Source: Acinetobacter sp. TR3 (GTDB lineage: Bacteria; Pseudomonadota; Gammaproteobacteria; Pseudomonadales; Moraxellaceae). From it: 64,000 nucleotides of DNA. The position numbers and the translations under genes are program-made. Numbering within the stretch: position 1 is the stretch's first letter; each line of letters begins with the position of its first letter. The stretch spans positions 868,001 through 932,000 of the forward strand of contig NZ_CP114264.1 of the NCBI RefSeq assembly GCF_027105055.1, in the 5' to 3' direction. Of this stretch, positions 1 through 64,000 are shown one piece after another. Below the pieces are notes generated by a model that was given only the letters and a program-made list of their open reading frames with translations, was not told where the DNA came from and searched no databases.

Positions 1-729
1 TTTACACTGTACAAATGCTGTACCCAATTGAACAGCAGCAGCACCTAATTTCAACATCGATTTTGCTTGATCACCATTCATAATACCGCCAGCAGCTACG
101 ACAGGTAATTTACAATGTGTTGAGATGAGTTGTACGAGATCACTGGTTTTAATGGCTGCATCAAAAGTTTGATTGAAAATACCCCGATGTCCTCCAGCTT
201 CAATCCCTTGAGCAATAATAATATCAATACCCGCCGCCTCAATAGCTTTGGCCTCGATGAGATTGGTTGCAGAAACCATGGTGATAATTCCAGCTTGCTT
301 TAATGCCTGAATTTGATGAGGGTGAGGAATTCCAAAATGGAAACTCACGGCTTTGGGGCGAGTTTCAAGTACAACATTCAGGAAATCATCATTATCTAAA
401 AAGCTTGGATAAATACAATTCAATTGAGTTGGAGGTTCTGCTCCGAATTTTTCAAACTCAGGACGAATATAGTTAATCCATTGTTGAGCAACTTCTGGAT
501 CGAGTTGTTCTGATTGATGGCAGAAAAAATTAACTTGAAAAGGGTGGTCAGTCAGTTCTTGAGTTTTAATAATTTGTTGTTTTGCTGCCTCTGTTGAATT
601 TGCCCCAAGTCCCAAAGAACCTAAAGCCCCTTGATTAGAAACTTCAGCAGCAAGCTCTGGTGTTGACACACCAGCCATTGGGGAAAGAAAAATCGGATGC
701 TTTATTTCTAATAATTCTAAAATTGACAT
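1..729 (-). CDS. Nitronate monooxygenase / NPD-family flavoprotein (3' end outside window)
   Basis: Reading the minus strand from the ATG at 729 gives an open frame of 243 codons that runs off the left edge. It begins MSILELLEIKHPIF, then SPMAGVSTPELA, the start of an FMN-binding TIM barrel of the 2-nitropropane dioxygenase family. Near the cut end it has AAGGIMNGDQ followed by LGAAAVQLGTAF, the phosphate-binding loops typical of nitronate monooxygenases. The family oxidises alkyl nitronates using FMN and oxygen in the cytoplasm. The C-terminus is missing because of the window boundary, not because of a mutation. The exact substrate cannot be read from sequence; enoyl-ACP reductase FabK is a related family but less likely. 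Confidence 0.85.
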   Translation of the reverse strand, partial: MSILELLEIKHPIFLSPMAGVSTPELAAEVSNQGALGSLGLGANSTEAAKQQIIKTQELTDHPFQVNFFCHQSEQLDPEVAQQWINYIRPEFEKFGAEPPTQLNCIYPSFLDNDDFLNVVLETRPKAVSFHFGIPHPHQIQALKQAGIITMVSATNLIEAKAIEAAGIDIIIAQGIEAGGHRGIFNQTFDAAIKTSDLVQLISTHCKLPVVAAGGIMNGDQAKSMLKLGAAAVQLGTAFVQCK

Positions 730-847
730 GATTTATATACTCTTTAGCTTTTCCATCACCATAACGTAAAAACAAAAAGCCCTGCAAATAATAATCAGTA
801 TTTAATTATTGAATACTAATCTTTTTAAATACCGAATCACACAGGAA

Positions 848-1549
848 TTAAATGGCAGTTACATGGAATAATGAGCCGACCCAACTCGAAAATGCCATGG
901 CTAAAATGCCCCATAAGGTAATACGTAGACTACCTTTTAGCATTGATGTTCGAGCAAAATAACTGGATAACGCTCCCAATAATGCGAGTGAGACGATACC
1001 TGTAATTAAAACTGAGCGAGCGACCCATGAACTTGGGCTGAGTAAAATGGCAAGCATAGGAAGTACAGCACCACATGAAAAGGAAGCAGCAGAAGAGAGC
1101 GCTGCTTGAATAGGATTCGCGGCAGTATTTTCATGTATGCCAATTTCATCGCGGGCATGTGCCCCAAGTGCATCATGTTCTGTGAGTTGTGTGGCAACTT
1201 CATGTGCCAATTCAGGTTTTAGACCTCTCGAAATATAAATTTCAGTCAGTTCTTTCAATTCTGCATGCGGATTTTTTTCAAGTTCAGTTGCCTCAAATTT
1301 TAAGTCTGATTTTTCAATATCTTCTTGAGATTTTACCGAAATATATTCTCCAGCCGCCATCGAGGTTGCACCTGAGATCAGTCCAGCAATACACGTGACC
1401 AAGAGTGTTTGCGAACTCGCACCACTGGCTGCCATCCCCATAATTAAACTTGTGACAGAAATAATGCCATCATTTGCGCCAAGCACGGCAGCACGCAGCC
1501 ATCCTGAGCGTTGTATGACATGGAGTTCTTGATGGTGTGACAAAGACAT
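848..1549 (-). CDS. VIT1/CCC1-family transporter-like membrane protein
   Basis: The 233-residue protein has the VIT-family opening LGANDGIISVTSLIMG near residues 23-38, then a membrane segment, a charged cytoplasmic insert (about residues 70-140, rich in Glu and Lys), and three C-terminal membrane segments. Plant and yeast relatives move Fe2+ or Mn2+ across membranes, and the charged insert binds metal. In bacteria the substrate is usually untested. It is transcribed alone. The start has a plausible purine-rich ribosome site (AGAGAG) upstream. Family assignment is firm; metal specificity is inference. Confidence 0.85.
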   Translation of the reverse strand: MSLSHHQELHVIQRSGWLRAAVLGANDGIISVTSLIMGMAASGASSQTLLVTCIAGLISGATSMAAGEYISVKSQEDIEKSDLKFEATELEKNPHAELKELTEIYISRGLKPELAHEVATQLTEHDALGAHARDEIGIHENTAANPIQAALSSAASFSCGAVLPMLAILLSPSSWVARSVLITGIVSLALLGALSSYFARTSMLKGSLRITLWGILAMAFSSWVGSLFHVTAI

Positions 1550-1715
1550 AATGGCTCTCTTTTTATATATGTAAACGTAATTATTGGGGCAAATAAATGA
1601 ATCATTATGAGCAGAATTTTATGACGATTCATCAACTTAACTTACTTATAAAGTAACTTATTTTAACGATAGCGTGATGATGATTTAGTTATGATATGTG
1701 AATAGTTTAAAATTT

Positions 1716-1946
1716 TTATATGTGTGAAATTGATTTTGTATCAGCTATCGAGTTGGTATTTTGAGTTGAGATCGGCTTTATTGCACCAATATTTAAAAAT
1801 GCGCCTGCAATCAATAACAAAATTAAAAAAATCCAACTGCCTCTGTAACTCGTAGGTAACCATTCATATTCATAAGCAACGATACCCATAAATATTTGAG
1901 CTGCGATAGTCCATAAGATGAGTGCTGGTGCTGGATTCTTTTGCAT
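1716..1946 (-). CDS. Small hypothetical membrane protein (76 aa)
   Basis: I do not recognise this protein. It has two hydrophobic stretches (about residues 8-24 and 37-55) separated by a short aromatic loop (EYEWLPTSYRG), and a polar tail. This is consistent with a two-pass inner membrane protein. It is preceded by only a weak ribosome site, and codon use looks normal for the region. It sits alone between a VIT-family gene and the photolyase gene, both on the same strand. It could be real and genus-specific; existence is only moderately supported. Confidence 0.5.
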   Translation of the reverse strand: MQKNPAPALILWTIAAQIFMGIVAYEYEWLPTSYRGSWIFLILLLIAGAFLNIGAIKPISTQNTNSIADTKSISHI

Positions 1947-2107
1947 AGCTATTTTATTTTAATGAATTCTTTTCTGATTAACTTAACACCATATTAATGT
2001 GGTTTTTGATTGTTTTATGTGATTGATTTGATGAAATGATTTTGTAAACAGTAACATACGGTATGACCTGTTTATTTGTGCGATTAAAAAATGATTACTC
2101 AGCAAAT

Positions 2108-2131
2108 TTATAGCCTTGGTTAAGGCTATAA
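2108..2131 (-). terminator. Hairpin at the end of phrB
   Basis: A 10-bp perfect stem (TTATAGCCTT / AAGGCTATAA) with a 4-nt loop overlaps the phrB stop codon. The T tract downstream on the minus strand is poor, so termination strength is uncertain. Confidence 0.45.
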
Positions 2132-3568
2132 ATATGATTTGAAAGCTTCGATCGCGCGTGCTCTGCTAGTTTTAAGATCAACAATTGGTTTTGGATAATT
2201 GAGATTTTTTGATAAATCTTTTGCATAAGGTTCGTGTATGATTTGTGCATCCAAATTTGCGAGTTCTGGCACCCATTTACGAATATAGTCTCCATTGGAA
2301 TCAAATTTTTGTGATTGGCTAATTGGATTAAATACTCGGAAATAAGGGGCAGCATCTGTGCCTGTAGATGCACACCATTGCCATCCACCATTATTTGCCG
2401 CTAAGTCACCATCGATTAAATGTTGCATAAACCATTGTTCGCCAATGCGCCAATCGATCAATAGATTTTTAGTTAGAAACATAGCGCAAATCATACGAAC
2501 TCGATTATGCATCCAACCTGTTGCGAGTAGCTGACGCATACCTGCATCTACAATTGGAATACCTGTTTGCCCTTGTTGCCATTTTTCTAGATTAACCGGA
2601 TCATCGCGCCAATTGATTTGTTGGGTTGCTGCTTTGAAGGGTAAATGTTTAGAGACTTGTGGAAAATCAAATAAAATATGTTGATAAAATTCACGCCATA
2701 ACAGTTCATCGAGCCACGTTTGTTGACCTTCAGATTGAATAACAAAATCACCGTGCTGTTGTCGAAACAACGCTTGGATACATTGGCGGATGGAAAGTAT
2801 GCCAATATTTAAATAGGTAGAAAGCTGGCTTGTGCCTGATATTGAAGGTAGATCACGAGATACTTTATAGTCCGTTAGATTCTGATCGATGAAATGATCC
2901 AATAAATTATGTGCGTGTGACTCACCGACATTCCAAAGAATCGTAATTGGTGGTTTTATTTTCTCTGCATATTCGACTTGTAATTGATGGATGTCTGTTT
3001 GAGCTAAAGCAGATAAATCTAATTTAATGGGTTGTTGAATATTGGGCATCGGATAGCATTGAGGTAAAGCATGTTGTAAACGTTGGTAGCATGCTTTTTT
3101 AAATGCGCCAAAAACTTGGTAGGGTAGGTTCGATTGATTACGGATAGACGCAAAAGGAAACAGAGTTCGATCATGTAACAGTACGAGTTCTTTTTGATGA
3201 CGATTTAGCTGTTTTTGTACATCGGCATCACGTTTAAGTTCATGAACACCGACCTCAATATTGGCATAAATATTTTGAAAATTAATATGTTCTAATAAGC
3301 GAATAAAGAATTGGGGAATATCGTTCCATAAAGGAATGGTTTGAACGATTAATGGGATATTCAATGTATCCAGTTGTTGTTTTAATTCTTGTAGTTGGCG
3401 TAGATAAAATTCAATTTTAATCGGCGCATCATCATGGCGTTGCCATTGTTCAGGCGATAATAGAACGATTGCGATACATGAGCCTGTTTGAGCCGCATGC
3501 CATAAAGCAGCATGATCATGGATTCTTAAATCTTGACGAAACCAAATCAATTGATAGACATGAGACAT
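2126..3568 (-). CDS. phrB: Deoxyribodipyrimidine photolyase
   Basis: The protein has 480 residues, the usual class I CPD photolyase length. The N-terminus (VYQLIWFRQDLRIHDHAAL) is the antenna-binding alpha/beta domain. The C-terminal half carries the FAD-binding helical domain with WLDELLWREFYQHIL, GIPIVDAGMRQL, GWMHNRVRM and the signature block GGWQWCASTGTDAAPYFRVFNP. It repairs UV-induced cyclobutane dimers using blue light. The ATG at 3568 gives the canonical N-terminus. No partner gene is adjacent. The assignment as photolyase rather than DASH cryptochrome rests on length and the GGWQW block. Confidence 0.95.
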   Translation of the reverse strand: MSHVYQLIWFRQDLRIHDHAALWHAAQTGSCIAIVLLSPEQWQRHDDAPIKIEFYLRQLQELKQQLDTLNIPLIVQTIPLWNDIPQFFIRLLEHINFQNIYANIEVGVHELKRDADVQKQLNRHQKELVLLHDRTLFPFASIRNQSNLPYQVFGAFKKACYQRLQHALPQCYPMPNIQQPIKLDLSALAQTDIHQLQVEYAEKIKPPITILWNVGESHAHNLLDHFIDQNLTDYKVSRDLPSISGTSQLSTYLNIGILSIRQCIQALFRQQHGDFVIQSEGQQTWLDELLWREFYQHILFDFPQVSKHLPFKAATQQINWRDDPVNLEKWQQGQTGIPIVDAGMRQLLATGWMHNRVRMICAMFLTKNLLIDWRIGEQWFMQHLIDGDLAANNGGWQWCASTGTDAAPYFRVFNPISQSQKFDSNGDYIRKWVPELANLDAQIIHEPYAKDLSKNLNYPKPIVDLKTSRARAIEAFKSYL

Positions 3569-3641
3569 AAGCTAACAACCATTACATTTATTAGAAAGAA
3601 ATTAAATATAATTATGATTTTATCTATATCTATGTGAAGAA

Positions 3642-3667
3642 AAAGCAAAGCCGAAGCTTTGCTTTTT
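3642..3667 (-). terminator. Intrinsic terminator downstream of the slyD-like gene
   Basis: AGCAAAGC and GCTTTGCT form a stem closing a 4-nt loop (TTCG on the minus strand), flanked by A and T runs on both sides. It stops minus-strand transcription before phrB. Confidence 0.85.
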
Positions 3668-3687
3668 ATCTAATTCAAAAATATGAA

Positions 3688-4170
3688 TTAGTGGTGGTGA
3701 CCACCTGCACCGTGAACATGACCGTGATCTAATTCTTCTTGAGAAGCATCACGGATTTCAACGATTTCAACTTCAAATGTTAAATCTTGACCAGCAAGAG
3801 GGAAGTTTGCATCAACAATAACGTTTTCGCCTTCAACTGCTTTAACAGTTACGATTTGAACGCCATCATCAGTTTGAGCTTGGAATTGCATACCCGCTTG
3901 GATATTGTCTACACCTTGGAACATTTGAGCTGGAACTTCTTGTACGAGGTCTGGGTTATATTCGCCATAACCTTCAGCAGCTGGAACAGTTACAGTAAAT
4001 TTTTCGCCTACTGTTTTACCAAGAAGTGCATTTTCTAAACCTGGAATGATGTTGCCCGCGCCGTGCAAATATGCAAGTGGTTCACCTTGAGATTGATCAA
4101 GTGTTTCACCCTCAGCGTTTGTTAAAGTGTAGTGGAATGAAACCACGTGGTTATTTGCAATAGCAGTCAT
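3688..4170 (-). CDS. SlyD-like FKBP-type peptidyl-prolyl cis-trans isomerase
   Basis: The FKBP domain starts VVSFHYTLTNAEGETLDQS and continues with YLHGAGNIIPGLENALLGK, followed by an inserted-flap chaperone domain (about residues 65-125) as in SlyD. The tail (DHGHVHGAGGHHH) is histidine-rich and likely binds nickel or other metals. The enzyme isomerises X-Pro bonds and acts as a folding helper in the cytoplasm. I place the start at 4170 (MTAIANN), not 4188, because only this one has a GGA-type ribosome site at a workable distance and because it matches the usual family N-terminus. Length is then 160 residues. Confidence 0.9.
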   Translation of the reverse strand: MTAIANNHVVSFHYTLTNAEGETLDQSQGEPLAYLHGAGNIIPGLENALLGKTVGEKFTVTVPAAEGYGEYNPDLVQEVPAQMFQGVDNIQAGMQFQAQTDDGVQIVTVKAVEGENVIVDANFPLAGQDLTFEVEIVEIRDASQEELDHGHVHGAGGHHH

Positions 4171-4210
4171 GTTGTTTGATCCATTCAATCAATTTAGGTG
4201 TACATCATAA

Positions 4211-4281
4211 AGTGAAAAATAGATTTTGTTGACTATTTTCCACTTTTTGAAACTATTTCGTTATAAATGGGAACGAAATAG
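4211..4281 (-). terminator. Two tandem hairpins after the NDH-2 gene
   Basis: Two inverted repeats lie between NDH-2 and the slyD-like gene. The first is CTATTTCGTT (4253-4262) with AACGAAATAG (4272-4281). The second is AGTGAAAAATAG (4211-4222) with CTATTTTCCACT (4233-4244), which has one mismatch. They probably end NDH-2 transcripts on the minus strand. An operator role for the slyD-like promoter is the alternative, as they lie just upstream of unrelated sequence only on the other side. Confidence 0.45.
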
Positions 4282-4292
4282 AAAATTTCAAC

Positions 4293-5579
4293 TCAATAAA
4301 GTTTAATTTTTGGACGTACACGACGTGTCAGAAAATCTTTCATGGTCAGCATTCCTGCTTGGGTATAACCATGAATATTGGCTTGATGTAATCGATACAA
4401 AGATACATACATTGTTTTGGCAATAAAACCTTGTACGCTTACATCACCGAGTAATTCTCCAACAGCCTGATTACTGCTTAATGAAACCAAAGAGCCTTTA
4501 TCACTGAAATTAAACATAGGTTGAGGTGAACCAGATAAACGAGCGGCCATAGCATCTACCAAGAATGTCGCTTGTTGGCTGGCGACCTGTGCACGTGGTC
4601 CTAATGGAGGTTGACGTGCATCGAGCTGACAATTTGCACAATCCCCAAAGGCAAATACATTTGGATCTGAATAAGTTTGTAATGTCGCATAGACCATTAA
4701 ACGATTAATTTTATCGCGTTTAAAATCTGTAAATGACTCCAAAACTTTAGGTGCTTTGACACCTGCCGCCCATACAGTAATGTCCGAATGCAAAACATGA
4801 CCGTTGCTAAAATAGACATTTGATTCATCGACTTTTTGCACTTTATGTTGCGTCAGAATGTTGATGCCCATTTTTTGTAATTGTTTCGCGCTATGTGTAG
4901 CTGTTTTTTCATTGAGTGCAGGCAAGATACGATCTGAGGCTTCGATCAAGGTAATTTTAACTTGCTTTGGATTAATTTTCTTTAACCCATAACGATAAAA
5001 ATTCTTCGTGGTTTCAATTAGTTCAGCCGCTAATTCAACACCTGTCGCACCCGCACCCACGATACCAATATTCAAGGCACGTTCAGTTGCTTGGTTTTGC
5101 GCTTCAATATAAAGATGGAATAAGTCCTGTTGGAAAATATCGGCTTGTTTGCGACTATCTAAGAAATGACAATTTTCACGTACACCTTCAGTTCCGAAGT
5201 CATTTGAAACTGAACCAACAGCTAATATCAACGTATCGTAGCTGAGACTTTGAATAACAGGAGTATGTTCTTTAGAAAGTTGAGGAGGTGAAATTGTAAT
5301 TTGTTTTTGATCTTTATTTACGTTGATTAATGTTCCGAGAATGAACTCAAAATCATGTTTTTCTGCGTGAGCAAAATAATTGGTTTGTTCTTCGTGAGGA
5401 TTTAGCGAGCCAGCGGCAATTTCGTGTAGGAGAGGCTTCCATATATGCGTGAGATTTTGGTCGATTAGGGTAATTTTGGCTTTCTTTTTCCTGCCAAAAC
5501 GTTCACCTAATTGTGTTGCAAGCTCTAAACCACCTGCGCCACCACCCACAATCACGATATGATGTAAGGTTTTGCTCAT
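4293..5579 (-). CDS. ndh: Type II NADH dehydrogenase (NDH-2)
   Basis: The 428-residue protein opens with an FAD-binding Rossmann motif (VIVGGGAGGLELATQLG) and has a second NADH-binding motif (GIVGAGATGVELAAEL) near residue 170. Between them are the NDH-2 blocks HIWKPLLHEIAAGSL and ILAVGS. A later AFGDCA motif binds FAD. The enzyme passes electrons from NADH to quinone without pumping protons and sits on the inner face of the membrane through a C-terminal amphipathic region. It is monocistronic, with hairpins on both sides. The ATG at 5579 gives the canonical N-terminus. Confidence 0.92.
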   Translation of the reverse strand: MSKTLHHIVIVGGGAGGLELATQLGERFGRKKKAKITLIDQNLTHIWKPLLHEIAAGSLNPHEEQTNYFAHAEKHDFEFILGTLINVNKDQKQITISPPQLSKEHTPVIQSLSYDTLILAVGSVSNDFGTEGVRENCHFLDSRKQADIFQQDLFHLYIEAQNQATERALNIGIVGAGATGVELAAELIETTKNFYRYGLKKINPKQVKITLIEASDRILPALNEKTATHSAKQLQKMGINILTQHKVQKVDESNVYFSNGHVLHSDITVWAAGVKAPKVLESFTDFKRDKINRLMVYATLQTYSDPNVFAFGDCANCQLDARQPPLGPRAQVASQQATFLVDAMAARLSGSPQPMFNFSDKGSLVSLSSNQAVGELLGDVSVQGFIAKTMYVSLYRLHQANIHGYTQAGMLTMKDFLTRRVRPKIKLY

Positions 5580-5601
5580 GATTAACCTAATTATTTTTGT
5601 G

Positions 5602-5629
5602 AAAGGATGGTTGGATTATGCCATCCTTT
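5602..5629. terminator. Hairpin between dacC and ndh
   Basis: AAAGGATGG (5602-5610) pairs with CCATCCTTT (5621-5629). A long T run follows on the plus strand and only a short one on the minus strand. Its likely use is ending dacC messages before ndh. Confidence 0.5.
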
Positions 5630-5675
5630 TTTTCAACATTGTATGGTTAATCTTGATAAAAATAGTAGGTTTTTT

Positions 5676-6995
5676 TTATCCTTGATTCAAAGGATAAAGT
5701 TTAGCAGCTTTGACATCATTTGTTGAAAAAAACGAGCATAAGTTTGCAAACCAAATCATAATTTTTTGAAAAATATTCGCTTCTTCAATTTCCACGTTAT
5801 TTTCAATTTGTAGACTACGAATTAACTGGTTATTTTGATAAACCGTCACTGTGGCCAAATTCATGACTTGCGTCAATGGCGCTGTTAAATGCTGTTCATT
5901 GAGTTTGATATTGACGTGTGTTTTTGTCGTTTCAAGTGGTTCAATGGTTTTGATTTGCTGGTTTGTATCAAGCAAATGTATACGCTGTGTGAGTAAATCA
6001 AAACTATTTAGATCAATTGGTGTCGCTTGATCGTATAAAGATGTTGTTACGATAGTAGGTTGTTGAGTTTCAACTTTGAAAATTTTCAAAGTCGATTTGA
6101 TTACAGGAAGTTCAGCAATTAGCTTTTGCTTTGGAATCACTTCTTCATCGCGTGTGTATGTATAAGCTAAATTCATTAATTTATGCGCGACTTCAGCACG
6201 TTTTAGCGCACTTGGTGTTCCAAGTACTACAACAATCAAACGGCGCTTATCAACATGTGGATTTAGAGTCGGGCGCTCAGCGGTTAAAGCCAAGTTGTAA
6301 CCTGCCGCCTTGGTATAACCTGTTTTTAAACCATCTGCTGTTGGATCCATTTTTAATGCAAGATTCGTTGCACGATGGAAACGTTGGTTATAGCTAAAGC
6401 TTGGCATTTTTGAATAATGTAAATATTCAGGTGTCTCTTTTACAATCGCTTTTGCTAATAAACTCAAATCTGCTGAAGTTGAGTAATGATCTGTCATGGT
6501 GATACCAGCAGGATTACTGAAATGGGTATCTTTCATCCCTAAGGCTTGGGCTTCTTTGTTCATACGCGCAACGAACTGTGGAACACCACCTGAAATTTTT
6601 TCAGCAAGCGTAACCGCAGCATCATTTGCAGACATCACAATTAAGCCTGCCAAAAGCTGATCAACCGAAATTTGTTCACCAGCCTTTAGATACATCTGTG
6701 ATTCATCCCACATGACGGTGCTCACCACAGGTGTTGCGGTTAATACCTCTTCCTTACGTAATTTACCTGCTTCGATTTCTTTCAAAGCAATATAAGCCAC
6801 CATCATTTTGGTGAGCGATGCAGGCGAACGTTGAACATGACTATTATGTTCAGCAATGATTTGACCTGATTGAGCATCTACGATCGACCAAGCTTGCGCT
6901 TCAACCGTTTCAGGAGCGATATTGAGTAAATTAGCATGTACTAAATTGGCACATAACAGACTAAACAACGTAAACAGCGAGAGGAGAAATTTCAC
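5676..6995 (-). CDS. dacC: D-alanyl-D-alanine carboxypeptidase, PBP5/6 type
   Basis: A signal peptide spans roughly residues 1-21. The three active-site motifs of serine carboxypeptidases are present: SLTK at 60-63, SAN at 122-124 and KTG at 224-226. The enzyme trims the terminal D-Ala of peptidoglycan stem peptides in the periplasm. After the catalytic domain there is a beta-rich PBP5 C-terminal domain and an aromatic amphipathic helix (IFQKIMIWFANLCSFF), the expected membrane anchor. At 439 residues it is somewhat longer than the approximately 385-400 usual for the family, because of the C-terminal part. It stands alone, divergent from the M61 peptidase gene. Confidence 0.92.
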   Translation of the reverse strand: MKFLLSLFTLFSLLCANLVHANLLNIAPETVEAQAWSIVDAQSGQIIAEHNSHVQRSPASLTKMMVAYIALKEIEAGKLRKEEVLTATPVVSTVMWDESQMYLKAGEQISVDQLLAGLIVMSANDAAVTLAEKISGGVPQFVARMNKEAQALGMKDTHFSNPAGITMTDHYSTSADLSLLAKAIVKETPEYLHYSKMPSFSYNQRFHRATNLALKMDPTADGLKTGYTKAAGYNLALTAERPTLNPHVDKRRLIVVVLGTPSALKRAEVAHKLMNLAYTYTRDEEVIPKQKLIAELPVIKSTLKIFKVETQQPTIVTTSLYDQATPIDLNSFDLLTQRIHLLDTNQQIKTIEPLETTKTHVNIKLNEQHLTAPLTQVMNLATVTVYQNNQLIRSLQIENNVEIEEANIFQKIMIWFANLCSFFSTNDVKAAKLYPLNQG

Positions 6996-7165
6996 GAGAA
7001 CACCTAGTGCAGCCGATCCAATGGCATGGAAAGCGAAAAAAGCATGCTATGACTTTTTTGTTGCAGAATCCAGCAACTTTTGCCAACAATTAAGACATCT
7101 ACGCATGACTTTGTAAAAAAATGCTAAGCTGTGTGAAACCGTTCCTATTTTTATGATCTAAAACT

Positions 7166-8869
7166 ATGTTGCACTATCAAATTGAGTTTGACGATTATCG
7201 CCAACATCTTATTCATGTCACACTTCGTTTCCTCGCTAATCCGAACCAAGAACTTTGGTTACCGACATGGATTCCTGGCAGTTATTTGATTCGAGAGTTT
7301 TCAAAACATATTGAATCAGTAAAAGCATCTGATGAAGCAGGGCGGTTACTTAGTATTAAGAAAACGGAAAAGAACCGTTGGCGCTTATTCAATACAGATC
7401 ATGAATTGATTACGGTTGAATATGATGTCTATGCTTATGATTTGTCGGTACGTGGTGCGTATGTCGATCAAACTCGTTTATATGTAAACCCCGCTTGTGT
7501 TTGTTTAGGTTTAATTGATCAAGAACAGTCACCATGTGAAGTTGAAATTTTCTTACCACATGAATTAAAACATTTTCAAATTGCAACGGGTTTAACTGCT
7601 AAGAGTTTGGTAAAAGGACGCTATACTTTAAAGGCAGATAACTACGATCAGTTGATTGATAGTCCATTTGAGTTGGCAGAACAAAGCCGTTTTAGCTTCG
7701 AAGCGAATGGTATTCCACATGAATTTGTCATCTCAGGTAAACACACAACGAATTTGACGCGTTTAAAAGCTGATATGGCAAAGATTTGTCAGGCTGAAAT
7801 TGACATGTTTGGTTCAGCACCATTCCAAAACTATACCTTTATGACGATGGCAACGGGCAATAGTTATGGTGGGCTAGAGCATTATAATAGCACTAGTTTG
7901 ATCACACCACGTGATGATTTGCCGAAAGTAGATGAAGCTGAAGAACCGTCTAAAGATTATCAACGTTTCTTAGGTCTGTGTAGTCATGAATACTTTCATT
8001 CATGGTTAGTGAAGTTTATTCGTCCTGAAAACTTCGTCAATTATGACTTAAACAAAGAAAGTTATACCTCTTTGCTTTGGATTTTTGAAGGTTTTACCTC
8101 TTATTATGATGACTTGATTTTGTTGCGTAGTGGCGTGATTTCTCAAAAATCTTATCTGGATTTGCTTAAAGCACAGATTGAGCGTTATTTGCAAAATCCA
8201 GGGCGCTTTATTCAATCCGTTTCAGAATCGAGTTTTGATGCATGGGTTAAATTCTATCGTCAGGATGAAAATTCAAATAATGCGGGAACCAGTTATTACA
8301 ATAAAGGTAGCTTAGTTGCGCTTTGTTTAGACTTGGGCTTACGTTTACGTGGTTCAAATTTAGATGCCTTGATGCGCCGTTTGTATGAAAATACCCAAAA
8401 TGGCATTCAGGTCAATGAACGCACGATTTTTGAATTGTGTAATGAATTGACAGGGGATAACTGGATTGAACAAATTAATCATTTGATTAATACCACTGAT
8501 GAATTGCCATTGGATCAACTATTCCCTGAGTTTGGTTTGAGCTATATCGTTAAAAATGACAAAGCATTACCTTTTGGCTTAAAAGTGCTAGATAAAGCGG
8601 AAGGTGTCATCGTGCAAAATGTTCGCCGTGATAGTGCTGCTGCACAAGCTGGTTTGTCTGCTAACGATGTCATTATTGCGATTGATGGTATCAAAGCATC
8701 AGAAAAGTTGTTGGCGAAGTATGCAAAACAAAAAGGCACATTTACAGTTTATGCATTCCGTCGTGATGAGCTCCTACAGTTTGAACTGCATGCTGGAGAG
8801 AATCCTCTGAATTCGGTTGAGTTAAAAGTTGAGGATCAAACCAAATTAGAGGCTTGGTTGAAAGGTTGA
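7166..8869 (+). CDS. M61-family metallopeptidase with PDZ domain
   Basis: The 567-residue protein has the HEXXH zinc motif as HEYFH at residues 274-278 and a downstream EGFTSYYDD block that provides the third zinc ligand region, as in the glycyl aminopeptidase family M61. The N-terminal domain has the family pattern ELWLPTWIPGSYLIREFS. A PDZ domain lies near residues 480-545 (VRRDSAAAQAGLSANDVIIA). No signal peptide is visible, so a cytoplasmic location is likely. It is monocistronic and followed by a bidirectional hairpin. The physiological substrates are unknown. Confidence 0.9.
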   Translation: MLHYQIEFDDYRQHLIHVTLRFLANPNQELWLPTWIPGSYLIREFSKHIESVKASDEAGRLLSIKKTEKNRWRLFNTDHELITVEYDVYAYDLSVRGAYVDQTRLYVNPACVCLGLIDQEQSPCEVEIFLPHELKHFQIATGLTAKSLVKGRYTLKADNYDQLIDSPFELAEQSRFSFEANGIPHEFVISGKHTTNLTRLKADMAKICQAEIDMFGSAPFQNYTFMTMATGNSYGGLEHYNSTSLITPRDDLPKVDEAEEPSKDYQRFLGLCSHEYFHSWLVKFIRPENFVNYDLNKESYTSLLWIFEGFTSYYDDLILLRSGVISQKSYLDLLKAQIERYLQNPGRFIQSVSESSFDAWVKFYRQDENSNNAGTSYYNKGSLVALCLDLGLRLRGSNLDALMRRLYENTQNGIQVNERTIFELCNELTGDNWIEQINHLINTTDELPLDQLFPEFGLSYIVKNDKALPFGLKVLDKAEGVIVQNVRRDSAAAQAGLSANDVIIAIDGIKASEKLLAKYAKQKGTFTVYAFRRDELLQFELHAGENPLNSVELKVEDQTKLEAWLKG

Positions 8870-8915
8870 TGCAATTGATAGCATTGTATATATCATTAAC
8901 ATAAATCTTCAAATG

Positions 8916-8946
8916 AATGAGGGAACAGATTCAGTGTCCCTCATTT
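8916..8946. terminator. Bidirectional terminator between convergent genes
   Basis: AATGAGGGA (8916-8924) pairs with TCCCTCATT (8937-8945) between the M61 gene and the transthyretin-like gene, which converge here. Confidence 0.7.
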
Positions 8947-8983
8947 GTATATCAAAATTTTAATTAAGATTTTTTGAAAATTA

Positions 8984-9382
8984 TTAGTTACCACGATAAG
9001 TTGAGTATCCATAAGGACTAATCAAAAGTGGAATATGATAATGTTCAAGATTGCCATCCACAGAAAAAATGACAGGAACTTCTGGGAAAAATGAGCTTTG
9101 TTTATTCTTTTGGAACCATTCACCTGTTTTAAAAGTAACTTTGTAAATACCTTTTTGAAGGGCAGCATCTTCAGGATATAACGCTGTGATCCGACCTTGT
9201 TGATTGGTTGTACTTTGGTTAAGCTCTTTCCATTGGTTATTTTCTTGTTTTTCCAAAATAACTTTTACACCCGCTGAAGGAAGTCCATTTTCTAAGTTAA
9301 GCACATGCACACTTAAAGGGTTTTGCGCAAAGCTAAAAGATGAAAGAGAAATGGCTACGCAAGGAATTAAAACTTTTAACAT
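8984..9382 (-). CDS. uraH: Transthyretin-like 5-hydroxyisourate hydrolase, exported
   Basis: The 132-residue protein has a cleavable signal peptide ending near FSFA-Q, then the transthyretin-like fold starting LSVHVLNLENGLPSAGVKV. It ends in YRGN where the family signature is usually YRGS. His in HVLNL, Arg in GRITA and the HYHIPLL block match catalytic positions of HIU hydrolases. The reaction is hydrolysis of 5-hydroxyisourate in purine breakdown. The signal peptide implies periplasmic action. No other urate genes are nearby, so function rests on family membership alone. A ribosome site (AGGA) precedes the ATG at 9382. Confidence 0.82.
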   Translation of the reverse strand: MLKVLIPCVAISLSSFSFAQNPLSVHVLNLENGLPSAGVKVILEKQENNQWKELNQSTTNQQGRITALYPEDAALQKGIYKVTFKTGEWFQKNKQSSFFPEVPVIFSVDGNLEHYHIPLLISPYGYSTYRGN

Positions 9383-9871
9383 CTGACCAATCCTAAAAAA
9401 TAAAAAATGATTTTAATCATTTGTTCAAAATATAGGTTTAAAAAGTGTAAATGAAACTTGAGTCGAATATTCGTACGGACTTAAACAATTTATTATGATT
9501 AAGCATTTTATAAAATATTTGGCAGAAATGAATCAGCAAATAGAATTTTAAAAAATGTAGGGTTTAATCGTACGGAAGTACTCAAGCATTGGTATTTCGT
9601 ATCGAAATGTCAATATCACGATATATTACATTGACTGAGAAGTAATCAACACTGATACTCTCATGTTTTATTTAAGCTAACCGGTTCCTTGGTCACAAAG
9701 CGTAAGCTTTATACCATTATTTCGTAGCGAAATGTCAATATCACAAGATATTGCGTTGACTGAGATACGTTGAGGACTGATACTCTCAGACCTTAATCAA
9801 GCAAACCGGTTTTAATGGACTGGGCCAAAAGCTCGTTCATGAAAAACTCAACCAAACACAAGGGGCTATAT
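9383..9871 (+). other. 489-bp non-coding leader region of monomeric icd with tandem repeats
   Basis: No gene is seen. The left part is AT-rich. The short sequence CGTACGGA occurs at 9470-9477 and at about 9569-9576. From 9594 to 9811 are two 93-nt imperfect direct repeats, annotated separately. The true icd start is at 9872, so these repeats lie in its upstream leader. Confidence 0.7.
9594..9811 (+). repeat. Two 93-nt imperfect direct repeats, candidate structured RNA pair
   Basis: Copy 1 is 9594-9686 and copy 2 is 9719-9811, each exactly 93 nt and about 78% identical by hand alignment with no gaps. Both begin with a small hairpin (TTTCG-3nt-CGAAA), contain the closing pair GTCAA...TTGAC, then TGAGA...TCTCA, and end in the palindrome AACCGGTT. 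Differences cluster in loop positions and in the variable segment between TGAGA and CTGATAC. A mini-hairpin AAAGC-GTAA-GCTTT lies between the copies. This suggests a conserved folded RNA or paired regulatory modules in the leader of monomeric icd. No known Rfam family is recognised by eye. Confidence 0.6.
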
Positions 9872-12103
9872 ATGGCTGGTGGAAAGTCAAAAATCATTTA
9901 TACACTGACTGATGAGGCGCCATTGTTGGCGACCTATTCGCTACTGCCGATCATTGAGACCTTTACTAAGCCAGCTGGCATAGAAATTGTCAAGAGTGAC
10001 ATTTCTGTTGCAGCACGTGTGCTTGCGGAATTTTCGGAATACTTAAGCGATGAGCAGAAGGTAAGCAATAACCTTGCTGAGCTTGGTCGCCTTACTCAAG
10101 ATCCAGATACAAATATCATTAAACTGCCAAATATCAGTGCTTCAGTTGCTCAGTTAACAGCATGCATCAAAGAATTGCAGTCTAAAGGATATGCAATTCC
10201 TGATTATCCAGAAAATCCAACAACGGATGAAGAGAAAGAACTTAAGACGCGTTACGGTAAATGTCTTGGTTCTGCTGTAAACCCTGTATTACGTGAAGGT
10301 AACTCAGATCGTCGTGCGCCTGCTGCTGTAAAAAATTATGCGAAAAAGCATCCTCATTCAATGAGTGAGTGGAAACAGTGGTCACAAACGCACGTTTCTC
10401 ATATGGAAGAAGGTGACTTCTACCATGGCGAGAAATCAATGACACTTGATCGTGCACGTAATGTGAAGATGGAGTTAATCACGAAGGGCGGTGAGACAAT
10501 CGTTCTCAAGTCTAAAGTTGCGCTTCAAGATGGCGAAGTGATTGACTCGATGTTCATGAGCAAAAAAGCATTGTGTGACTTCTATGAGAAGCAACTCGAT
10601 GACTGCCGTGAAGCTGGTATTTTATTTTCATTACACGTAAAAGCGACCATGATGAAAGTTTCACACCCGATCGTTTTCGGTCACTGTGTGAAAATTTACT
10701 ATAAGGATGCTTTTGAAAAACACGGTAAGTTATTTGATCAGTTAGGTATTAATGTCAATAATGGTATGGCAGGTCTTTATGAAAAGATCGCAACTTTACC
10801 AACTTCACTTCGTGAAGAAATCATTGAAGATTTACATGCTTGCCAAGAACATCGCCCAGCATTAGCTATGGTTGATTCAGCGAAAGGGATTGATAACTTC
10901 CATTCTCCAAACGACGTGATTGTAGATGCCTCAATGCCTGCAATGATTCGTGGTGGTGGTAAAATGTGGGGTGCCGATGGTAAACCTTACGATTGTAAAG
11001 CAGTCATGCCTGAATCAACTTTCGCACGTATCTACCAAGAAATGATCAATTTCTGTAAGTGGAATGGTAATTTTGACCCACGTACGATGGGTACAGTACC
11101 GAACGTTGGTTTGATGGCGCAAAAAGCTGAAGAATACGGTTCACACGACAAAACTTTTGAAATTCCTGAAGCGGGTATTGCGAACATTACTGATTTAGAC
11201 ACTGGTGAAGTGTTGATGTCTCAGAATGTAGAAGAAGGCGATATCTGGCGTATGTGTCAGGTGAAAGATGCACCAATTCGTGACTGGGTAAAACTTGCGG
11301 TAAGTCGTGCTCGTAACTCTGGTATGCCTGCGATTTTCTGGCTCGACCCATACCGCCCACACGAAAATGAATTGATCAAGAAAGTTGAAAAGTATCTAGA
11401 AGAACATGATACAGATGGTCTTGATATTCAAATCATGTCACAAGTGCGTGCAATGCGTTATACGCTTGAACGTGTAGCACGAGGTTTAGACACAATCTCT
11501 GTGACTGGTAACATCTTACGTGATTATTTAACTGACTTATTCCCGATCATGGAGCTGGGTACTTCAGCGAAAATGTTATCAATCGTTCCGTTAATGGCGG
11601 GCGGTGGTATGTATGAAACAGGTGCAGGTGGTTCAGCGCCGAAGCATGTTCAGCAGTTAGTTGAAGAAAACCACTTGCGTTGGGATTCGCTTGGTGAGTT
11701 TCTTGCGCTTGCAGTTTCTTTAGAAGAGCTTGGTCTTAAAGAAGATAATGCACGTGCGAAGTTACTTGCGGAAACTCTTGATCAAGCAACGGGTAAATTG
11801 CTAGATAACGATAAGTCGCCATCTCGTCGTACTGGTGAGCTAGATAACCGTGGTAGCCACTTCTACTTAGCAATGTATTGGGCTGAAGCGCTTGCTGCTC
11901 AAAACGAAGATGCTGAATTGAAAGCGAAGTTTGCGCCTCTTGCAAAAGCCTTGGTTGAAAATGAACAAAAAATTCTTGCTGAATTAAGTGAAGTACAAGG
12001 TAAAGCTGCTGATATCGGTGGTTACTACGCTGTAGATCCAGTGAAAGTAAATGCAGTGATGCGTCCAAGTTCAACGCTTAATGCTACGCTTGAAACTATT
12101 TAA
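9872..12103 (+). CDS. icd: NADP-dependent isocitrate dehydrogenase, monomeric type
   Basis: The 743-residue protein ([26 protein letters not shown]) is the large monomeric isocitrate dehydrogenase, unrelated in length to the 418-residue dimeric enzyme also present here. Characteristic blocks are [28 protein letters not shown] and [13 protein letters not shown]. It oxidises isocitrate to 2-oxoglutarate and makes NADPH in the TCA cycle. I chose 9872, not the longer frame from 9815, because AAGGGG lies 6-7 nt upstream and the family starts MAGGKSK-like. Possession of both isozymes is known in Acinetobacter. The leader with tandem repeats suggests dedicated regulation. Confidence 0.95.
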
Positions 12104-12140
12104 GTTTTAATACTTAATGATAATTTATCAGTGATGTAAG

Positions 12141-12169
12141 AAAGCCGATGTGAAAACATCGGCTTTTTT
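12141..12169 (+). terminator. Intrinsic terminator of monomeric icd
   Basis: An 11-bp stem (AAAGCCGATGT / ACATCGGCTTT) closes a GAAA tetraloop and is followed by T6. Confidence 0.92.
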
Positions 12170-12240
12170 AAAGTTGATTTATTTGAATTAAGTTTGATCT
12201 GAAGTTAGTATTAATTTTTAATATTATTTTCTATAAAAAT

Positions 12241-13251
12241 ATGAATGTTTATAAATATAGGTTTGGTTCAAAACGTGATTTAGATTCTTTACAACAGAAT
12301 TATTTTTATGCCCCTAATTCTTTAGAATTAAATGATCCTTACGAAGGGATATTTATTGATGAGATATTAGATGCAACTGGACTACATCATTTGTTTAAAA
12401 ATGATTTCTCTCGATTTTATAAAGAAGTTAAAAATTACGGTATTTACTCCTTGAGTAAAACTGAAAAAGATGAGTTGTTATGGGCGTATTACGCTAATGC
12501 ACATAAAGGTTTTTGTATTGAATATGATCAAGAAATATTATTGAAAATCGAAAGTATTAAATTGAATTGTATTGTGCAATATGATGTAGATATACCAAAA
12601 TTGAATTTTAGCTCAGTATTTCATCATAATAGTATTTCTAAATTGACCGAGTTAATTCTTGGTACAAAATCAAAGAGGTGGTTGCATGAGGATGAGATAA
12701 GAATAATTATCAATCATTTTGGTAAGGTTGAATATGATGCTAGAGCCGTGAAGGCAATTTATTTTGGTTTAAGAATGCCAAAAACAAAGCAAGATCTGCA
12801 TGATGATAATAAGAAATTATCAGATAGTTCATCTCAGGTGAGTCAAGAACAGGTCATGGAGGTGTTGAAAGGACGGAATATCAAATATTATCAAATGGCA
12901 TTAAAACCTAACTCTTATGAATTTGAATATAATGAAGTTGTAGACCCTTATGGAGATGCTGAAAAATATAAAAATACTGTTAAATTTATAGATAAATCTT
13001 TGATTGATTACAATGGTTATGGTTGGGAAATAGACACAACTTATTTTGATAAGGTTGCTGAGATTATTCGTAGAGATCCTTATTTTTATAAATTGGCTTG
13101 TATAGCTATTTCTGTGAATGATCCAAGAAGTAAAATTGAACCGATTATTTATGCTCACTTCTATAAAACGGAAGAAGAGATATCGCCGATAAAGAAAAAC
13201 TTCACTTTGCAAGAAATTGATAATTTTTATGAGAAATTACATTTAGCGTAA
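12241..13251 (+). CDS. DUF2971 family protein
   Basis: The 336-residue protein begins VYKYRFG and has PNSLELNDPYEG, GIYSLSKTEKDELLWAYYANAHKGFCIEYD and a KRWLHEDEIRIII block, the hallmarks of DUF2971. The function of the family is not established to my knowledge. The gene is clearly more AT-rich than its neighbours, has no good ribosome site, and sits between a terminated icd gene and a convergent rluE, so it looks like an acquired single-gene insertion. The C-terminal third (about residues 195-336) has no motif I recognise. The family call is confident; the role is unknown. Confidence 0.8.
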   Translation: MNVYKYRFGSKRDLDSLQQNYFYAPNSLELNDPYEGIFIDEILDATGLHHLFKNDFSRFYKEVKNYGIYSLSKTEKDELLWAYYANAHKGFCIEYDQEILLKIESIKLNCIVQYDVDIPKLNFSSVFHHNSISKLTELILGTKSKRWLHEDEIRIIINHFGKVEYDARAVKAIYFGLRMPKTKQDLHDDNKKLSDSSSQVSQEQVMEVLKGRNIKYYQMALKPNSYEFEYNEVVDPYGDAEKYKNTVKFIDKSLIDYNGYGWEIDTTYFDKVAEIIRRDPYFYKLACIAISVNDPRSKIEPIIYAHFYKTEEEISPIKKNFTLQEIDNFYEKLHLA

Positions 13252-13252
13252 A

Positions 13253-13274
13253 AAAGCCCACTTCCGTGGGCTTT
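13253..13274. terminator. Bidirectional terminator between DUF2971 gene and rluE
   Basis: AAAGCCCAC and GTGGGCTTT form a 9-bp stem with a TTCC loop, with A runs before and an A/T run after. It overlaps the DUF2971 stop region and serves both convergent genes. Confidence 0.88.
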
Positions 13275-13287
13275 AAAAAATCAACTT

Positions 13288-14106
13288 TTAACGACCATTA
13301 CGGTTGCGACCACGTGGTGCTTTAGTATTTGGACGAGTTGTACCATTGGTCTTACGACGTGGTTTCTCACTTTCATCCATTTGCCAAATACGTGTTGTAC
13401 CGCGACCTGCTTTTTTCTTACCTTTAAACGGTTTTTCACCTTTTTCTTCACGTGCTTTATCTTTAGCACGAGAGAAATGCGGTTTATTATTCGTTTTTTT
13501 AGCAAAAGAGCGTCCTTCATACGGCTTATCTGCAGGAACATCTTTAAAGTCAGGATATAACAAAGGTTCAATTTCAACTTGTTCGCCAGGTTGTAAACCT
13601 AAACGAACCAAATCAATTGCACCAATTTTAGTACGAATTAAGCGTAAAGTTGGAAAGCCAACCGCCGCGGTCATACGACGTACTTGGCGATTACGACCTT
13701 CGCAAATTTGTAGCTCAATCCAACTTGTTGGGATGTTAGCGCGATAACGTACTGGTGGATCTCGTTCCCATAACCATTCTGGCGCATCTACTTTCATTGC
13801 GTTAGCAGGTAACGTCATGCCATCAGCGAGTTCAACGCCTTTACGCAATTGTTCTAATGCTTCCTCAGTTACATCACCATCAACCTGAGCAAGGTAGGTT
13901 TTAAATTTTTTATTTGCAGGATTCGTAATGTATTGATTCAGACCACCATGATCGGTAAGGAACATAAGTCCTTCTGAGTCAAGATCAAGTCTGCCTGCCA
14001 GACGTAAATCTGGATCATGAATAAAATGAGAAAGTGTAAGGTGAGCTTCATCCTCACGGAACTGTGACAAAACGTCGAAAGGTTTGTTGAATACAACTAT
14101 TTTCAT
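13288..14106 (-). CDS. rluE: 23S rRNA pseudouridine synthase, RluE-like
   Basis: The N-terminus MKIVVFNKPFDVLSQF and the catalytic block GRLDLDSEGLMFLT with Asp41 place this in the RsuA/RluB/E/F group. GRNRQVRRMTAAVG is the second family signature. There is no S4 domain at the N-terminus, which fits RluE (pseudouridine 2457 of 23S rRNA). The C-terminal approximately 75 residues are a strongly basic, low-complexity tail (KKAGRG, RRKTNG, RGRNRNGR), longer than in E. coli RluE and probably RNA-binding. Site specificity is inferred from the subfamily pattern. Confidence 0.88.
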   Translation of the reverse strand: MKIVVFNKPFDVLSQFREDEAHLTLSHFIHDPDLRLAGRLDLDSEGLMFLTDHGGLNQYITNPANKKFKTYLAQVDGDVTEEALEQLRKGVELADGMTLPANAMKVDAPEWLWERDPPVRYRANIPTSWIELQICEGRNRQVRRMTAAVGFPTLRLIRTKIGAIDLVRLGLQPGEQVEIEPLLYPDFKDVPADKPYEGRSFAKKTNNKPHFSRAKDKAREEKGEKPFKGKKKAGRGTTRIWQMDESEKPRRKTNGTTRPNTKAPRGRNRNGR

Positions 14107-14298
14107 ATGAGTATACTGCTTTGGCTATGGGCGGCATCATAACAATAAAGGTTTCTATTTAATGGGAAAATGTTGTTATTTCCCGTATAAATCTCAAAAA
14201 AACCTGTTTTGAACTAAACTGTTTCATGCAATAAAAACGAAAGTATGCCATAGAAGGCATAGTTATAATCGCTAAATACATGAGGGAGAACCTGCAAA

Positions 14299-15555
14299 AT
14301 GGGTTATCAGAAGATCGTGGTTCCTGCTGATGGTGACAAAATCACAGTAAACGCAGACCTGTCACTGAATGTTCCAAATCATCCAATCATCCCTTTTATT
14401 GAAGGTGATGGTATTGGTGTGGATATTACACCAGCTATGAAAGCAGTAGTAGATGCTGCGGTATTAAAAGCATACGGTGGCAAACGTTCGATCGAATGGA
14501 TGGAAGTCTATTGCGGTGAAAAAGCAGATAAAATTTATGGCACTTACATGCCTGAAGAAACCTTCGAAGCTTTACGAGAATTTATTGTTTCAATTAAAGG
14601 TCCTTTAACCACACCTGTGGGTGGTGGTATTCGTTCACTGAACGTTGCGTTGCGTCAAGAACTTGATTTATATGTTTGTGTGCGGCCAGTCCGTTGGTTT
14701 GAGGGTGTTCCTTCACCTGTTCAACATCCTGAACTCACGGATATGGTGATTTTCCGCGAAAACTCAGAAGATATTTATGCAGGGATTGAGTGGAAAGCAG
14801 ATTCAGAGGAAGCTAAAAAAGTTATTAAATTTCTAAAAGAAGAAATGGGCGTAACAAAAATCCGTTTTGACGAAGGCTGTGGAATTGGGATCAAACCTGT
14901 TTCTAAAGAAGGGACACAACGTTTAGTACGTAAAGCCATTCAGTTTGCGATAGATAATGATAAACCTTCTGTGACGTTGGTTCACAAAGGTAATATTATG
15001 AAATACACCGAAGGTGCATTCAAAGAGTGGGGCTATGAACTCGCAATAGAACGCTTTGGTGGTGAACTACTTGATGGTGGACCATGGGTTAAAATCAAGA
15101 ACCCTAAAAATGGTAAAGACATCATTATTAAAGATGTGATTGCCGATGCATTCTTACAGCAAATTTTAATGCGTCCAGCGGACTATTCTGTTATTGCGAC
15201 GCTTAATTTAAATGGTGACTATATTTCTGATGCGCTGGCAGCAGAAGTAGGGGGAATTGGCATTGCACCGGGTGCCAATATTGGTGGTGCGATAGCAGTT
15301 TACGAGGCAACTCATGGAACTGCACCAAAGTATGCGGGGCAGGATAAGGTTAATCCTGGTTCAATTATTCTTTCTGCTGAAATGATGTTACGTGATATGG
15401 GGTGGGGCGAAGCTGCTGATTTGATTATCAAAGGTGTTTCTGGTGCAATTGAAGCGAAAACAGTAACGTATGACTTTGAACGATTAATGCCAAATGCAAC
15501 CCTATTGCGCTGTTCGGAATTTGGTCAAGCCATTATTCAACACATGGAAGATTAA
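14299..15555 (+). CDS. icd: NADP-dependent isocitrate dehydrogenase, dimeric type
   Basis: The 418-residue protein aligns with E. coli Icd over its whole length. The substrate loop [20 protein letters not shown] contains the serine that is phosphorylated by AceK in enterics. [17 protein letters not shown] carries the Lys-Tyr pair that selects NADP over NAD. It catalyses the same TCA step as the monomeric enzyme about 2.2 kb upstream, so the two isozymes are near neighbours here. It has its own promoter region and a terminator. A GAGGGAG-type ribosome site precedes the ATG at 14299. Confidence 0.95.
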
Positions 15556-15574
15556 ACAAAGCTGAGCTAAAGAG

Positions 15575-15601
15575 AAGGGTGTTTAAGTAACGCCCTTTTT
15601 T
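15575..15601 (+). terminator. Intrinsic terminator of dimeric icd
   Basis: AAGGGTGTT pairs with AACGCCCTT (one T-G wobble) and is followed by a T run. Confidence 0.85.
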
Positions 15602-15776
15602 GTCGGCATTTTTTTAGTTCGATTGTATCGTTTGTTAATATCGTTCTTTCATTGTGCATTTCACATGATTTTCAACCATATAAATATGCACTGTATCGTA
15701 AATTTAGATAAATCTGTATCTATGTTTCATCGGCTAAAAGTTCAGAATAGTTGAAAAATATTTAGAGTCTCATGTC

Positions 15777-16595
15777 ATGAAGATGTATCAAGTTGATGCT
15801 TTTACCCAAGAACTATTTAAAGGTAATCCTGCAGCAGTCATTGTGTTAGATGAATGGTTAGATGAAAACTTAATGCAAAATATCGCATTGGAAAATAATT
15901 TATCTGAAACGGCTTTTGTCAAAAAACAAGATGAAACTAATTATGAAATTCGTTGGTTTTCACCAACAGATGAGGTTGCCTTCTGTGGACATGCGACTTT
16001 AGCCAGTGCCTTTGTTTTATTTAAAGATTTCACCACTGTAAAGACGATTCAATTTCATGTGAAAGATTTGGGCATTTTTATCGTTAGCCAAGCAGCAGAC
16101 GGCAAGATTAAAATGAATTTCCCTATTCGAAAAGCTGAACTTATATCTGAATATCCTCAAGAACTTCGAGATGGTTTAACCAAGCCATTTAAAGCGGTTT
16201 ATCTGAATGGTCAGGCATATATTGTTGAATATGAAACTGTCGCTGATGTATTAAACGAGCAACCTGACTTTGAAAAATTAAAGCAATTAGGCGCATTACG
16301 TACCGCAATTACTGCATCTCAACCTGATGTTGCTATTACAGCGAGAGGCGAAGGTCAGTTTGATTGTGTATCTCGCTATTTCGCCCCTACGATTGGGATT
16401 AATGAAGATCCTGTTACGGGTTCGATTCATACTGCAATTGCACCCTTGTGGGCTGAAAAACTTGATCAAACTCAGCTTATCGCATATCAGGCATCAGTTC
16501 GAGGTGGGATTTTAGAGTGTGTTATTGAGTCTGAAGATCGTATTGAAATTTCAGGTTATGCAAAACTGTATATGCAGGCTGAACTTGCAATCTAA
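15777..16595 (+). CDS. PhzF-family isomerase
   Basis: The 272-residue protein has the PhzF/diaminopimelate-epimerase-like fold signatures: YQVDAFTQELFKGNPAAV, then NNLSETAFV with the catalytic Glu at residue 44, EVAFCGHATLASAFVL, and a C-terminal GINEDPVTGSIHTAIAPLW. It is a cytosolic isomerase. No phenazine genes are nearby, so the natural substrate is unknown. The start at 15777 and an internal ATG at 15783 are both possible. It stands alone with a terminator. Confidence 0.9.
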   Translation: MKMYQVDAFTQELFKGNPAAVIVLDEWLDENLMQNIALENNLSETAFVKKQDETNYEIRWFSPTDEVAFCGHATLASAFVLFKDFTTVKTIQFHVKDLGIFIVSQAADGKIKMNFPIRKAELISEYPQELRDGLTKPFKAVYLNGQAYIVEYETVADVLNEQPDFEKLKQLGALRTAITASQPDVAITARGEGQFDCVSRYFAPTIGINEDPVTGSIHTAIAPLWAEKLDQTQLIAYQASVRGGILECVIESEDRIEISGYAKLYMQAELAI

Positions 16596-16625
16596 ATTTT
16601 AACTCAAACGCTATAAAAACATAGA

Positions 16626-16653
16626 AAAAAGCTGTTTAAATGCACAGCTTTTT
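16626..16653 (+). terminator. Intrinsic terminator after phzF-like gene
   Basis: AAAAAGCTGT pairs with ACAGCTTTTT over an 8-nt loop. Confidence 0.85.
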
Positions 16654-16739
16654 CAAAACATCACTATTAAAAATGCGAATCGTTCTCTACTATATGGTTT
16701 ATCGTTTTATTTAAATGACTAAAAATACTTGGATAAATT

Positions 16740-19508
16740 ATGTTAATGCGGTTTAAGCAGCTTACACTCTCTCTTTGTTTGATTGGATTGAGTGCGACAT
16801 CTTGGTCTCAGACAGTACTCGTAAAAAGTGAAAAAAATATCGAAGAATATAAATTAGATAATGGTTTCAGAGTTATTCTTGCACCAAATGATAAAGAAAA
16901 CAAAGTTTATGTTAATACGGTGTACTTAACAGGTTCACTGAATGATCCTAAAGGGAAAGGTGGTCTTGCTCATTTGCTTGAACATTTGGCATTTAAAGGC
17001 ACACAAAATGTCAAAGGTGAGGAATTTCAGCGTCGTTTGGATCAATTCACTTTAATGACCAATGCCAGTACCGATTATTACTCAACTAAATATTTAAATA
17101 TTGTTCGTCCTGAAAAAAATGCACTGAATGAAATTCTATACCTTGAGTCTGAGCGTATGGATAAATTGGTGTTACAAGAAAAATTTGTCCCTTCTGAAAT
17201 TGAAATTGTAAAACGTGAACGTGAAATTCGTATGGATCAACCGTTTGCAGTATTGATGGATCAGATGTGGAAAGCAGCTTATGGCAATCAATATTTAGGT
17301 CGATTGCCGATTGGTGATTTGCCTGAATTAAAATCTATAAAAATGAATGAACTAAATCAGTTTTATAGAACATGGTATGCACCAAATAATGCCGTAATGG
17401 TCATTTCTGGAAAATTTGATAAATCAGAAGTATTAAATAAAATTGATCAATATTTTAGTCCGATTCCTGCACGTACTGTGCCTACACCTGTTCAAGTGCC
17501 TGTTTTGGATTCAAGTAAGATTGAGCAGCGAAAATTCACGGTGCAAAAGGGCAGTGATCTTGCTAAATTCCACATTTATATGAATGGAAAAAATACGCAA
17601 CTACAACCAGCATTAGCACTTGCACCGGCACTTTATACCATGCAGCCTAGTGGTACGCTGTATAAGAGTATGGTCGAAACAGGAGTGAGCACGGCTGTTC
17701 AATCGACGACATGGTTGGACCAAGATTTTAATATGGTCTTTATGGGTGCGGTGTATGCGCCGAATCATGATGCAAAAAAAGTTGATGATGCGTTGGTTGA
17801 TGGTGTTGAGAATAGCCAAGCATTTACTGACGCAGAATTACAACGTATCAAAACTATTACTCAAAATACCGCTGATACGATTGCAAATGATGCTGTTGCT
17901 TTGGGTTCTCGCCTTAGTGATTATGCAGTGTCTTCACACGGACAATGGGATCAGTACTTCAAAGATTTACAAGCCATTCAAGATTTAAAATTAAATGATG
18001 CCAATCAAACATTAAAACAGTTTTTAGTATCATCACATCGTATTTCGGGAGATATTCTACCTACGCCTGAAGATCAAAAGAAAGCGATGACACTCAAGGC
18101 ACAAGATAAACCTAAAACCTTAGATCAAAGTGCCGAAAAGCCTGAACCGTTAAAAGATGTTGCGATTTATCAACAAGAAGTCACTCAGTTTGTTGCACAG
18201 TCTGCGCAGCAACTACAGAAAAATGAGCAAAAAATCCAACGCGGTGAGTTAAAGAATGGTATTCGCTATGCTTTATTCCCAACCACAACACGTGATGATA
18301 AAACCTATGCCACGATTAGCCTAGATTTTGGTACGGAAAAATCACTGTTTGGTAAAGGGGTGACCTTAGATTTAACCAGTTATTTGATGTTGCGTGGTTC
18401 CGAAAAACATACACTGCAAGAAATTACAGATAAAGCGATTGCAGCAAGTGGTGGTGCATCTATCACTTCAAATGGTAATGGTTTAACAATTGGGATTCAG
18501 GCAAAAAAAGATAAGTTTGAAGATTTTTTAAACTTTATTATTGATGTCATGAAGCAGCCTAAATTTGCACAATCAGAATTTGATTTAGCGAAAAATCAAA
18601 GCTTATCTGCATTAGATCGACCGTATACTGAACCTGCTGTGGTCGCATCTATGACTTTGGCTCGATTACTTGAAACCTATCAACCAGGTGATTTGCGTTA
18701 TCACTTTGAACCTGAATTTGCCAAAAAGCAGTTAAATGAAGCGACACAAGCACAGGTTAAGCAATTCTATGATCAATTCTTTGTCACTAATCATGCGCAA
18801 ATCGCAGTGACAGGTGATTTCGATCCGAAGAAAATGCAAAGCACCCTACAGAAAGCATTTGGACAGTGGAAAACCAAACAGCCATACCAAAAAATTACAT
18901 CGCCGTATGTTCAATTCAAAGCAGAAAAAGTACATGCTCTATCCGAGCAACGTGAGTTTGGTAGCTATCAAAGTATTCTGACTATTCCTGTAGGTGCTTA
19001 CCATCAGGATGCACCTGCCTTGATTCTCCTCAGTCATATTATGGGTAACTCGCAGTTATCTTCTCGTTTGGCTCAGGAATTACGTGAGAAAAATGCGCTT
19101 GTTTATGGTTTTGGGAGTGATCTTGATCTAGATTCAGACACGGAAAGTGGGTCGATTAGTATTACAGCGAATTATACAGCGGGTCGTTCTGATCAGGTAT
19201 CGCAATCTGTTCATAAGGTATTGACCGATTTATTGAGTAAAGGGGTAACTGAGCAGGAAGTGGAAGCGGCTAAAGCAGATATGATGAAGAAGCGCGTGAC
19301 TTCATTAGAAGATGAACGAAATATTCATAAAATGCTTACAGGACAGTTAGAGCGTAATAAAACCTTGATGGATCGTGCTGAGCGAGATCAAGCGCTTGCA
19401 AAACTGACCAAGGCAGATGTAGATGCTGTAATTAAAAAATACATCAAATTGGATCAGTTTGTGGAAGTGATGGCTGACCAATATGGTAAAGCCCAAGACT
19501 TAAAATAG
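16740..19508 (+). CDS. M16-family zinc metallopeptidase (pitrilysin-like), exported
   Basis: A signal peptide (about residues 1-24, ending near SWSQ) precedes two M16 halves in 922 residues. The first half carries the inverted zinc motif HLLEH at 78-82, with the downstream glutamate region (IEIVKREREIRMDQP). The second half, from about residue 490, lacks the zinc motif and is the non-catalytic partner half. It is expected to degrade peptides in the periplasm. It is monocistronic with a strong terminator. The gene is ordinary in composition. Confidence 0.92.
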   Translation: MLMRFKQLTLSLCLIGLSATSWSQTVLVKSEKNIEEYKLDNGFRVILAPNDKENKVYVNTVYLTGSLNDPKGKGGLAHLLEHLAFKGTQNVKGEEFQRRLDQFTLMTNASTDYYSTKYLNIVRPEKNALNEILYLESERMDKLVLQEKFVPSEIEIVKREREIRMDQPFAVLMDQMWKAAYGNQYLGRLPIGDLPELKSIKMNELNQFYRTWYAPNNAVMVISGKFDKSEVLNKIDQYFSPIPARTVPTPVQVPVLDSSKIEQRKFTVQKGSDLAKFHIYMNGKNTQLQPALALAPALYTMQPSGTLYKSMVETGVSTAVQSTTWLDQDFNMVFMGAVYAPNHDAKKVDDALVDGVENSQAFTDAELQRIKTITQNTADTIANDAVALGSRLSDYAVSSHGQWDQYFKDLQAIQDLKLNDANQTLKQFLVSSHRISGDILPTPEDQKKAMTLKAQDKPKTLDQSAEKPEPLKDVAIYQQEVTQFVAQSAQQLQKNEQKIQRGELKNGIRYALFPTTTRDDKTYATISLDFGTEKSLFGKGVTLDLTSYLMLRGSEKHTLQEITDKAIAASGGASITSNGNGLTIGIQAKKDKFEDFLNFIIDVMKQPKFAQSEFDLAKNQSLSALDRPYTEPAVVASMTLARLLETYQPGDLRYHFEPEFAKKQLNEATQAQVKQFYDQFFVTNHAQIAVTGDFDPKKMQSTLQKAFGQWKTKQPYQKITSPYVQFKAEKVHALSEQREFGSYQSILTIPVGAYHQDAPALILLSHIMGNSQLSSRLAQELREKNALVYGFGSDLDLDSDTESGSISITANYTAGRSDQVSQSVHKVLTDLLSKGVTEQEVEAAKADMMKKRVTSLEDERNIHKMLTGQLERNKTLMDRAERDQALAKLTKADVDAVIKKYIKLDQFVEVMADQYGKAQDLK

Positions 19509-19517
19509 CAGATCAAA

Positions 19518-19547
19518 AGAAAGCCACTCTTAGGTGGCTTTCTTTTT
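19518..19547. terminator. Bidirectional terminator after the M16 gene
   Basis: AGAAAGCCAC pairs with GTGGCTTTCT and is followed by T5. It lies between convergent genes. Confidence 0.88.
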
Positions 19548-19556
19548 GAACTTAAA

Positions 19557-19943
19557 TCATTCGTGATCGTGTTTATGCGTATGAAAATCTTCATTTTTAC
19601 GGAAACGTAGATAATTTTCAAACTGCTCGCAATATTCGTCAAAGTTATCTTCTAACATCATTTGAAATTGTTGCAATAAATAAGACATAACTTGCTCTTT
19701 GGCATCACGCATTTCATTGCCATCTTTAAAATTATTTGCTGCAACCCACGTATTAAAGCGAGCTGTGCCAAATAACATCGCAGCACTCACTTGCGCACGT
19801 AAATCTTCTGGCTTCGGTTGTTGCCCTTTTTGTGGGCGGCAAAACTCATTGGCTTGTTTAATAAATTCATCCGCACGCTCAAAAAATACTGCATTTAAAG
19901 CTTCTTCTTCTGTCACATCAGTGGCATTAATTTTTTGAGACAT
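19557..19943 (-). CDS. DUF3144 family protein
   Basis: The 128-residue protein has the DUF3144 core FFERADEFIKQANEFC and VSAAMLFGTARFNTWVAANN, then an acidic segment and a histidine-rich end (HTHKHDHE) that may bind metal. Its function is unknown. I use the ATG at 19943 rather than 19970 because a GGGA ribosome site stands 8 nt upstream of it and the family starts close to this position. It is divergent from the following hypothetical gene. Confidence 0.85.
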   Translation of the reverse strand: MSQKINATDVTEEEALNAVFFERADEFIKQANEFCRPQKGQQPKPEDLRAQVSAAMLFGTARFNTWVAANNFKDGNEMRDAKEQVMSYLLQQFQMMLEDNFDEYCEQFENYLRFRKNEDFHTHKHDHE

Positions 19944-20047
19944 GATTTTTCCCAACAACAAATAAGACACAATATTATAGACAAAGCCTTGTCGAAACTA
20001 AACCTTTGGCTTAATCTAAAATAGCCTAAGTAATTAGAATAATCACT

Positions 20048-20680
20048 ATGCAAGATGCAATCGCGATTCAAAGTCTTAAAACGGATGTTGCCTTACTACG
20101 CCAACATATTCATCCACCACAATATTTAGAGCATGTCGAAGGTTTGCCGATTTATTATGGTTTAAAGGACGAGGTTGATGAATACTACCGACAATGGCAA
20201 CCTTTGATTGAAAGGGCACAGCAACTCTGTCAGCCCTTTATGGAGGATGGTGTGGTGGATGCCATTCATTTACCGAGCCATCTTAATTTGCCGCTGTTTT
20301 TCTTTCATGTCGATCGTATTCGAATTAATAAAACACGGGCTAAAGAATCTAAGACTTTTCGTGGTGTAGCGGCTTTGCTCGAAAAATGTGGGCAATTTGA
20401 GACCGATCAGATTTTTGCGATGCAGGAATGGTTGGGGAGTGACGATACTGCGGCGTTAGTGGCACATCGTGAGTTTATTGATTTACGGACTTACGTATTT
20501 CAGCATGGGCAAACCGAGTATACGCGCACCCGTTTTTATATGAATGGTATGATTTTAAGTGTCGAGCCACATTTTAAATTGGTGGATGCACGGGATAAGC
20601 CACGTAAGCAGCGTAATGATAGTTATAGTGATCCGATTGCTGATAATGGGACATGGAAGATTTTTGGGAAATATCGGTAA
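20048..20680 (+). CDS. Hypothetical protein (210 aa)
   Basis: I do not recognise the family. The protein is soluble, without signal peptide or membrane segment, and contains a central block LPLFFFHVDRIRINKTRAKES and a conserved-looking C-terminal block TRTRFYMNGMILSVEPHFKL. Codon use and composition match neighbouring housekeeping genes, so it is probably a native conserved gene. It is divergent from the DUF3144 gene and converges on the CYTH-CHAD gene. Confidence 0.75.
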   Translation: MQDAIAIQSLKTDVALLRQHIHPPQYLEHVEGLPIYYGLKDEVDEYYRQWQPLIERAQQLCQPFMEDGVVDAIHLPSHLNLPLFFFHVDRIRINKTRAKESKTFRGVAALLEKCGQFETDQIFAMQEWLGSDDTAALVAHREFIDLRTYVFQHGQTEYTRTRFYMNGMILSVEPHFKLVDARDKPRKQRNDSYSDPIADNGTWKIFGKYR

Positions 20681-20713
20681 GATTTGATAATTTCTTATCA
20701 AGTCAATCTTTTC

Positions 20714-20748
20714 ATCCCCCTCTTTTTCAAAGAGGGGTTAGGGGGGAT
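20714..20748. repeat. C/G-rich palindromic intergenic repeat
   Basis: CCCCTCTTT (20717-20725) and AAAGAGGGG (20729-20737) form a hairpin with a 3-nt loop, and the outer ATCCCCC and GGGGGGAT add a second layer. It contrasts sharply with the low-GC surroundings and looks like a dispersed intergenic palindrome family. It also lies between two convergent genes and could stop transcription. Confidence 0.65.
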
Positions 20749-20777
20749 TTACACTTATCTGTATTTGGGGGCGATTA

Positions 20778-22226
20778 CTACTTCCAAAAAATATCTTTAA
20801 CCGATAAATGCTGTAACTTTTTATTAGCTTTCTTTGCGACATGCGGTTGTTGTGCTTTTACCCAACCTAAAGCAAATAAAAATTGTGATTGTTCTAGTGC
20901 TTGTTTTTCAAAAATCTGTTCCGCCACAAATAGATCATTATAAAAACCTAAATATTCTTGGATTGGTTCTAGTTTATTCAGAAATTGCTGAACCTCTTTT
21001 TCAGGATAAAGCCCTGAAATAAAGTCGATGCAATAACGCAATTGCTTGATATGCTTACGAGTACGATGCTGTTCTTCAATTGCAAGCGTAGAAAACTGAG
21101 CTGCGTCCTCTAAAATTTTGTTAAAAAGCTTGCTCAAACTTTTAGCTACTTGTTTAGATAATTTTGATTTCGACTCATTATCACAATATATCAAACTAAA
21201 TAATGATAAGAATAGCTGTGTTGTTTTAGCTGTACTGAAAAGCTTAGCGATATTGGAATCTATTTCAGCACCAAGCGGAAATTCAAAATCACAGCTTTGT
21301 TTGATCAGCGGAATCACAGAATCCTGAATTGCATCGTGATCACGAGATTGCCCCAAAGCTCTAAAAAGTTCTGCCAATTCATTTTCCCAAGTTGGATCAA
21401 TCTGTGCTGACCAATTTGAAAAATGTTTTAAAGCAGAGCGTAAACGACGCAAACCGACACGCGTTTGATGAATATGATCGGCTTCAGCGACACCATCGGC
21501 AATTGCGGCAGCATTCGGCAATATCTGGTTTAAGGTATTTTCGACGATCAATTTAACTGCTTGTTCGGCGCTAATGTCGGATTCTAAGTTTAGCGGTTTG
21601 GCTTTGGTCGCAGGAGAAACACGTTTGCCAACTGCCAGTAAATTACCGCGTTCTGCTTTGCTACGCACATCAAGCCATAATTGATATTTATCTACCCATG
21701 TCTTGGCAAAATGAATTAAGTCTTGTGCTACACCTTGTTTGAGTTCAAATTCGACTTCACAGATTTTGGCTTGATCGGTTGGGGTACGAATTTCACCATC
21801 ATCTAAACAAACTTCGATCTGCGAGCCTTCAAACTCAAACACATGGAAACTTCGTTGTACATTGGTTTGAAACTGTAATTGTAGCTCAGCAGGCGTATCA
21901 CCTAAAATTTCATGTAGCACCGTTTGAACGGTTCGGTTGTGCTGATAAAGTGATAAATCGAGTTCAGGTTCTTGTTCACATTTACCCAGATAAATATCTT
22001 CTTCAATGCGTTGTAGATGGTTTTTACTGGCGGCTTTAAAGGTTTGTACCCAGTGTTCACCTTCTTGGCGTAAACGGATAGCGACATAGTTTTTGGCAAG
22101 TAAGCGGTCAGCGGTATCATAATATTTGGCTTGGAGCTGAATTTTTTGCGCTTTTTGCTTATTCAGTGTTTGTAAAACGGTTTTTTTCTTAGATTCAGGA
22201 AGTTGAAATTTAAGCTCTATTTCCAT
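20778..22226 (-). CDS. CYTH and CHAD domain protein
   Basis: The N-terminus MEIELKFQLPE is the ExExK signature of CYTH triphosphate tunnel enzymes, which act on inorganic triphosphate or similar. The CYTH part runs to about residue 200. The CHAD domain follows from about residue 215 (VGLRRLRSALKHFSNW, then DHDAIQDSVIPLI and RKHIKQLRYCIDFI), with its conserved histidines and basic residues that bind polyphosphate. The 482-residue two-domain arrangement is common in bacteria. Role in polyphosphate or triphosphate metabolism is inferred from family knowledge. Confidence 0.9.
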   Translation of the reverse strand: MEIELKFQLPESKKKTVLQTLNKQKAQKIQLQAKYYDTADRLLAKNYVAIRLRQEGEHWVQTFKAASKNHLQRIEEDIYLGKCEQEPELDLSLYQHNRTVQTVLHEILGDTPAELQLQFQTNVQRSFHVFEFEGSQIEVCLDDGEIRTPTDQAKICEVEFELKQGVAQDLIHFAKTWVDKYQLWLDVRSKAERGNLLAVGKRVSPATKAKPLNLESDISAEQAVKLIVENTLNQILPNAAAIADGVAEADHIHQTRVGLRRLRSALKHFSNWSAQIDPTWENELAELFRALGQSRDHDAIQDSVIPLIKQSCDFEFPLGAEIDSNIAKLFSTAKTTQLFLSLFSLIYCDNESKSKLSKQVAKSLSKLFNKILEDAAQFSTLAIEEQHRTRKHIKQLRYCIDFISGLYPEKEVQQFLNKLEPIQEYLGFYNDLFVAEQIFEKQALEQSQFLFALGWVKAQQPHVAKKANKKLQHLSVKDIFWK

Positions 22227-22402
22227 GATGTTATGACTCCTGAGCGCAAAGAATGATAAATATAAAATGAGTATAACGGGTTGACCTCAAGAATGATTGT
22301 AAAGTTGTTTTAAGTCTGGATACGATGACACCTAATGACTTTATTTTGTGCAAAAAATGAATTAACGTGTGAACAATCTTGCACGATTAGGATGATCAAG
22401 AA

Positions 22403-22774
22403 ATGAATGCACCAGCCAATATAGCCAAGCCAGTGGAATTTTCATTACCGATTAAAAATTATAATGAATTCTATTATTTCTACCTGACAGAGCATCGTAG
22501 TATCACGAGCCGCCGATTGCATGTCGCAGGCAGTTCTATTGGCTTATATTTCTTTACTAAAGCAATTCGTCAGCGTAAAGCAAAATACTTCGCTTATGGC
22601 TTAGTCTCAGGCTATGCCTGCGCTTGGGTGGGGCATTTTTTCTTTGAACACAATAAACCTGCTAGCTTTAAACAGCCATTTTATAGCTTCATTTCTGACT
22701 GGAAGATGCTGTCGGACGTTGCACGTGGGCGTTTGAGTTTGGTTGATCGTCAATTGGATAAAATTGATTCTTAA
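22403..22774 (+). CDS. DUF962 / Mpo1-like membrane protein
   Basis: The 123-residue protein contains NEFYYFYLTEHRSITSRRLHVAGSSIGLY and WVGHFFFEHNKPASFKQPFYSFISDWKM, the two conserved histidine-containing blocks of the DUF962/Mpo1 family. The yeast member is an Fe2+-dependent fatty acid alpha-dioxygenase. Two hydrophobic segments suggest an inner membrane protein. It stands between the CYTH-CHAD gene (divergent) and the cas locus, and is separated from cas1 by a terminator, so it is not part of the CRISPR operon. Confidence 0.88.
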   Translation: MNAPANIAKPVEFSLPIKNYNEFYYFYLTEHRSITSRRLHVAGSSIGLYFFTKAIRQRKAKYFAYGLVSGYACAWVGHFFFEHNKPASFKQPFYSFISDWKMLSDVARGRLSLVDRQLDKIDS

Positions 22775-22816
22775 AAAATATTTTTCTTTAATACGATAAA
22801 CGACATCTACTGTCGC

Positions 22817-22839
22817 AAAGCTGCTTCGGCAGCTTTTTT
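22817..22839 (+). terminator. Intrinsic terminator before cas1
   Basis: AAAGCTGC-TTCG-GCAGCTTT is a tetraloop hairpin followed by a T run. It insulates cas1 from the Mpo1-like gene. Confidence 0.92.
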
Positions 22840-22888
22840 ATTACCAATTGTTCAAGTAAGATAAGAAAAAATAAGAGAAATCATAACA

Positions 22889-23839
22889 ATGGAACAACTT
22901 AATCCTTCCGATTTAAAAGCAATTCTTCATTCGAAGCGTGCAAATGTTTATTACCTTGAACATGCACGTGTCATGCAAAAAGATGGTCGAGTTTTATATC
23001 TCACAGAAGCCAAAAATGAAAACCAATATTGGAATATTCCAATCGCCAATACCACCGTCATTTTATTGGGTACAGGCACATCCATTACCCAAGCGGCAAT
23101 GCGGATGCTCGCCAGTGCAGGAGTATTGGTCGGTTTTACAGGCGGCGGTAGAACGCCTTTATTTATGGGGAGCGAAATTGAATGGATGATGCCACAAAGT
23201 GAATATCGCCCTACGGAATATATGCAGGGGTGGATGAGCTTTTGGTTTGATGAGGCGAAACGTTTAGAGGTCGCAAAACAATTTCAGTTCGCTCGTATCG
23301 AATTTATCCGTAAAGTTTGGGCTAAAGATCGAGATTTACAAGCAGAAGGTTTTTATCTGGATGACCAAGATATCACCCAAGCGTTAACAGGATTTGAAAA
23401 GAAAATTCCGCATCAAAGCAAAGTTGGTGATTTGTTGCTTGCTGAAGCACAAATGACCAAGCAACTTTATAAGATTACGGCCACACGTTGCAAACTTAGT
23501 TTTGAGCGCAATCCTGAGCAGGGAGATTTAGCCAATAACTTTTTGAATCATGGTAATTATCTCGCCTATGGTTTAGCCGCAACCACGCTTTGGGTGTTAG
23601 GTATTTCTCATTCATTTGCAGTGATGCACGGTAAAACTCGGCGTGGTGCTTTGGTGTTTGATATAGCGGATTTAATTAAGGATGCAGTAGTTTTACCTTG
23701 GGCATTTATTTGTGCCAAAGAGGGTCTGGCTGAGCAAGAGTTTAGACAGCAGTTACTACAAAAATTTACTGAATATCGCTGTTTGGATTGGATGTTTGAT
23801 CAGGTGAAAGAAAAATCAATTATAAGTAATACATTATAG
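22889..23839 (+). CDS. cas1: Type I-F CRISPR-associated endonuclease Cas1
   Basis: The 316-residue protein is Cas1 of the I-F subtype. It begins SDLKAILHSKRANVYYLEH. The catalytic part includes FLNHGNYLAYGLAATTLWVLG, ISHSFAVMHGKTRRGALVFDIADLIKD with the metal-binding His and Asp, and EGLAEQEFRQQLL. Cas1 pairs with the Cas2 domain of Cas2-3 to integrate new spacers at the leader end. It is the first gene of the cas cluster but is split from cas2-3 by 449 bp that contain a DUF2188 gene and a crRNA-like element. Its last codons overlap a predicted Cascade target site. Confidence 0.97.
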   Translation: MEQLNPSDLKAILHSKRANVYYLEHARVMQKDGRVLYLTEAKNENQYWNIPIANTTVILLGTGTSITQAAMRMLASAGVLVGFTGGGRTPLFMGSEIEWMMPQSEYRPTEYMQGWMSFWFDEAKRLEVAKQFQFARIEFIRKVWAKDRDLQAEGFYLDDQDITQALTGFEKKIPHQSKVGDLLLAEAQMTKQLYKITATRCKLSFERNPEQGDLANNFLNHGNYLAYGLAATTLWVLGISHSFAVMHGKTRRGALVFDIADLIKDAVVLPWAFICAKEGLAEQEFRQQLLQKFTEYRCLDWMFDQVKEKSIISNTL

Positions 23840-23840
23840 G
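23821..23840 (-). promoter_or_regulatory. Predicted Cascade target site (PAM plus 18-nt partial protospacer) for the crRNA-like element
   Basis: On the minus strand the sequence is CC (PAM, 23840-23839) followed by TATAATGTATTACTTATA (23838 down to 23821). The guide at 24171-24188 matches 15 of these 18 positions; mismatches are at guide positions 6, 12 and 16. Positions 6 and 12 are those that flip out of the type I guide-target duplex and need not match. The site overlaps the cas1 stop codon and its PAM side lies 1 bp from the -35 box of the DUF2188 promoter. The match was found by hand; its meaning is inference. Confidence 0.72.
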
Positions 23841-23841
23841 T

Positions 23842-23870
23842 TTGATTTTTAAAATTGGTTGTTTTATACT
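23842..23870 (+). promoter_or_regulatory. Sigma-70 promoter of the DUF2188 gene
   Basis: TTGATT (23842-23847) and TATACT (23865-23870) are separated by 17 bp, a near-consensus arrangement. Start of transcription would be near 23877, about 36 nt before the DUF2188 ATG. It is the first promoter downstream of cas1 and could also contribute transcription to cas2-3 and csy1-4. Confidence 0.7.
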
Positions 23871-23912
23871 CATTAATGGAACAAATTCTGTTCTATTTTT
23901 GAGAGGTCGATT

Positions 23913-24140
23913 ATGTCTACAAAATCAACACATGTTGTACCGAATAAAGATGGTGGGTGGGATGTTAAACAAAGTGGAGGAAAACGGTCTTCAGGACATT
24001 TTGATACTAAAAAAGAAGCTACTGATAGGGCTAGAAAGCTTAGCCAAAATCAAAATACTGAATTAGTCATTCACAATAAAGATGGCAAGATTTCACAAAA
24101 AGACAGTCATGGAAATGATACATGTCCACCTGAGGGTTAA
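23913..24140 (+). CDS. DUF2188 protein inside the cas locus; candidate CreT-like product
   Basis: The 75-residue protein (THVVPNKDGGWDVKQSGGKR, then SGHFDTKKEATDRARKLS) matches the DUF2188 family, small basic proteins of unknown function. It has a strong ribosome site (GAGAGG, 6 nt spacing) and its own near-consensus promoter. DUF2188 is not a standard Cas protein, and its position between cas1 and cas2-3 interrupts the usual I-F gene order. Just upstream is a site matching the guide of a crRNA-like element that lies just downstream. By analogy with CRISPR-regulated toxin-antitoxin units this gene could be the repressed toxin. Toxicity is not shown by the sequence; an anti-CRISPR, regulator or passenger role is also possible. 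Confidence 0.8.
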   Translation: MSTKSTHVVPNKDGGWDVKQSGGKRSSGHFDTKKEATDRARKLSQNQNTELVIHNKDGKISQKDSHGNDTCPPEG

Positions 24141-24160
24141 ATCTGCTTAATTTTGAAAGT

Positions 24161-24224
24161 AGCTTAGAAATATAAAGTATTCCTTTTATAAGGTGAGTTT
24201 ACTGCCATATAGGCAGCTTAATTA
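24161..24224 (+). ncRNA. crRNA-like guide element (degenerate mini-CRISPR, CreA/CreR-like)
   Basis: AGCTTAGAAA at 24161-24170 equals the last 10 nt of the array repeat and contains the complete 8-nt crRNA 5' handle (CTTAGAAA, 24163-24170). A 26-nt guide follows (24171-24196). Then 24197-24224 matches the array repeat at 23 of 28 positions and keeps the Cas6f hairpin CTGCC-ATATA-GGCAG (24202-24216) with the G after which Cas6f cuts. The processed product would be 8+26+20 = 54 nt, one 6-nt segment shorter than the 60-nt array crRNAs. The rest of the upstream repeat is eroded. Sequence facts are direct; transcription and function are inferred. Confidence 0.75.
24164..24192 (+). promoter_or_regulatory. 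Weak candidate promoter for cas2-3 inside the crRNA-like element
   Basis: TTAGAA (24164-24169), 17 bp, then TATAAG (24187-24192). The -35 is poor. If used, the cas2-3 mRNA would start near 24199, at the very base of the Cas6f hairpin. Transcription from the DUF2188 promoter is the alternative. Confidence 0.35.
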
Positions 24225-24288
24225 AAATTTTATGTTGAATTATTTACGGATGGTTCAACACAACTTATATCAGATGAGGAAAATAATA

Positions 24289-27200
24289 ATGATCGTCACC
24301 TTTATCTCTCAGTGTGAAAAGAAAGCGATTCCTCGAACTCGCCGTGTACTCGATGCTTTTGCGGATCGAATTGGTGACAATACATGGCAAACAGTCATTA
24401 CCGAAGATGGTTTGATTGCTGTTAAAAAATTATTGAGAAAGACTGTCACCAAAAGTACGGCAGTGAGTTGTCACTGGATACGTGGTCGTCGTAGAAGTGA
24501 GTTGCTGTGGGTCGTTGGAAATCGGAATAAGTTTAATACGCAGGGGATTGTGCCTGTGAATACCACGAAGAAAAAATTAGATCAAAATAAATGGGAAAAT
24601 GACTGGCATTATTTACCTCTGATTAAAGCGTTGGTTGCCGTGTCCGCATTACTTCATGATTGGGGCAAAGCAACGCTTTTATTTCAGCAGAAACTCCTCA
24701 GTAAAAATAACCAATTCAAAGGCGATCCTTTACGGCATGAATGGATTTCTTGTCTTTTGCTCAATGCATTGGTTCAATCATCGGGCGATATTGAAACTGA
24801 TGAAGCATGGCTCAATTTATTTATCAGTCAAAGTTGGAATGAAGAGGTACTCAAACAAACGATTATAAAAAACTCAGATCAATCAAAAGTTTTAGATCAA
24901 CTTCCACCCTTAGCGCAGTTGGTCGCATGGTTGATCGTTTCACATCATCGGTTACCCAATTTAAAAAGTGAAGAAGAATATAAGAAATATGGCAGTGAAG
25001 ATGTTTCATATATAAATAACTTATTTGAATTGATCAAAGCAGATTGGGGTTACCAAAATAAATTTGAGGAAAAAGAATATCAACAACGCCTTAAATTGTG
25101 TTTTGAGTTTAAACAAGGTTTGTTGACTCAGTCATCTGAATGGAATAAACAAATTAAAAAATGGTCAACACGTTTATTACAGGAGTCTCAAGCATCTCAA
25201 CAGATATTTGTGGATGGTAGTTGGCGAGTGATTTTACATCATGCCAGATTGTGTCTTATGTTAGGTGATCACTATTATTCATCTTGTGAGGCGGATAAAA
25301 CGTGGAAAACCAATTTATCACTCGTTGCAAATACTGACCCAAAAACGAAACAAGCCAAACAATTTTTAGATGAACATTTAGTACGGGTCAGTGACAATGC
25401 GATGCGAGTCGCTCAGTCTTTAAGTCGCTTAGCCGATGACATGGAACCCGCTTATGATATTCAAAAATTAAAAAAGAAAAGTCCTCAAGGTTTTGAATGG
25501 CAAGATCAGGCAGTGAAAGGAATACAACAATTTATTCAAAAAAATGAGGGGATGGAGAAACAAGGTTGGTTTATTGTCAATATGGCGAGTACGGGTAAGG
25601 GTAAAACGATTGCTAATGCTAAAATTATGCAAGCTCTATCCAAAGATGGGCAATCATTACGCTATATCTTAGCTTTAGGGCTCAGAACATTAACTTTACA
25701 AACAGGCGATTCATATCGTCATGATATTGGTTTGAGCAATGATGAGCTTGCTGTTTTAATTGGTTCAAAAGTTGTTCAGGAATTACATCATCAAAATATA
25801 AAAAATACTCAGCCAGATGAAGTCATTATTGAGGAAATAGGTTCAGAGTCATTAGAAGAACTATTAGACAATGAACTTGATTATGAGGCTATGCCTCAAG
25901 CAGAGTTTATGAATGCTTTATTTCCAAAGCATCAGGAACAACGTAATAAAGCTTTTTTATATAAACCTGTTTTAGCTTGTACCATTGACCATATGATGGC
26001 AGCCACTGAAACCAAACGTGGTGGAAAATATATTTTACCCAGTTTAAGGCTTTCTTCGTCTGATTTAGTCATTGATGAAGTTGATGATTTTAACGGTCAA
26101 GACTTAATTGCGATTGCTCGACTGGTACATTTGGCAGGGATGCTAGGGCGAAAAGTGATGATTTCCTCGGCAACCATTCCACCTGCATTAGCTGAGGGTT
26201 TCTTTAATGCGTATCAGCAAGGTTGGTCATTGTATTGTGCGTTTAAGAAACTTAAAAATACCAATATTGCTGCAATGTGGGTCGATGAATTTAAAACCAA
26301 GACTCAAATGATTGATGCAAGAAAATCAAAAGAAACAATACAGCAATATAAGAATGTACATGATCAATTTATTGAACTTCGTACAACTGCATTAAGTCAG
26401 CAAATCGTAAAACATAGAGCTTACATTATAGATTGTGCTGATCTTGTTGCAGAAAAAGAAGTACAACGTTTAGATCAAAGTTTACAGTCGCAATATTTTG
26501 AACGAATTAAGCAGAATGCTGAAAAATTGCATCTAAATCATTACAGCATCGATATTAAGACAGGCAAAAAAGTTTCTTTTGGTGTGGTACGCATAGCGAA
26601 TATTTCGCCATGTGTCGCGCTCACTCAATATCTATTAAATGCCGAGTGGTCACAAGGAATTGCACCTCGTGTCATGGCATATCATAGTCGTCAAGTTTTG
26701 CTATTACGTAGTGAGCAGGAGCGACATTTAGATCAGGTTTTGAAGCGCAAAGAAAAAGTAGGAGAGCAGGCGACTGCATTTTCAGAAAATGTGATTCGAC
26801 AGCATTTAGATTCAACAGAGCATGAACATGTTATTTTTATCTTGGTTGCTACGCCTGTAGAGGAAGTTGGTCGAGATCATGATTTTGATTGGGCAATTGT
26901 AGAGCCATCCTCTTATCGCTCTATCATCCAACTTGCTGGGCGGGTATTACGGCATCGAAAACTGGAACAGGATATTCAAAAACCGAATATTGCTTTAATG
27001 CAATATAATTTGAAAGGAGTACGAAAGGCGAAAGTCGCATTTGAAAAGCCAGGTTTTGAAATGAATAATGATAAATTCAAATTACAGACCAAAGATCTAA
27101 AAGAATTACTCGATATTTCAAATGTTGATTTTAATATTAATGCCGTTCCACGTATTCAGGCAAATCAACCCTTACAAGCTATAAAAAAATTGGCAGATCT

Positions 27201-27663
27201 TGAACATGCTGTCATGGCAGATGCTTTAACTTCATATAATAAAGTAGGTGCGAAGCCCCTGAATGCGTGGTTGACTCAAAACTGGTTTTTAACGGCTTTA
27301 CCTCAGAGATTTACGCCTTTTAGACAAAGTTCACCTAATATTCAGCTTTTTGCAGTGTTAAAAAATCATAAGCTTGTATTTTGTGTAAAAGATGATTTTG
27401 GAAAATATATTGATCGTAATGGCTTTTATAATATTCATCACATTCAATTAAATGAATTAGAGCAACAAAGATTATGGTTAAATCGAAATTATTACGACAT
27501 TTTGTGTCGTTTTGCTCTTGATAAAGTGAGTGGAAATGAGGATATTGAAGAAAAGATAGAAATATTATCAGAACGCTATGGGGAAATTATGTTACCTGAA
27601 TATGATGAGAATAAAAGACTTGTTTATTCAGAACAATTTGGACTTGTAGTTTTAGATAAATAA
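24289..27663 (+). CDS. cas3: Type I-F Cas2-Cas3 fusion (nuclease-helicase)
   Basis: The protein has 1124 residues. An N-terminal Cas2-like domain (MIVTFISQCEKKAIPRTRRVLDAF, about residues 1-95) is followed by an HD nuclease domain with HD at 123-124 (LLHDWGKA) and further histidines. The superfamily 2 helicase has STGKGKT near 433-440 and the DEVD box near 596-599, then a C-terminal helicase half (EEVGRDHDFDWAIVEPSS, QLAGRVLRHRK). It is recruited by Csy complex to degrade target DNA and takes part in adaptation with Cas1. I start it at 24289, not 24232, because ATGAGGA gives a ribosome site there and the Cas2 domain begins MIVTF. Confidence 0.97.
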   Translation: MIVTFISQCEKKAIPRTRRVLDAFADRIGDNTWQTVITEDGLIAVKKLLRKTVTKSTAVSCHWIRGRRRSELLWVVGNRNKFNTQGIVPVNTTKKKLDQNKWENDWHYLPLIKALVAVSALLHDWGKATLLFQQKLLSKNNQFKGDPLRHEWISCLLLNALVQSSGDIETDEAWLNLFISQSWNEEVLKQTIIKNSDQSKVLDQLPPLAQLVAWLIVSHHRLPNLKSEEEYKKYGSEDVSYINNLFELIKADWGYQNKFEEKEYQQRLKLCFEFKQGLLTQSSEWNKQIKKWSTRLLQESQASQQIFVDGSWRVILHHARLCLMLGDHYYSSCEADKTWKTNLSLVANTDPKTKQAKQFLDEHLVRVSDNAMRVAQSLSRLADDMEPAYDIQKLKKKSPQGFEWQDQAVKGIQQFIQKNEGMEKQGWFIVNMASTGKGKTIANAKIMQALSKDGQSLRYILALGLRTLTLQTGDSYRHDIGLSNDELAVLIGSKVVQELHHQNIKNTQPDEVIIEEIGSESLEELLDNELDYEAMPQAEFMNALFPKHQEQRNKAFLYKPVLACTIDHMMAATETKRGGKYILPSLRLSSSDLVIDEVDDFNGQDLIAIARLVHLAGMLGRKVMISSATIPPALAEGFFNAYQQGWSLYCAFKKLKNTNIAAMWVDEFKTKTQMIDARKSKETIQQYKNVHDQFIELRTTALSQQIVKHRAYIIDCADLVAEKEVQRLDQSLQSQYFERIKQNAEKLHLNHYSIDIKTGKKVSFGVVRIANISPCVALTQYLLNAEWSQGIAPRVMAYHSRQVLLLRSEQERHLDQVLKRKEKVGEQATAFSENVIRQHLDSTEHEHVIFILVATPVEEVGRDHDFDWAIVEPSSYRSIIQLAGRVLRHRKLEQDIQKPNIALMQYNLKGVRKAKVAFEKPGFEMNNDKFKLQTKDLKELLDISNVDFNINAVPRIQANQPLQAIKKLADLEHAVMADALTSYNKVGAKPLNAWLTQNWFLTALPQRFTPFRQSSPNIQLFAVLKNHKLVFCVKDDFGKYIDRNGFYNIHHIQLNELEQQRLWLNRNYYDILCRFALDKVSGNEDIEEKIEILSERYGEIMLPEYDENKRLVYSEQFGLVVLDK

Positions 27664-27677
27664 TAAATGGGGGAAAT

Positions 27678-28919
27678 ATGGCAGAAAGTATTTATGCTTT
27701 TTTGAATGAGCGAAAAGAACTTTGGTTAAAAGATCGGATAAAAAAGGCGGAAAATGAAACGGTAATAGCTGAATTACAACAACAAGCAAATGATAAATTT
27801 AGTTTAAATGAGTGGTTACCTGACGCAGCAAAGCGAGTTACACAGCTTTCTATGGTCAGTCACCCAAGTAAATTCAGTCACCCAAGTGCAAAAACTTCAA
27901 GCGTGATTGCTAAAGTAGAACAATCTAATGATGGCTATTTACGAAGTGGGAATGTGGATTATTCATTAGATGTATTTGGCAATGCTGCTGCAATGGATGT
28001 ATTTAAGTTTTTGTCCTTACCATTAAATGAAAATTTCACGGTATTGGACGGTTTTGAACAGCAAGATCAAGCATTGAAAACTCTAATTACTCATGCAAAA
28101 TTAAACTTTGATACTTTAAGTACAGAATTTCTAAAAATTAAAGCAACAGATCATTCTGTTAAAACAGATCATTTGGTGAAACAAGTTTATTTTCCAGTTC
28201 GTGAAGCACAATATCATTTACTTTCTATTTTAACACCATCAGGATTAATCACTCGACTAAAACAATCTATTGATGCGATACGTTTTTCTGAAGATACTAA
28301 ACAAGCTAAAGAGGCACGTAAGAAAAATGAGCATCATGAAATAGGCTATTCCGATATTTTTGATTTAACTGTAACGGGTTATGGTGGAACTCAACCACAA
28401 AATGTTAGTGTTTTAAATAGTCAAAATGCAGGACGAGCTTATTTATTATCAACTTGTCCACCTAAATTTGAAAACCGTAATATTAAATTACCCAGTCAAG
28501 ATTTTTTTCAACAGTGTCTATATTGGAAAAGATTTGGTAGTGAATTTGAAAGCTTGCAGAAATATGTCACTGGAATTAATAATCAGCATACACGTAAAAA
28601 AATTAAAAAAATTTTACGTCAAATGGTTGGAGATATTTTATTTATTGCCTTTTGTATACGTAAAAATGAAAAAGGATGGTCCCAAAAGGAGCATTATCAA
28701 TCCTTAGCTCTAAAGCAAAAAATATGGCTTGACGATGCATATTTAGATGTAAGAGAAACTGAAAGTGAATGGCGAGATGAAATTGCTCGAAGAACTGCAA
28801 AATGGATTTTAGACAGCTTTGAAGACTTTTATGGTTCTAAGCTATTTGGTAGTCCTGAAATTATCGAGTTAAAAGGTATTGTATTTGAAGCACTGGATGA
28901 AGATAAGGAGTTTTTTTAA
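27678..28919 (+). CDS. csy1: Type I-F Cascade large subunit Csy1 (Cas8f)
   Basis: The 413-residue protein follows cas2-3 by 14 nt, with a GGGGGA ribosome site. Recognisable I-F Csy1 features include the helical N-terminus, HPSKFSHPSAK, VYFPVREAQYHLLSILTPSGL and the C-terminal TAKWILDSFEDFYG. In the Csy complex it recognises the double-stranded PAM (CC in I-F) with Csy2 and caps the crRNA 5' handle. Its stop codon overlaps the csy2 start by one base. Confidence 0.95.
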   Translation: MAESIYAFLNERKELWLKDRIKKAENETVIAELQQQANDKFSLNEWLPDAAKRVTQLSMVSHPSKFSHPSAKTSSVIAKVEQSNDGYLRSGNVDYSLDVFGNAAAMDVFKFLSLPLNENFTVLDGFEQQDQALKTLITHAKLNFDTLSTEFLKIKATDHSVKTDHLVKQVYFPVREAQYHLLSILTPSGLITRLKQSIDAIRFSEDTKQAKEARKKNEHHEIGYSDIFDLTVTGYGGTQPQNVSVLNSQNAGRAYLLSTCPPKFENRNIKLPSQDFFQQCLYWKRFGSEFESLQKYVTGINNQHTRKKIKKILRQMVGDILFIAFCIRKNEKGWSQKEHYQSLALKQKIWLDDAYLDVRETESEWRDEIARRTAKWILDSFEDFYGSKLFGSPEIIELKGIVFEALDEDKEFF

Positions 28920-29806
28920 TGCGCCATTTTTTATTGATTCCTCATTTAAAACTTCACAATGCCAATGCAATGAGTAGTCCATATACGATTGGATTTCCTG
29001 CAATGACTGCGTGGCTCGGTGCTGTTCATGCCTTACAACGCCAGTTACAGAGCAAAGCTTGTGATGTAATTTTAACGAAAATGGCAATTAGTTGTCATGA
29101 ATTTAATTTGCAAACTTATAAAGGGCAAGGGGATTTTGTTCATTCCATTATAGGTACTGCAAACCCCTTAGATAAAGATGGTAGTCGTCCTGCTTTTATT
29201 GAAGAGGCACGTTGTCATTTAGAAGTTTCACTTTTAATTGAAGTTGAAAATCTAAACATAAAAAAGAGAGAGCGACTTTTAGAACTTATTCCTGATCTCG
29301 TGTGCAGTATGAAATTTGCAAGTGGAGATGTTTTAGCAGTGAAAGATTATCAAATCATAGATTTTGATGATGAATATGAAAATCAAGATAAAGAGTTAAG
29401 ACCTATCTTAAATAAACTCATGCTAGGACACGTAATCATTGAGCGCCGTGATCTTGTTATAGAAAGTATGAATGAGGGTAAAGATGCACTAGATGCGGTT
29501 TTAGATTATTTGAAGGTCACCCATAGTTCTACTATAGATGAAAATGACAAAGTGACATGGGTATCAAAGCGTAAAGCTCAAGGTTGGCTTGTGCCTATTG
29601 CTGTTGGTTTTCAGGGAATTTCTGAACTTGGAGAAGCAAAAAATCAACGTGATGCCAATACGCCGCATCGATTTGCAGAAAGTGTTTTAACGTTAGGTGA
29701 ATTTGTGATGCCGTATCGTATAGAAAACATTGATCAACTGTTATGGAAGTATCATTTTGATTTAGAAAATAATTTATACCTTTGTCAAAACCAAACAACA
29801 ACTTAA
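28919..29806 (+). CDS. csy2: Type I-F Cascade subunit Csy2 (Cas5f)
   Basis: The 295-residue protein begins HFLLIPHLKLHNANAMSSPYTIGFPAMTAWLGAVHALQ, a typical Csy2 N-terminus with the RAMP fold. KAQGWLVPIAVGFQGISEL is a second conserved block. It forms a heterodimer with Csy1 at the crRNA 5' end. The TAATG junction with csy1 suggests translational coupling. Confidence 0.95.
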   Translation: MRHFLLIPHLKLHNANAMSSPYTIGFPAMTAWLGAVHALQRQLQSKACDVILTKMAISCHEFNLQTYKGQGDFVHSIIGTANPLDKDGSRPAFIEEARCHLEVSLLIEVENLNIKKRERLLELIPDLVCSMKFASGDVLAVKDYQIIDFDDEYENQDKELRPILNKLMLGHVIIERRDLVIESMNEGKDALDAVLDYLKVTHSSTIDENDKVTWVSKRKAQGWLVPIAVGFQGISELGEAKNQRDANTPHRFAESVLTLGEFVMPYRIENIDQLLWKYHFDLENNLYLCQNQTTT

Positions 29807-29832
29807 TTTTATATTGAAAAAAGGAAAAACTC

Positions 29833-30846
29833 ATGGCTAAAAATGAAAAAGCAATTGCAAGTGTACTGGCATTTGAAAAGAAACTTGTTCCATCTGATGG
29901 TTATTTTTACGGAACAACTTGGATTAATCGTAATGAACAAACAGCATTAAAGCTGATTGAAAAATCTGTACGAGGAACGATTTCAAACCGTTTAAAACCT
30001 GCCGTTGCAGGTGACCCAATAAAATTGAATGCCGAGGTTGAAAAAGCCAATTTACAAACTGTAGATGCATGTGCTTTGGGAGAAAATCAGGACACGTTAA
30101 AAGTTTCATTTACGTTGAAAGTACTTTGTGGAGTTGAAAACCCATCTGCTTGTAATAACGAAATATTTTTAAATTCTTATCAAGCTGTAGCAAAAAACTA
30201 TATTGAACAATATGGTTTTACTGAGCTTGCTAAACGCTACGCGCTCAATATCGCGAATGCTCGGTTTTTATGGCGTAACCGTGTTGGAGCTGAAAAAGTA
30301 GAAGTTGTTGTTACAATTAATGATCAACCAGCGGTCATTTTTAATGCTTTGCAATATCCATTGCATGACTTTGATCAGATTGATGAGAAAGTACAAAATT
30401 TAGCAAACCAAATTGCACATGCTTTAAAAGGTGAAACAGCTTATTTATTAATTAAAGTTGAAGCTTATGCTTTAGTTGGTAAAGCACAAGAAGTCTATCC
30501 AAGTGAAGAATTGGTATTGGATAAAGGAAAAGGCAATAAGAGTAAAATTCTTTATCAAGTGAATGATGTTGCTGCAATGCATTCTCAAAAAATCGGTAAT
30601 GCACTACGTACAATTGATACTTGGTATCCTGAATTTGATGAGAAAAAAACAGCAATTGCGATAGAGCCGTATGGTGCAGTTACAAATCTTGGAAAAGCAT
30701 ATAGAACTCCGAAAGATAAAGTTGATTTTTTTAATTTATTTGATAAGTACGCTTTAGGTGAGTCATTGGCTAATACTGAACAAGAACATTATGTGATGGC
30801 AGTTTTAGTTCGTGGTGGAGTATTTGGTCAAAGTGGAAAGGAGTAA
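29833..30846 (+). CDS. csy3: Type I-F Cascade backbone subunit Csy3 (Cas7f)
   Basis: The 337-residue protein contains IASVLAFEKKLVPSDGYFYG, ARFLWRNRVGAEKVEV and VLVRGGVFGQSGKE, matching Csy3. Several copies (six on a 32-nt guide) coat the crRNA, each covering six bases and flipping out one. Ribosome site AAAGGA precedes the ATG. Confidence 0.96.
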   Translation: MAKNEKAIASVLAFEKKLVPSDGYFYGTTWINRNEQTALKLIEKSVRGTISNRLKPAVAGDPIKLNAEVEKANLQTVDACALGENQDTLKVSFTLKVLCGVENPSACNNEIFLNSYQAVAKNYIEQYGFTELAKRYALNIANARFLWRNRVGAEKVEVVVTINDQPAVIFNALQYPLHDFDQIDEKVQNLANQIAHALKGETAYLLIKVEAYALVGKAQEVYPSEELVLDKGKGNKSKILYQVNDVAAMHSQKIGNALRTIDTWYPEFDEKKTAIAIEPYGAVTNLGKAYRTPKDKVDFFNLFDKYALGESLANTEQEHYVMAVLVRGGVFGQSGKE

Positions 30847-30849
30847 TCA

Positions 30850-31464
30850 ATGGATTATTACCAAGAAATTACTTTGATTGATCAAGCTGAGATTTCACCT
30901 TATTTCCTTTGGTCAAAAATCTATATGCAGTTACATTTTGCTTTAGTGGAAATGAAAGATCAGTACAATCAAGTGCCAATAGGAATTTCTTTTCCTGATT
31001 ATGTGTATGAAACAAAGGAAAATAAAAGATCTAAAGTTGGTTTAGGTGGGAAACTACGTATTTTTGCTATATCTGAAATAGATTTACAAAAACTAGATAT
31101 CCGAAAATGGCTAGATCGTTTATTAGATTACACACATATCACGAGTGTACGTCCTGTCCCTGAAAGGAGAATCACAGGCTATGCCATTTATAGGCGTAAA
31201 CAGGTGAAAACTAATCCACACCGTTTGGCTCGTCACCGTGTGAAGCGTGGTGATATTGGTTTTGATGAAGCATTGGCTCGTTATAGTAATGTTGTAACAA
31301 CAACGGATTTACCTTATATCCAATTGCAAAGTTTAAGTACTTCTGATGAACAAGATAAGAGATGGTTTAAGTTGTTTATTGAAAAGAAATCTGCTGAAAA
31401 ATCTGAAACTCAGGTTTTTAGTACTTATGGTTTAAGTTCACAGAGTTCTGTACCCGAATTTTAA
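30850..31464 (+). CDS. csy4: Type I-F crRNA endoribonuclease Csy4 (Cas6f)
   Basis: The 204-residue protein has the catalytic histidine at residue 29, the same number as in the Pseudomonas enzyme, and the arginine-rich segment ERRITGYAIYRRKQ plus RLARHRVKRG that grips the repeat hairpin. It cuts repeat RNA after the hairpin to leave the 8-nt handle CTTAGAAA and stays bound to the 3' hairpin. It starts 3 nt after csy3. Its stop codon lies inside one arm of a 10-bp inverted repeat of the CRISPR leader. Confidence 0.96.
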   Translation: MDYYQEITLIDQAEISPYFLWSKIYMQLHFALVEMKDQYNQVPIGISFPDYVYETKENKRSKVGLGGKLRIFAISEIDLQKLDIRKWLDRLLDYTHITSVRPVPERRITGYAIYRRKQVKTNPHRLARHRVKRGDIGFDEALARYSNVVTTTDLPYIQLQSLSTSDEQDKRWFKLFIEKKSAEKSETQVFSTYGLSSQSSVPEF

Positions 31465-31595
31465 CCCAATATTTTTATACTCTTTAACAGCTTAATAAAA
31501 TCAATAAGTTATAAACGTGGGTTAAAACTTGGGTCTTTTATTAGATTTAAAGCTTAACTCACTGTTATAACTTTATTTTTTGTGTTAATTTTACT
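31465..31595 (+). promoter_or_regulatory. CRISPR leader with IHF site
   Basis: The 131-bp AT-rich stretch between csy4 and repeat 1 is the leader. AATCAATAAGTTA at 31499-31511 is a perfect IHF consensus match, 85 bp from the first repeat. A 10-bp perfect inverted repeat (TTTTAACCCA 31459-31468 and TGGGTTAAAA 31518-31527) flanks it. I-F adaptation is known to use IHF bending of the leader. The degenerate repeat at the opposite array end agrees with this side being the leader. Confidence 0.8.
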
Positions 31596-33845
31596 GTTCA
31601 CTGCCATGTAGGCAGCTTAGAAAGTTTGCCATGTTGTCAACCTATGTTAAAAATCGTTCACTGCCATGTAGGCAGCTTAGAAATTGCTGCGATGCAAGAT
31701 TTAAGTGCTCTAACTGTTCACTGCCATGTAGGCAGCTTAGAAATTGTCTAATGAACGGCGTTGTGCTGATAGCAAGTTCACTGCCATGTAGGCAGCTTAG
31801 AAAGCCACGCATCATGGCAAGCAATGCTCTATTCGGTTCACTGCCATGTAGGCAGCTTAGAAATTTATGCTTTCCAAAAGTCAGATGTGTTGGGAGTTCA
31901 CTGCCATGTAGGCAGCTTAGAAATATTGGCATACAAAGCCCTAGTCTAAATACAGGTTCACTGCCATGTAGGCAGCTTAGAAAAATTTGCGGACGAAACG
32001 CATCACTACATGCTTGTTCACTGCCATGTAGGCAGCTTAGAAATAAGTCAATCAAGGCATATGTAAGTGATTCAAGTTCACTGCCATGTAGGCAGCTTAG
32101 AAAATTGTGAAACTGAAACTCTGGCTTAGTTCTAAGTTCACTGCCATGTAGGCAGCTTAGAAAATGATGTCTAATACGTCCATCTGGTCGATTTCGTTCA
32201 CTGCCATGTAGGCAGCTTAGAAAAGTCAAAATACTGTCTTTACTGAAATATTGATGTTCACTGCCATGTAGGCAGCTTAGAAATGCAACAAAGTATTAAT
32301 CGTGCCCTCATCAAAGTTCACTGCCATGTAGGCAGCTTAGAAAAAGCAAGCCAATAACGATTAGAAACGGCGCAAGTTCACTGCCATGTAGGCAGCTTAG
32401 AAATATCAATACCTCAATACTACGCACAATTTATAGTTCACTGCCATGTAGGCAGCTTAGAAAAACCAGCGACAACACAATCTGTCACTAAATCAGTTCA
32501 CTGCCATGTAGGCAGCTTAGAAATTTTTAAAAGCTTTATAAGCTGCTGTCTTGATGTTCACTGCCATGTAGGCAGCTTAGAAATATTAAATCGCACGTAA
32601 AAATTTGTATGTTCCGTTCACTGCCATGTAGGCAGCTTAGAAATTGTGATCTTATCGCCTGATACTGGCTCAGCTGTTCACTGCCATGTAGGCAGCTTAG
32701 AAATATAACATCAATATAACCTGTTTGACCACAATGTTCACTGCCATGTAGGCAGCTTAGAAAACCAAGTTTCAAAATTCATCGTAACACCTCTAGTTCA
32801 CTGCCATGTAGGCAGCTTAGAAAGTGTTTTTGTTGTTTGTGTTTTATCATTGGTAGTTCACTGCCATGTAGGCAGCTTAGAAAAAAGAAAAAGCGAAAAC
32901 GTGTAGAAATAATATGTTCACTGCCATGTAGGCAGCTTAGAAATGCATAAAAAGCATCTTCACATGCGTCTTTATGTTCACTGCCATGTAGGCAGCTTAG
33001 AAAAAATCAGCCTTTAAAATCTTTGCTTTTGGGTCGTTCACTGCCATGTAGGCAGCTTAGAAATATGATATTTCATATTTAGTGAGAGAAGTATAGTTCA
33101 CTGCCATGTAGGCAGCTTAGAAACGTCAGTAGTTGTGACATATAACTGACCATTTGTTCACTGCCATGTAGGCAGCTTAGAAAAACATGCAAGTCTCTAA
33201 ACGTTCCTCTGTCAAGTTCACTGCCATGTAGGCAGCTTAGAAATTGGCAAGCTGCTGCATCAACTCGTACAGTGAGTTCACTGCCATGTAGGCAGCTTAG
33301 AAAGCTTAATTCGTCTGACATACTGATCATTGACCGTTCACTGCCATGTAGGCAGCTTAGAAAGAGAATCATCTGAACCGCAACAGATAAAGCATGTTCA
33401 CTGCCATGTAGGCAGCTTAGAAAAAACCGAGCTAAACGTCAAAACAATAAAAGATGTTCACTGCCATGTAGGCAGCTTAGAAATCAAAAAGATGGCGATG
33501 TGGGAAACACACCGCGTTCACTGCCATGTAGGCAGCTTAGAAATCAATCCAATCAATAGTTACTGTATTATCAACGGTTCACTGCCATGTAGGCAGCTTA
33601 GAAAAATGTAACCTGACAAAATTGGTGTAACAAGTTGTTCACTGCCATGTAGGCAGCTTAGAAAGATTGATGGCCAACCTGTGATTTTAAAAATCAGTTC
33701 ACTGCCATGTAGGCAGCTTAGAAAATCAAATGAATTACGTTTTTCTGTTTGAGTTGGTTCACTGCCATGTAGGCAGCTTAGAAACAATCAAAAAAATCAG
33801 TAACTTTTGACCAAAAAGTTAACTGCCATGTAGGCAGCTTATAAA
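31596..33845 (+). CRISPR. Type I-F CRISPR array, 38 repeats and 37 spacers
   Basis: The 28-nt repeat begins GTTCACTGCC, has loop ATGTA, and ends GGCAGCTTAGAAA. Repeats 1-33 recur every 60 bp from 31596 to 33516; repeats 34-37 start at 33577, 33637, 33697 and 33757; repeat 38 at 33818-33845 is degenerate (changes at positions 4 and 25). All others appear identical. Spacers are 32 nt except spacer 33 (33544-33576) and spacer 37 (33785-33817), which are 33 nt. No spacer is repeated. The size and uniform repeats suggest an active array. Confidence 0.99.
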
Positions 33846-33967
33846 GTTTAAATTAAATAGATTTTTATTTCCTAGTCATATTTTATTAGTTAAAATAAAA
33901 AAATAAAAAGAGTTTATGCTTTATTATTTTATGCGTAATTCAATATTATTTTTGGGGACTTATATTT

Positions 33968-34975
33968 GTGAAAAAATATCCTATTATTCTAAATATTCTG
34001 TTATTTAGTTTCATACAAAGCGTATGGGCGAATATGAGTCCACAAGCTCGTATTATCAATGGCAATACGACTACAGAAGCACAAATCCCGTGGCAAGTTG
34101 CAGTTGTACTTAACCCTTTAAAACCTTACCAATCCTACCATTGCTCAGGAAGTCTAGTTGCAGATCATTGGGTGGTGACAGCAGCACATTGTATTGAACC
34201 ACTCGAAAAACAAAACAGTGATTATTATATTTTGATTGGTGCACAAAATTTGCAAAGTATTCAAGCAGGACAAATTATTAAAGTTAAAAAGGGGTATATA
34301 CATGAGAAATATAATAATCGTATTTATGATAACGATATTGCACTATTAGAATTAGAAGGTAATGTGGATTTTATAAAGTGTGGTGTAAATTGCCAAACGA
34401 TTGACATTATGAATCCCGTCTTAGAACAACAAAATGCATTGATTGTAAATATGGTACAGATTGCAGGGTGGGGCGTATTAGAAGATTGTGACAATACTCA
34501 ATCTCAGACTTGTAAAGATTATGAAGAAAAAAGCATTAGAAACCCTGCGCTGTATCCAACAACTTTAAGATATACCACGCTAAAATTAGCCAATTGTCTA
34601 TCTTCATCATCATTATATAGCGCGCAACAAATCACTCAGAATATGCTTTGTGCAGAATCACCGATGCAAGACAGTCTTACAGATGCTTGTTATGGTGATA
34701 GCGGTGCAGGTTTAACGATTAATAATTTAGAAAAACCATATTTGCTAGGTGTTGCGAGTTGGGGAATTGGTTGTGCCAAGGTTGGTTATCCTGGGGTTTA
34801 TACTCGAGTTGCGAACTATTCAGATTGGTTAAACGGTTATCTGCATCCAAGTACCGTTCCCGAACAAAAAAGTAGCCAAACAAACCAATCGGGTGGTGGA
34901 AGTGTCAGTGTGTTCATGATTATATTCTTAGTAATGTTGGCGATTGTACGTTGGCGCTTTATTAAAAGTGCTTAA
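33968..34975 (+). CDS. Trypsin-like serine protease with GlyGly-CTERM sorting tail
   Basis: A signal peptide (about residues 1-22, ending SVWA) precedes an S1 protease domain from RIINGNTT. The catalytic triad is His74 (TAAHC), Asp123 (DNDIALLE) and Ser245 (GDSGAG). Asp239, six residues before the serine, predicts cleavage after Arg or Lys. Several cysteines suggest disulfides. The C-terminus has GGGSVSVFMIIFLVMLAI then a basic end, the GlyGly-CTERM signal cut by rhombosortase after type II secretion. It starts with GTG at 33968 behind a GGGGA ribosome site. No rhombosortase lies nearby. Confidence 0.88.
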   Translation: MKKYPIILNILLFSFIQSVWANMSPQARIINGNTTTEAQIPWQVAVVLNPLKPYQSYHCSGSLVADHWVVTAAHCIEPLEKQNSDYYILIGAQNLQSIQAGQIIKVKKGYIHEKYNNRIYDNDIALLELEGNVDFIKCGVNCQTIDIMNPVLEQQNALIVNMVQIAGWGVLEDCDNTQSQTCKDYEEKSIRNPALYPTTLRYTTLKLANCLSSSSLYSAQQITQNMLCAESPMQDSLTDACYGDSGAGLTINNLEKPYLLGVASWGIGCAKVGYPGVYTRVANYSDWLNGYLHPSTVPEQKSSQTNQSGGGSVSVFMIIFLVMLAIVRWRFIKSA

Positions 34976-35020
34976 TATTTTTGCTTTATACTGAATACCT
35001 GAAATTGATGAGTTTTAACT

Positions 35021-35632
35021 ATGCGCGGCCTTTATCTTATTACCAATGATGATCCTCTCCAATTATTATTAGAAAAATTAGAGGTCGCTTTGGCGACAGG
35101 GCATATTGGAATATTACAGTATCGTCGTAAGAAAGTCGCAAAAGCTGATCAGCTTGATGAAGTTGAACAAATCCAAGTCCTCTGTGAAACATACCAAGTT
35201 CCATTTGTGATTAATGATGACTTGGAATTGGCTGAGCAATTTGGTTTAGGTGTACATCTTGGACAGTCCGATGGTGAAATTATCGATGCGACTGCACGTC
35301 TACCACAGGGGGTGATTATTGGGCGCACTTGCTTAAACTCTTTAGAACTGGCGGAAAAGGCAATTGTTGAAGGTGCAACTTATGTGGCTTTTGGTGCAGT
35401 TTATGCAACTTCAACTAAACCTGAAGCGGGGAATGTTGGGATCGAAGTGATTCAACAGGCAAAGCAGAAGTTTGAAGTACCAATATGCGCAATCGGTGGT
35501 CTGACAGTTGAAAATTCTCAGCTTGTGATTGATGCTGGGGCGAGCCTTTGTGCAGTCATTAGTGATATATTAGGACGATCAACAGCCGAAATTCCTGCTC
35601 GTGTAAATGCATGGGCAAAGTTATTTGCATAA
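35021..35632 (+). CDS. thiE: Thiamine-phosphate synthase
   Basis: The 203-residue TIM-barrel protein has GLYLITNDD, LQYRRKK, FVINDDLELA, GVHLGQSDG and the pyrophosphate-binding end PICAIGGLTVENSQ plus GASLCAVISDIL. It joins hydroxymethylpyrimidine diphosphate with thiazole phosphate to make thiamine phosphate. It lies just upstream of hemL on the same strand with a 51-bp gap. No TPP riboswitch is visible in the 45 bp before it. Confidence 0.93.
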   Translation: MRGLYLITNDDPLQLLLEKLEVALATGHIGILQYRRKKVAKADQLDEVEQIQVLCETYQVPFVINDDLELAEQFGLGVHLGQSDGEIIDATARLPQGVIIGRTCLNSLELAEKAIVEGATYVAFGAVYATSTKPEAGNVGIEVIQQAKQKFEVPICAIGGLTVENSQLVIDAGASLCAVISDILGRSTAEIPARVNAWAKLFA

Positions 35633-35683
35633 TTTTTTGCATCGTTTCGACATTTTATTCTTCGATTCTAGGTTGAGTCTTTT

Positions 35684-36985
35684 ATGAGTTTATCTCCAAA
35701 GCAAGAACAGTTATTTAAACAAGCAAATAAACATATTCCAGGTGGTGTCAATTCACCTGTACGTGCATTTAACGGTGTTGGTGGTACGCCAGTCTTTATT
35801 GAAAAGGCAAAAGGTGCATACTTATGGGATGTCGATGGCAAACGTTATGTGGACTACGTGGGCTCATGGGGACCGATGATTCTAGGTCATGCACATCCTG
35901 ATATTATTCAGGCAGTACAAACTGCGGCGGAAGATGGTTTAAGTTTTGGTGCGCCAACCGTACATGAAACCACTTTAGCGGATACGATTTGCGAGATCAT
36001 GCCTTCAATTGAAATGGTGCGTATGACCAGTTCAGGTACAGAAGCGACCATGACCGCAATTCGTTTGGCACGTGGTTATACAGGGCGCGACAAGATTGTA
36101 AAATTTGAAGGGTGTTATCACGGTCATTCAGATTCGTTATTGGTGAAAGCAGGCTCAGGTTTACTCACTTTAGGTGAAGGTGAACCAACCTCAAAAGGCG
36201 TACCTGCTGATTTTGCAAAGCATACTTTAACGCTGCCATATAATAATATTGAAGCTTTAAAAGAATGTTTTAGCAAGTTTGGGCATGAGATTGCAGGTGT
36301 GATTATTGAGCCAGTTGCAGGCAACATGAACTTGGTTACGCCAATTGATGGTTTCTTGCAAGCGATTCGTGATGTATGTGATGAGTACAAATCGGTATTT
36401 ATTATTGATGAAGTGATGACGGGGTTTCGTGTTGCTTTAGGCGGCGCACAATCGGTTTATAACGTAAAACCAGATTTAACGACTTTAGGAAAAATTATTG
36501 GTGCAGGTTTGCCAGTCGGTGCTTTTGGTGGTAAACGTGAAATCATGGAATGCATTGCACCTTTAGGTGGTGTTTATCAAGCAGGTACATTGTCAGGGAA
36601 TCCATTGGCAATGCGTGCTGGTATCGCGATGTTTAAACATCTACGTGAACCTGAATTTTATGACAAGCTCGCTGCACAGCTCGCAAAATTACTTGCAGGT
36701 TTACAAGCTGCGGCAGATGAAGCGGGTATTCCATTTAAAACTCAGCAAGTCGGTGGCATGTTCGGTTTGTATTTCACCGATCAAGAGGACATTACCAGCT
36801 TTGATTCGATGTTAGCTTGTGATGTTGAAGCATTTAAGAAGTTCTTCCATGGCATGTTAAAGCGTGGTGTCTATCTTGCACCATCTGCATTTGAAGCAGG
36901 ATTTATTTCTTCTATGCATTCAGATCAAGATATTGCAGAGACCATTCAAGCAGCAAAAGAAACTTTTGCAGAGATGAAAGGCTAA
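35684..36985 (+). CDS. hemL: Glutamate-1-semialdehyde 2,1-aminomutase
   Basis: The 433-residue class III aminotransferase starts [28 protein letters not shown], diagnostic for Hem[20 protein letters not shown] binds PLP phosphate, [11 protein letters not shown] holds the pyridine ring, and the Lys in [12 protein letters not shown] forms the Schiff base. It makes 5-aminolevulinate for heme in the C5 pathway. It probably shares transcription with thiE and ends at a bidirectional terminator. Confidence 0.97.
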
Positions 36986-36996
36986 TATATAAAAAA

Positions 36997-37025
36997 AAAG
37001 CAAGCATACTGAGTGTGCTTGCTTT
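36997..37025. terminator. Bidirectional terminator between hemL and DUF5713 gene
   Basis: AAAGCAAGCA pairs with TGCTTGCTTT around a 9-nt loop, preceded by an A run. Confidence 0.88.
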
Positions 37026-37032
37026 ACAAAAA

Positions 37033-37374
37033 CTACCAATCTCGTGTTGCTATAAGCTCTTCTATATCTGCATCAGCAAACCCGTAAGCGCCAGCAATCA
37101 CATCAAAATCATGCGCAATTGCCTCTCGTGCTGCCGTTTCGATTTCACTTTCTTTTTCCCAAAACTCTTCTTGCAACTCATTAAATTGCTCAATTGTTGC
37201 ATGAGTTAAAACATAGAGTTCTGCCAAAGTTTTGGGCTGTGTTAGCTCAATTTTTTGACAAAGTGCGATGAGAATATTTTCACCTTTTTTCACCAAATCA
37301 TCAGGGAAATATGAATCTTCGTACATATCTGTTAAGAAAGCATAATTTGCCATTTTCTCATTTTGAAGTTGCAT
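37033..37374 (-). CDS. DUF5713 family protein
   Basis: The 113-residue soluble acidic protein contains NYAFLTDMYEDSYFPDDLVKKGENIL, characteristic of DUF5713, and an acidic helical rest. Function is unknown. The ATG at 37374 has GAGAG 7 nt upstream, better than the inner ATG at 37353. It converges with hemL. Confidence 0.8.
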   Translation of the reverse strand: MQLQNEKMANYAFLTDMYEDSYFPDDLVKKGENILIALCQKIELTQPKTLAELYVLTHATIEQFNELQEEFWEKESEIETAAREAIAHDFDVIAGAYGFADADIEELIATRDW

Positions 37375-37700
37375 ATTTTTCTCTCAATATTTTAAGTTGA
37401 TTTGATATTTTCTATATAAAAATAGCGAGATAGTAAAATTAAATCGCTAAACTCAATCTTATACTCGCAGTGTCTTGTGCAATGCTGATAGGTCAATGCT
37501 AGTTTAAGTTACTTTATTTTTTGTAATTTCGATATTGATATCAAATCAAATTTAAAAAACTTTATTTAAAACTATTGAGCTCATGGTGGCGTACACCATT
37601 TAGAGAAAACGATCAGTATTATTTGGGACTTAAATGTGAGTCATGCTAAAAAATAACCGAGTTAGCTAAAATTTGATTGTAATTTCTCTTCAAGCTTTTT
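37375..37700. other. 326-bp intergenic region holding an orphan CRISPR-like repeat
   Basis: The region is AT-rich, between the divergent DUF5713 and rluA-like genes, and has no gene. Apart from the repeat-like hairpin at 37579-37608, annotated separately, nothing specific is seen. Confidence 0.7.
37579..37608 (+). repeat. Orphan degenerate I-F-type CRISPR repeat (other repeat class)
   Basis: The 30-nt sequence starts GCTCATGG and ends CATTTAGAGAAA. It has the stem ATGGTG / CACCAT with loop GCGTA. It resembles the I-Fb repeat class of Acinetobacter, as I remember it: GTTCATGGCG, loop GCATA, CGCCATTTAGAAA. Both stem changes relative to that repeat (C to T and G to A) compensate each other. It differs from this genome's own array repeat. 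No second repeat is seen at spacer distance. Confidence 0.5.
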
Positions 37701-38387
37701 ATGATTGCCCGCTTGTTTTCATCCAGTCGTTGGAAGGTACGCTTGAGTAATTTTCTAAGTGAACATTTGATTCATCGTGATGAAGATTTTATGGTCATCC
37801 ATAAACCTGCTGGGCTTCTGACAGTGCCGGGGAAAACACCTGATTTACAAGACTGTTTGATCAATCGTTTTTTAAAATTAGAACCCAAAACTCTACTCAT
37901 TCATCGTTTAGATCGAGATACCTCAGGCATTTTGGTGTTTGGTTTATCCAAATTTGGACAGAGCAATATTTCACGTCAATTCCAAGACCGTCAAACCTCA
38001 AAAATTTATCAAGCTTTGGTTGCTGGTCATTTAGAGGGTCAGGGCACAGTTGATATTCCTGTGATTTATGATCCAAGTCGTCCACCATTACATATCGTTG
38101 ATGCAACACATCACAAGCCTGCGTTAACCGAATGGCAAGCAATTGAGCATTTCGAAATTCAAGGACAAGCAGTAACCCGAGTTAAATTGACTCCGATTAC
38201 AGGCCGTTCACACCAACTTCGTGTACATATGCAATACGTAGGTCATCCAATACTAGGAGATACCTTATATGCAACTCCTGAACAGCAACAGCTTTATGCA
38301 CGTTTGTGTCTTCATGCAACACAACTTAGCTTCACTCATCCTAAAACAGGCACTCAACTGAGTTTTGATTGTTCTGTACCATTTTAA
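37701..38387 (+). CDS. rluA: RluA-family pseudouridine synthase
   Basis: The protein has EDFMVIHKPAGLLTVPG, the catalytic IHRLDRDTSGILVFG (Asp in HRLDRDTSG) and the C-terminal TPITGRSHQLRVHMQYVGHPILGD block. The lack of an S4 domain and the HKPAGLLTVPG start fit RluA, which modifies 23S rRNA U746 and tRNA U32. The ATG at 37701 lacks a ribosome site; an in-frame TTG at 37743 has GGAAGG 5 nt upstream and may be the real start, giving 214 residues. Confidence 0.88.
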   Translation: MIARLFSSSRWKVRLSNFLSEHLIHRDEDFMVIHKPAGLLTVPGKTPDLQDCLINRFLKLEPKTLLIHRLDRDTSGILVFGLSKFGQSNISRQFQDRQTSKIYQALVAGHLEGQGTVDIPVIYDPSRPPLHIVDATHHKPALTEWQAIEHFEIQGQAVTRVKLTPITGRSHQLRVHMQYVGHPILGDTLYATPEQQQLYARLCLHATQLSFTHPKTGTQLSFDCSVPF

Positions 38388-38573
38388 TCGTATTTTTTTG
38401 ATCTAAAGAGATGTAAAGCGCGCTATTTCAGTCAGCTTTATGTCAAAATATTGAGGTTATTGGGTGATTCATTTTCACCATAATACCAAATTTAAAACTA
38501 CATAAAGTAGCTTAAACTTTCATCAGTTTAAGGCATACAATATGTGGGCTAACATGAAAAAAGGTGGAATAAA

Positions 38574-41402
38574 TTGCAGCCGTTTGCTATTGGTCAACGT
38601 TGGTTATCGGATACAGAAACTGAACTCGGTCTAGGTGTTCTTATTGATGTAGATGAACGTTCTATCAGTATTTTATTCCCGAAAAGTGATGAAACGCGTG
38701 TTTATGCACGTAACAACGCGCCTTTGTCTCGTATCATCTTCAATGTCAAAGATGAAGTGCAAGATCAAGAAGGTGTTAAGTGGATTGTTGAATCGGTTGA
38801 AGATCGTCATGGCGTGCTGCGTTATGATGTGGTTCGTAGCCTAGAAAATGGCGAACAAGAACGTAAGTCATTGAACGAAACCCGTATCGGTGCACAAATT
38901 CAGCTATCAAAACCTTTAGAGCGTTTGTTAGCGAGCCAAATTGATTATAAAGAATGGTATGACCTTCGTATTGAAGCGATGCTATTGCAAGCGCAAATGC
39001 ATACCAGTCCTTTACGTGGCTTCCTTGGCGCGCGTGTGGGTTTGATTCCACATCAACTGTATATCGCACACGAAGTGGGTAAACGTTTTGCACCACGCGT
39101 ATTGTTAGCCGATGAAGTCGGTTTGGGTAAAACCATTGAAGCGGGTTTGATTATCCATCAACAACTGAAAACAGGACGTTCAGAGCGTATCCTAATTTTA
39201 GTGCCTGATTCATTACAGTATCAGTGGATGATTGAAATGCGCCGCCGTTTCAATTTACAATTTTCTCTATTCGATTTAACGCGTACTGCTTCGATCAAAG
39301 AACATGATCCTGATCTAAATCCATTCCTGACTGAACAATGCATTATTGCCAGTGTCGATTTGATGGTTGACCATGATGACTTGCGTGAGCAAGCGGTTGA
39401 GGCAGGTTTTGATTTACTGGTTGTCGATGAAGCACATCATTTGATGTGGAGTGAAGAAGACGGCGGTAATGATCGTTATGATCTTGTCGAAGAGTTGGCT
39501 GAACAAACAGCGGGTGTCTTACTTCTCACTGCAACGCCTGAACAATTAGGTGTAGAAAGCCATTTTGCACGTTTACGTTTACTTGATCCGCAACGTTTTA
39601 GTAGCTTAGATCGTTTCCTTGACGAAGAAGAACAATATCAGCAAACAGCTAAAGTTGCCGAAGTCTTAATGTCAGATGAAGCACTGACTGAAGAACATCT
39701 TGCTGCTTTGGATAGTTTATTGGGTCATCGTATTGATGATCAGCCTGAACAGCGTATGCGTGCGATTCATGAATTATTAGATCGTCATGGTACAGGTCGT
39801 ATTCTATTCCGTAACACGCGTGAAGCAATACAAGGCTTCCCAGGTCGTGATTGCCAGCCAGCACCTTTGCCAGCACCAGAAGATTGGTCATTTGATGGCA
39901 AAATGCGTGAGCAAATGTGGCCAGAAGAAGGTCAACTTGATGGTGCATGGATGGAAAATGATCCGCGTGTGCCATGGTTAATGGAAGTACTACGCAAAGA
40001 TTTAAAACACAAAAAAGTGTTATTGATCGCACGTAGTGGGCCAGTGGTAGAGGCATTAGAAAATGTATTGCGTTTACATGCAGGTATTCGTACTGCCATG
40101 TTCCATGAAGGTATGAGCTTATTAGAGCGTGACCAAGCTGCGGCATACTTTGCAGAAGACAGTTATGGTGCTCAAATCCTCCTCTGTTCTGAGATTGGTT
40201 CGGAAGGACGTAACTTCCAGTTTGCCAGCGATCTCATCCTATTTGATTTGCCTGCAAACCCAGATGTACTTGAACAACGTATTGGTCGTTTGGATCGTAT
40301 TGGTCAAGAAAATCGTATTCAAATTCATGTGCCTTATTTAATTGGTACAGCACAAGAACGTATGTTCCGTTGGTACAACGAAGCACTGAATATTTTCAGT
40401 AGTATTTCTCCAACCGCACAAACGCTGCAAGAAAACTTTATTATTGAACTCAAAGATTGTTTATTGGCAGATCAAGGTCAGACGTTTGAGGATTTACTTG
40501 AAGAAGTGAATGTACAACGTCAAGCTTTAGAAGCTGAGTTACAAGCTGGTCGTGATCGTTTGCTTGAGTACAACTCTTGCCGTCCAATTGTGGCACAAGG
40601 CATTGTGCAAGCACTTGAGGATTATGATGACAACACGACTTTACCAATGTTCGTGAAGCGTTTCATGTCATCAACCAATATTGATTTTGATGAGCAAAGC
40701 AACGGTACAGTGATCATCAAACCAACTGATCAAATGCAAGTTCAAGGAATCACCTTGGATGAAGAAGGCATGACAGCAACCTTCTATCGTGATCAGGCTC
40801 AGATCCGTGAAGATGCACAATATTTGACTTTGGAACACCCATTTATTGAAAGTGTGATGGAAATGATCCGTACACAATCATTTGGGAGTACTAACGTTGC
40901 ATTACTCAAATCGAATGCGTTAAAACAAGGTTCAGTTTTATTGGAAGTTTGGTTTAAGGTCGATGTCGTTGCACCAAAAGGGTTGAACTTACCGTCAAGT
41001 TTGCCGAAGCAATTGATTCGCGTATTACTGAGTGAAACTGGTCAGGATTTATCTGCCAAGATCGATCCAAGTATTTTGCGCCCATATTTGCATCATCTCG
41101 ATGGCAATAGCTGCCGTCAAGTTGTGAAAGCACGCCGTGATGTAATTGAACAGCGTTACGCACAAGCTTTAGATATTGCCAAAACCTCTTTGCCTGAATT
41201 GATGCAACAAGCTAAAGAGCATTATGGCAGCAAATGGCAATATGAAATTGACCGTTTAACTTATCTTAAGCAATTTAATCCAAGTATTCGTCAAGATGAA
41301 ATTGAGCGTTTACAAAAGTTCCAGAAAGAGGGGCTAGGCTTATTAGATGGTCTTTCTGTGACCCCAGAAGCGATTCAAGTCTTAGTTGTGGTTAAGCCTT
41401 AA
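38574..41402 (+). CDS. rapA: RNA polymerase-associated helicase RapA
   Basis: The 942-residue Swi2/Snf2-type ATPase starts QPFAIGQRWLSDTETELGLG, the conserved RapA N-terminus (Tudor-like domains). Helicase motifs are LADEVGLGKTIEAGLII (Walker A) and VVDEAHHLMW (DEAH), then LLLTATPEQLG and EQRIGRLDRIGQ. RapA binds core RNA polymerase and helps recycle it. Translation begins at a TTG (38574) with AAGGTGG 7 nt upstream. The homologous N-terminus begins at this codon, so the rare start is real. Confidence 0.95.
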   Translation: MQPFAIGQRWLSDTETELGLGVLIDVDERSISILFPKSDETRVYARNNAPLSRIIFNVKDEVQDQEGVKWIVESVEDRHGVLRYDVVRSLENGEQERKSLNETRIGAQIQLSKPLERLLASQIDYKEWYDLRIEAMLLQAQMHTSPLRGFLGARVGLIPHQLYIAHEVGKRFAPRVLLADEVGLGKTIEAGLIIHQQLKTGRSERILILVPDSLQYQWMIEMRRRFNLQFSLFDLTRTASIKEHDPDLNPFLTEQCIIASVDLMVDHDDLREQAVEAGFDLLVVDEAHHLMWSEEDGGNDRYDLVEELAEQTAGVLLLTATPEQLGVESHFARLRLLDPQRFSSLDRFLDEEEQYQQTAKVAEVLMSDEALTEEHLAALDSLLGHRIDDQPEQRMRAIHELLDRHGTGRILFRNTREAIQGFPGRDCQPAPLPAPEDWSFDGKMREQMWPEEGQLDGAWMENDPRVPWLMEVLRKDLKHKKVLLIARSGPVVEALENVLRLHAGIRTAMFHEGMSLLERDQAAAYFAEDSYGAQILLCSEIGSEGRNFQFASDLILFDLPANPDVLEQRIGRLDRIGQENRIQIHVPYLIGTAQERMFRWYNEALNIFSSISPTAQTLQENFIIELKDCLLADQGQTFEDLLEEVNVQRQALEAELQAGRDRLLEYNSCRPIVAQGIVQALEDYDDNTTLPMFVKRFMSSTNIDFDEQSNGTVIIKPTDQMQVQGITLDEEGMTATFYRDQAQIREDAQYLTLEHPFIESVMEMIRTQSFGSTNVALLKSNALKQGSVLLEVWFKVDVVAPKGLNLPSSLPKQLIRVLLSETGQDLSAKIDPSILRPYLHHLDGNSCRQVVKARRDVIEQRYAQALDIAKTSLPELMQQAKEHYGSKWQYEIDRLTYLKQFNPSIRQDEIERLQKFQKEGLGLLDGLSVTPEAIQVLVVVKP

Positions 41403-41415
41403 CTAAAACAGTAAT

Positions 41416-41446
41416 AAAAAAGAGGACAATTAAAGTCCTCTTTTTT
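41416..41446. terminator. Bidirectional terminator between rapA and dps
   Basis: AAAAAAGAGGAC pairs with GTCCTCTTTTTT around a 7-nt loop. Confidence 0.92.
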
Positions 41447-41458
41447 ATGCCGATTGAT

Positions 41459-41950
41459 TTAGTGATCAATATTGGCTTCTAAGAACCATAAATATTGATC
41501 CAGATCTTCGAGTGCTGCATGGATAATATCTTCAGAGATTGGATCTTTAATTTGCTCGATTGTATCTCGAAGATGATTTGCAACGACAGCATAACGATCA
41601 GCCAACTCTTTTAAGTGATCTTGCACTGCATGGATTGCAACAGGATAAGGCTTAAGATGTGAGGTCTCTGAAACCGTTTGTGTTGTTCCGAGCGCTGTTC
41701 CACCAATCTGTACCGCACGCTCTGCGACATTGTCTAAATGGGTAATAATTGAGGTGCGGAATGTATCTAACATTTCATGCACTGCAATAAAGTTGCTCCC
41801 ACGCATGTTCCAGTGCGCTTGTTTGGTAAGCAATGATAGATCAATAAGGTTAGCAAGTATTTGATTTAATATTTTAACGGTGGCTTCTTTGATGGCATCA
41901 TCTAAATTATTACGTGTATATACTTTCAAAGCCGCTGCTGAAGAATTCAT
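41459..41950 (-). CDS. dps: Dps-family DNA protection / ferritin-like protein
   Basis: The 163-residue protein has the Dps ferroxidase ligands in [40 protein letters not shown]. Dodecamers oxidise Fe2+ with peroxide and shield DNA in starved cells. The ATG at 41950 has GAGG about 7 nt upstream. The frame extends to a TTG at 41965, but that has no ribosome site. It converges with rapA. Confidence 0.93.
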
Positions 41951-42156
41951 AGTTACCTCATTCAATTATAATGTGATGAAACATCGTGAATAAAATGATT
42001 CATTTAGTCTTTAGCATATGCTTTGAGTGGGCATGTGAATGTTTTAATTCGCAAGGCTTTTGTAATTTTATTTATCATCATTTTTCTTTTTATTACTTTG
42101 CTAAATGAGTTGAAATAATAGATTGATCTATTGAATCTGAATAGCTCAAATATAAT

Positions 42157-43173
42157 TCAGATCAAACCAGCATCTTTGCATTCTAATTTAATGTAAGCGT
42201 AAAAAATCGGTGCAACGATTAAGCCACTCAAGCCGAAAATTGATTCAAAAATGAGCATAGCCAAGAGTACTTCCCATGCACTCGCATTAATTTTTGTACC
42301 AATGATTTTTGCGTTTACGAAATATTCAAGTTTATGAATAATGACTAAATATGCTAAAGCGATGGCTGCAACAGAGAGTGAAATGGTTAAGCCAGCCATG
42401 ATAATCAAAGTATTCGAAATCAAGTTACCAATAATAGGTAAAAGACCAAAAATGAAGGTCAAAATAGTCAGTGTTTTAGCAAAAGGTAAATGGATATGGA
42501 ATAGAGGCAAAACGATAAAAACAAAAATGATAAATAGTGCTGTATTGATTAAAGAGATTTTCACTTGAGCAAAGACAACATTTTTAAATGAAATCGAAAG
42601 CTTCTGAATACGATGTAAAATAGCAGCTTTAAAGACAGGTTGTGGTGCGTGCTGCTTAAAGTTCTGAATTGAAACCAAGATACCTACAATTAAACCGATC
42701 AGCATGGTCGCTAAGTTATGCAGAATATCGGTACCTGTATTTTTAACAATCGAAATATTATTCTTGATGAAGGACAAAATCTGATTCTTGATATCTGCAA
42801 CACTATGAGGAAGATAACCAGGGACATATTGACTCATTTCAGCTTGGAATTTAATGAGAGTTTGATCAATCTTAAAGTTAAACGAGTTAAGACCTGTTCC
42901 TTTTAAATCATAGATCACAAAACTAATTAAACTGGTAATAAAAAAGCCAATCAAAAATGTGGTCAAAATTCCAAGAATAATACTGATAAAGATACGCGCA
43001 CGTTGTCCATCAATATGTTTTTCAACAATTGAGCTTAGACTGTTAATAATTTCGAAAATCAAGAAACCTGCAAAAAAACTAGGCAACAAATGCAGGGGAA
43101 TGACCATCATTAAAAATAAAAACATCAGAATAAAACTGGCGATGATACTTTGACGGTCATTGAGAAGGATCAT
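42157..43173 (-). CDS. AI-2E family transporter (PerM/YdiK type)
   Basis: The 338-residue protein has about seven to eight membrane segments. The family pattern is an N-terminal pair of segments, a soluble middle (about residues 95-140), and the conserved C-terminal block FIFGLLPIIGNLISNTLI followed by LVIIHKLEYFVNAKIIG. Family members export autoinducer-2, ions or organic acids; the substrate here is unknown. It stands alone. Confidence 0.88.
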   Translation of the reverse strand: MILLNDRQSIIASFILMFLFLMMVIPLHLLPSFFAGFLIFEIINSLSSIVEKHIDGQRARIFISIILGILTTFLIGFFITSLISFVIYDLKGTGLNSFNFKIDQTLIKFQAEMSQYVPGYLPHSVADIKNQILSFIKNNISIVKNTGTDILHNLATMLIGLIVGILVSIQNFKQHAPQPVFKAAILHRIQKLSISFKNVVFAQVKISLINTALFIIFVFIVLPLFHIHLPFAKTLTILTFIFGLLPIIGNLISNTLIIMAGLTISLSVAAIALAYLVIIHKLEYFVNAKIIGTKINASAWEVLLAMLIFESIFGLSGLIVAPIFYAYIKLECKDAGLI

Positions 43174-43258
43174 GATCTGTATGCCTAAATTTGCTTATAG
43201 TTATGATAAATGACAAAGATATATCCCAAATGAAGATAGTCTATGCTGATGAAATTGC

Positions 43259-43957
43259 TTAATCAATTTCCATTTTATCGAAATGACGGGCACCTTCTAA
43301 AATCATACGAATCATTACCATGGTTTGCTCTGCAACGTCAGTTCGTTGTTCAGCAGGTAAATCAATCACTTTTGCACCCATATTGAATACCAATTGGGTA
43401 ATCGCTTTAGCCGCAATGTCAGCATGACTGATTTTACTATTATTCATTTGTTCTAGGCGAATCAGGTCTTCTTGTAATTCTTGCTGAAAGAAATTTAGCT
43501 GACGGTCTACAGCGAGTTTATATGAGGTTGAGCCCGTATATCCTTCGCGTAATAATAAGCTGAGATAACCTTCATCGGCATCGAGCTGTTGAATGAAAAC
43601 TTCAACTGAACTTCGAATAATGCTTTGCTGCATAGATGCCTGCAAACGCGCTTCGCGAATGATTTTACGTAATACCAAACCTGCACGATCGATCAGAGCG
43701 ATAGCCAGTTCATCAATATCTTTAAAATGTCGATAAAAACTATTTGGTGCAATGCCTGCTTCACGCGCTACTTCACGTAAGCTCAAAGATGCAATACTTT
43801 TTTGTGGACCAATTAAATTCAGTGTCGCCTGAAAAAGTTCTTCTTTGGTAATGGTTGCTTTTCTACCAACCGAACGTACAGGAGATTTCATAGCAATGAC
43901 ATCTTGTTCATTTAGTGAGTCATGACCGAGCGGTAAAAAAGTAGAAGACTGAACCAT
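43259..43957 (-). CDS. fabR: TetR-family repressor, FabR/DesT-like
   Basis: The helix-turn-helix region SIASLSLREVAREAGIAPNSFYRHFKDIDELAIALID is very close to FabR of enterics. The ligand-binding C-terminal domain follows (about 232 residues in all from the ATG at 43957). FabR and DesT sense acyl-CoA or acyl-ACP composition and repress unsaturated fatty acid genes. Here the gene is divergent from a ferredoxin reductase and desaturase pair, the DesT-type target. A palindrome in the shared promoter region is a candidate operator. Confidence 0.85.
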   Translation of the reverse strand: MVQSSTFLPLGHDSLNEQDVIAMKSPVRSVGRKATITKEELFQATLNLIGPQKSIASLSLREVAREAGIAPNSFYRHFKDIDELAIALIDRAGLVLRKIIREARLQASMQQSIIRSSVEVFIQQLDADEGYLSLLLREGYTGSTSYKLAVDRQLNFFQQELQEDLIRLEQMNNSKISHADIAAKAITQLVFNMGAKVIDLPAEQRTDVAEQTMVMIRMILEGARHFDKMEID

Positions 43958-44051
43958 TATTTTCAAAATATAAGTAAGCTACTCGGGATTATAGCGATTG
44001 TCTGACTACTTGGGAAATGTAAATTCTTATACGAATATATATACAAATATA

Positions 44052-44065
44052 TATACATATGTATA
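44052..44065. promoter_or_regulatory. Candidate operator for the FabR/DesT-like repressor
   Basis: TATACATATGTATA is a perfect 14-bp palindrome 31 bp before the reductase start codon. Left of it are two 12-bp direct repeats of ATAC(G/A)AATATAT. The position in the divergent promoter fits an operator; which protein binds is inference. Confidence 0.45.
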
Positions 44066-44095
44066 ATAATTAAAAAATGATCAGAGTTCCCGCTC

Positions 44096-45163
44096 ATGCA
44101 AGCAGTCGAAAAGAGAATTTCTCTATTCAATTCAATAGCCCAAAGCGTAATTACGAACCATGATGCCAATTTTTGGCTACAAAAAATCAATCCACTGTGG
44201 TCTTTGAATCAATCACTCGCTAAAGTTGTAAAAAAACAAACGGTAGCTAAAGATACGGTAAGTCTTATTCTGCAATGCAATCGTCATGTACAACGCGGTG
44301 TTGCAGGGCAGCATCATCCTGTCACCGTTGAAATAGCAGGGCGTCATTACGAACGCACGTATAGCTTGATGCAATTAGATGCAGACCATCTCTGTTTAAC
44401 CGTCAAAAAAGTTGATCAAGGTTTGGTGAGTTCATGGTTGGTTGAGCAAGCTAAAGTAGGGGATATTGTCTATTTAGGGCAACCTTATGGAGATATGCAG
44501 CAGCATATTCAAACTCCTAACCTGTTATTACTTGCAGCAGGTAGCGGCATTACGCCGATGCTGAGCCTGATCGAAAGTTTGAGTCAAACCAAACAGTTTT
44601 CGACGACATCTGTACAGTTGATGTATTGGGTGAGAACTCAGGCCGATGCAGCCTATGCTGAATATTTCAAAGAAACAGCGGAAAACTTTCCTCATTTCAG
44701 TTATCAAATCTTTTATACCCAAGAGCAAGATCAACGTTTGAACCAGAGTTATGTTGATCAAATTTCAGCTTTAAATGAAACCACTGTATATGCCTGTGGT
44801 CCATCGGGTTTTGTGAGTACAGCAGAAAAATTATTTTCTTGTGCTGCTTTGCTTCAAACCGAAGCTTTTAGTTTAAGCCAATTTGATGTGGATGCTTCGG
44901 AAACTGGTTTTATAAATGTGAGATTGACTCAATCCAACAAAACGGTTGCGATACCTAAAGGGCAATCCATTCTTTCTAGTTTGGAACATCAAGGGATTAA
45001 ACCTAATCATGGTTGTCGTATGGGCATTTGTAATAAATGCGCCTGCACTAAAGCGCAAGGCTCAACGAAGAATTTGTTGAATGGTTCAGCGAATCATGAA
45101 CCTGCTCAACTATTAAAAATTTGTGTAAATTCCGCTCAGTCTGATCTAGTGATTGATCTATAA
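44096..45163 (+). CDS. Ferredoxin reductase with 2Fe-2S domain, desaturase electron donor
   Basis: The 355-residue protein has an FAD-binding domain (RTYSLMQL), an NAD(P)H-binding domain (LLAAGSGITPMLSL, then VYACGPSGF) and a C-terminal plant-type 2Fe-2S domain with CRMGICNKCAC and a fourth Cys in LLKICVNS. It moves electrons from NAD(P)H to its partner. The partner is almost surely the desaturase 14 nt downstream, as in the DesC-DesB pair of pseudomonads. Start at 44096 just after the operator-like palindrome. Confidence 0.9.
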   Translation: MQAVEKRISLFNSIAQSVITNHDANFWLQKINPLWSLNQSLAKVVKKQTVAKDTVSLILQCNRHVQRGVAGQHHPVTVEIAGRHYERTYSLMQLDADHLCLTVKKVDQGLVSSWLVEQAKVGDIVYLGQPYGDMQQHIQTPNLLLLAAGSGITPMLSLIESLSQTKQFSTTSVQLMYWVRTQADAAYAEYFKETAENFPHFSYQIFYTQEQDQRLNQSYVDQISALNETTVYACGPSGFVSTAEKLFSCAALLQTEAFSLSQFDVDASETGFINVRLTQSNKTVAIPKGQSILSSLEHQGIKPNHGCRMGICNKCACTKAQGSTKNLLNGSANHEPAQLLKICVNSAQSDLVIDL

Positions 45164-45177
45164 ATGAGAAATTAATT

Positions 45178-46272
45178 ATGAATATGCCTGTTAAAATTGA
45201 ATATTTTAAAAATCCTAAAAATCGTGATTTAACTGCTTCAGAATTAGATGCTTTTGCACGAGAATTAGATCAGATCAAGCAAGAAGTATTGGATGACTTA
45301 GGCGAAAAAGATGCGAAGTATATTCGTCGTGTTTATTCGTCAATCCGTTATAGCAGCTTACTCGGACGAACTTTGTTGTTTGCAGGATGGTTTCCACCAG
45401 CATGGTTATTAGGAACGGGGCTATTGGGTTTTGCCAAAATTATGGAAAACATGGAGTTAGGTCATAATGTGATGCATGGACAATATGACTGGATGAATGA
45501 TCCAAAATTTAATGGTCAGACTTACGAATGGGATACCGTTGGAACCTCAGATAATTGGCGTCAAACACATAACTACAAACACCACACTTATACCAATGTG
45601 AAAGGTATGGATGATGATGTGGGTTATGGTGTATTTCGTTTATTTCCCGAACAACGTTGGACAAAGTTTACTTTAATTCAACCGATTTATATTGTGCCAT
45701 TCAGCTTATTATTCCAGTGGGGAGTTGCGATTCAAAATCTTGAACTCGGCAAAGTGATTTATAAACGTAAATCAATGACGCAATTTAAACGAGAATGGCA
45801 ACCAGCACAGAAAAAAATAGCGAAGCAACTTTTTAAAGATTATGTGTTTTTCCCATTGATTGCAGGACCTTCAGCGATCCCAGTTTTTACTGGAAATTTA
45901 GTTGCTAATGGGATTCGTAATATTTGGACTTTTAGTATTATTTTTTGTGGTCATTTTACTAAAGATGCTGAGGTCTTCCCAAAAACTGTTTTACAGAATG
46001 AAAGTCGCGGTCATTGGTACATGCGTCAAATTCGTGGTTCTTCTAATTTAACAGGTTCGGAAGCATTTCATATTTTGACAGGGCATTTGAGCCATCAAAT
46101 TGAACATCACTTATACCCAGATATTCCCGCTCGCCGCTATCGTCAAATTGCACCTAAAGTGGAAGCTGTATGTGAGAAATATGGTTTAAATTACAATAAT
46201 GCTAGCTTTGTAAAACAATTCGGTGAAGTTGTAGGGCGTATTTTTAAATATGCGCTTCCTTTTAAAAAGTAA
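45178..46272 (+). CDS. Fatty acid (acyl-CoA) desaturase
   Basis: The 364-residue membrane enzyme has the three histidine boxes HNVMHG, HNYKHH and HQIEHH, which hold the di-iron centre, and hydrophobic stretches between them. It introduces a double bond into acyl chains to adjust membrane fluidity. It follows the ferredoxin reductase by 14 nt and is in the regulon expected for the divergent FabR/DesT-like repressor. A strong terminator follows. Confidence 0.93.
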   Translation: MNMPVKIEYFKNPKNRDLTASELDAFARELDQIKQEVLDDLGEKDAKYIRRVYSSIRYSSLLGRTLLFAGWFPPAWLLGTGLLGFAKIMENMELGHNVMHGQYDWMNDPKFNGQTYEWDTVGTSDNWRQTHNYKHHTYTNVKGMDDDVGYGVFRLFPEQRWTKFTLIQPIYIVPFSLLFQWGVAIQNLELGKVIYKRKSMTQFKREWQPAQKKIAKQLFKDYVFFPLIAGPSAIPVFTGNLVANGIRNIWTFSIIFCGHFTKDAEVFPKTVLQNESRGHWYMRQIRGSSNLTGSEAFHILTGHLSHQIEHHLYPDIPARRYRQIAPKVEAVCEKYGLNYNNASFVKQFGEVVGRIFKYALPFKK

Positions 46273-46292
46273 AAAAATAACTCAAGTAGAAC

Positions 46293-46323
46293 AGCCCCGA
46301 ATACCGTGTTCGGGGCTTTTTAC
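46293..46323. terminator. Terminator after the desaturase operon
   Basis: AGCCCCGAA pairs with TTCGGGGCT and is followed by T4 and further T-rich sequence. It also lies at the end of the convergent hotdog gene. Confidence 0.9.
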
Positions 46324-46325
46324 TT

Positions 46326-46793
46326 TTATTTTTTCTTTTTTGAAACCCACATGGTAATGGTGGCGTGAAAGACTTTTTCATTCTGTTGATCAATTACATC
46401 AACATTCACCAGATATTCTCCAGCTTTATCCCAATCGTAGTGCTGCTCTACTGGGGTGGCGATCGCAATCAAATCAGTTTCTGCTTTTTTTAAATATTCT
46501 ACGGTCATGCCTTTTGGAATCCAGCGATGTGAAGTTGGAACAGTCACCTCAGTCATCGTACCGCCTGCAAGTTCGGCCATATTGCACATTGCAATCGCAT
46601 GAACTGTACCAATGTGATTCAGCACTGCGCGTTTTTTCTTAATGGATATTTTACAAAAGTTCGGTTTCAATTCCTCAAATAAAGGAGAAATGCTACTGAA
46701 ATAAGGTGCTTTTAAACAAAGCATACGTGTGAACGTCCATTTTCCAGCAGGTAAAACTGAAACCTTATTCCATAATTCCAAAGTTGATGCCAT
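46326..46793 (-). CDS. Hotdog-fold protein, DUF4442 family
   Basis: The 155-residue protein resembles DUF4442 thioesterase-like proteins: SPLFEELKPNFCKISIKKKRAVLNHIGTVHAIAMCNMAELAGG is the conserved hotdog helix region. Members probably act on acyl-CoA or acyl-ACP, but activity is unproven. The gene is divergent from a TetR regulator, with two operator-like palindromes between them, suggesting regulation by that protein. Confidence 0.85.
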   Translation of the reverse strand: MASTLELWNKVSVLPAGKWTFTRMLCLKAPYFSSISPLFEELKPNFCKISIKKKRAVLNHIGTVHAIAMCNMAELAGGTMTEVTVPTSHRWIPKGMTVEYLKKAETDLIAIATPVEQHYDWDKAGEYLVNVDVIDQQNEKVFHATITMWVSKKKK

Positions 46794-46813
46794 TAGATGA
46801 TTCCCTACAAAAC

Positions 46814-46844
46814 AGAATTAAATTCTTTTACGGAATATAATTCT
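46814..46844. promoter_or_regulatory. Two overlapping operator candidates between hotdog gene and tetR
   Basis: AGAATTAAATTCT (46814-46826) and GGAATATAATTCT (46832-46844) are two palindromic sites with centres 18 bp apart. They sit inside a larger inverted repeat: AAACAGAATTA (46810-46820) and TAATTCTGTTT (46838-46848). Confidence 0.55.
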
Positions 46845-46906
46845 GTTTACAAGTTGTGGTCAAGTCATACACAATAGTTCCGATGATTGGTAAATTTAAA
46901 TAACTT

Positions 46907-47527
46907 ATGCAAACGGCTCAGCAATTATTAGAACGCTTATATCCACAACGTAGATCATTATTAAAAAGACAAATCTTATTGGACGCATTGGTATATTTTC
47001 TTGAATATGGTCTCGATGCGACCAGTATTGAAATGATCCGAGACAAATCTGAAAGTAGTGTCGGGGCAATTTATCACCATTTTAAAAACAAAGAGGGGGT
47101 GATTGCTGCACTGGTTTTTGCTGCTTTAGATGATCAAGCAGCATTACGAGATCAATATCTAGAGCGTACACAGTCTTTAAGAGATGTATTGAATGCTTTA
47201 ATTTATAGTTACGTTGATTGGGTTTCTGATCAACCTCATTTTGCAAAATTTTTAATGCTTGCTCATTTTAATGTGATGCAAAGTGAGTACCGACCATTGT
47301 TAAATGAAAAAAATAAACTGAGAAATCAAAAAATCGTGAGCTATATGTCGACATATAGCGATGCTAAGTTATTGAAATCAGTACCGCCTGAATTGATGAT
47401 CTCATTGGTGATTGGTGCAACTGAAAGTTATTGTCGAGCATGGTTATCTGAAAAAGTGCTTACCAACCCAAATGGTTATCGGGAATACTTGGCTCAGGCT
47501 GCTTGGGATTCGTTGCAGAACTTATAG
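46907..47527 (+). CDS. TetR-family transcriptional regulator
   Basis: The 206-residue protein has a TetR N-terminal domain with the recognition region SSVGAIYHHFKNKEGVIAALV (about residues 50-70). The C-terminal ligand domain is unassigned. Divergence from the DUF4442 hotdog gene and palindromes between them suggest that it controls that gene and itself, perhaps sensing an acyl compound. Confidence 0.88.
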   Translation: MQTAQQLLERLYPQRRSLLKRQILLDALVYFLEYGLDATSIEMIRDKSESSVGAIYHHFKNKEGVIAALVFAALDDQAALRDQYLERTQSLRDVLNALIYSYVDWVSDQPHFAKFLMLAHFNVMQSEYRPLLNEKNKLRNQKIVSYMSTYSDAKLLKSVPPELMISLVIGATESYCRAWLSEKVLTNPNGYREYLAQAAWDSLQNL

Positions 47528-47687
47528 CATGGCACTATTATTTTGAACTGCACAAATTGAAAGAATGAGACTCAAAATTTTCTCTTAGATTTTGCTTAAA
47601 TAAAATTAAAATTGCTCATATTCGGTGTGTTCATATCATTCAAACAGCACTTTTGCCAGTGAGCAAAAAGCAATTAAATTCTTGATT

Positions 47688-47706
47688 GGGCGTATGCGAT
47701 ACGCCC
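47688..47706. repeat. REP palindrome 1 (downstream of RAYT gene)
   Basis: GGGCGTATGCGATACGCCC is an 8-bp stem with a 3-nt loop. On the minus strand it is preceded by GTAG, the tetranucleotide typical of REPs recognised by RAYT transposases. It ends 6 bp from the RAYT stop codon. Confidence 0.75.
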
Positions 47707-47712
47707 CTACAA

Positions 47713-48282
47713 TTATGAATCAATATGAAAGAGATCATTTTCCCATGTTCGAGGATTATTAATAATATAGTCAGAAATCACCATATAGGATTTTTCATTA
47801 CGAATGATATGTTCATAGTAATTTCTTTGCCATACTTTTTGACTAAAAGCGAGTTGATTAAATTGTTTTGTAACCGCAGCCTTATAGCCACGAATGATCG
47901 CACCAATATTATTAGATGGTGATCGTAGGGGCGTATTGCATACGCCCAAATCACTACACATGTTTAGATTATCAGTAGTTTGAGTAATAGAAATATTCTT
48001 TATATCTGGCTTTTTTAGATGGATGATTGCATGCATATGATTAGGCATAATAATAAAATGGTCTAAAACAACATTGTTTCTTAAATTGATTGTATTTAAC
48101 CATTTATTGTAGGCGATTTGACCAAATTGATTTAACGTCATTTCTTGCTCAGTAATTTGACCAAATATACATTGTCGGTCTGCGCAGCAAATTGTAATAA
48201 AATACATTCCATTTTGTGAATAATCATAGCCTTTTAGGCGGATAGTTTTTCTGTGATGTATATTTGGGGTATAGGTATTCAT
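47713..48282 (-). CDS. REP-associated tyrosine transposase (RAYT, IS200-like HUH)
   Basis: The 189-residue protein has KGYDYSQNGMYFITICC at the N-terminus, the HUH motif in FIIMPNHMHAIIHL, the catalytic tyrosine region IGAIIRGYKAAV and the end KVWQRNYYEHIIRNEKSY. RAYTs cut single-stranded REP hairpins and are thought to spread them. I use the ATG at 48282 (MNTYTPN) rather than 48333, as the extra upstream residues do not fit the family. REP palindromes flank the gene and one lies inside it. Confidence 0.9.
   Translation of the reverse strand: MNTYTPNIHHRKTIRLKGYDYSQNGMYFITICCADRQCIFGQITEQEMTLNQFGQIAYNKWLNTINLRNNVVLDHFIIMPNHMHAIIHLKKPDIKNISITQTTDNLNMCSDLGVCNTPLRSPSNNIGAIIRGYKAAVTKQFNQLAFSQKVWQRNYYEHIIRNEKSYMVISDYIINNPRTWENDLFHIDS
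47929..47947. repeat. REP palindrome 2, inside the RAYT coding sequence
   Basis: GGGCGTATTGCATACGCCC, preceded by GTAG on the plus strand, differs from REP 1 only in the loop and lies in inverted orientation to it. It encodes part of the GVCNTPLR segment between the HUH motif and the catalytic tyrosine. Confidence 0.75.
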
Positions 48283-48436
48283 TGTTCTTATCTTTAAGTG
48301 TATTTGGGCAATTAAACATGCGTAAAAAATCAAAAAACTACCATAAGTGATTGTATTTTATTTATTAATTTAAATAAAAAACATGTTTACTTTTTAGCTC
48401 TTACTTATATATTGAATGGATTATATTATAGAAATA

Positions 48437-48455
48437 GGGCGTATCTGATACGCCC
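48437..48455. repeat. REP palindrome 3 (upstream of RAYT gene)
   Basis: GGGCGTATCTGATACGCCC has the same stem. It lacks the GTAG foot. It lies between the RAYT start and the SIMPL gene stop. Confidence 0.7.
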
Positions 48456-48471
48456 TTATGTGAATATTTAA

Positions 48472-49173
48472 TTATTTAAATTGGATTGAGCCATTAGCAG
48501 TGACAGTAATTTTCGATTCACCAGCAGCCATGTCTTGTGCTGGAGCTGCTTCAGCCATCGCAAATTTTGCCATGCCACCACGCATCATTGGTTGAGGAAA
48601 ATAATTACTTGTATTCAAATTTAAACTGACAAGATTATATTGCGTTTTATTCCAAGCCTGAGTAATCGCTTGTGCGCGTTGCTGAAAGTTTTTAGAAGCT
48701 TCAATCATCAGTTCATTTTCAACTTTTTTACGTTGTTCGTCAGATACGCTAAAACTAATCGATTGGGTCTGAAAGCTTTGTTGTAGTTCACTAATCAACT
48801 GGCTTGCTGCTTTAAAGTCTTTACTTTCAATTTGGATTTCTGCGCGCGCGCGCCATTCTTTTAACTTATTATTATCATTGTCATAAATAGGGTAAGTACT
48901 TTGAGCACCTGTTTCGACTTTTACTTGTGGATATTTACGAGAAATTACTTGCGCTTGATTCATCAACTGATTGATTTGATTCGAAAGCTCTGCGGGTTGC
49001 TTATTGCTTCTTTCAATATAAAGCACAGCACGCATTTCGTCATTCGCAACTTGGCGTGCTGCATCTGCTTGGATATTCACAATATTATAATTTAAGCTTT
49101 CTGTTTCTTGAGCAAAAAGGGACGGGCTGAGTGCTACGCCGATCATCATAGTCGCAAGTGCTAAAGTACGCAT
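48472..49173 (-). CDS. SIMPL (DUF541) domain periplasmic protein
   Basis: A signal peptide ends near residue 21 (LSPSLFAQ). The SIMPL domain follows: NIQADAARQVANDEMRAVLYIER and ISVSFS-like strands to the C-terminal ITVTANGSIQFK. SIMPL proteins are periplasmic or outer-membrane-associated and of unclear function; some protect against oxidative stress. The 233-residue length is typical. An alternating CG run (48842-48853) lies within it. Confidence 0.88.
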   Translation of the reverse strand: MRTLALATMMIGVALSPSLFAQETESLNYNIVNIQADAARQVANDEMRAVLYIERSNKQPAELSNQINQLMNQAQVISRKYPQVKVETGAQSTYPIYDNDNNKLKEWRARAEIQIESKDFKAASQLISELQQSFQTQSISFSVSDEQRKKVENELMIEASKNFQQRAQAITQAWNKTQYNLVSLNLNTSNYFPQPMMRGGMAKFAMAEAAPAQDMAAGESKITVTANGSIQFK

Positions 49174-49638
49174 AAAATATTCCTTAAAATTTGGTATTAA
49201 ACATTTATTTTTACAAGTCTGATATTAGAAACAACTGATGGGGAACTTTTGCATTTTTTGTGGTGTCTTTGTAATATATTAACAGTGTTTTGCAACAGAA
49301 AAATTAATTAAAAAATATTTAAAATTAAATAATTAGCTATATATATTTGACCATTTATCTAAAAAAATTAAGGCTGTTAAAAAAAGCTTACTTTCTTTCG
49401 CTTGTCACATAGTATGATGATAATTCATCATAGTTATTGGAATGAAGCATTTTTTCAATAATATTAGATGAATGTCAGGCATAAAAAGAGTTTATTTTAT
49501 TTCAAAATTAGGTATCATCTCGCTCCTAGTTGAAAGATATAAAATTTGTGTCTCACTAGATTCTAAAAAGCACCGAGTCAAACGACCGCAAGTCACCAGA
49601 CTTATTTCTTTTACCCATATCAGAGATGGTAATTCGAT
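49174..49638 (+). other. 465-bp intergenic region upstream of dat-ddc
   Basis: No gene is supported. The left part is very AT-rich. It holds a 20-bp operator-like palindrome (49413-49432, separate entry). A short minus-strand frame at 49492-49701 overlaps the dat start and has no support. The dat leader is long, about 200 nt after the palindrome. Confidence 0.65.
49413..49432. promoter_or_regulatory. Operator-like palindrome upstream of dat
   Basis: TATGATGATAATTCATCATA has perfect 8-bp arms around TAAT. GATAAT within it could be a -10 element. The sequence vaguely resembles a Fur box, but the match is not good enough to call. Confidence 0.45.
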
Positions 49639-51009
49639 ATGAGCGTTACTTCCGTAAATCCTGCCGCTAATGCAACTAACGAATATTATCTGACTCGCCA
49701 AAGTCAGATGGAATCGAATGTTCGTAGTTATCCACGTAAATTACCGTTAGCGATAGCAAAAGCACAAGGCTGTTGGGTTACTGATGTTGAAGGTACAGAG
49801 TACCTTGATTGTTTAGCTGGGGCAGGGACATTGGCTTTGGGCCATAATCATCCTGCGGTGATTCAAAGTATTCAAGACACATTGGCAAGCGGTTTGCCAT
49901 TGCATACTTTAGACTTAACGACTCCTTTAAAAGATGCGTTTACTGAAGCGCTTTTGGCTTATTTGCCAGGCGGTCAAGAAGAATATTGCCTACAATTCTG
50001 TGGTCCATCTGGTGCAGATGGTACAGAAGCAGCGATTAAATTAGCGAAAACTTATACGGGTCGTAGCACAGTGATTAGTTTCTCTGGTGGCTACCATGGT
50101 ATGACGCACGGCGCGCTTGCAATGACAGGTAACCTGTCAGCGAAGAATGCGGTGAATGGCTTAATGCCAGGCGTGCAATTTATGCCATACCCACATGAAT
50201 ATCGTTGCCCACTTGGTTTAGGTGGGGAAGCAGGTGTTGACGCTTTAACTTATTTCTTTGAAAACTTCATTGAAGATGTTGAAAGTGGTGTAACCAAGCC
50301 TGCAGCTGTGATCCTTGAAGCGATTCAAGGTGAAGGTGGTGTTGTTACTGCACCGGTAAAATGGTTGCAAAAAATCCGTGAAGTGACTGAAAAGCACAAC
50401 ATCGTTTTAATCTTGGACGAAGTTCAAGCTGGTTTTGCACGTTCAGGTAAAATGTTTGCCTTTGAACATGCTGGAATCGAGCCTGATGTTGTGGTGATGT
50501 CTAAAGCGGTCGGTGGTAGTTTACCACTTGCAGTATTGGGTATTAAACGTAAGTTTGATGCTTGGCAGCCTGCGGGTCACACGGGTACTTTCCGTGGTAA
50601 CCAACTTGCAATGGGTACAGGTTTAGCATCGCTTCAAGTGATCAAAGAACAAAACCTTGCTCAAAATGCGCAAGAGCGTGGTGATTTCTTACAAGCAGAG
50701 TTCAAGAAACTTGCTCAAGAATTCCCATGTATTGGTAACGTACGTGGTCGTGGTTTGATGATCGGTGTTGAGATCGTTGACGAGCGTAAACCTGCGGATC
50801 ATATGGGTTCATTACCTGCGGACGCTCAGTTGGCTGCTGCAATTCAGACGGCTTGTTTCAACAATAAATTATTGCTTGAAAAAGGTGGTCGTAACGGTAC
50901 TGTTATCCGTTTACTTTGCCCGTTGATTATCAATCAAGAAGAATGCGTAGAGGCGGTTGCTCGCTTCAAGAAAGCTGTTGCTGAAGCATTAAAAGCAGTA
51001 CGAGGCTAA
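49639..51009 (+). CDS. dat: L-2,4-diaminobutyrate:2-oxoglutarate aminotransferase
   Basis: The 456-residue class III aminotransferase has [41 protein letters not shown] and the PLP lysine in [17 protein letters not shown]. Dat makes 2,4-diaminobutyrate from aspartate semialdehyde and glutamate. The gene is followed after 3 nt by ddc, which makes 1,3-diaminopropane; the pair is characteristic of Acinetobacter. The ATG at 49639 has an AGAGATGG ribosome site. Confidence 0.95.
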
Positions 51010-51012
51010 TTC

Positions 51013-52545
51013 ATGGTTGATTTTGCAGAACATCGTAAAGCGTTACTCTGCAATGATGCTCAATCTATTGCTGACTATCAGTCAGCAATGGGAGAGGCGG
51101 TAACTGCCGTTTCAGCATGGTTGCAAAATGATAAAATGTACACTGGCGGTAGCATTAAGGATTTGCGTGAAGCAATTTCTTTTGCTCCTTCAAAAGAAGG
51201 TCTAGGTGTACAGCAATCATTACAACGTATGATTGAGCTTTTTCTCAATAAAAGCTTAAAAGTACATCACCCGCATTCACTTGCACACTTACACTGCCCA
51301 ACCATGGTGATGAGCCAGATTGCGGAAGTGTTGATCAATGCAACCAACCAGTCGATGGACTCATGGGATCAAAGCCCAGCGGGTTCTTTGATGGAAGTTC
51401 AACTCATTGATTGGCTTCGTCAAAAAGTCGGTTATGGTGCAGGTCAAGCTGGTGTGTTCACCTCTGGTGGTACACAGTCAAACTTGATGGGTGTATTGCT
51501 GGCACGTGACTGGTGTATATCGAAAAACTGGAAAGACGAAAATGGTAAGTCATGGTCTGTTCAGCGTGATGGTATCCCAGCAGAAGCAATGAAGAACGTC
51601 AAAGTCATCTGTTCTGAAAATGCACATTTCTCTGTGCAAAAGAACATGGCGATGATGGGTATGGGCTTCCAGTCTGTTGTCACTGTTCCTGTGAATGAAA
51701 ACGCACAGATGGATGTTGATGCACTGGAAAAAACCATGGCGCATCTTCAGTCTGAAGGCAAAATCGTCGCGTGTGTTGTTGCAACAGCGGGTACGACTGA
51801 TGCTGGAGCAATTGATCCACTCAAGAAAATCCGTGAAATTACCACGAAGTATGGTTCATGGATGCATATTGATGCAGCTTGGGGCGGTGCACTGATTCTT
51901 TCAAATGACCATCGTGCAATGTTGGATGGTATTGAATTATCAGATTCAATCACGCTAGATTTCCATAAACATTATTTCCAAAGCATTAGCTGTGGCGCTT
52001 TCTTGTTGAAAGACGAAGCAAACTATCGCTTTATGCATTATGAAGCAGAATATTTAAACTCTGCTTATGATGAAGAACACGGTGTGCCCAACCTCGTGTC
52101 TAAATCATTACAAACGACTCGTCGTTTTGATGCATTGAAATTGTGGATGACGGTTGAAGCATTAGGCGAAGAGCTTTATGGTTCAATGATTGATCATGGT
52201 GTGAAACTTACACGTGAAGTTGCTGACTATATTAAAGCAACAGCGGGGCTTGAATTGTTGGTTGAACCACAATTCGCTTCAGTCCTGTTCCGTGTAGTAC
52301 CAGAAGCTTATCCTGCTGAATTTATCGATAGCTTAAACCAAAACGTGGCAGATGAATTGTTTGCTCGTGGTGAAGCGAATATTGGTGTAACCAAAGTGGG
52401 TAATGTTCAATCATTGAAGATGACCACTTTAAGCCCAGTTGCAACACTTGAAAACGTTCAGAACTTGCTTGCATTGGTGCTTGCAGAAGCTGATCGTATT
52501 AAAGATGCAATTGTTGCAGGAACTTATGTTCCAGCGATTGACTAA
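51013..52545 (+). CDS. ddc: L-2,4-diaminobutyrate decarboxylase
   Basis: The 510-residue group II PLP decarboxylase has [33 protein letters not shown] and the PLP lysine in [20 protein letters not shown]. It converts 2,4-diaminobutyrate to 1,3-diaminopropane, a polyamine of Acinetobacter linked with motility and virulence. It is translationally close to dat and ends with a strong terminator. Confidence 0.95.
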
Positions 52546-52564
52546 TCAATTTGCTTTCTAAGAG

Positions 52565-52590
52565 AAAGGCACATTCATGTGCCTTTTTTA
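52565..52590 (+). terminator. Terminator of dat-ddc operon
   Basis: AAAGGCACAT and ATGTGCCTTT form a 10-bp stem over 2 nt, followed by T-rich sequence. Confidence 0.9.
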
Positions 52591-52951
52591 TTTTTTTAGT
52601 CTTGGAGATTGAGCTTGGGAAGGTTTAGCTCATCTGAGTATAGCTTTAATTTAATCTCAAGTAATTTTCGGAATAGCTTAAGATAGATGTGTAATGGCTA
52701 TTGGAAACCTAATTTTAGTTAATTTAGAGCCGAATTGAAGGATTAAAACTAATATTACAAAGAACCTGTCATATAGTTTTCATTACTAAGGTCGTCAAAT
52801 TTGTATTTCTAGTTTGATTTCTTATATGTCTTGTTGTAAGTGAAAAATTATAAATTACAATCATTAAGATAATTTTCTTTCGCTATTTTTATCAAAAAAT
52901 TCTTTTCTTTATGACTGAAAATTTTCAAATAAAAATGATCATCATAAAAGC

Positions 52952-52978
52952 GTCATAAATTTGTCACTTAATTGTCAT
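52952..52978 (+). promoter_or_regulatory. Pho box upstream of pstS
   Basis: GTCA occurs at 52952, 52963 and 52974, exactly 11 bp apart, in CGTCATAAA, TTGTCACTT and TTGTCATAT contexts. This is the repeated PhoB half-site. It lies about 90 bp before the pstS ATG and predicts induction under phosphate starvation. Confidence 0.88.
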
Positions 52979-53066
52979 ATTATCTGCTCAAAATGCAATT
53001 AACTAAAGTACAACACTTAAATTAAAAAGAGTTGTAAATCAAATTGTACAAATGAGAGAAAACAGA

Positions 53067-54098
53067 ATGCGCTTAAACCCACGTCATATTGCACTTGCAT
53101 TAGCTGTATCTGGAGTAGCCGTAGTAACAACTGCAAATGCAGCTCGTGATACAATTCAAATTGCTGGTTCTTCAACTGTATTGCCTTATGCAAGTATTGT
53201 TGCTGAAGAGTTTGGTAATACTTTCCCGCAATTTAAAGCACCGGTTGTTGGTTCAGGTGGTACTTCAGGTGGTTTGAAGCAATTCTGTCAAGGTGTTGGT
53301 GATAACACGATCGATATCGCAAATGCTTCACGCAAAATTAAAGATTCAGAGCTTGCTGCATGTAAAAAAGCAGGCGTAAATCAAGTTCAAGAAATCAAAA
53401 TTGGTTATGACGGTATTGTTTTTGCGTCTAACTCAAGAAAGGGTGCTTATAACTTAGACCCAGTGCATGTATTTACAGCATTGGCTGCACAGCTTCCTTC
53501 AGGTGGTAAATTGGTTCCAAACCCATATACACGATGGAACCAAATTGATGATGACTTACCAAATGAACCGATTACTTTAGTTATTCCAGCAACAAACCAT
53601 GGTACGCGTGAAGTGTTCCAAGAAAAAATGGTTGAAGCGGGTTGTGAATCATTTGCTTATTTCAAAAATTTAGATAAAGAAGAACAGAAAAAAGCATGTG
53701 CAAACTTCCGTAAAGACGGTCGTGTAATCGAAATTGCAGGTGACTACACTGAAACACTTGCTCGTTTAAAAACTTCTCCAAATGCAGTGGGTGTATTTGG
53801 TTTAGGTTTCTATGATCAAAACCGTGATAAGTTACGTGTTGCGACTGTAAATGGTGTTTTACCTTCAGAGAAAACAGTTTTAAGCGGTCAATATCCAGTA
53901 TCTCGCGCACTTTACTTCTATGTAAAGGGTGAGCACTTAAAATCAATTAAAGGTTTACCACAATACGTAGAATACTTCCTGAATAAGAAAGCTTCAGGTA
54001 AAGGTTCTAAATTAGAAAAAGCTGGTTTGATCACTATGAGCGATAAAGAACGTGCAAAAGTTCTAGCTGATTTCAAAGCGGGTAAAACAGTTAAGTAA
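53067..54098 (+). CDS. pstS: Phosphate ABC transporter substrate-binding protein PstS
   Basis: The mature part begins after a signal peptide ending TTANA. IQIAGSSTVLPYASIVAEEF and VGSGGTSGGLKQFCQG are phosphate-binding loops of the PstS family. The protein delivers phosphate to PstCAB in the periplasm. I start at 53067 (343 residues) since GAGAG stands 8 nt upstream; the ATG at 53052 has no ribosome site. It is the first gene of pstSCAB under a Pho box. Confidence 0.95.
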   Translation: MRLNPRHIALALAVSGVAVVTTANAARDTIQIAGSSTVLPYASIVAEEFGNTFPQFKAPVVGSGGTSGGLKQFCQGVGDNTIDIANASRKIKDSELAACKKAGVNQVQEIKIGYDGIVFASNSRKGAYNLDPVHVFTALAAQLPSGGKLVPNPYTRWNQIDDDLPNEPITLVIPATNHGTREVFQEKMVEAGCESFAYFKNLDKEEQKKACANFRKDGRVIEIAGDYTETLARLKTSPNAVGVFGLGFYDQNRDKLRVATVNGVLPSEKTVLSGQYPVSRALYFYVKGEHLKSIKGLPQYVEYFLNKKASGKGSKLEKAGLITMSDKERAKVLADFKAGKTVK

Positions 54099-54112
54099 TA
54101 TTGTTAAAAGGG

Positions 54113-54145
54113 AGGCTGATGAGACTTGGGTTCATCAGCCTTTTT
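54113..54145 (+). terminator. Hairpin attenuator between pstS and pstC
   Basis: AGGCTGATGA pairs with TCATCAGCCT and is followed by T5. In pst operons such a hairpin reduces expression of the membrane parts relative to PstS. Confidence 0.88.
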
Positions 54146-54197
54146 GTCTAACTAAGTTTTTTCAAATGATGAAAATTGAGAAAACAGTGGAGATTAC

Positions 54198-55577
54198 ATG
54201 AATCTGCTACTTATCGGTGTGTTATTGGCCCTTGTGGCAATTGCATATCAAATCGGGCTGAGTAAAAGCCGTAACCTAGCAGGTAAGGGAAATAACTCAG
54301 CAACACTACATTCACGTCCAGGTTATTATGGTGCGTTGGTGGCTTTGTGGTGCGGTATTCCTGCTTTTTTAATTTTGATCATTTGGAATTTGGTTGAACC
54401 AAGTATCCTACAACATATTATCTTTAATAATATTCCTGCATCTGTCAGTGCTACTCTGGATGAAGCAGGACGCGATGTTTTAATTGATCGTGTTCAAGCG
54501 ATTGCCTCTGGTTTTGGGGTTACAGATCAAGCAGCTGCATATGAAGTGGCAGCAGCTCAACAGCTAGCGAAATTTGAAACAATTGGTTCTTTTGCAAAGT
54601 TAGCAATCGTAATTAGTGCGGGATTGGGCGGTTTAGTTTGGGCAAAACGTCATGTCAGTCAGCAATTTCGCGCGCGTAACCAAGTTGAGAAAGCCATTAA
54701 TGTTGGTTTAATTCTGTGTTCTGGTGTTGCGATTCTCACTACCATCGGTATTGTACTTTCAATGCTGACTGAAGCTTTACACTTCTTTAAGTTTGTTAGC
54801 CCAGCGGATTTTTTCTTTGGTACAGAGTGGAATCCAGGTTTTAGCACTTCAGGAAATGCAGAAGGTAGCTACGGTATCTTGCCATTAATTTGGGGTACTT
54901 TAATGGTGAGTGGTATTGCATTATCTGTTGCAGTACCTGTTGGTTTAATGATTGCGATTTATCTTGCTGAATATGCATCACCTAACTTACGTTCGTGGGC
55001 AAAGCCAACGATTGAAGTGTTAGCAGGTATTCCAACCATTGTTTATGGTGTATTTGCACTTATGGTGATTGGCCCATTCTTCAAAATGATCGGTGAGACA
55101 GTTGGTATTGATATCAATGCAACAAGTGCTCTAACCGCTGGTTTTGTGATGGGGATTATGATCATTCCATTCGTCTCATCATTATCAGACGATATTATTA
55201 CTCAAGTTCCTCGTGCGCTACGTGATGGTTCTCTGGGCTTAGGTGCAACCAAATCAGAAACGATTCGTCAGGTTGTTTTACCGGCAGCATTACCTGGTAT
55301 CACTGGTGCATTTTTGCTTGCTGTTTCTCGTGCGGTTGGTGAGACCATGATTGTGGTACTTGCAGCAGGGAATAGCCCATTACTGCATGCGAATCCATTC
55401 GAAGCTGTTTCAACCGTCACAGTAACTATTGTTAAGCAATTAACAGGTGATACTGACTTTGCGAGTCCACAAGCATTAGTCGCATTTGCACTTGGTCTAA
55501 CCTTGTTTGTGATCACTTTGGGTTTAAACATTATTGCACTATATATCGTGCGTAAATATCGTGAGCAATACGAATGA
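54198..55577 (+). CDS. pstC: Phosphate ABC transporter permease PstC
   Basis: The 459-residue permease has multiple membrane segments and the permease signature in PRALRDGSLGLGATKSETIRQVVLPAALPGI. It is longer than E. coli PstC because of an N-terminal extension of about 130 residues with extra hydrophobic stretches before the standard domain. It forms the channel with PstA. It overlaps pstA by 4 nt. Confidence 0.95.
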   Translation: MNLLLIGVLLALVAIAYQIGLSKSRNLAGKGNNSATLHSRPGYYGALVALWCGIPAFLILIIWNLVEPSILQHIIFNNIPASVSATLDEAGRDVLIDRVQAIASGFGVTDQAAAYEVAAAQQLAKFETIGSFAKLAIVISAGLGGLVWAKRHVSQQFRARNQVEKAINVGLILCSGVAILTTIGIVLSMLTEALHFFKFVSPADFFFGTEWNPGFSTSGNAEGSYGILPLIWGTLMVSGIALSVAVPVGLMIAIYLAEYASPNLRSWAKPTIEVLAGIPTIVYGVFALMVIGPFFKMIGETVGIDINATSALTAGFVMGIMIIPFVSSLSDDIITQVPRALRDGSLGLGATKSETIRQVVLPAALPGITGAFLLAVSRAVGETMIVVLAAGNSPLLHANPFEAVSTVTVTIVKQLTGDTDFASPQALVAFALGLTLFVITLGLNIIALYIVRKYREQYE

Positions 55578-56956
55578 GTTTAAATACATCTCCTCTGGAT
55601 CAGAATGTATTGGATCCGCAAGTGGCTGCTGAACAGCGTAAAAAAAGAATCCAAAACTCTTTAGCTAAACGCCATCGTAAAGAAAAAGCATTCCGTATCG
55701 CTGGTTTCTCAGCTGTCATGATTGGTCTCGCTTTTGTTGCCTTATTGTTTGGCAGCATTTTAGCGAAAGGGTTGCCGTCATTTTGGCAAAGTAGCATGAC
55801 TGTTCCGGTTTATTTTGATCCTACAATTATTAATGTTGGGGCAAAACCAAAACCAATTGCAGGAGAAACACCTGCTCATTTTGAGGAGCGACTTGTTGCT
55901 TGGCAAACTGAGATGGGAATGGTGGATTGGGATGCACTTATTGTTAACGGTATGGTTGCAAAAGATCCCGCTTTAGAATCCCAACGTGATTACTTGAACA
56001 GTATATATACGAGTTCTGAAGCCTATCGTTTACGTGATATGGTGCTTGAAAATCCATCATTGATCGGTACTAAGGATGAGATTAAATTCTTAGCTGATGC
56101 CAATGTCGATGTATGGTTAGCAGGTAATATTGATCGTTCTTTACCAGATGACCAACAGCAGCTTGATTTGGAAGTTCGTCAAATTGCTGACCAATTAAAA
56201 GCAAAAGGGATTATTGAAAATACATTCAATACCAATTTATTTGTGAGCCCAGACTCTCGTAGTTCACCTGCAACAAGTGGTTTAGCTGGTGCATTTATGG
56301 GTTCTTTATTCATGATGCTTATTGTGATTATCATCTCGATTCCAATTGGTGTTGCGAGTGCGATTTATCTTGAAGAATTTGCACCAAAAAATATCATGAC
56401 GGACATTATTGAGGTCAATATCAATAATTTGGCTGCTGTACCTTCGATTGTATTTGGTTTATTGGGTGCTGCGATTTTCATTGGTTGGATGCATTTACCA
56501 CTTTCTGCACCGTTGGTCGGTGGTTTGGTTCTAAGCCTGATGACTTTACCAACTGTGATTATTACAACACGTGCATCTTTAAAAGCTGTGCCACCTTCGA
56601 TTCGCCAAGCAGCTTTAGGCTTAGGTGCATCAAAAGTACAGACGGTGTTCCATCACGTATTACCATTGGCATTACCGGGTATCATGACAGGTTCGATTAT
56701 TGGTGTAGCACATGCTTTAGGTGAAACAGCGCCATTACTTTTAATTGGTATGAGTGCTTTTGTTGCAAGTGTTCCAGCAACACCGTTAGATCAAGCAACT
56801 GCATTACCTGTACAAGTTTATTTATGGCAAGGCAACGAATTACGTAACTTCTTTGAAGGACGTACAGCTGCTGCGATTATTGTGTTACTTGCATTAATGA
56901 TTGGTTTAAACAGCCTTGCAATTTGGCTTCGTAAGAAATTTGAAGTGCGTTGGTAA
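55574..56956 (+). CDS. pstA: Phosphate ABC transporter permease PstA
   Basis: The 460-residue protein has the permease loop [31 protein letters not shown] and six predicted membrane segments. Between the first and second segments is a large polar insert (about residues 70-230), which makes it much longer than E. coli PstA. The ATGA overlap with pstC indicates coupled translation. Confidence 0.95.
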
Positions 56957-56970
56957 TTGAGGAGAGTATA

Positions 56971-57885
56971 ATGAATACGATTGACATTATGAACGCCGTA
57001 GAAAAGGATAAGTCAGTGAATCCACAGCAAACAGAATTTACCTCATCTGAAGAGCAAGTTCAGCAATCTAATACTGTGTTTGTCTCTCAGTTTGAAACAG
57101 CATCATCGAATAAAAAACCAAAAGTCAGTGATGTGAAAATCAGTACTAAGGATGTCCATGTTTATTATGGTCAAACAGAGGCAATTAAAGGTATTGATAT
57201 TGATATTTATCAAAATGAAGTGATTGCGTTTATTGGGCCATCTGGTTGTGGTAAGTCGACTTTCTTGCGTACTTTAAACCGTATGAATGACACGATTGAT
57301 AGCTGTCGCGTGACTGGTAAAGTAACACTTGATAACCAAGATATTTACGATCCAAATCTTGATGTAGTGTTGCTGCGTGCTCAAGTTGGTATGGTATTCC
57401 AAAAGCCAAACCCATTTCCAAAATCAATTTTTGATAACGTTGCTTATGGTCCGAAACTACATGGTTTGGCACGTGATAAATATGACTTAGAAGAAATTGT
57501 TGAAAACAGCTTACGTAAAGCGGGTTTATGGGATGAAGTCAAAGATCGTCTAAGCCAACCAGGTACTGGTTTATCAGGTGGTCAGCAACAACGTTTATGT
57601 ATTGCACGTACTATTGCTGTTAGTCCAGAAGTGATCTTAATGGATGAGCCTTGTTCAGCGCTTGATCCGATTGCGACCGCAAAAATTGAAGAGTTGATTT
57701 CAGAACTTTCTGAACAATATACCATTGCAATCGTAACGCATTCGATGCAACAAGCTGCACGTGTATCTGATCGTACTGCATACTTCCACTTGGGTGATTT
57801 GATCGAAGTCAATTCAACTGAAAAAGTATTTACACAACCAGATCATCAATTGACTGAAGCTTATATTACGGGTCGTTTTGGTTGA
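56971..57885 (+). CDS. pstB: Phosphate ABC transporter ATPase PstB
   Basis: The 304-residue ATPase has Walker [10 protein letters not shown], the ABC signature LSGGQQQRL and Walker [14 protein letters not shown]. The first 50 residues are a variable extension before the core. I start at 56971, where GAGGAG precedes ATG by 8 nt. A TTG at 56950 would lie inside pstA. phoU is not adjacent; a terminator follows. Confidence 0.95.
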
Positions 57886-57902
57886 TTCTTGCTGAATAAA
57901 TT

Positions 57903-57928
57903 AAAGAGCCTTCGGGCTCTTTTTTTTA
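57903..57928 (+). terminator. Terminator of pstSCAB
   Basis: AAAGAGCC-TTCG-GGCTCTTT is a tetraloop hairpin with a following T run. Confidence 0.95.
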
Positions 57929-58032
57929 TGAGATAGATGAAAATGAATCTATTTTGCAAAATCACTATTGAATTTTTATTCAACAGACCACATCTTAGTC
58001 GAATAAAGCCGAACTTATAGAGCACTTACTTT

Positions 58033-58995
58033 ATGTTATTCCATTTACCTAAATTTCCTGCTGAAATTCGTATTAGTCATTTAAATGCGCGTGTGAATGA
58101 ACAAAGAAAAAGAATTGCACAAACAACAGCATCTCGTTTGGAATTACTACAAATCGTTCAACAACTCGCTAAAGAAGCAAAAGTTCGTAAAAAGAATGAT
58201 CAAAAAATTTATGTGCTCGACTTTAAAGGCGATGTACAAGCATCTGCTGTCGATACCATTCGTGAAGAAATTACCCTAATCTTGGCAACTGCAAAAGCAG
58301 GGCACGATCGTGTGGTTGTACGCTTAGAAAGTCCAGGTGGCATGGTTCATGGTTATGGTCTAGCTGCTGCCCAATTGGTTCGTTTACGTGATGCCGGTTT
58401 TAACGTCACGATTTGTGTAGATAAAGTCGCTGCAAGTGGCGGTTATATGATGGCATGTATTGCCAATGAAATTATTTCTGCTCCTTTTGCTGTTGTAGGT
58501 TCAATAGGAGTGGTTGCTCAAGTTCCAAACTTCAATCGTTTATTGAAGCAACACAATGTTGATTTCGAGCTGTATACTGCGGGCGAATACAAGCGTACCG
58601 TGACGATGTTTGGTGAGAATACACCAGAAGGTAAGGCTAAGTTTGAAGAAGAGTTACAACAAACCCATGCTTTATTTAAGCACTTTGTTGAGAAATATCG
58701 TCCACAATTAGATGTTGCTAAAGTTGCAACGGGTGAACATTGGTATGGTGAAGATGCACGTGAATTGAACTTGGTCGATAAATTACAGACCTCTGATGAA
58801 TATTTGTTAAGTCTATTACCAAAACATGATGTGTATGTGATTAATACGCGTAAACGTCCAACTTTTGGTGAAAAATTAGGTTTACAAGCTGCGCAAATGG
58901 CTGAGAGTTTAATCCCAACAGTAATCGGAAAACTTGCTGATAGTTTAGTGAAGGCAAATAGTTCACTTGTGCAAATGCGTGATCCAAAATTTTAA
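58033..58995 (+). CDS. sohB: SohB-like S49 peptidase
   Basis: The 320-residue protein has the S49 features DKVAASGGYMMACIA (nucleophile serine in ASGGY) and ISAPFAVVGSIGVVAQ, with the lysine region YKRTVTMFGENTPEGKAKFEEE. N-terminal SohB residues (FPAEIRISHLN) are present, but no clear N-terminal membrane segment is seen in this frame. SohB is an inner-membrane-linked protease in enterics. Location is therefore uncertain; the family call is firm. Confidence 0.88.
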   Translation: MLFHLPKFPAEIRISHLNARVNEQRKRIAQTTASRLELLQIVQQLAKEAKVRKKNDQKIYVLDFKGDVQASAVDTIREEITLILATAKAGHDRVVVRLESPGGMVHGYGLAAAQLVRLRDAGFNVTICVDKVAASGGYMMACIANEIISAPFAVVGSIGVVAQVPNFNRLLKQHNVDFELYTAGEYKRTVTMFGENTPEGKAKFEEELQQTHALFKHFVEKYRPQLDVAKVATGEHWYGEDARELNLVDKLQTSDEYLLSLLPKHDVYVINTRKRPTFGEKLGLQAAQMAESLIPTVIGKLADSLVKANSSLVQMRDPKF

Positions 58996-59021
58996 TTAGA
59001 TTTTATGTTGCGTATTTTGAT

Positions 59022-59050
59022 AAACCAGTCTATTTAGGCTGGTTTATTTT
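59022..59050 (+). terminator. Terminator of sohB
   Basis: AAACCAGTCTA pairs with TAGGCTGGTTT (one T-G wobble) and T-rich sequence follows. Confidence 0.82.
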
Positions 59051-59240
59051 ATTTAGAGATTGATCATGAAATTCAATCCTAAGAATATATAAATAATCAG
59101 CTATATAAAAACCACAAAAGTTGTTTTAGGAAAGATTGTTGTTATCTCGATCATTTGTTATTTTAACCATTAGGTTAATTCTTTAACTAATTAGTATTCA
59201 ATAAATACATAAAAAATAATTGATAAGAGAGTATAAAAAA

Positions 59241-61418
59241 ATGACACGAGTTGTTGTCTCATCTAAGAAGAATTTGCATGTTTTACAAGATGCACAAATG
59301 AAAAGTATTATTTTGGATCAGCCCTCAATTGTACAAATTGGTGTAAATCAGGCGGATATTAAATCAATTATCAAGCAAGGTAATGATCTGGTTATTACAT
59401 TAAAAAATGGTGAGAAAATCATTATTAGTGACTTTTACAAGGATACCAATCAGACTGAACATACACTTGCAACTCCAAATGAAGATGGCAGTTATGCAAT
59501 TGCTCAATTTGATGATTCAGGACGATTTATGCGTTATATGCCTGCAACTCAATTGTCTCAATTTATCGATACTGAAATGCCGACTCAAACTATTAAAACA
59601 GAGAGCGGGGTAGATGATTTAGGTATTAGTAAGTCACAATTATTGAAAGTCGGTTTAGTTGCTTTAGCAGCAGAAGGCGTGTACTTATGGGCCGTTAAAG
59701 ATGATGAGGATCAGTCTAATCAGAATCATTCTATTGATATCACTCCGCCAATTGATCCAACCGCAACATTAGCTACTGATACGCAAACTATTACAGGGAA
59801 AACGGAAGCGGGTGCAAAAATTGAAATTAAAGATACGACAGGAAAAGTAATCGCAACCTCACACGCCGATCAGCAAGGTAATTATACAATTAAGCTTGAT
59901 CAACCTTTAGTGAATAATAGCAAAGTAACGGTGATTGCAATTGATGCTGCTGGTAATTCATCTAAAGCAATTGCAGTGATGGGTAATAAAGATACGATTG
60001 CGCCAGAAGCGCCAAGTGCTCAATTAAATGTAGATGGGACGATTGTCTCAGGTAAGACAGAAGCGAATGCTAAAGTATCTATTTATGATGCAGATGGAAA
60101 ATTATTAGGCTCTGTTAATGCAAATAGCTCAGGATTGTATTCCATTAAACTTTCATCACCCTTAACAAGTGATAAAGGGGGAACAGTTATTGCTGAAGAT
60201 GCCGCAGGAAATAAGTCTACGCCGTCTAAGGTGATTGCGGGAAAAGATACTTTAGCTCCTGATCAACCATTAGTAGAAGTGAATAAAGATGGGGCTTCAA
60301 TTTTAGGTCGAGCTGAAGCAAATACAAAAGTACAAATTAAAGATTCAGATGGAAAAATTATAGCAAGTGGTATTACAGATTCACAAGGCAAATTCAACAT
60401 TACACTTTCGCCAGCTTTGACAGCAATGCAAAAAGCAACTGTTGTGCTTGAAGATGCGGCAGGAAATCAGTCTAAGCCATTAGAAATTAGTGCAGGTAAA
60501 GACACTATTGCACCTGAAAAAGCAGTAGCACAATTAAATGCTGCAGGTGATTCACTGACGGGCACAGCTGAAGCAAATGCTAAAATTCAAATTAAAGATT
60601 CAAGTGGTAAATTAATTGGAAGTGGAGTTGTTGATGCACAGGGTAAATTTACGATTGCTATTTCACCTGAACTAACCGATCAAAAAACAGCAAAAGTATA
60701 TGTGATTGACTCGGCTGGTAATTTATCGGATGCAACGGGTATCGTTGGGACAAAGGATATTACTCCTCCCACTAAGCCTATAATTCCAAAATTAACTGAT
60801 GATGTTGGTGATGTTAAAGGTTCTATTAATGCAGGTGGTACAACGGATGATGCTAGACCAACCTTTTCTGGGGCAGCGAATTCAGCAGAATCTAAGGCTT
60901 TGTTAACGATTTATGATAATGGGCAAGCAATAGGAGTCGTGACAGTTGCCAGTAACGGAAGTTGGGTTTTTAATCCAAATCATGATCTAGCATTAGGTCT
61001 GCATAAAATTACATTGACTCAGACGGATGCCGCTGGGAATACTAGTGAAATGAGTGATGTATTTAGTTTTACGATCGTTTCTCCAACGACGATCTTGGCA
61101 TTGCTGCAAAGTGAAAATATTGACATTAATTTGAGTCATGCTTCGCTCGTAGATCAAATTGATTTAAGTTCGTTAGAAACGAAACAAATAGCTGTTACGC
61201 CATTACCCTCAGTCGAAAAAGTTTCATTAAATGATATATTAGTTTCGTCAAATCAACATGATAACCAACTTGATGAGGTATTAAACCAGTTTGCTTCCAC
61301 ATCATCTACATCTACCAACGATGTCGTGGATAAGAGTTTAATAGGTTCTGATTTTATTCCAATCATTAAACCAGAGATTTTTGATCAATTCGATATATTG
61401 CAACACGCGATCATTTAA
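59241..61418 (+). CDS. Bap-like repeat surface protein (BLP2 type)
   Basis: The N-terminal approximately 110 residues (RVVVSSKKNLHVLQD, then QPSIVQIGVNQADIKSII and LKNGEKIIISDFY) form a BapA prefix-like domain. A hydrophobic stretch follows (about residues 135-155). Four Ig-like repeats of about 85 residues start near residues 175, 258, 343 and 428, each ending in a D(T/I)-x-P-P/A-type linker, then one larger Ig-like module (TDDARPTFSGAANS). The last approximately 110 residues are Ser/Asp-rich. At 725 residues it matches the short Acinetobacter Bap-like protein BLP2. No Sec signal is seen. The start at 59241 has AGAGAG upstream. Confidence 0.82.
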   Translation: MTRVVVSSKKNLHVLQDAQMKSIILDQPSIVQIGVNQADIKSIIKQGNDLVITLKNGEKIIISDFYKDTNQTEHTLATPNEDGSYAIAQFDDSGRFMRYMPATQLSQFIDTEMPTQTIKTESGVDDLGISKSQLLKVGLVALAAEGVYLWAVKDDEDQSNQNHSIDITPPIDPTATLATDTQTITGKTEAGAKIEIKDTTGKVIATSHADQQGNYTIKLDQPLVNNSKVTVIAIDAAGNSSKAIAVMGNKDTIAPEAPSAQLNVDGTIVSGKTEANAKVSIYDADGKLLGSVNANSSGLYSIKLSSPLTSDKGGTVIAEDAAGNKSTPSKVIAGKDTLAPDQPLVEVNKDGASILGRAEANTKVQIKDSDGKIIASGITDSQGKFNITLSPALTAMQKATVVLEDAAGNQSKPLEISAGKDTIAPEKAVAQLNAAGDSLTGTAEANAKIQIKDSSGKLIGSGVVDAQGKFTIAISPELTDQKTAKVYVIDSAGNLSDATGIVGTKDITPPTKPIIPKLTDDVGDVKGSINAGGTTDDARPTFSGAANSAESKALLTIYDNGQAIGVVTVASNGSWVFNPNHDLALGLHKITLTQTDAAGNTSEMSDVFSFTIVSPTTILALLQSENIDINLSHASLVDQIDLSSLETKQIAVTPLPSVEKVSLNDILVSSNQHDNQLDEVLNQFASTSSTSTNDVVDKSLIGSDFIPIIKPEIFDQFDILQHAII

Positions 61419-61434
61419 ATTGGAATTTTTAAAT

Positions 61435-61462
61435 AAAACGCTTATTTATCGATAAGCGTTTT
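61435..61462. terminator. Bidirectional terminator after BLP2-like gene
   Basis: AAAACGCTTAT pairs with ATAAGCGTTTT. It overlaps the stop codon of the convergent DUF2238 gene. Confidence 0.85.
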
Positions 61463-62080
61463 ATTTTTGTAGAGTTGAATCATCCCCATAACAATCGCAC
61501 CAAGCGTAGCAAGAAACATATCTTTGTGAGCATCCCATTGATCGCCTTGTTGTCCATTGTAATTCTCAGCATCTTCTGGAGATAAACCCATCGCAATCCA
61601 CCATTCAATCAATTCATAAAATAAGCTACTTGCCATGACAAATTGAATCACCAATAAAAATAGAGAGAATGGTTTTACCTTGGGTAACCATACTTGAAAA
61701 CATCGATAAAAAAATGGGTACAGCAACAAGCCATAAGCAAAATGCACAAATCGATCATACATATTACGTGACCAGCCCATACTTTGATTTAGGTCGAAGT
61801 GAAAAAGTGTATTGATCCAATCGTTATAAGGAACATAAGAATATAGGTAATGTGCACCAATAATATGAATAAAAAGGAAGGCGAGATAGAGACAGAAACT
61901 ATAAAAATTGATGCCAATCTTTTTCAGTGTAACTAACAGGGCAATCAGCATCAGAACAGTACCTGCTTGATGCAATAAATAGGATTCAAACTCTAAAGGT
62001 TGAATACTTGCGATTATGACACTCAGTACAATGCTAGCTAAAGCGAGGTAGTGTTTTAAATTCAGTTGTTTTTCGATCAT
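61442..62080 (-). CDS. DUF2238 (YjdF-like) membrane protein
   Basis: The 212-residue protein has six predicted membrane segments and the conserved block MYDRFVHFAYGLLLYPFFYRC, then FYELIEWWIAMGLSPEDAENYNGQQGDQWDAHKDM, characteristic of DUF2238. Function is unknown. It is followed downstream by the end of the BLP2-like gene and preceded by a small lipoprotein gene on the same strand. Confidence 0.88.
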   Translation of the reverse strand: MIEKQLNLKHYLALASIVLSVIIASIQPLEFESYLLHQAGTVLMLIALLVTLKKIGINFYSFCLYLAFLFIHIIGAHYLYSYVPYNDWINTLFHFDLNQSMGWSRNMYDRFVHFAYGLLLYPFFYRCFQVWLPKVKPFSLFLLVIQFVMASSLFYELIEWWIAMGLSPEDAENYNGQQGDQWDAHKDMFLATLGAIVMGMIQLYKNKTLIDK

Positions 62081-62118
62081 GCCATATCCAAAATGAATTA
62101 AGGCAAATGAGATTTACC

Positions 62119-62469
62119 TTACTTGGTCGCGTTTATGTCAATTGGTTCTTCTACTGTAGAGATACCACCAAGTGCCTGACAAGCTTGTTTATATAATTGA
62201 TATTTTTGTTGTACAACCTCATCTAGTGGGATGTCAAAAAGGTCTTCTCCATTTTTATATTGTTCAATATAAGTTGAAGCTTTTTCCTTGTTTGCTGCAA
62301 GCGTTTGTTGATAAAAATTGGACATTGAAGAGGGGGCAAGCTGATTTGCTTCAATGTTTTTGCATTGGAAAGCTTGTAAGATTTTCTCAGCACGTTTGAC
62401 TTCACTGGATTTGCCAAAAACACATCCAGTTAAACAGATTGCGAGCACAAACGAGAAAAAAAGCTTCAT
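62119..62469 (-). CDS. Small predicted lipoprotein
   Basis: The 116-residue protein has a signal peptide and lipobox (LTGC, Cys16), so it is probably a lipoprotein. The rest is mainly helical and charged (VKRAEKILQAFQCKNIEANQ). I do not recognise the family. It lies 38 bp upstream of the DUF2238 gene in the same direction and may share its transcript. Confidence 0.75.
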   Translation of the reverse strand: MKLFFSFVLAICLTGCVFGKSSEVKRAEKILQAFQCKNIEANQLAPSSMSNFYQQTLAANKEKASTYIEQYKNGEDLFDIPLDEVVQQKYQLYKQACQALGGISTVEEPIDINATK

Positions 62470-62611
62470 GATAAATAAGGTAAAATTTGAGTTATTGTAT
62501 TATTGTATATTAAATTAATTTAATAAATTAATTCTTAATGTCCAACACAAAAAAATTAAGTAATTTTTAATAATTTATTTTTGTTTTAAAAAAATAAATA
62601 ATCTGAGAATC

Positions 62612-63220
62612 ATGATGTACATAAGAAAAGCAGAGAAAAAAGACGTATATGATTGTGTTCCATTGATCTATAGTGCGGGCGTGCCTCTATTTGATTACAT
62701 TTATCGGCATGAACAAATTACGGCGGAGCATTTTATTCACAAAGAGTTTTTGTCTGAATATGGGTATACCAGCTATAACTTGCATTGGGTTGTTGAGCAC
62801 CAGGGGAAAGTGATTGCTGTCGTGGCATGCTATGCAACAAAAGATTTGTCTCGTATGGATAATGGAACCATTAAAAATATTTTAAAGATGTATAAATTTC
62901 GGTTTCCTCGTGTGTTTATGCGAGCACTAAATTCTAGTTCAGTGGTAACAAAACCCAGTGAGACGAGCTTACATGTGGCAAATTTTGGTGTGCATCCAAA
63001 TTATCGTAGTAAAGGAATCGGCACTCAATTATTACAACATCTTAAAATGCATGCCATTGAACAAGGATATTCTGGGTTGTCTTTAGATGTTTCTAAAGCA
63101 AATCCAAAAGGGCAAAGCTTATATGAGCGAATCGGTTTTAAGGTTGTAGAGGAAACAGCTTTTAAGGATGAAAACACTCAAAGAATGCCAAATGGTAGAC
63201 GGATGGAATGGTATTTCTAA
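62612..63220 (+). CDS. GNAT-family N-acetyltransferase
   Basis: The 202-residue protein has the acetyl-CoA binding motif A in VHPNYRSKGIGTQLLQHLKMHAI and motif B in SKANPKGQSLYERIGFKVV. The acceptor is unknown. The start codon is at 62612 or the next codon (ATGATG). It stands alone. Confidence 0.88.
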   Translation: MMYIRKAEKKDVYDCVPLIYSAGVPLFDYIYRHEQITAEHFIHKEFLSEYGYTSYNLHWVVEHQGKVIAVVACYATKDLSRMDNGTIKNILKMYKFRFPRVFMRALNSSSVVTKPSETSLHVANFGVHPNYRSKGIGTQLLQHLKMHAIEQGYSGLSLDVSKANPKGQSLYERIGFKVVEETAFKDENTQRMPNGRRMEWYF

Positions 63221-63299
63221 CACGATCTAGAATATGAATATTTATAACAACTACGATTTCACGTTATGCTATGCATGAGCATCATCAATCCAAATTCTT

Positions 63300-63704
63300 A
63301 TGCGAGTTTTAAACATTATTTTATATGTCTTGCTAATCTGTTGCTCTTGTTTGGCAAGTGCCAAAGATTATGATTTTTTTGCAGAAGATCATGATGCAAT
63401 GGAAAGTATGTTTGATGCTGCTTATCCCCAAATTAAAACAGATTATTCAATCTTGCATAATCTGTTTTTCCAAGATGATCGTTGGCGTGTTTATAACTAT
63501 ACCGCTTACCAAACCAATCAATTTAATCAAAAGATGTTAACGGGAGATACAAGCAATCTCTCTTTAGATGATTTTTCGATTTCACTTGGATACGGTATGG
63601 TGTATCAATTGAATAAGAATAATCGGATTGGTTACGAATATCTTTCCAGTTTTCCATTTGATCGGGGGCAATTAATTCGATTATTTTGGTTGCGCATTTT
63701 TTAA
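63300..63704 (+). CDS. Hypothetical exported protein (134 aa)
   Basis: A signal peptide (about residues 1-21, ending SCLASA) precedes an aromatic-rich mature part (DYDFFAEDHDAMESMFDAAYPQ) and a C-terminal segment with alternating residues ending in F (GYEYLSSFPFDRGQLIRLFWLRIF). The end resembles an outer membrane strand, but the protein is small for a barrel. I do not recognise the family. It converges with rsmD and overlaps it by 4 bp. Confidence 0.65.
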   Translation: MRVLNIILYVLLICCSCLASAKDYDFFAEDHDAMESMFDAAYPQIKTDYSILHNLFFQDDRWRVYNYTAYQTNQFNQKMLTGDTSNLSLDDFSISLGYGMVYQLNKNNRIGYEYLSSFPFDRGQLIRLFWLRIF

Positions 63705-64000
63705 GATTTTTTCTGGTACAAACCCGCTCTGACAATTCCTGCTTTGGTTTCTTTAATTTTTTGCCAACTAGATGGAAGTTTTAATTGAGATAATTCTCGA
63801 TCTGCTTCTACATAAATAAAGGCATTTTCCGTAATAATTGGATCAGCTAATTCAGCAAGTTCTTCCCATAATGCTAGGTCGTATGGGGGATCTAAAAAAA
63901 CAACATCAAAATGAGTGTTTAATTTCTTTAATGCTTGTTGTGCAGTGAGTGTCAGGAGCTGACAATTGTCTGCTTTTAGCAACTGAATGTTTTCTTTTAA
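63701..64000 (-). CDS. rsmD: 16S rRNA (guanine-966-N2)-methyltransferase RsmD (5' end outside window)
   Basis: The open frame continues past the right edge (codons LKENIQ before LLKADN), so the N-terminal half is cut off. FDVVFLDPPYDLALWEELAEL holds the DPPY catalytic motif of N2-guanine methyltransferases, and the end VEADRELSQLKLPSSWQ fits RsmD. It methylates G966 of 16S rRNA. It should not be started at the internal TTG near 63982. Confidence 0.9.
   Translation of the reverse strand, partial: LKENIQLLKADNCQLLTLTAQQALKKLNTHFDVVFLDPPYDLALWEELAELADPIITENAFIYVEADRELSQLKLPSSWQKIKETKAGIVRAGLYQKKS

Follow-up and report, generated by a model that had tools for sequence, protein, structure and literature searches.

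In the type I-F CRISPR-Cas locus of Acinetobacter sp. TR3, a small gene of the DUF2188 family lies between cas1 and cas3, and its promoter is very probably repressed by the Csy complex under the direction of a guide encoded directly behind it. The predicted product of this CreA-type unit is an RNA that Csy4 (Cas6f) would process, leaving CUUAGAAA at the 5' end and the stem of the second of two flanking repeats. The guide RNA would direct Csy to a site that is flanked by CC and abuts the predicted -35 box of the DUF2188 gene. Because pairing ends after about 18 positions, the complex should bind without cleaving, and its PAM end would occlude RNA polymerase. DUF2188 would be off while Csy works, and on if Csy is lost or blocked, for example by an anti-CRISPR. 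The small protein is then a likely effector that guards the immune system, acting by slowing growth or in some other defensive way. Taken by itself, this guard role has a case only slightly better than even; the explanation as a whole, guided repression together with a guarding effector, is one that we consider probable.

The window, that is, the whole stretch of 64,000 nucleotides analysed, carries the components of a type I-F system, all on the plus strand: cas1 (22889..23839; Pfam Cas_Cas1, PADLOC Cas1fv and Cas1f), cas2/3 (24289..27663; Pfam and PADLOC profile searches), csy1-csy4 with every frame open (27678..31464), whose products form the complex presumed to bear the guide, and an I-F array of 37 repeats identified with Rfam (31596..33784). 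Immediately past the array lies a gene for a trypsin-like protease (Pfam PF00089; 33968-34975) with a C-terminal hydrophobic tail. For cas1, the Cas1fv score is above that of Cas1f. In several Acinetobacter genomes the match to cas2/3 is confined to residues 1-97 (the Cas2 domain; window 24289-24579), with up to 90-95% identity and mostly in frames of 980-1010 aa. Taken together, the two observations make it possible that I-F variants have exchanged sequence where Cas2 meets Cas3.

The module occupies the interval between cas1 and cas2/3, also on the plus strand. The DUF2188 gene, the presumed controlled cargo, encodes 75 aa (23913..24140; Pfam PF09954, E 3.3e-24; PADLOC PDC-S16). It is followed by a degenerate repeat (24143..24170) with a 6-bp stem and the same 3' end, CTTAGAAA, as the array repeat. 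The 26-nt guide (24171..24196) starts at the first base past this motif, which ends at 24170. A second degenerate repeat (24197..24224) has a 5-bp stem, CTGCC/GGCAG, like that of the array repeat, and a degenerate 3' end. The unit (24143-24224) thus has the marks of a CreA-guided module: inside a cas locus, a short guide is framed by two degenerate repeats whose stems fold, with an intact 5' handle CTTAGAAA, and it pairs partly with a PAM-flanked site at the predicted cargo promoter, a pairing that is kept in relatives. Between the module and cas3 stands a 12-bp hairpin (24233..24260, plus strand) that is without a T-run and is absent from the terminator-scan list for the window.

A first-pass annotation had proposed that the guide matches a site beside the DUF2188 promoter, and its description of the match is accurate at every position. 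Aligned with the minus strand, starting at 23838 and running towards lower numbers (target site 23821..23838, overlapped by the 3' end of cas1), the guide pairs at 15 of 18 positions (1-5, 7-11, 13-15, 17 and 18) and mismatches at 6, 12 and 16. Past position 18 matches are only scattered. The sequence also bears out the CC PAM (23839..23840, minus strand) and its distance from the promoter, a single base lying between it and TTGATT at 23842-23847. The further suggestion that the mismatches coincide with flipped-out positions holds for 6 and 12; it fails for 16, which is outside the 6/12/18 set.

Could a decayed mini-array have met an unrelated AT-rich site by chance? The sequence is indeed AT-rich, and 218 of 20,000 permuted guides of the same composition score 15/18 somewhere in the window. 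Only 12 of the 20,000, however, do so within 1 kb of 24100, and the target ranks first among the 4132 CC sites of the 64-kb window, the next best reaching 12/18. Outside positions 6, 12 and 18, a score of 14/15 is reached by one permuted guide within 1 kb and by 30 anywhere (n = 20,000). The core pattern CCTATAANGTATTNCTT has a single perfect match in the 3.36-Mb genome, at the target site; when up to two mismatches are allowed it occurs at 13 places, the guide itself among them, against 19 for a backward control. The pair is also kept, at the same place and with 16/18 matches each, in the related genomes G040 and G119.

The pattern extends to the family. The 148 gap regions of 74 Moraxellaceae loci (two per locus) were scanned for a guide preceded by a repeat-like handle, together with a CC site; the 74 loci leave aside weaker Cas3 matches (at most about 35% identity, or residues 1-97 alone). 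The handle (7 of 8 bases) was present in 102 regions and a pair of at least 14/18 in 32, compared with 0 of 148 in a reversed-target control. A strict set of 25 distinct pairs, all with an exact handle, has no mismatch in the 125 cells of positions 1-5, 37 in the 75 cells of positions 6, 12 and 18 (twelve, fourteen and eleven, respectively) and 24 in the 250 cells of the ten other positions. Because the pairs are related to one another, the cells are not independent. In known structures guide bases are flipped out at every sixth position, which the pile-up at 6, 12 and 18 fits. For the family of pairs, chance is already refuted by the control, the mismatch periodicity and the conservation in relatives, and we regard it as a negligible explanation of the module.

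Covariation of guide and target, which the annotation had named as a check, speaks in favour of the pair: besides the conservation in G040 and G119 and the mismatches gathered at 6, 12 and 18, guide and site of G040 have changed together at positions 15 and 18, and changes at 6 and 12 leave those positions unpaired. The annotation's interpretation is well backed by these comparisons. On the other side, the check also brought out target-only changes at paired positions. In pairwise counts within each family, which repeat the same events and omit L028 on account of its different guide, the paired positions of DUF2188 modules show two kept co-changes and four target-only changes, those of the modules with peptide cargo described below ten kept, three guide-only and seven target-only, and those of a pair from a second genus one guide-only change. 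At positions 6, 12 and 18, DUF2188 modules show two kept, three changed on both sides and unpaired, one guide-only and one target-only change, and peptide modules four target-only changes. Only 8 of 10 rows of the cross table have the module's own combination of guide and site at the top, alone or tied; the window guide, for one, matches the G119 site at 16 positions and its own site at 15, and it would pair at 16/18 with the site of a sibling sequence, L044.

The promoter-like site of DUF2188 (23842..23870, plus strand) consists of TTGATT (23842-23847), a 17-nt spacer and TATACT (23865-23870). The prediction alone is not significant, since the scan gave four promoter-like sites and shuffled sequences average 5.4. 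The geometry recurs across modules: in 10 of 10, a -35-like hexamer begins 0-1 nt past the PAM and is followed, after 17 nt, by a -10-like box, with scores of 7-9 out of 12, a score of 7 being reached by 7.3% of control GG sites (n = 439). Another promoter-like site scores above the PAM-adjacent one in L019, and there are ties in L016, L021 and L148.

A match to Cas3 was found in 71 of 175 Acinetobacter genomes, and 22 loci with Cas3 identity of at least 75% over nearly the full length were taken as the close set. In 14 of these, cas1 and cas3 touch (-4 to +5 nt) and there is no module; in the other eight, a gap of 343-486 nt holds a mini-CRISPR whose guide pairs at 15-17/18 with a CC site beside the cas1 end. 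Three of the eight modules (window, G040 and G119) have DUF2188 as cargo, and five (L011, L016, L021, L028 and L030) have hydrophobic peptide ORFs of 36-42 residues, which we take to resemble small membrane toxins; dN/dS between the L011 and L030 ORFs is about 0.26. An apparent swapping of cassettes here is suggested by G166 (L011), whose Cas3 is 95% identical to that of the window and which has a peptide module, and by G122 (L012), at 90%, which has none. The cas1-cas3 gap thus seems to be an exchangeable slot. DUF2188 was not found in this gap in 8 further Acinetobacter loci (L032-L039), nor in 43 of 44 other Moraxellaceae loci with cas1 upstream (L040-L043, L135-L174). The 814-nt cas1-cas3 gap of the Moraxellaceae genome G239 (L043 4716-5400) contains a Phd/YefM-PIN toxin-antitoxin pair.

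These loci bear on another reading, self-control of the CreR type, according to which the guided complex represses a promoter that also feeds cas3-csy1-4, guide and Csy level form a feedback loop, and DUF2188 is a passenger or helper. DUF2188, guide and cas3 do share one strand, and a review (PMC13131331) reports self-repression by CreR in types I-B, I-E and V-A. CreR targets a cas-gene promoter; the gene nearest downstream of the window site is DUF2188, with read-through into cas3 possible because the window hairpin has no T-run. Against this reading, a hairpin of 12-15 bp after repeat 2 parts the module from cas3 in all eight cas1-cas3 modules, with a T-run that is clear, by eye, only in L013. 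The 14 of 22 close loci without gap or module mean, moreover, that cas3 does not need the DUF2188 promoter, and a second gap, cas3-csy1, also keeps DUF2188 with a guide. We consider CreR-type self-control unlikely.

In that second gap, G300 (L136) and G338 (L148), Moraxellaceae of the genus g15, carry DUF2188 (58-59% identical), with the mini-CRISPR on the strand opposite the gene; their own guides pair with a CC site upstream of DUF2188 at 17/18 and 18/18. The genus is likely Psychrobacter, because the one plasmid record that matches the cas1-cas3 part of L136 (coverage 99%, identity 78%) comes from Psychrobacter sp. DUF2188 accompanied by its own guide occurs in either slot, in two genera and with the module in either orientation, and the cas3-csy1 gap, the published slot, holds 22 of the 31 distinct guide/site pairs. 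A wider reading, which we advance tentatively and rate at somewhat under an even chance, is that the cas1-cas3 gap is a socket for guide, target and cargo cassettes, and that mobile DUF2188 genes were captured at least twice, in the Acinetobacter cas1-cas3 gap and in the cas3-csy1 gap of the second genus, as a new class of effector freed when anti-CRISPRs or mutations disable Csy.

The DUF2188 protein is, judging by a dN/dS of about 0.1 among the window, G040 and G119 copies, under purifying selection. It is present in 11 of 348 Moraxellaceae genomes; five of the 11 copies sit within an I-F cas gap, and the other six lack any I-F cas gene in the 1.5 kb around them. A weak twelfth candidate (G082, E 6.5e-5) is likewise away from cas genes. 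The family is widespread elsewhere, with 307 proteins found by search (120 of the 307 listed). I-F cas genes were seen near DUF2188 at a single one of the 78 genome_contigs loci, which is from Acinetobacter, and at one of the 20 loci from the order search, the window itself; this scarcity counts against the explanation. In Photobacterium and Aliivibrio (L059, L062), homologues stand among repeated elements of about 110-135 nt, which we presume to be akin to integron gene cassettes. The predicted model of the protein (mean pLDDT 79.9) has five strands and one helix, and a fold search with it returned no informative match.

Indirect signs of DUF2188 toxicity point both ways, and both come from the metagenomic IMG/VR contig G348 (left end L044, right end L183). 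It keeps the target site and a DUF2188 that is 99% identical. Exactly past repeat 1, from L044 2438 onwards, a phage-like element (a virus record, its genes judged by eye) replaces the guide and repeat 2; at the other end (L183 1-1500) cas3 follows. Since gene and site are kept without a guide, release of DUF2188 may be non-lethal, and G348, if a true lysogen, would speak against strong lethality. Yet, with the -10 box kept, the -35-like box has become TTTAAT (3/6) in place of the window's TTGATT (4/6), losing its TTG. This change may lower expression and would be expected if free expression of DUF2188 costs something; as a single case it decides nothing. Alternatively, DUF2188 could be a non-toxin made only when Csy is short and acting on the CRISPR machinery itself, for instance by binding Csy or Cas1 as a brake, a booster or an anti-CRISPR decoy, a reading that we hold to be quite improbable.

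The idea of a guide-controlled promoter, put forward in the first-pass annotation, is not new in itself. According to Wang et al. 2023 (PMC10097628), a CreTA with an RNA toxin occupies the cas3-csy1 gap of Acinetobacter, and the I-F CreA represses its target through Csy. As in the window, the modules of Acinetobacter sp. WCHA45, LoGeW2-3 and ANC3789 place a mini-CRISPR, with its pair of degenerate repeats, between cas genes, and their short guide partly matches a CC-flanked site. In WCHA45, 17 of 20 positions pair, the 6th, 11th and 18th being unpaired, and the antitoxic effect needs Csy and neither Cas3 nor Cas1, with which the binding without cleavage that we infer agrees. Those modules differ from ours in slot (cas3-csy1 instead of cas1-cas3), in layout (a guide divergent from the toxin, whereas the window guide follows the protein gene on the same strand), in cargo (an RNA toxin with a 33-bp mini-ORF instead of a 75-aa protein) and in the target, which lies downstream of the creT promoter and not upstream of the -35 box.

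The other related systems share other traits. CrePA, with a protein toxin CreP and an RNA antitoxin CreA (reviewed in PMC12737573), likewise relies on a crRNA-like RNA and the CRISPR effector to repress a protein gene's promoter; CreP is described as typically a KilA-N protein that blocks division, in contrast to the DUF2188 or 36-42-residue peptides seen here. We rejected filing the module as CrePA because Pfam finds DUF2188 alone and no KilA-N. The I-E CreTA of Citrobacter rodentium (PMC12055562) resembles the window in its small ORF cargo and in a site that overlies the UP element, towards the upstream end of the promoter; it differs by its I-E Cascade, another PAM, the cas3-casA gap and a guide on the opposite strand. 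CreR (PMC13131331) shares the Cas-bound crRNA-like RNA and the partial promoter match, but mediates self-repression of cas genes and has no cargo gene. With CreTA, CrePA, CreR and the I-E module already described, the mechanism is of a known, CreTA/CrePA-like kind; slot, same-strand layout and cargo differ. No earlier report of the cas1-cas3 slot, the same-strand layout or a DUF2188 cargo was found in the literature searched, whose coverage was partial, and within it the slot and the cargo look new.

If the proposed explanation is true, CRISPR-guarded modules would widen from RNA toxins and KilA-N proteins to the widespread DUF2188 family, which would gain a first testable role. The mismatch pattern of the 25 pairs, in which positions 1-5 are always paired and 6, 12 and 18 often are not, would be a natural data set on which Csy guide positions matter for stable binding without cutting. 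The cas1-cas3 slot, for its part, would be a place to seek further cargo.
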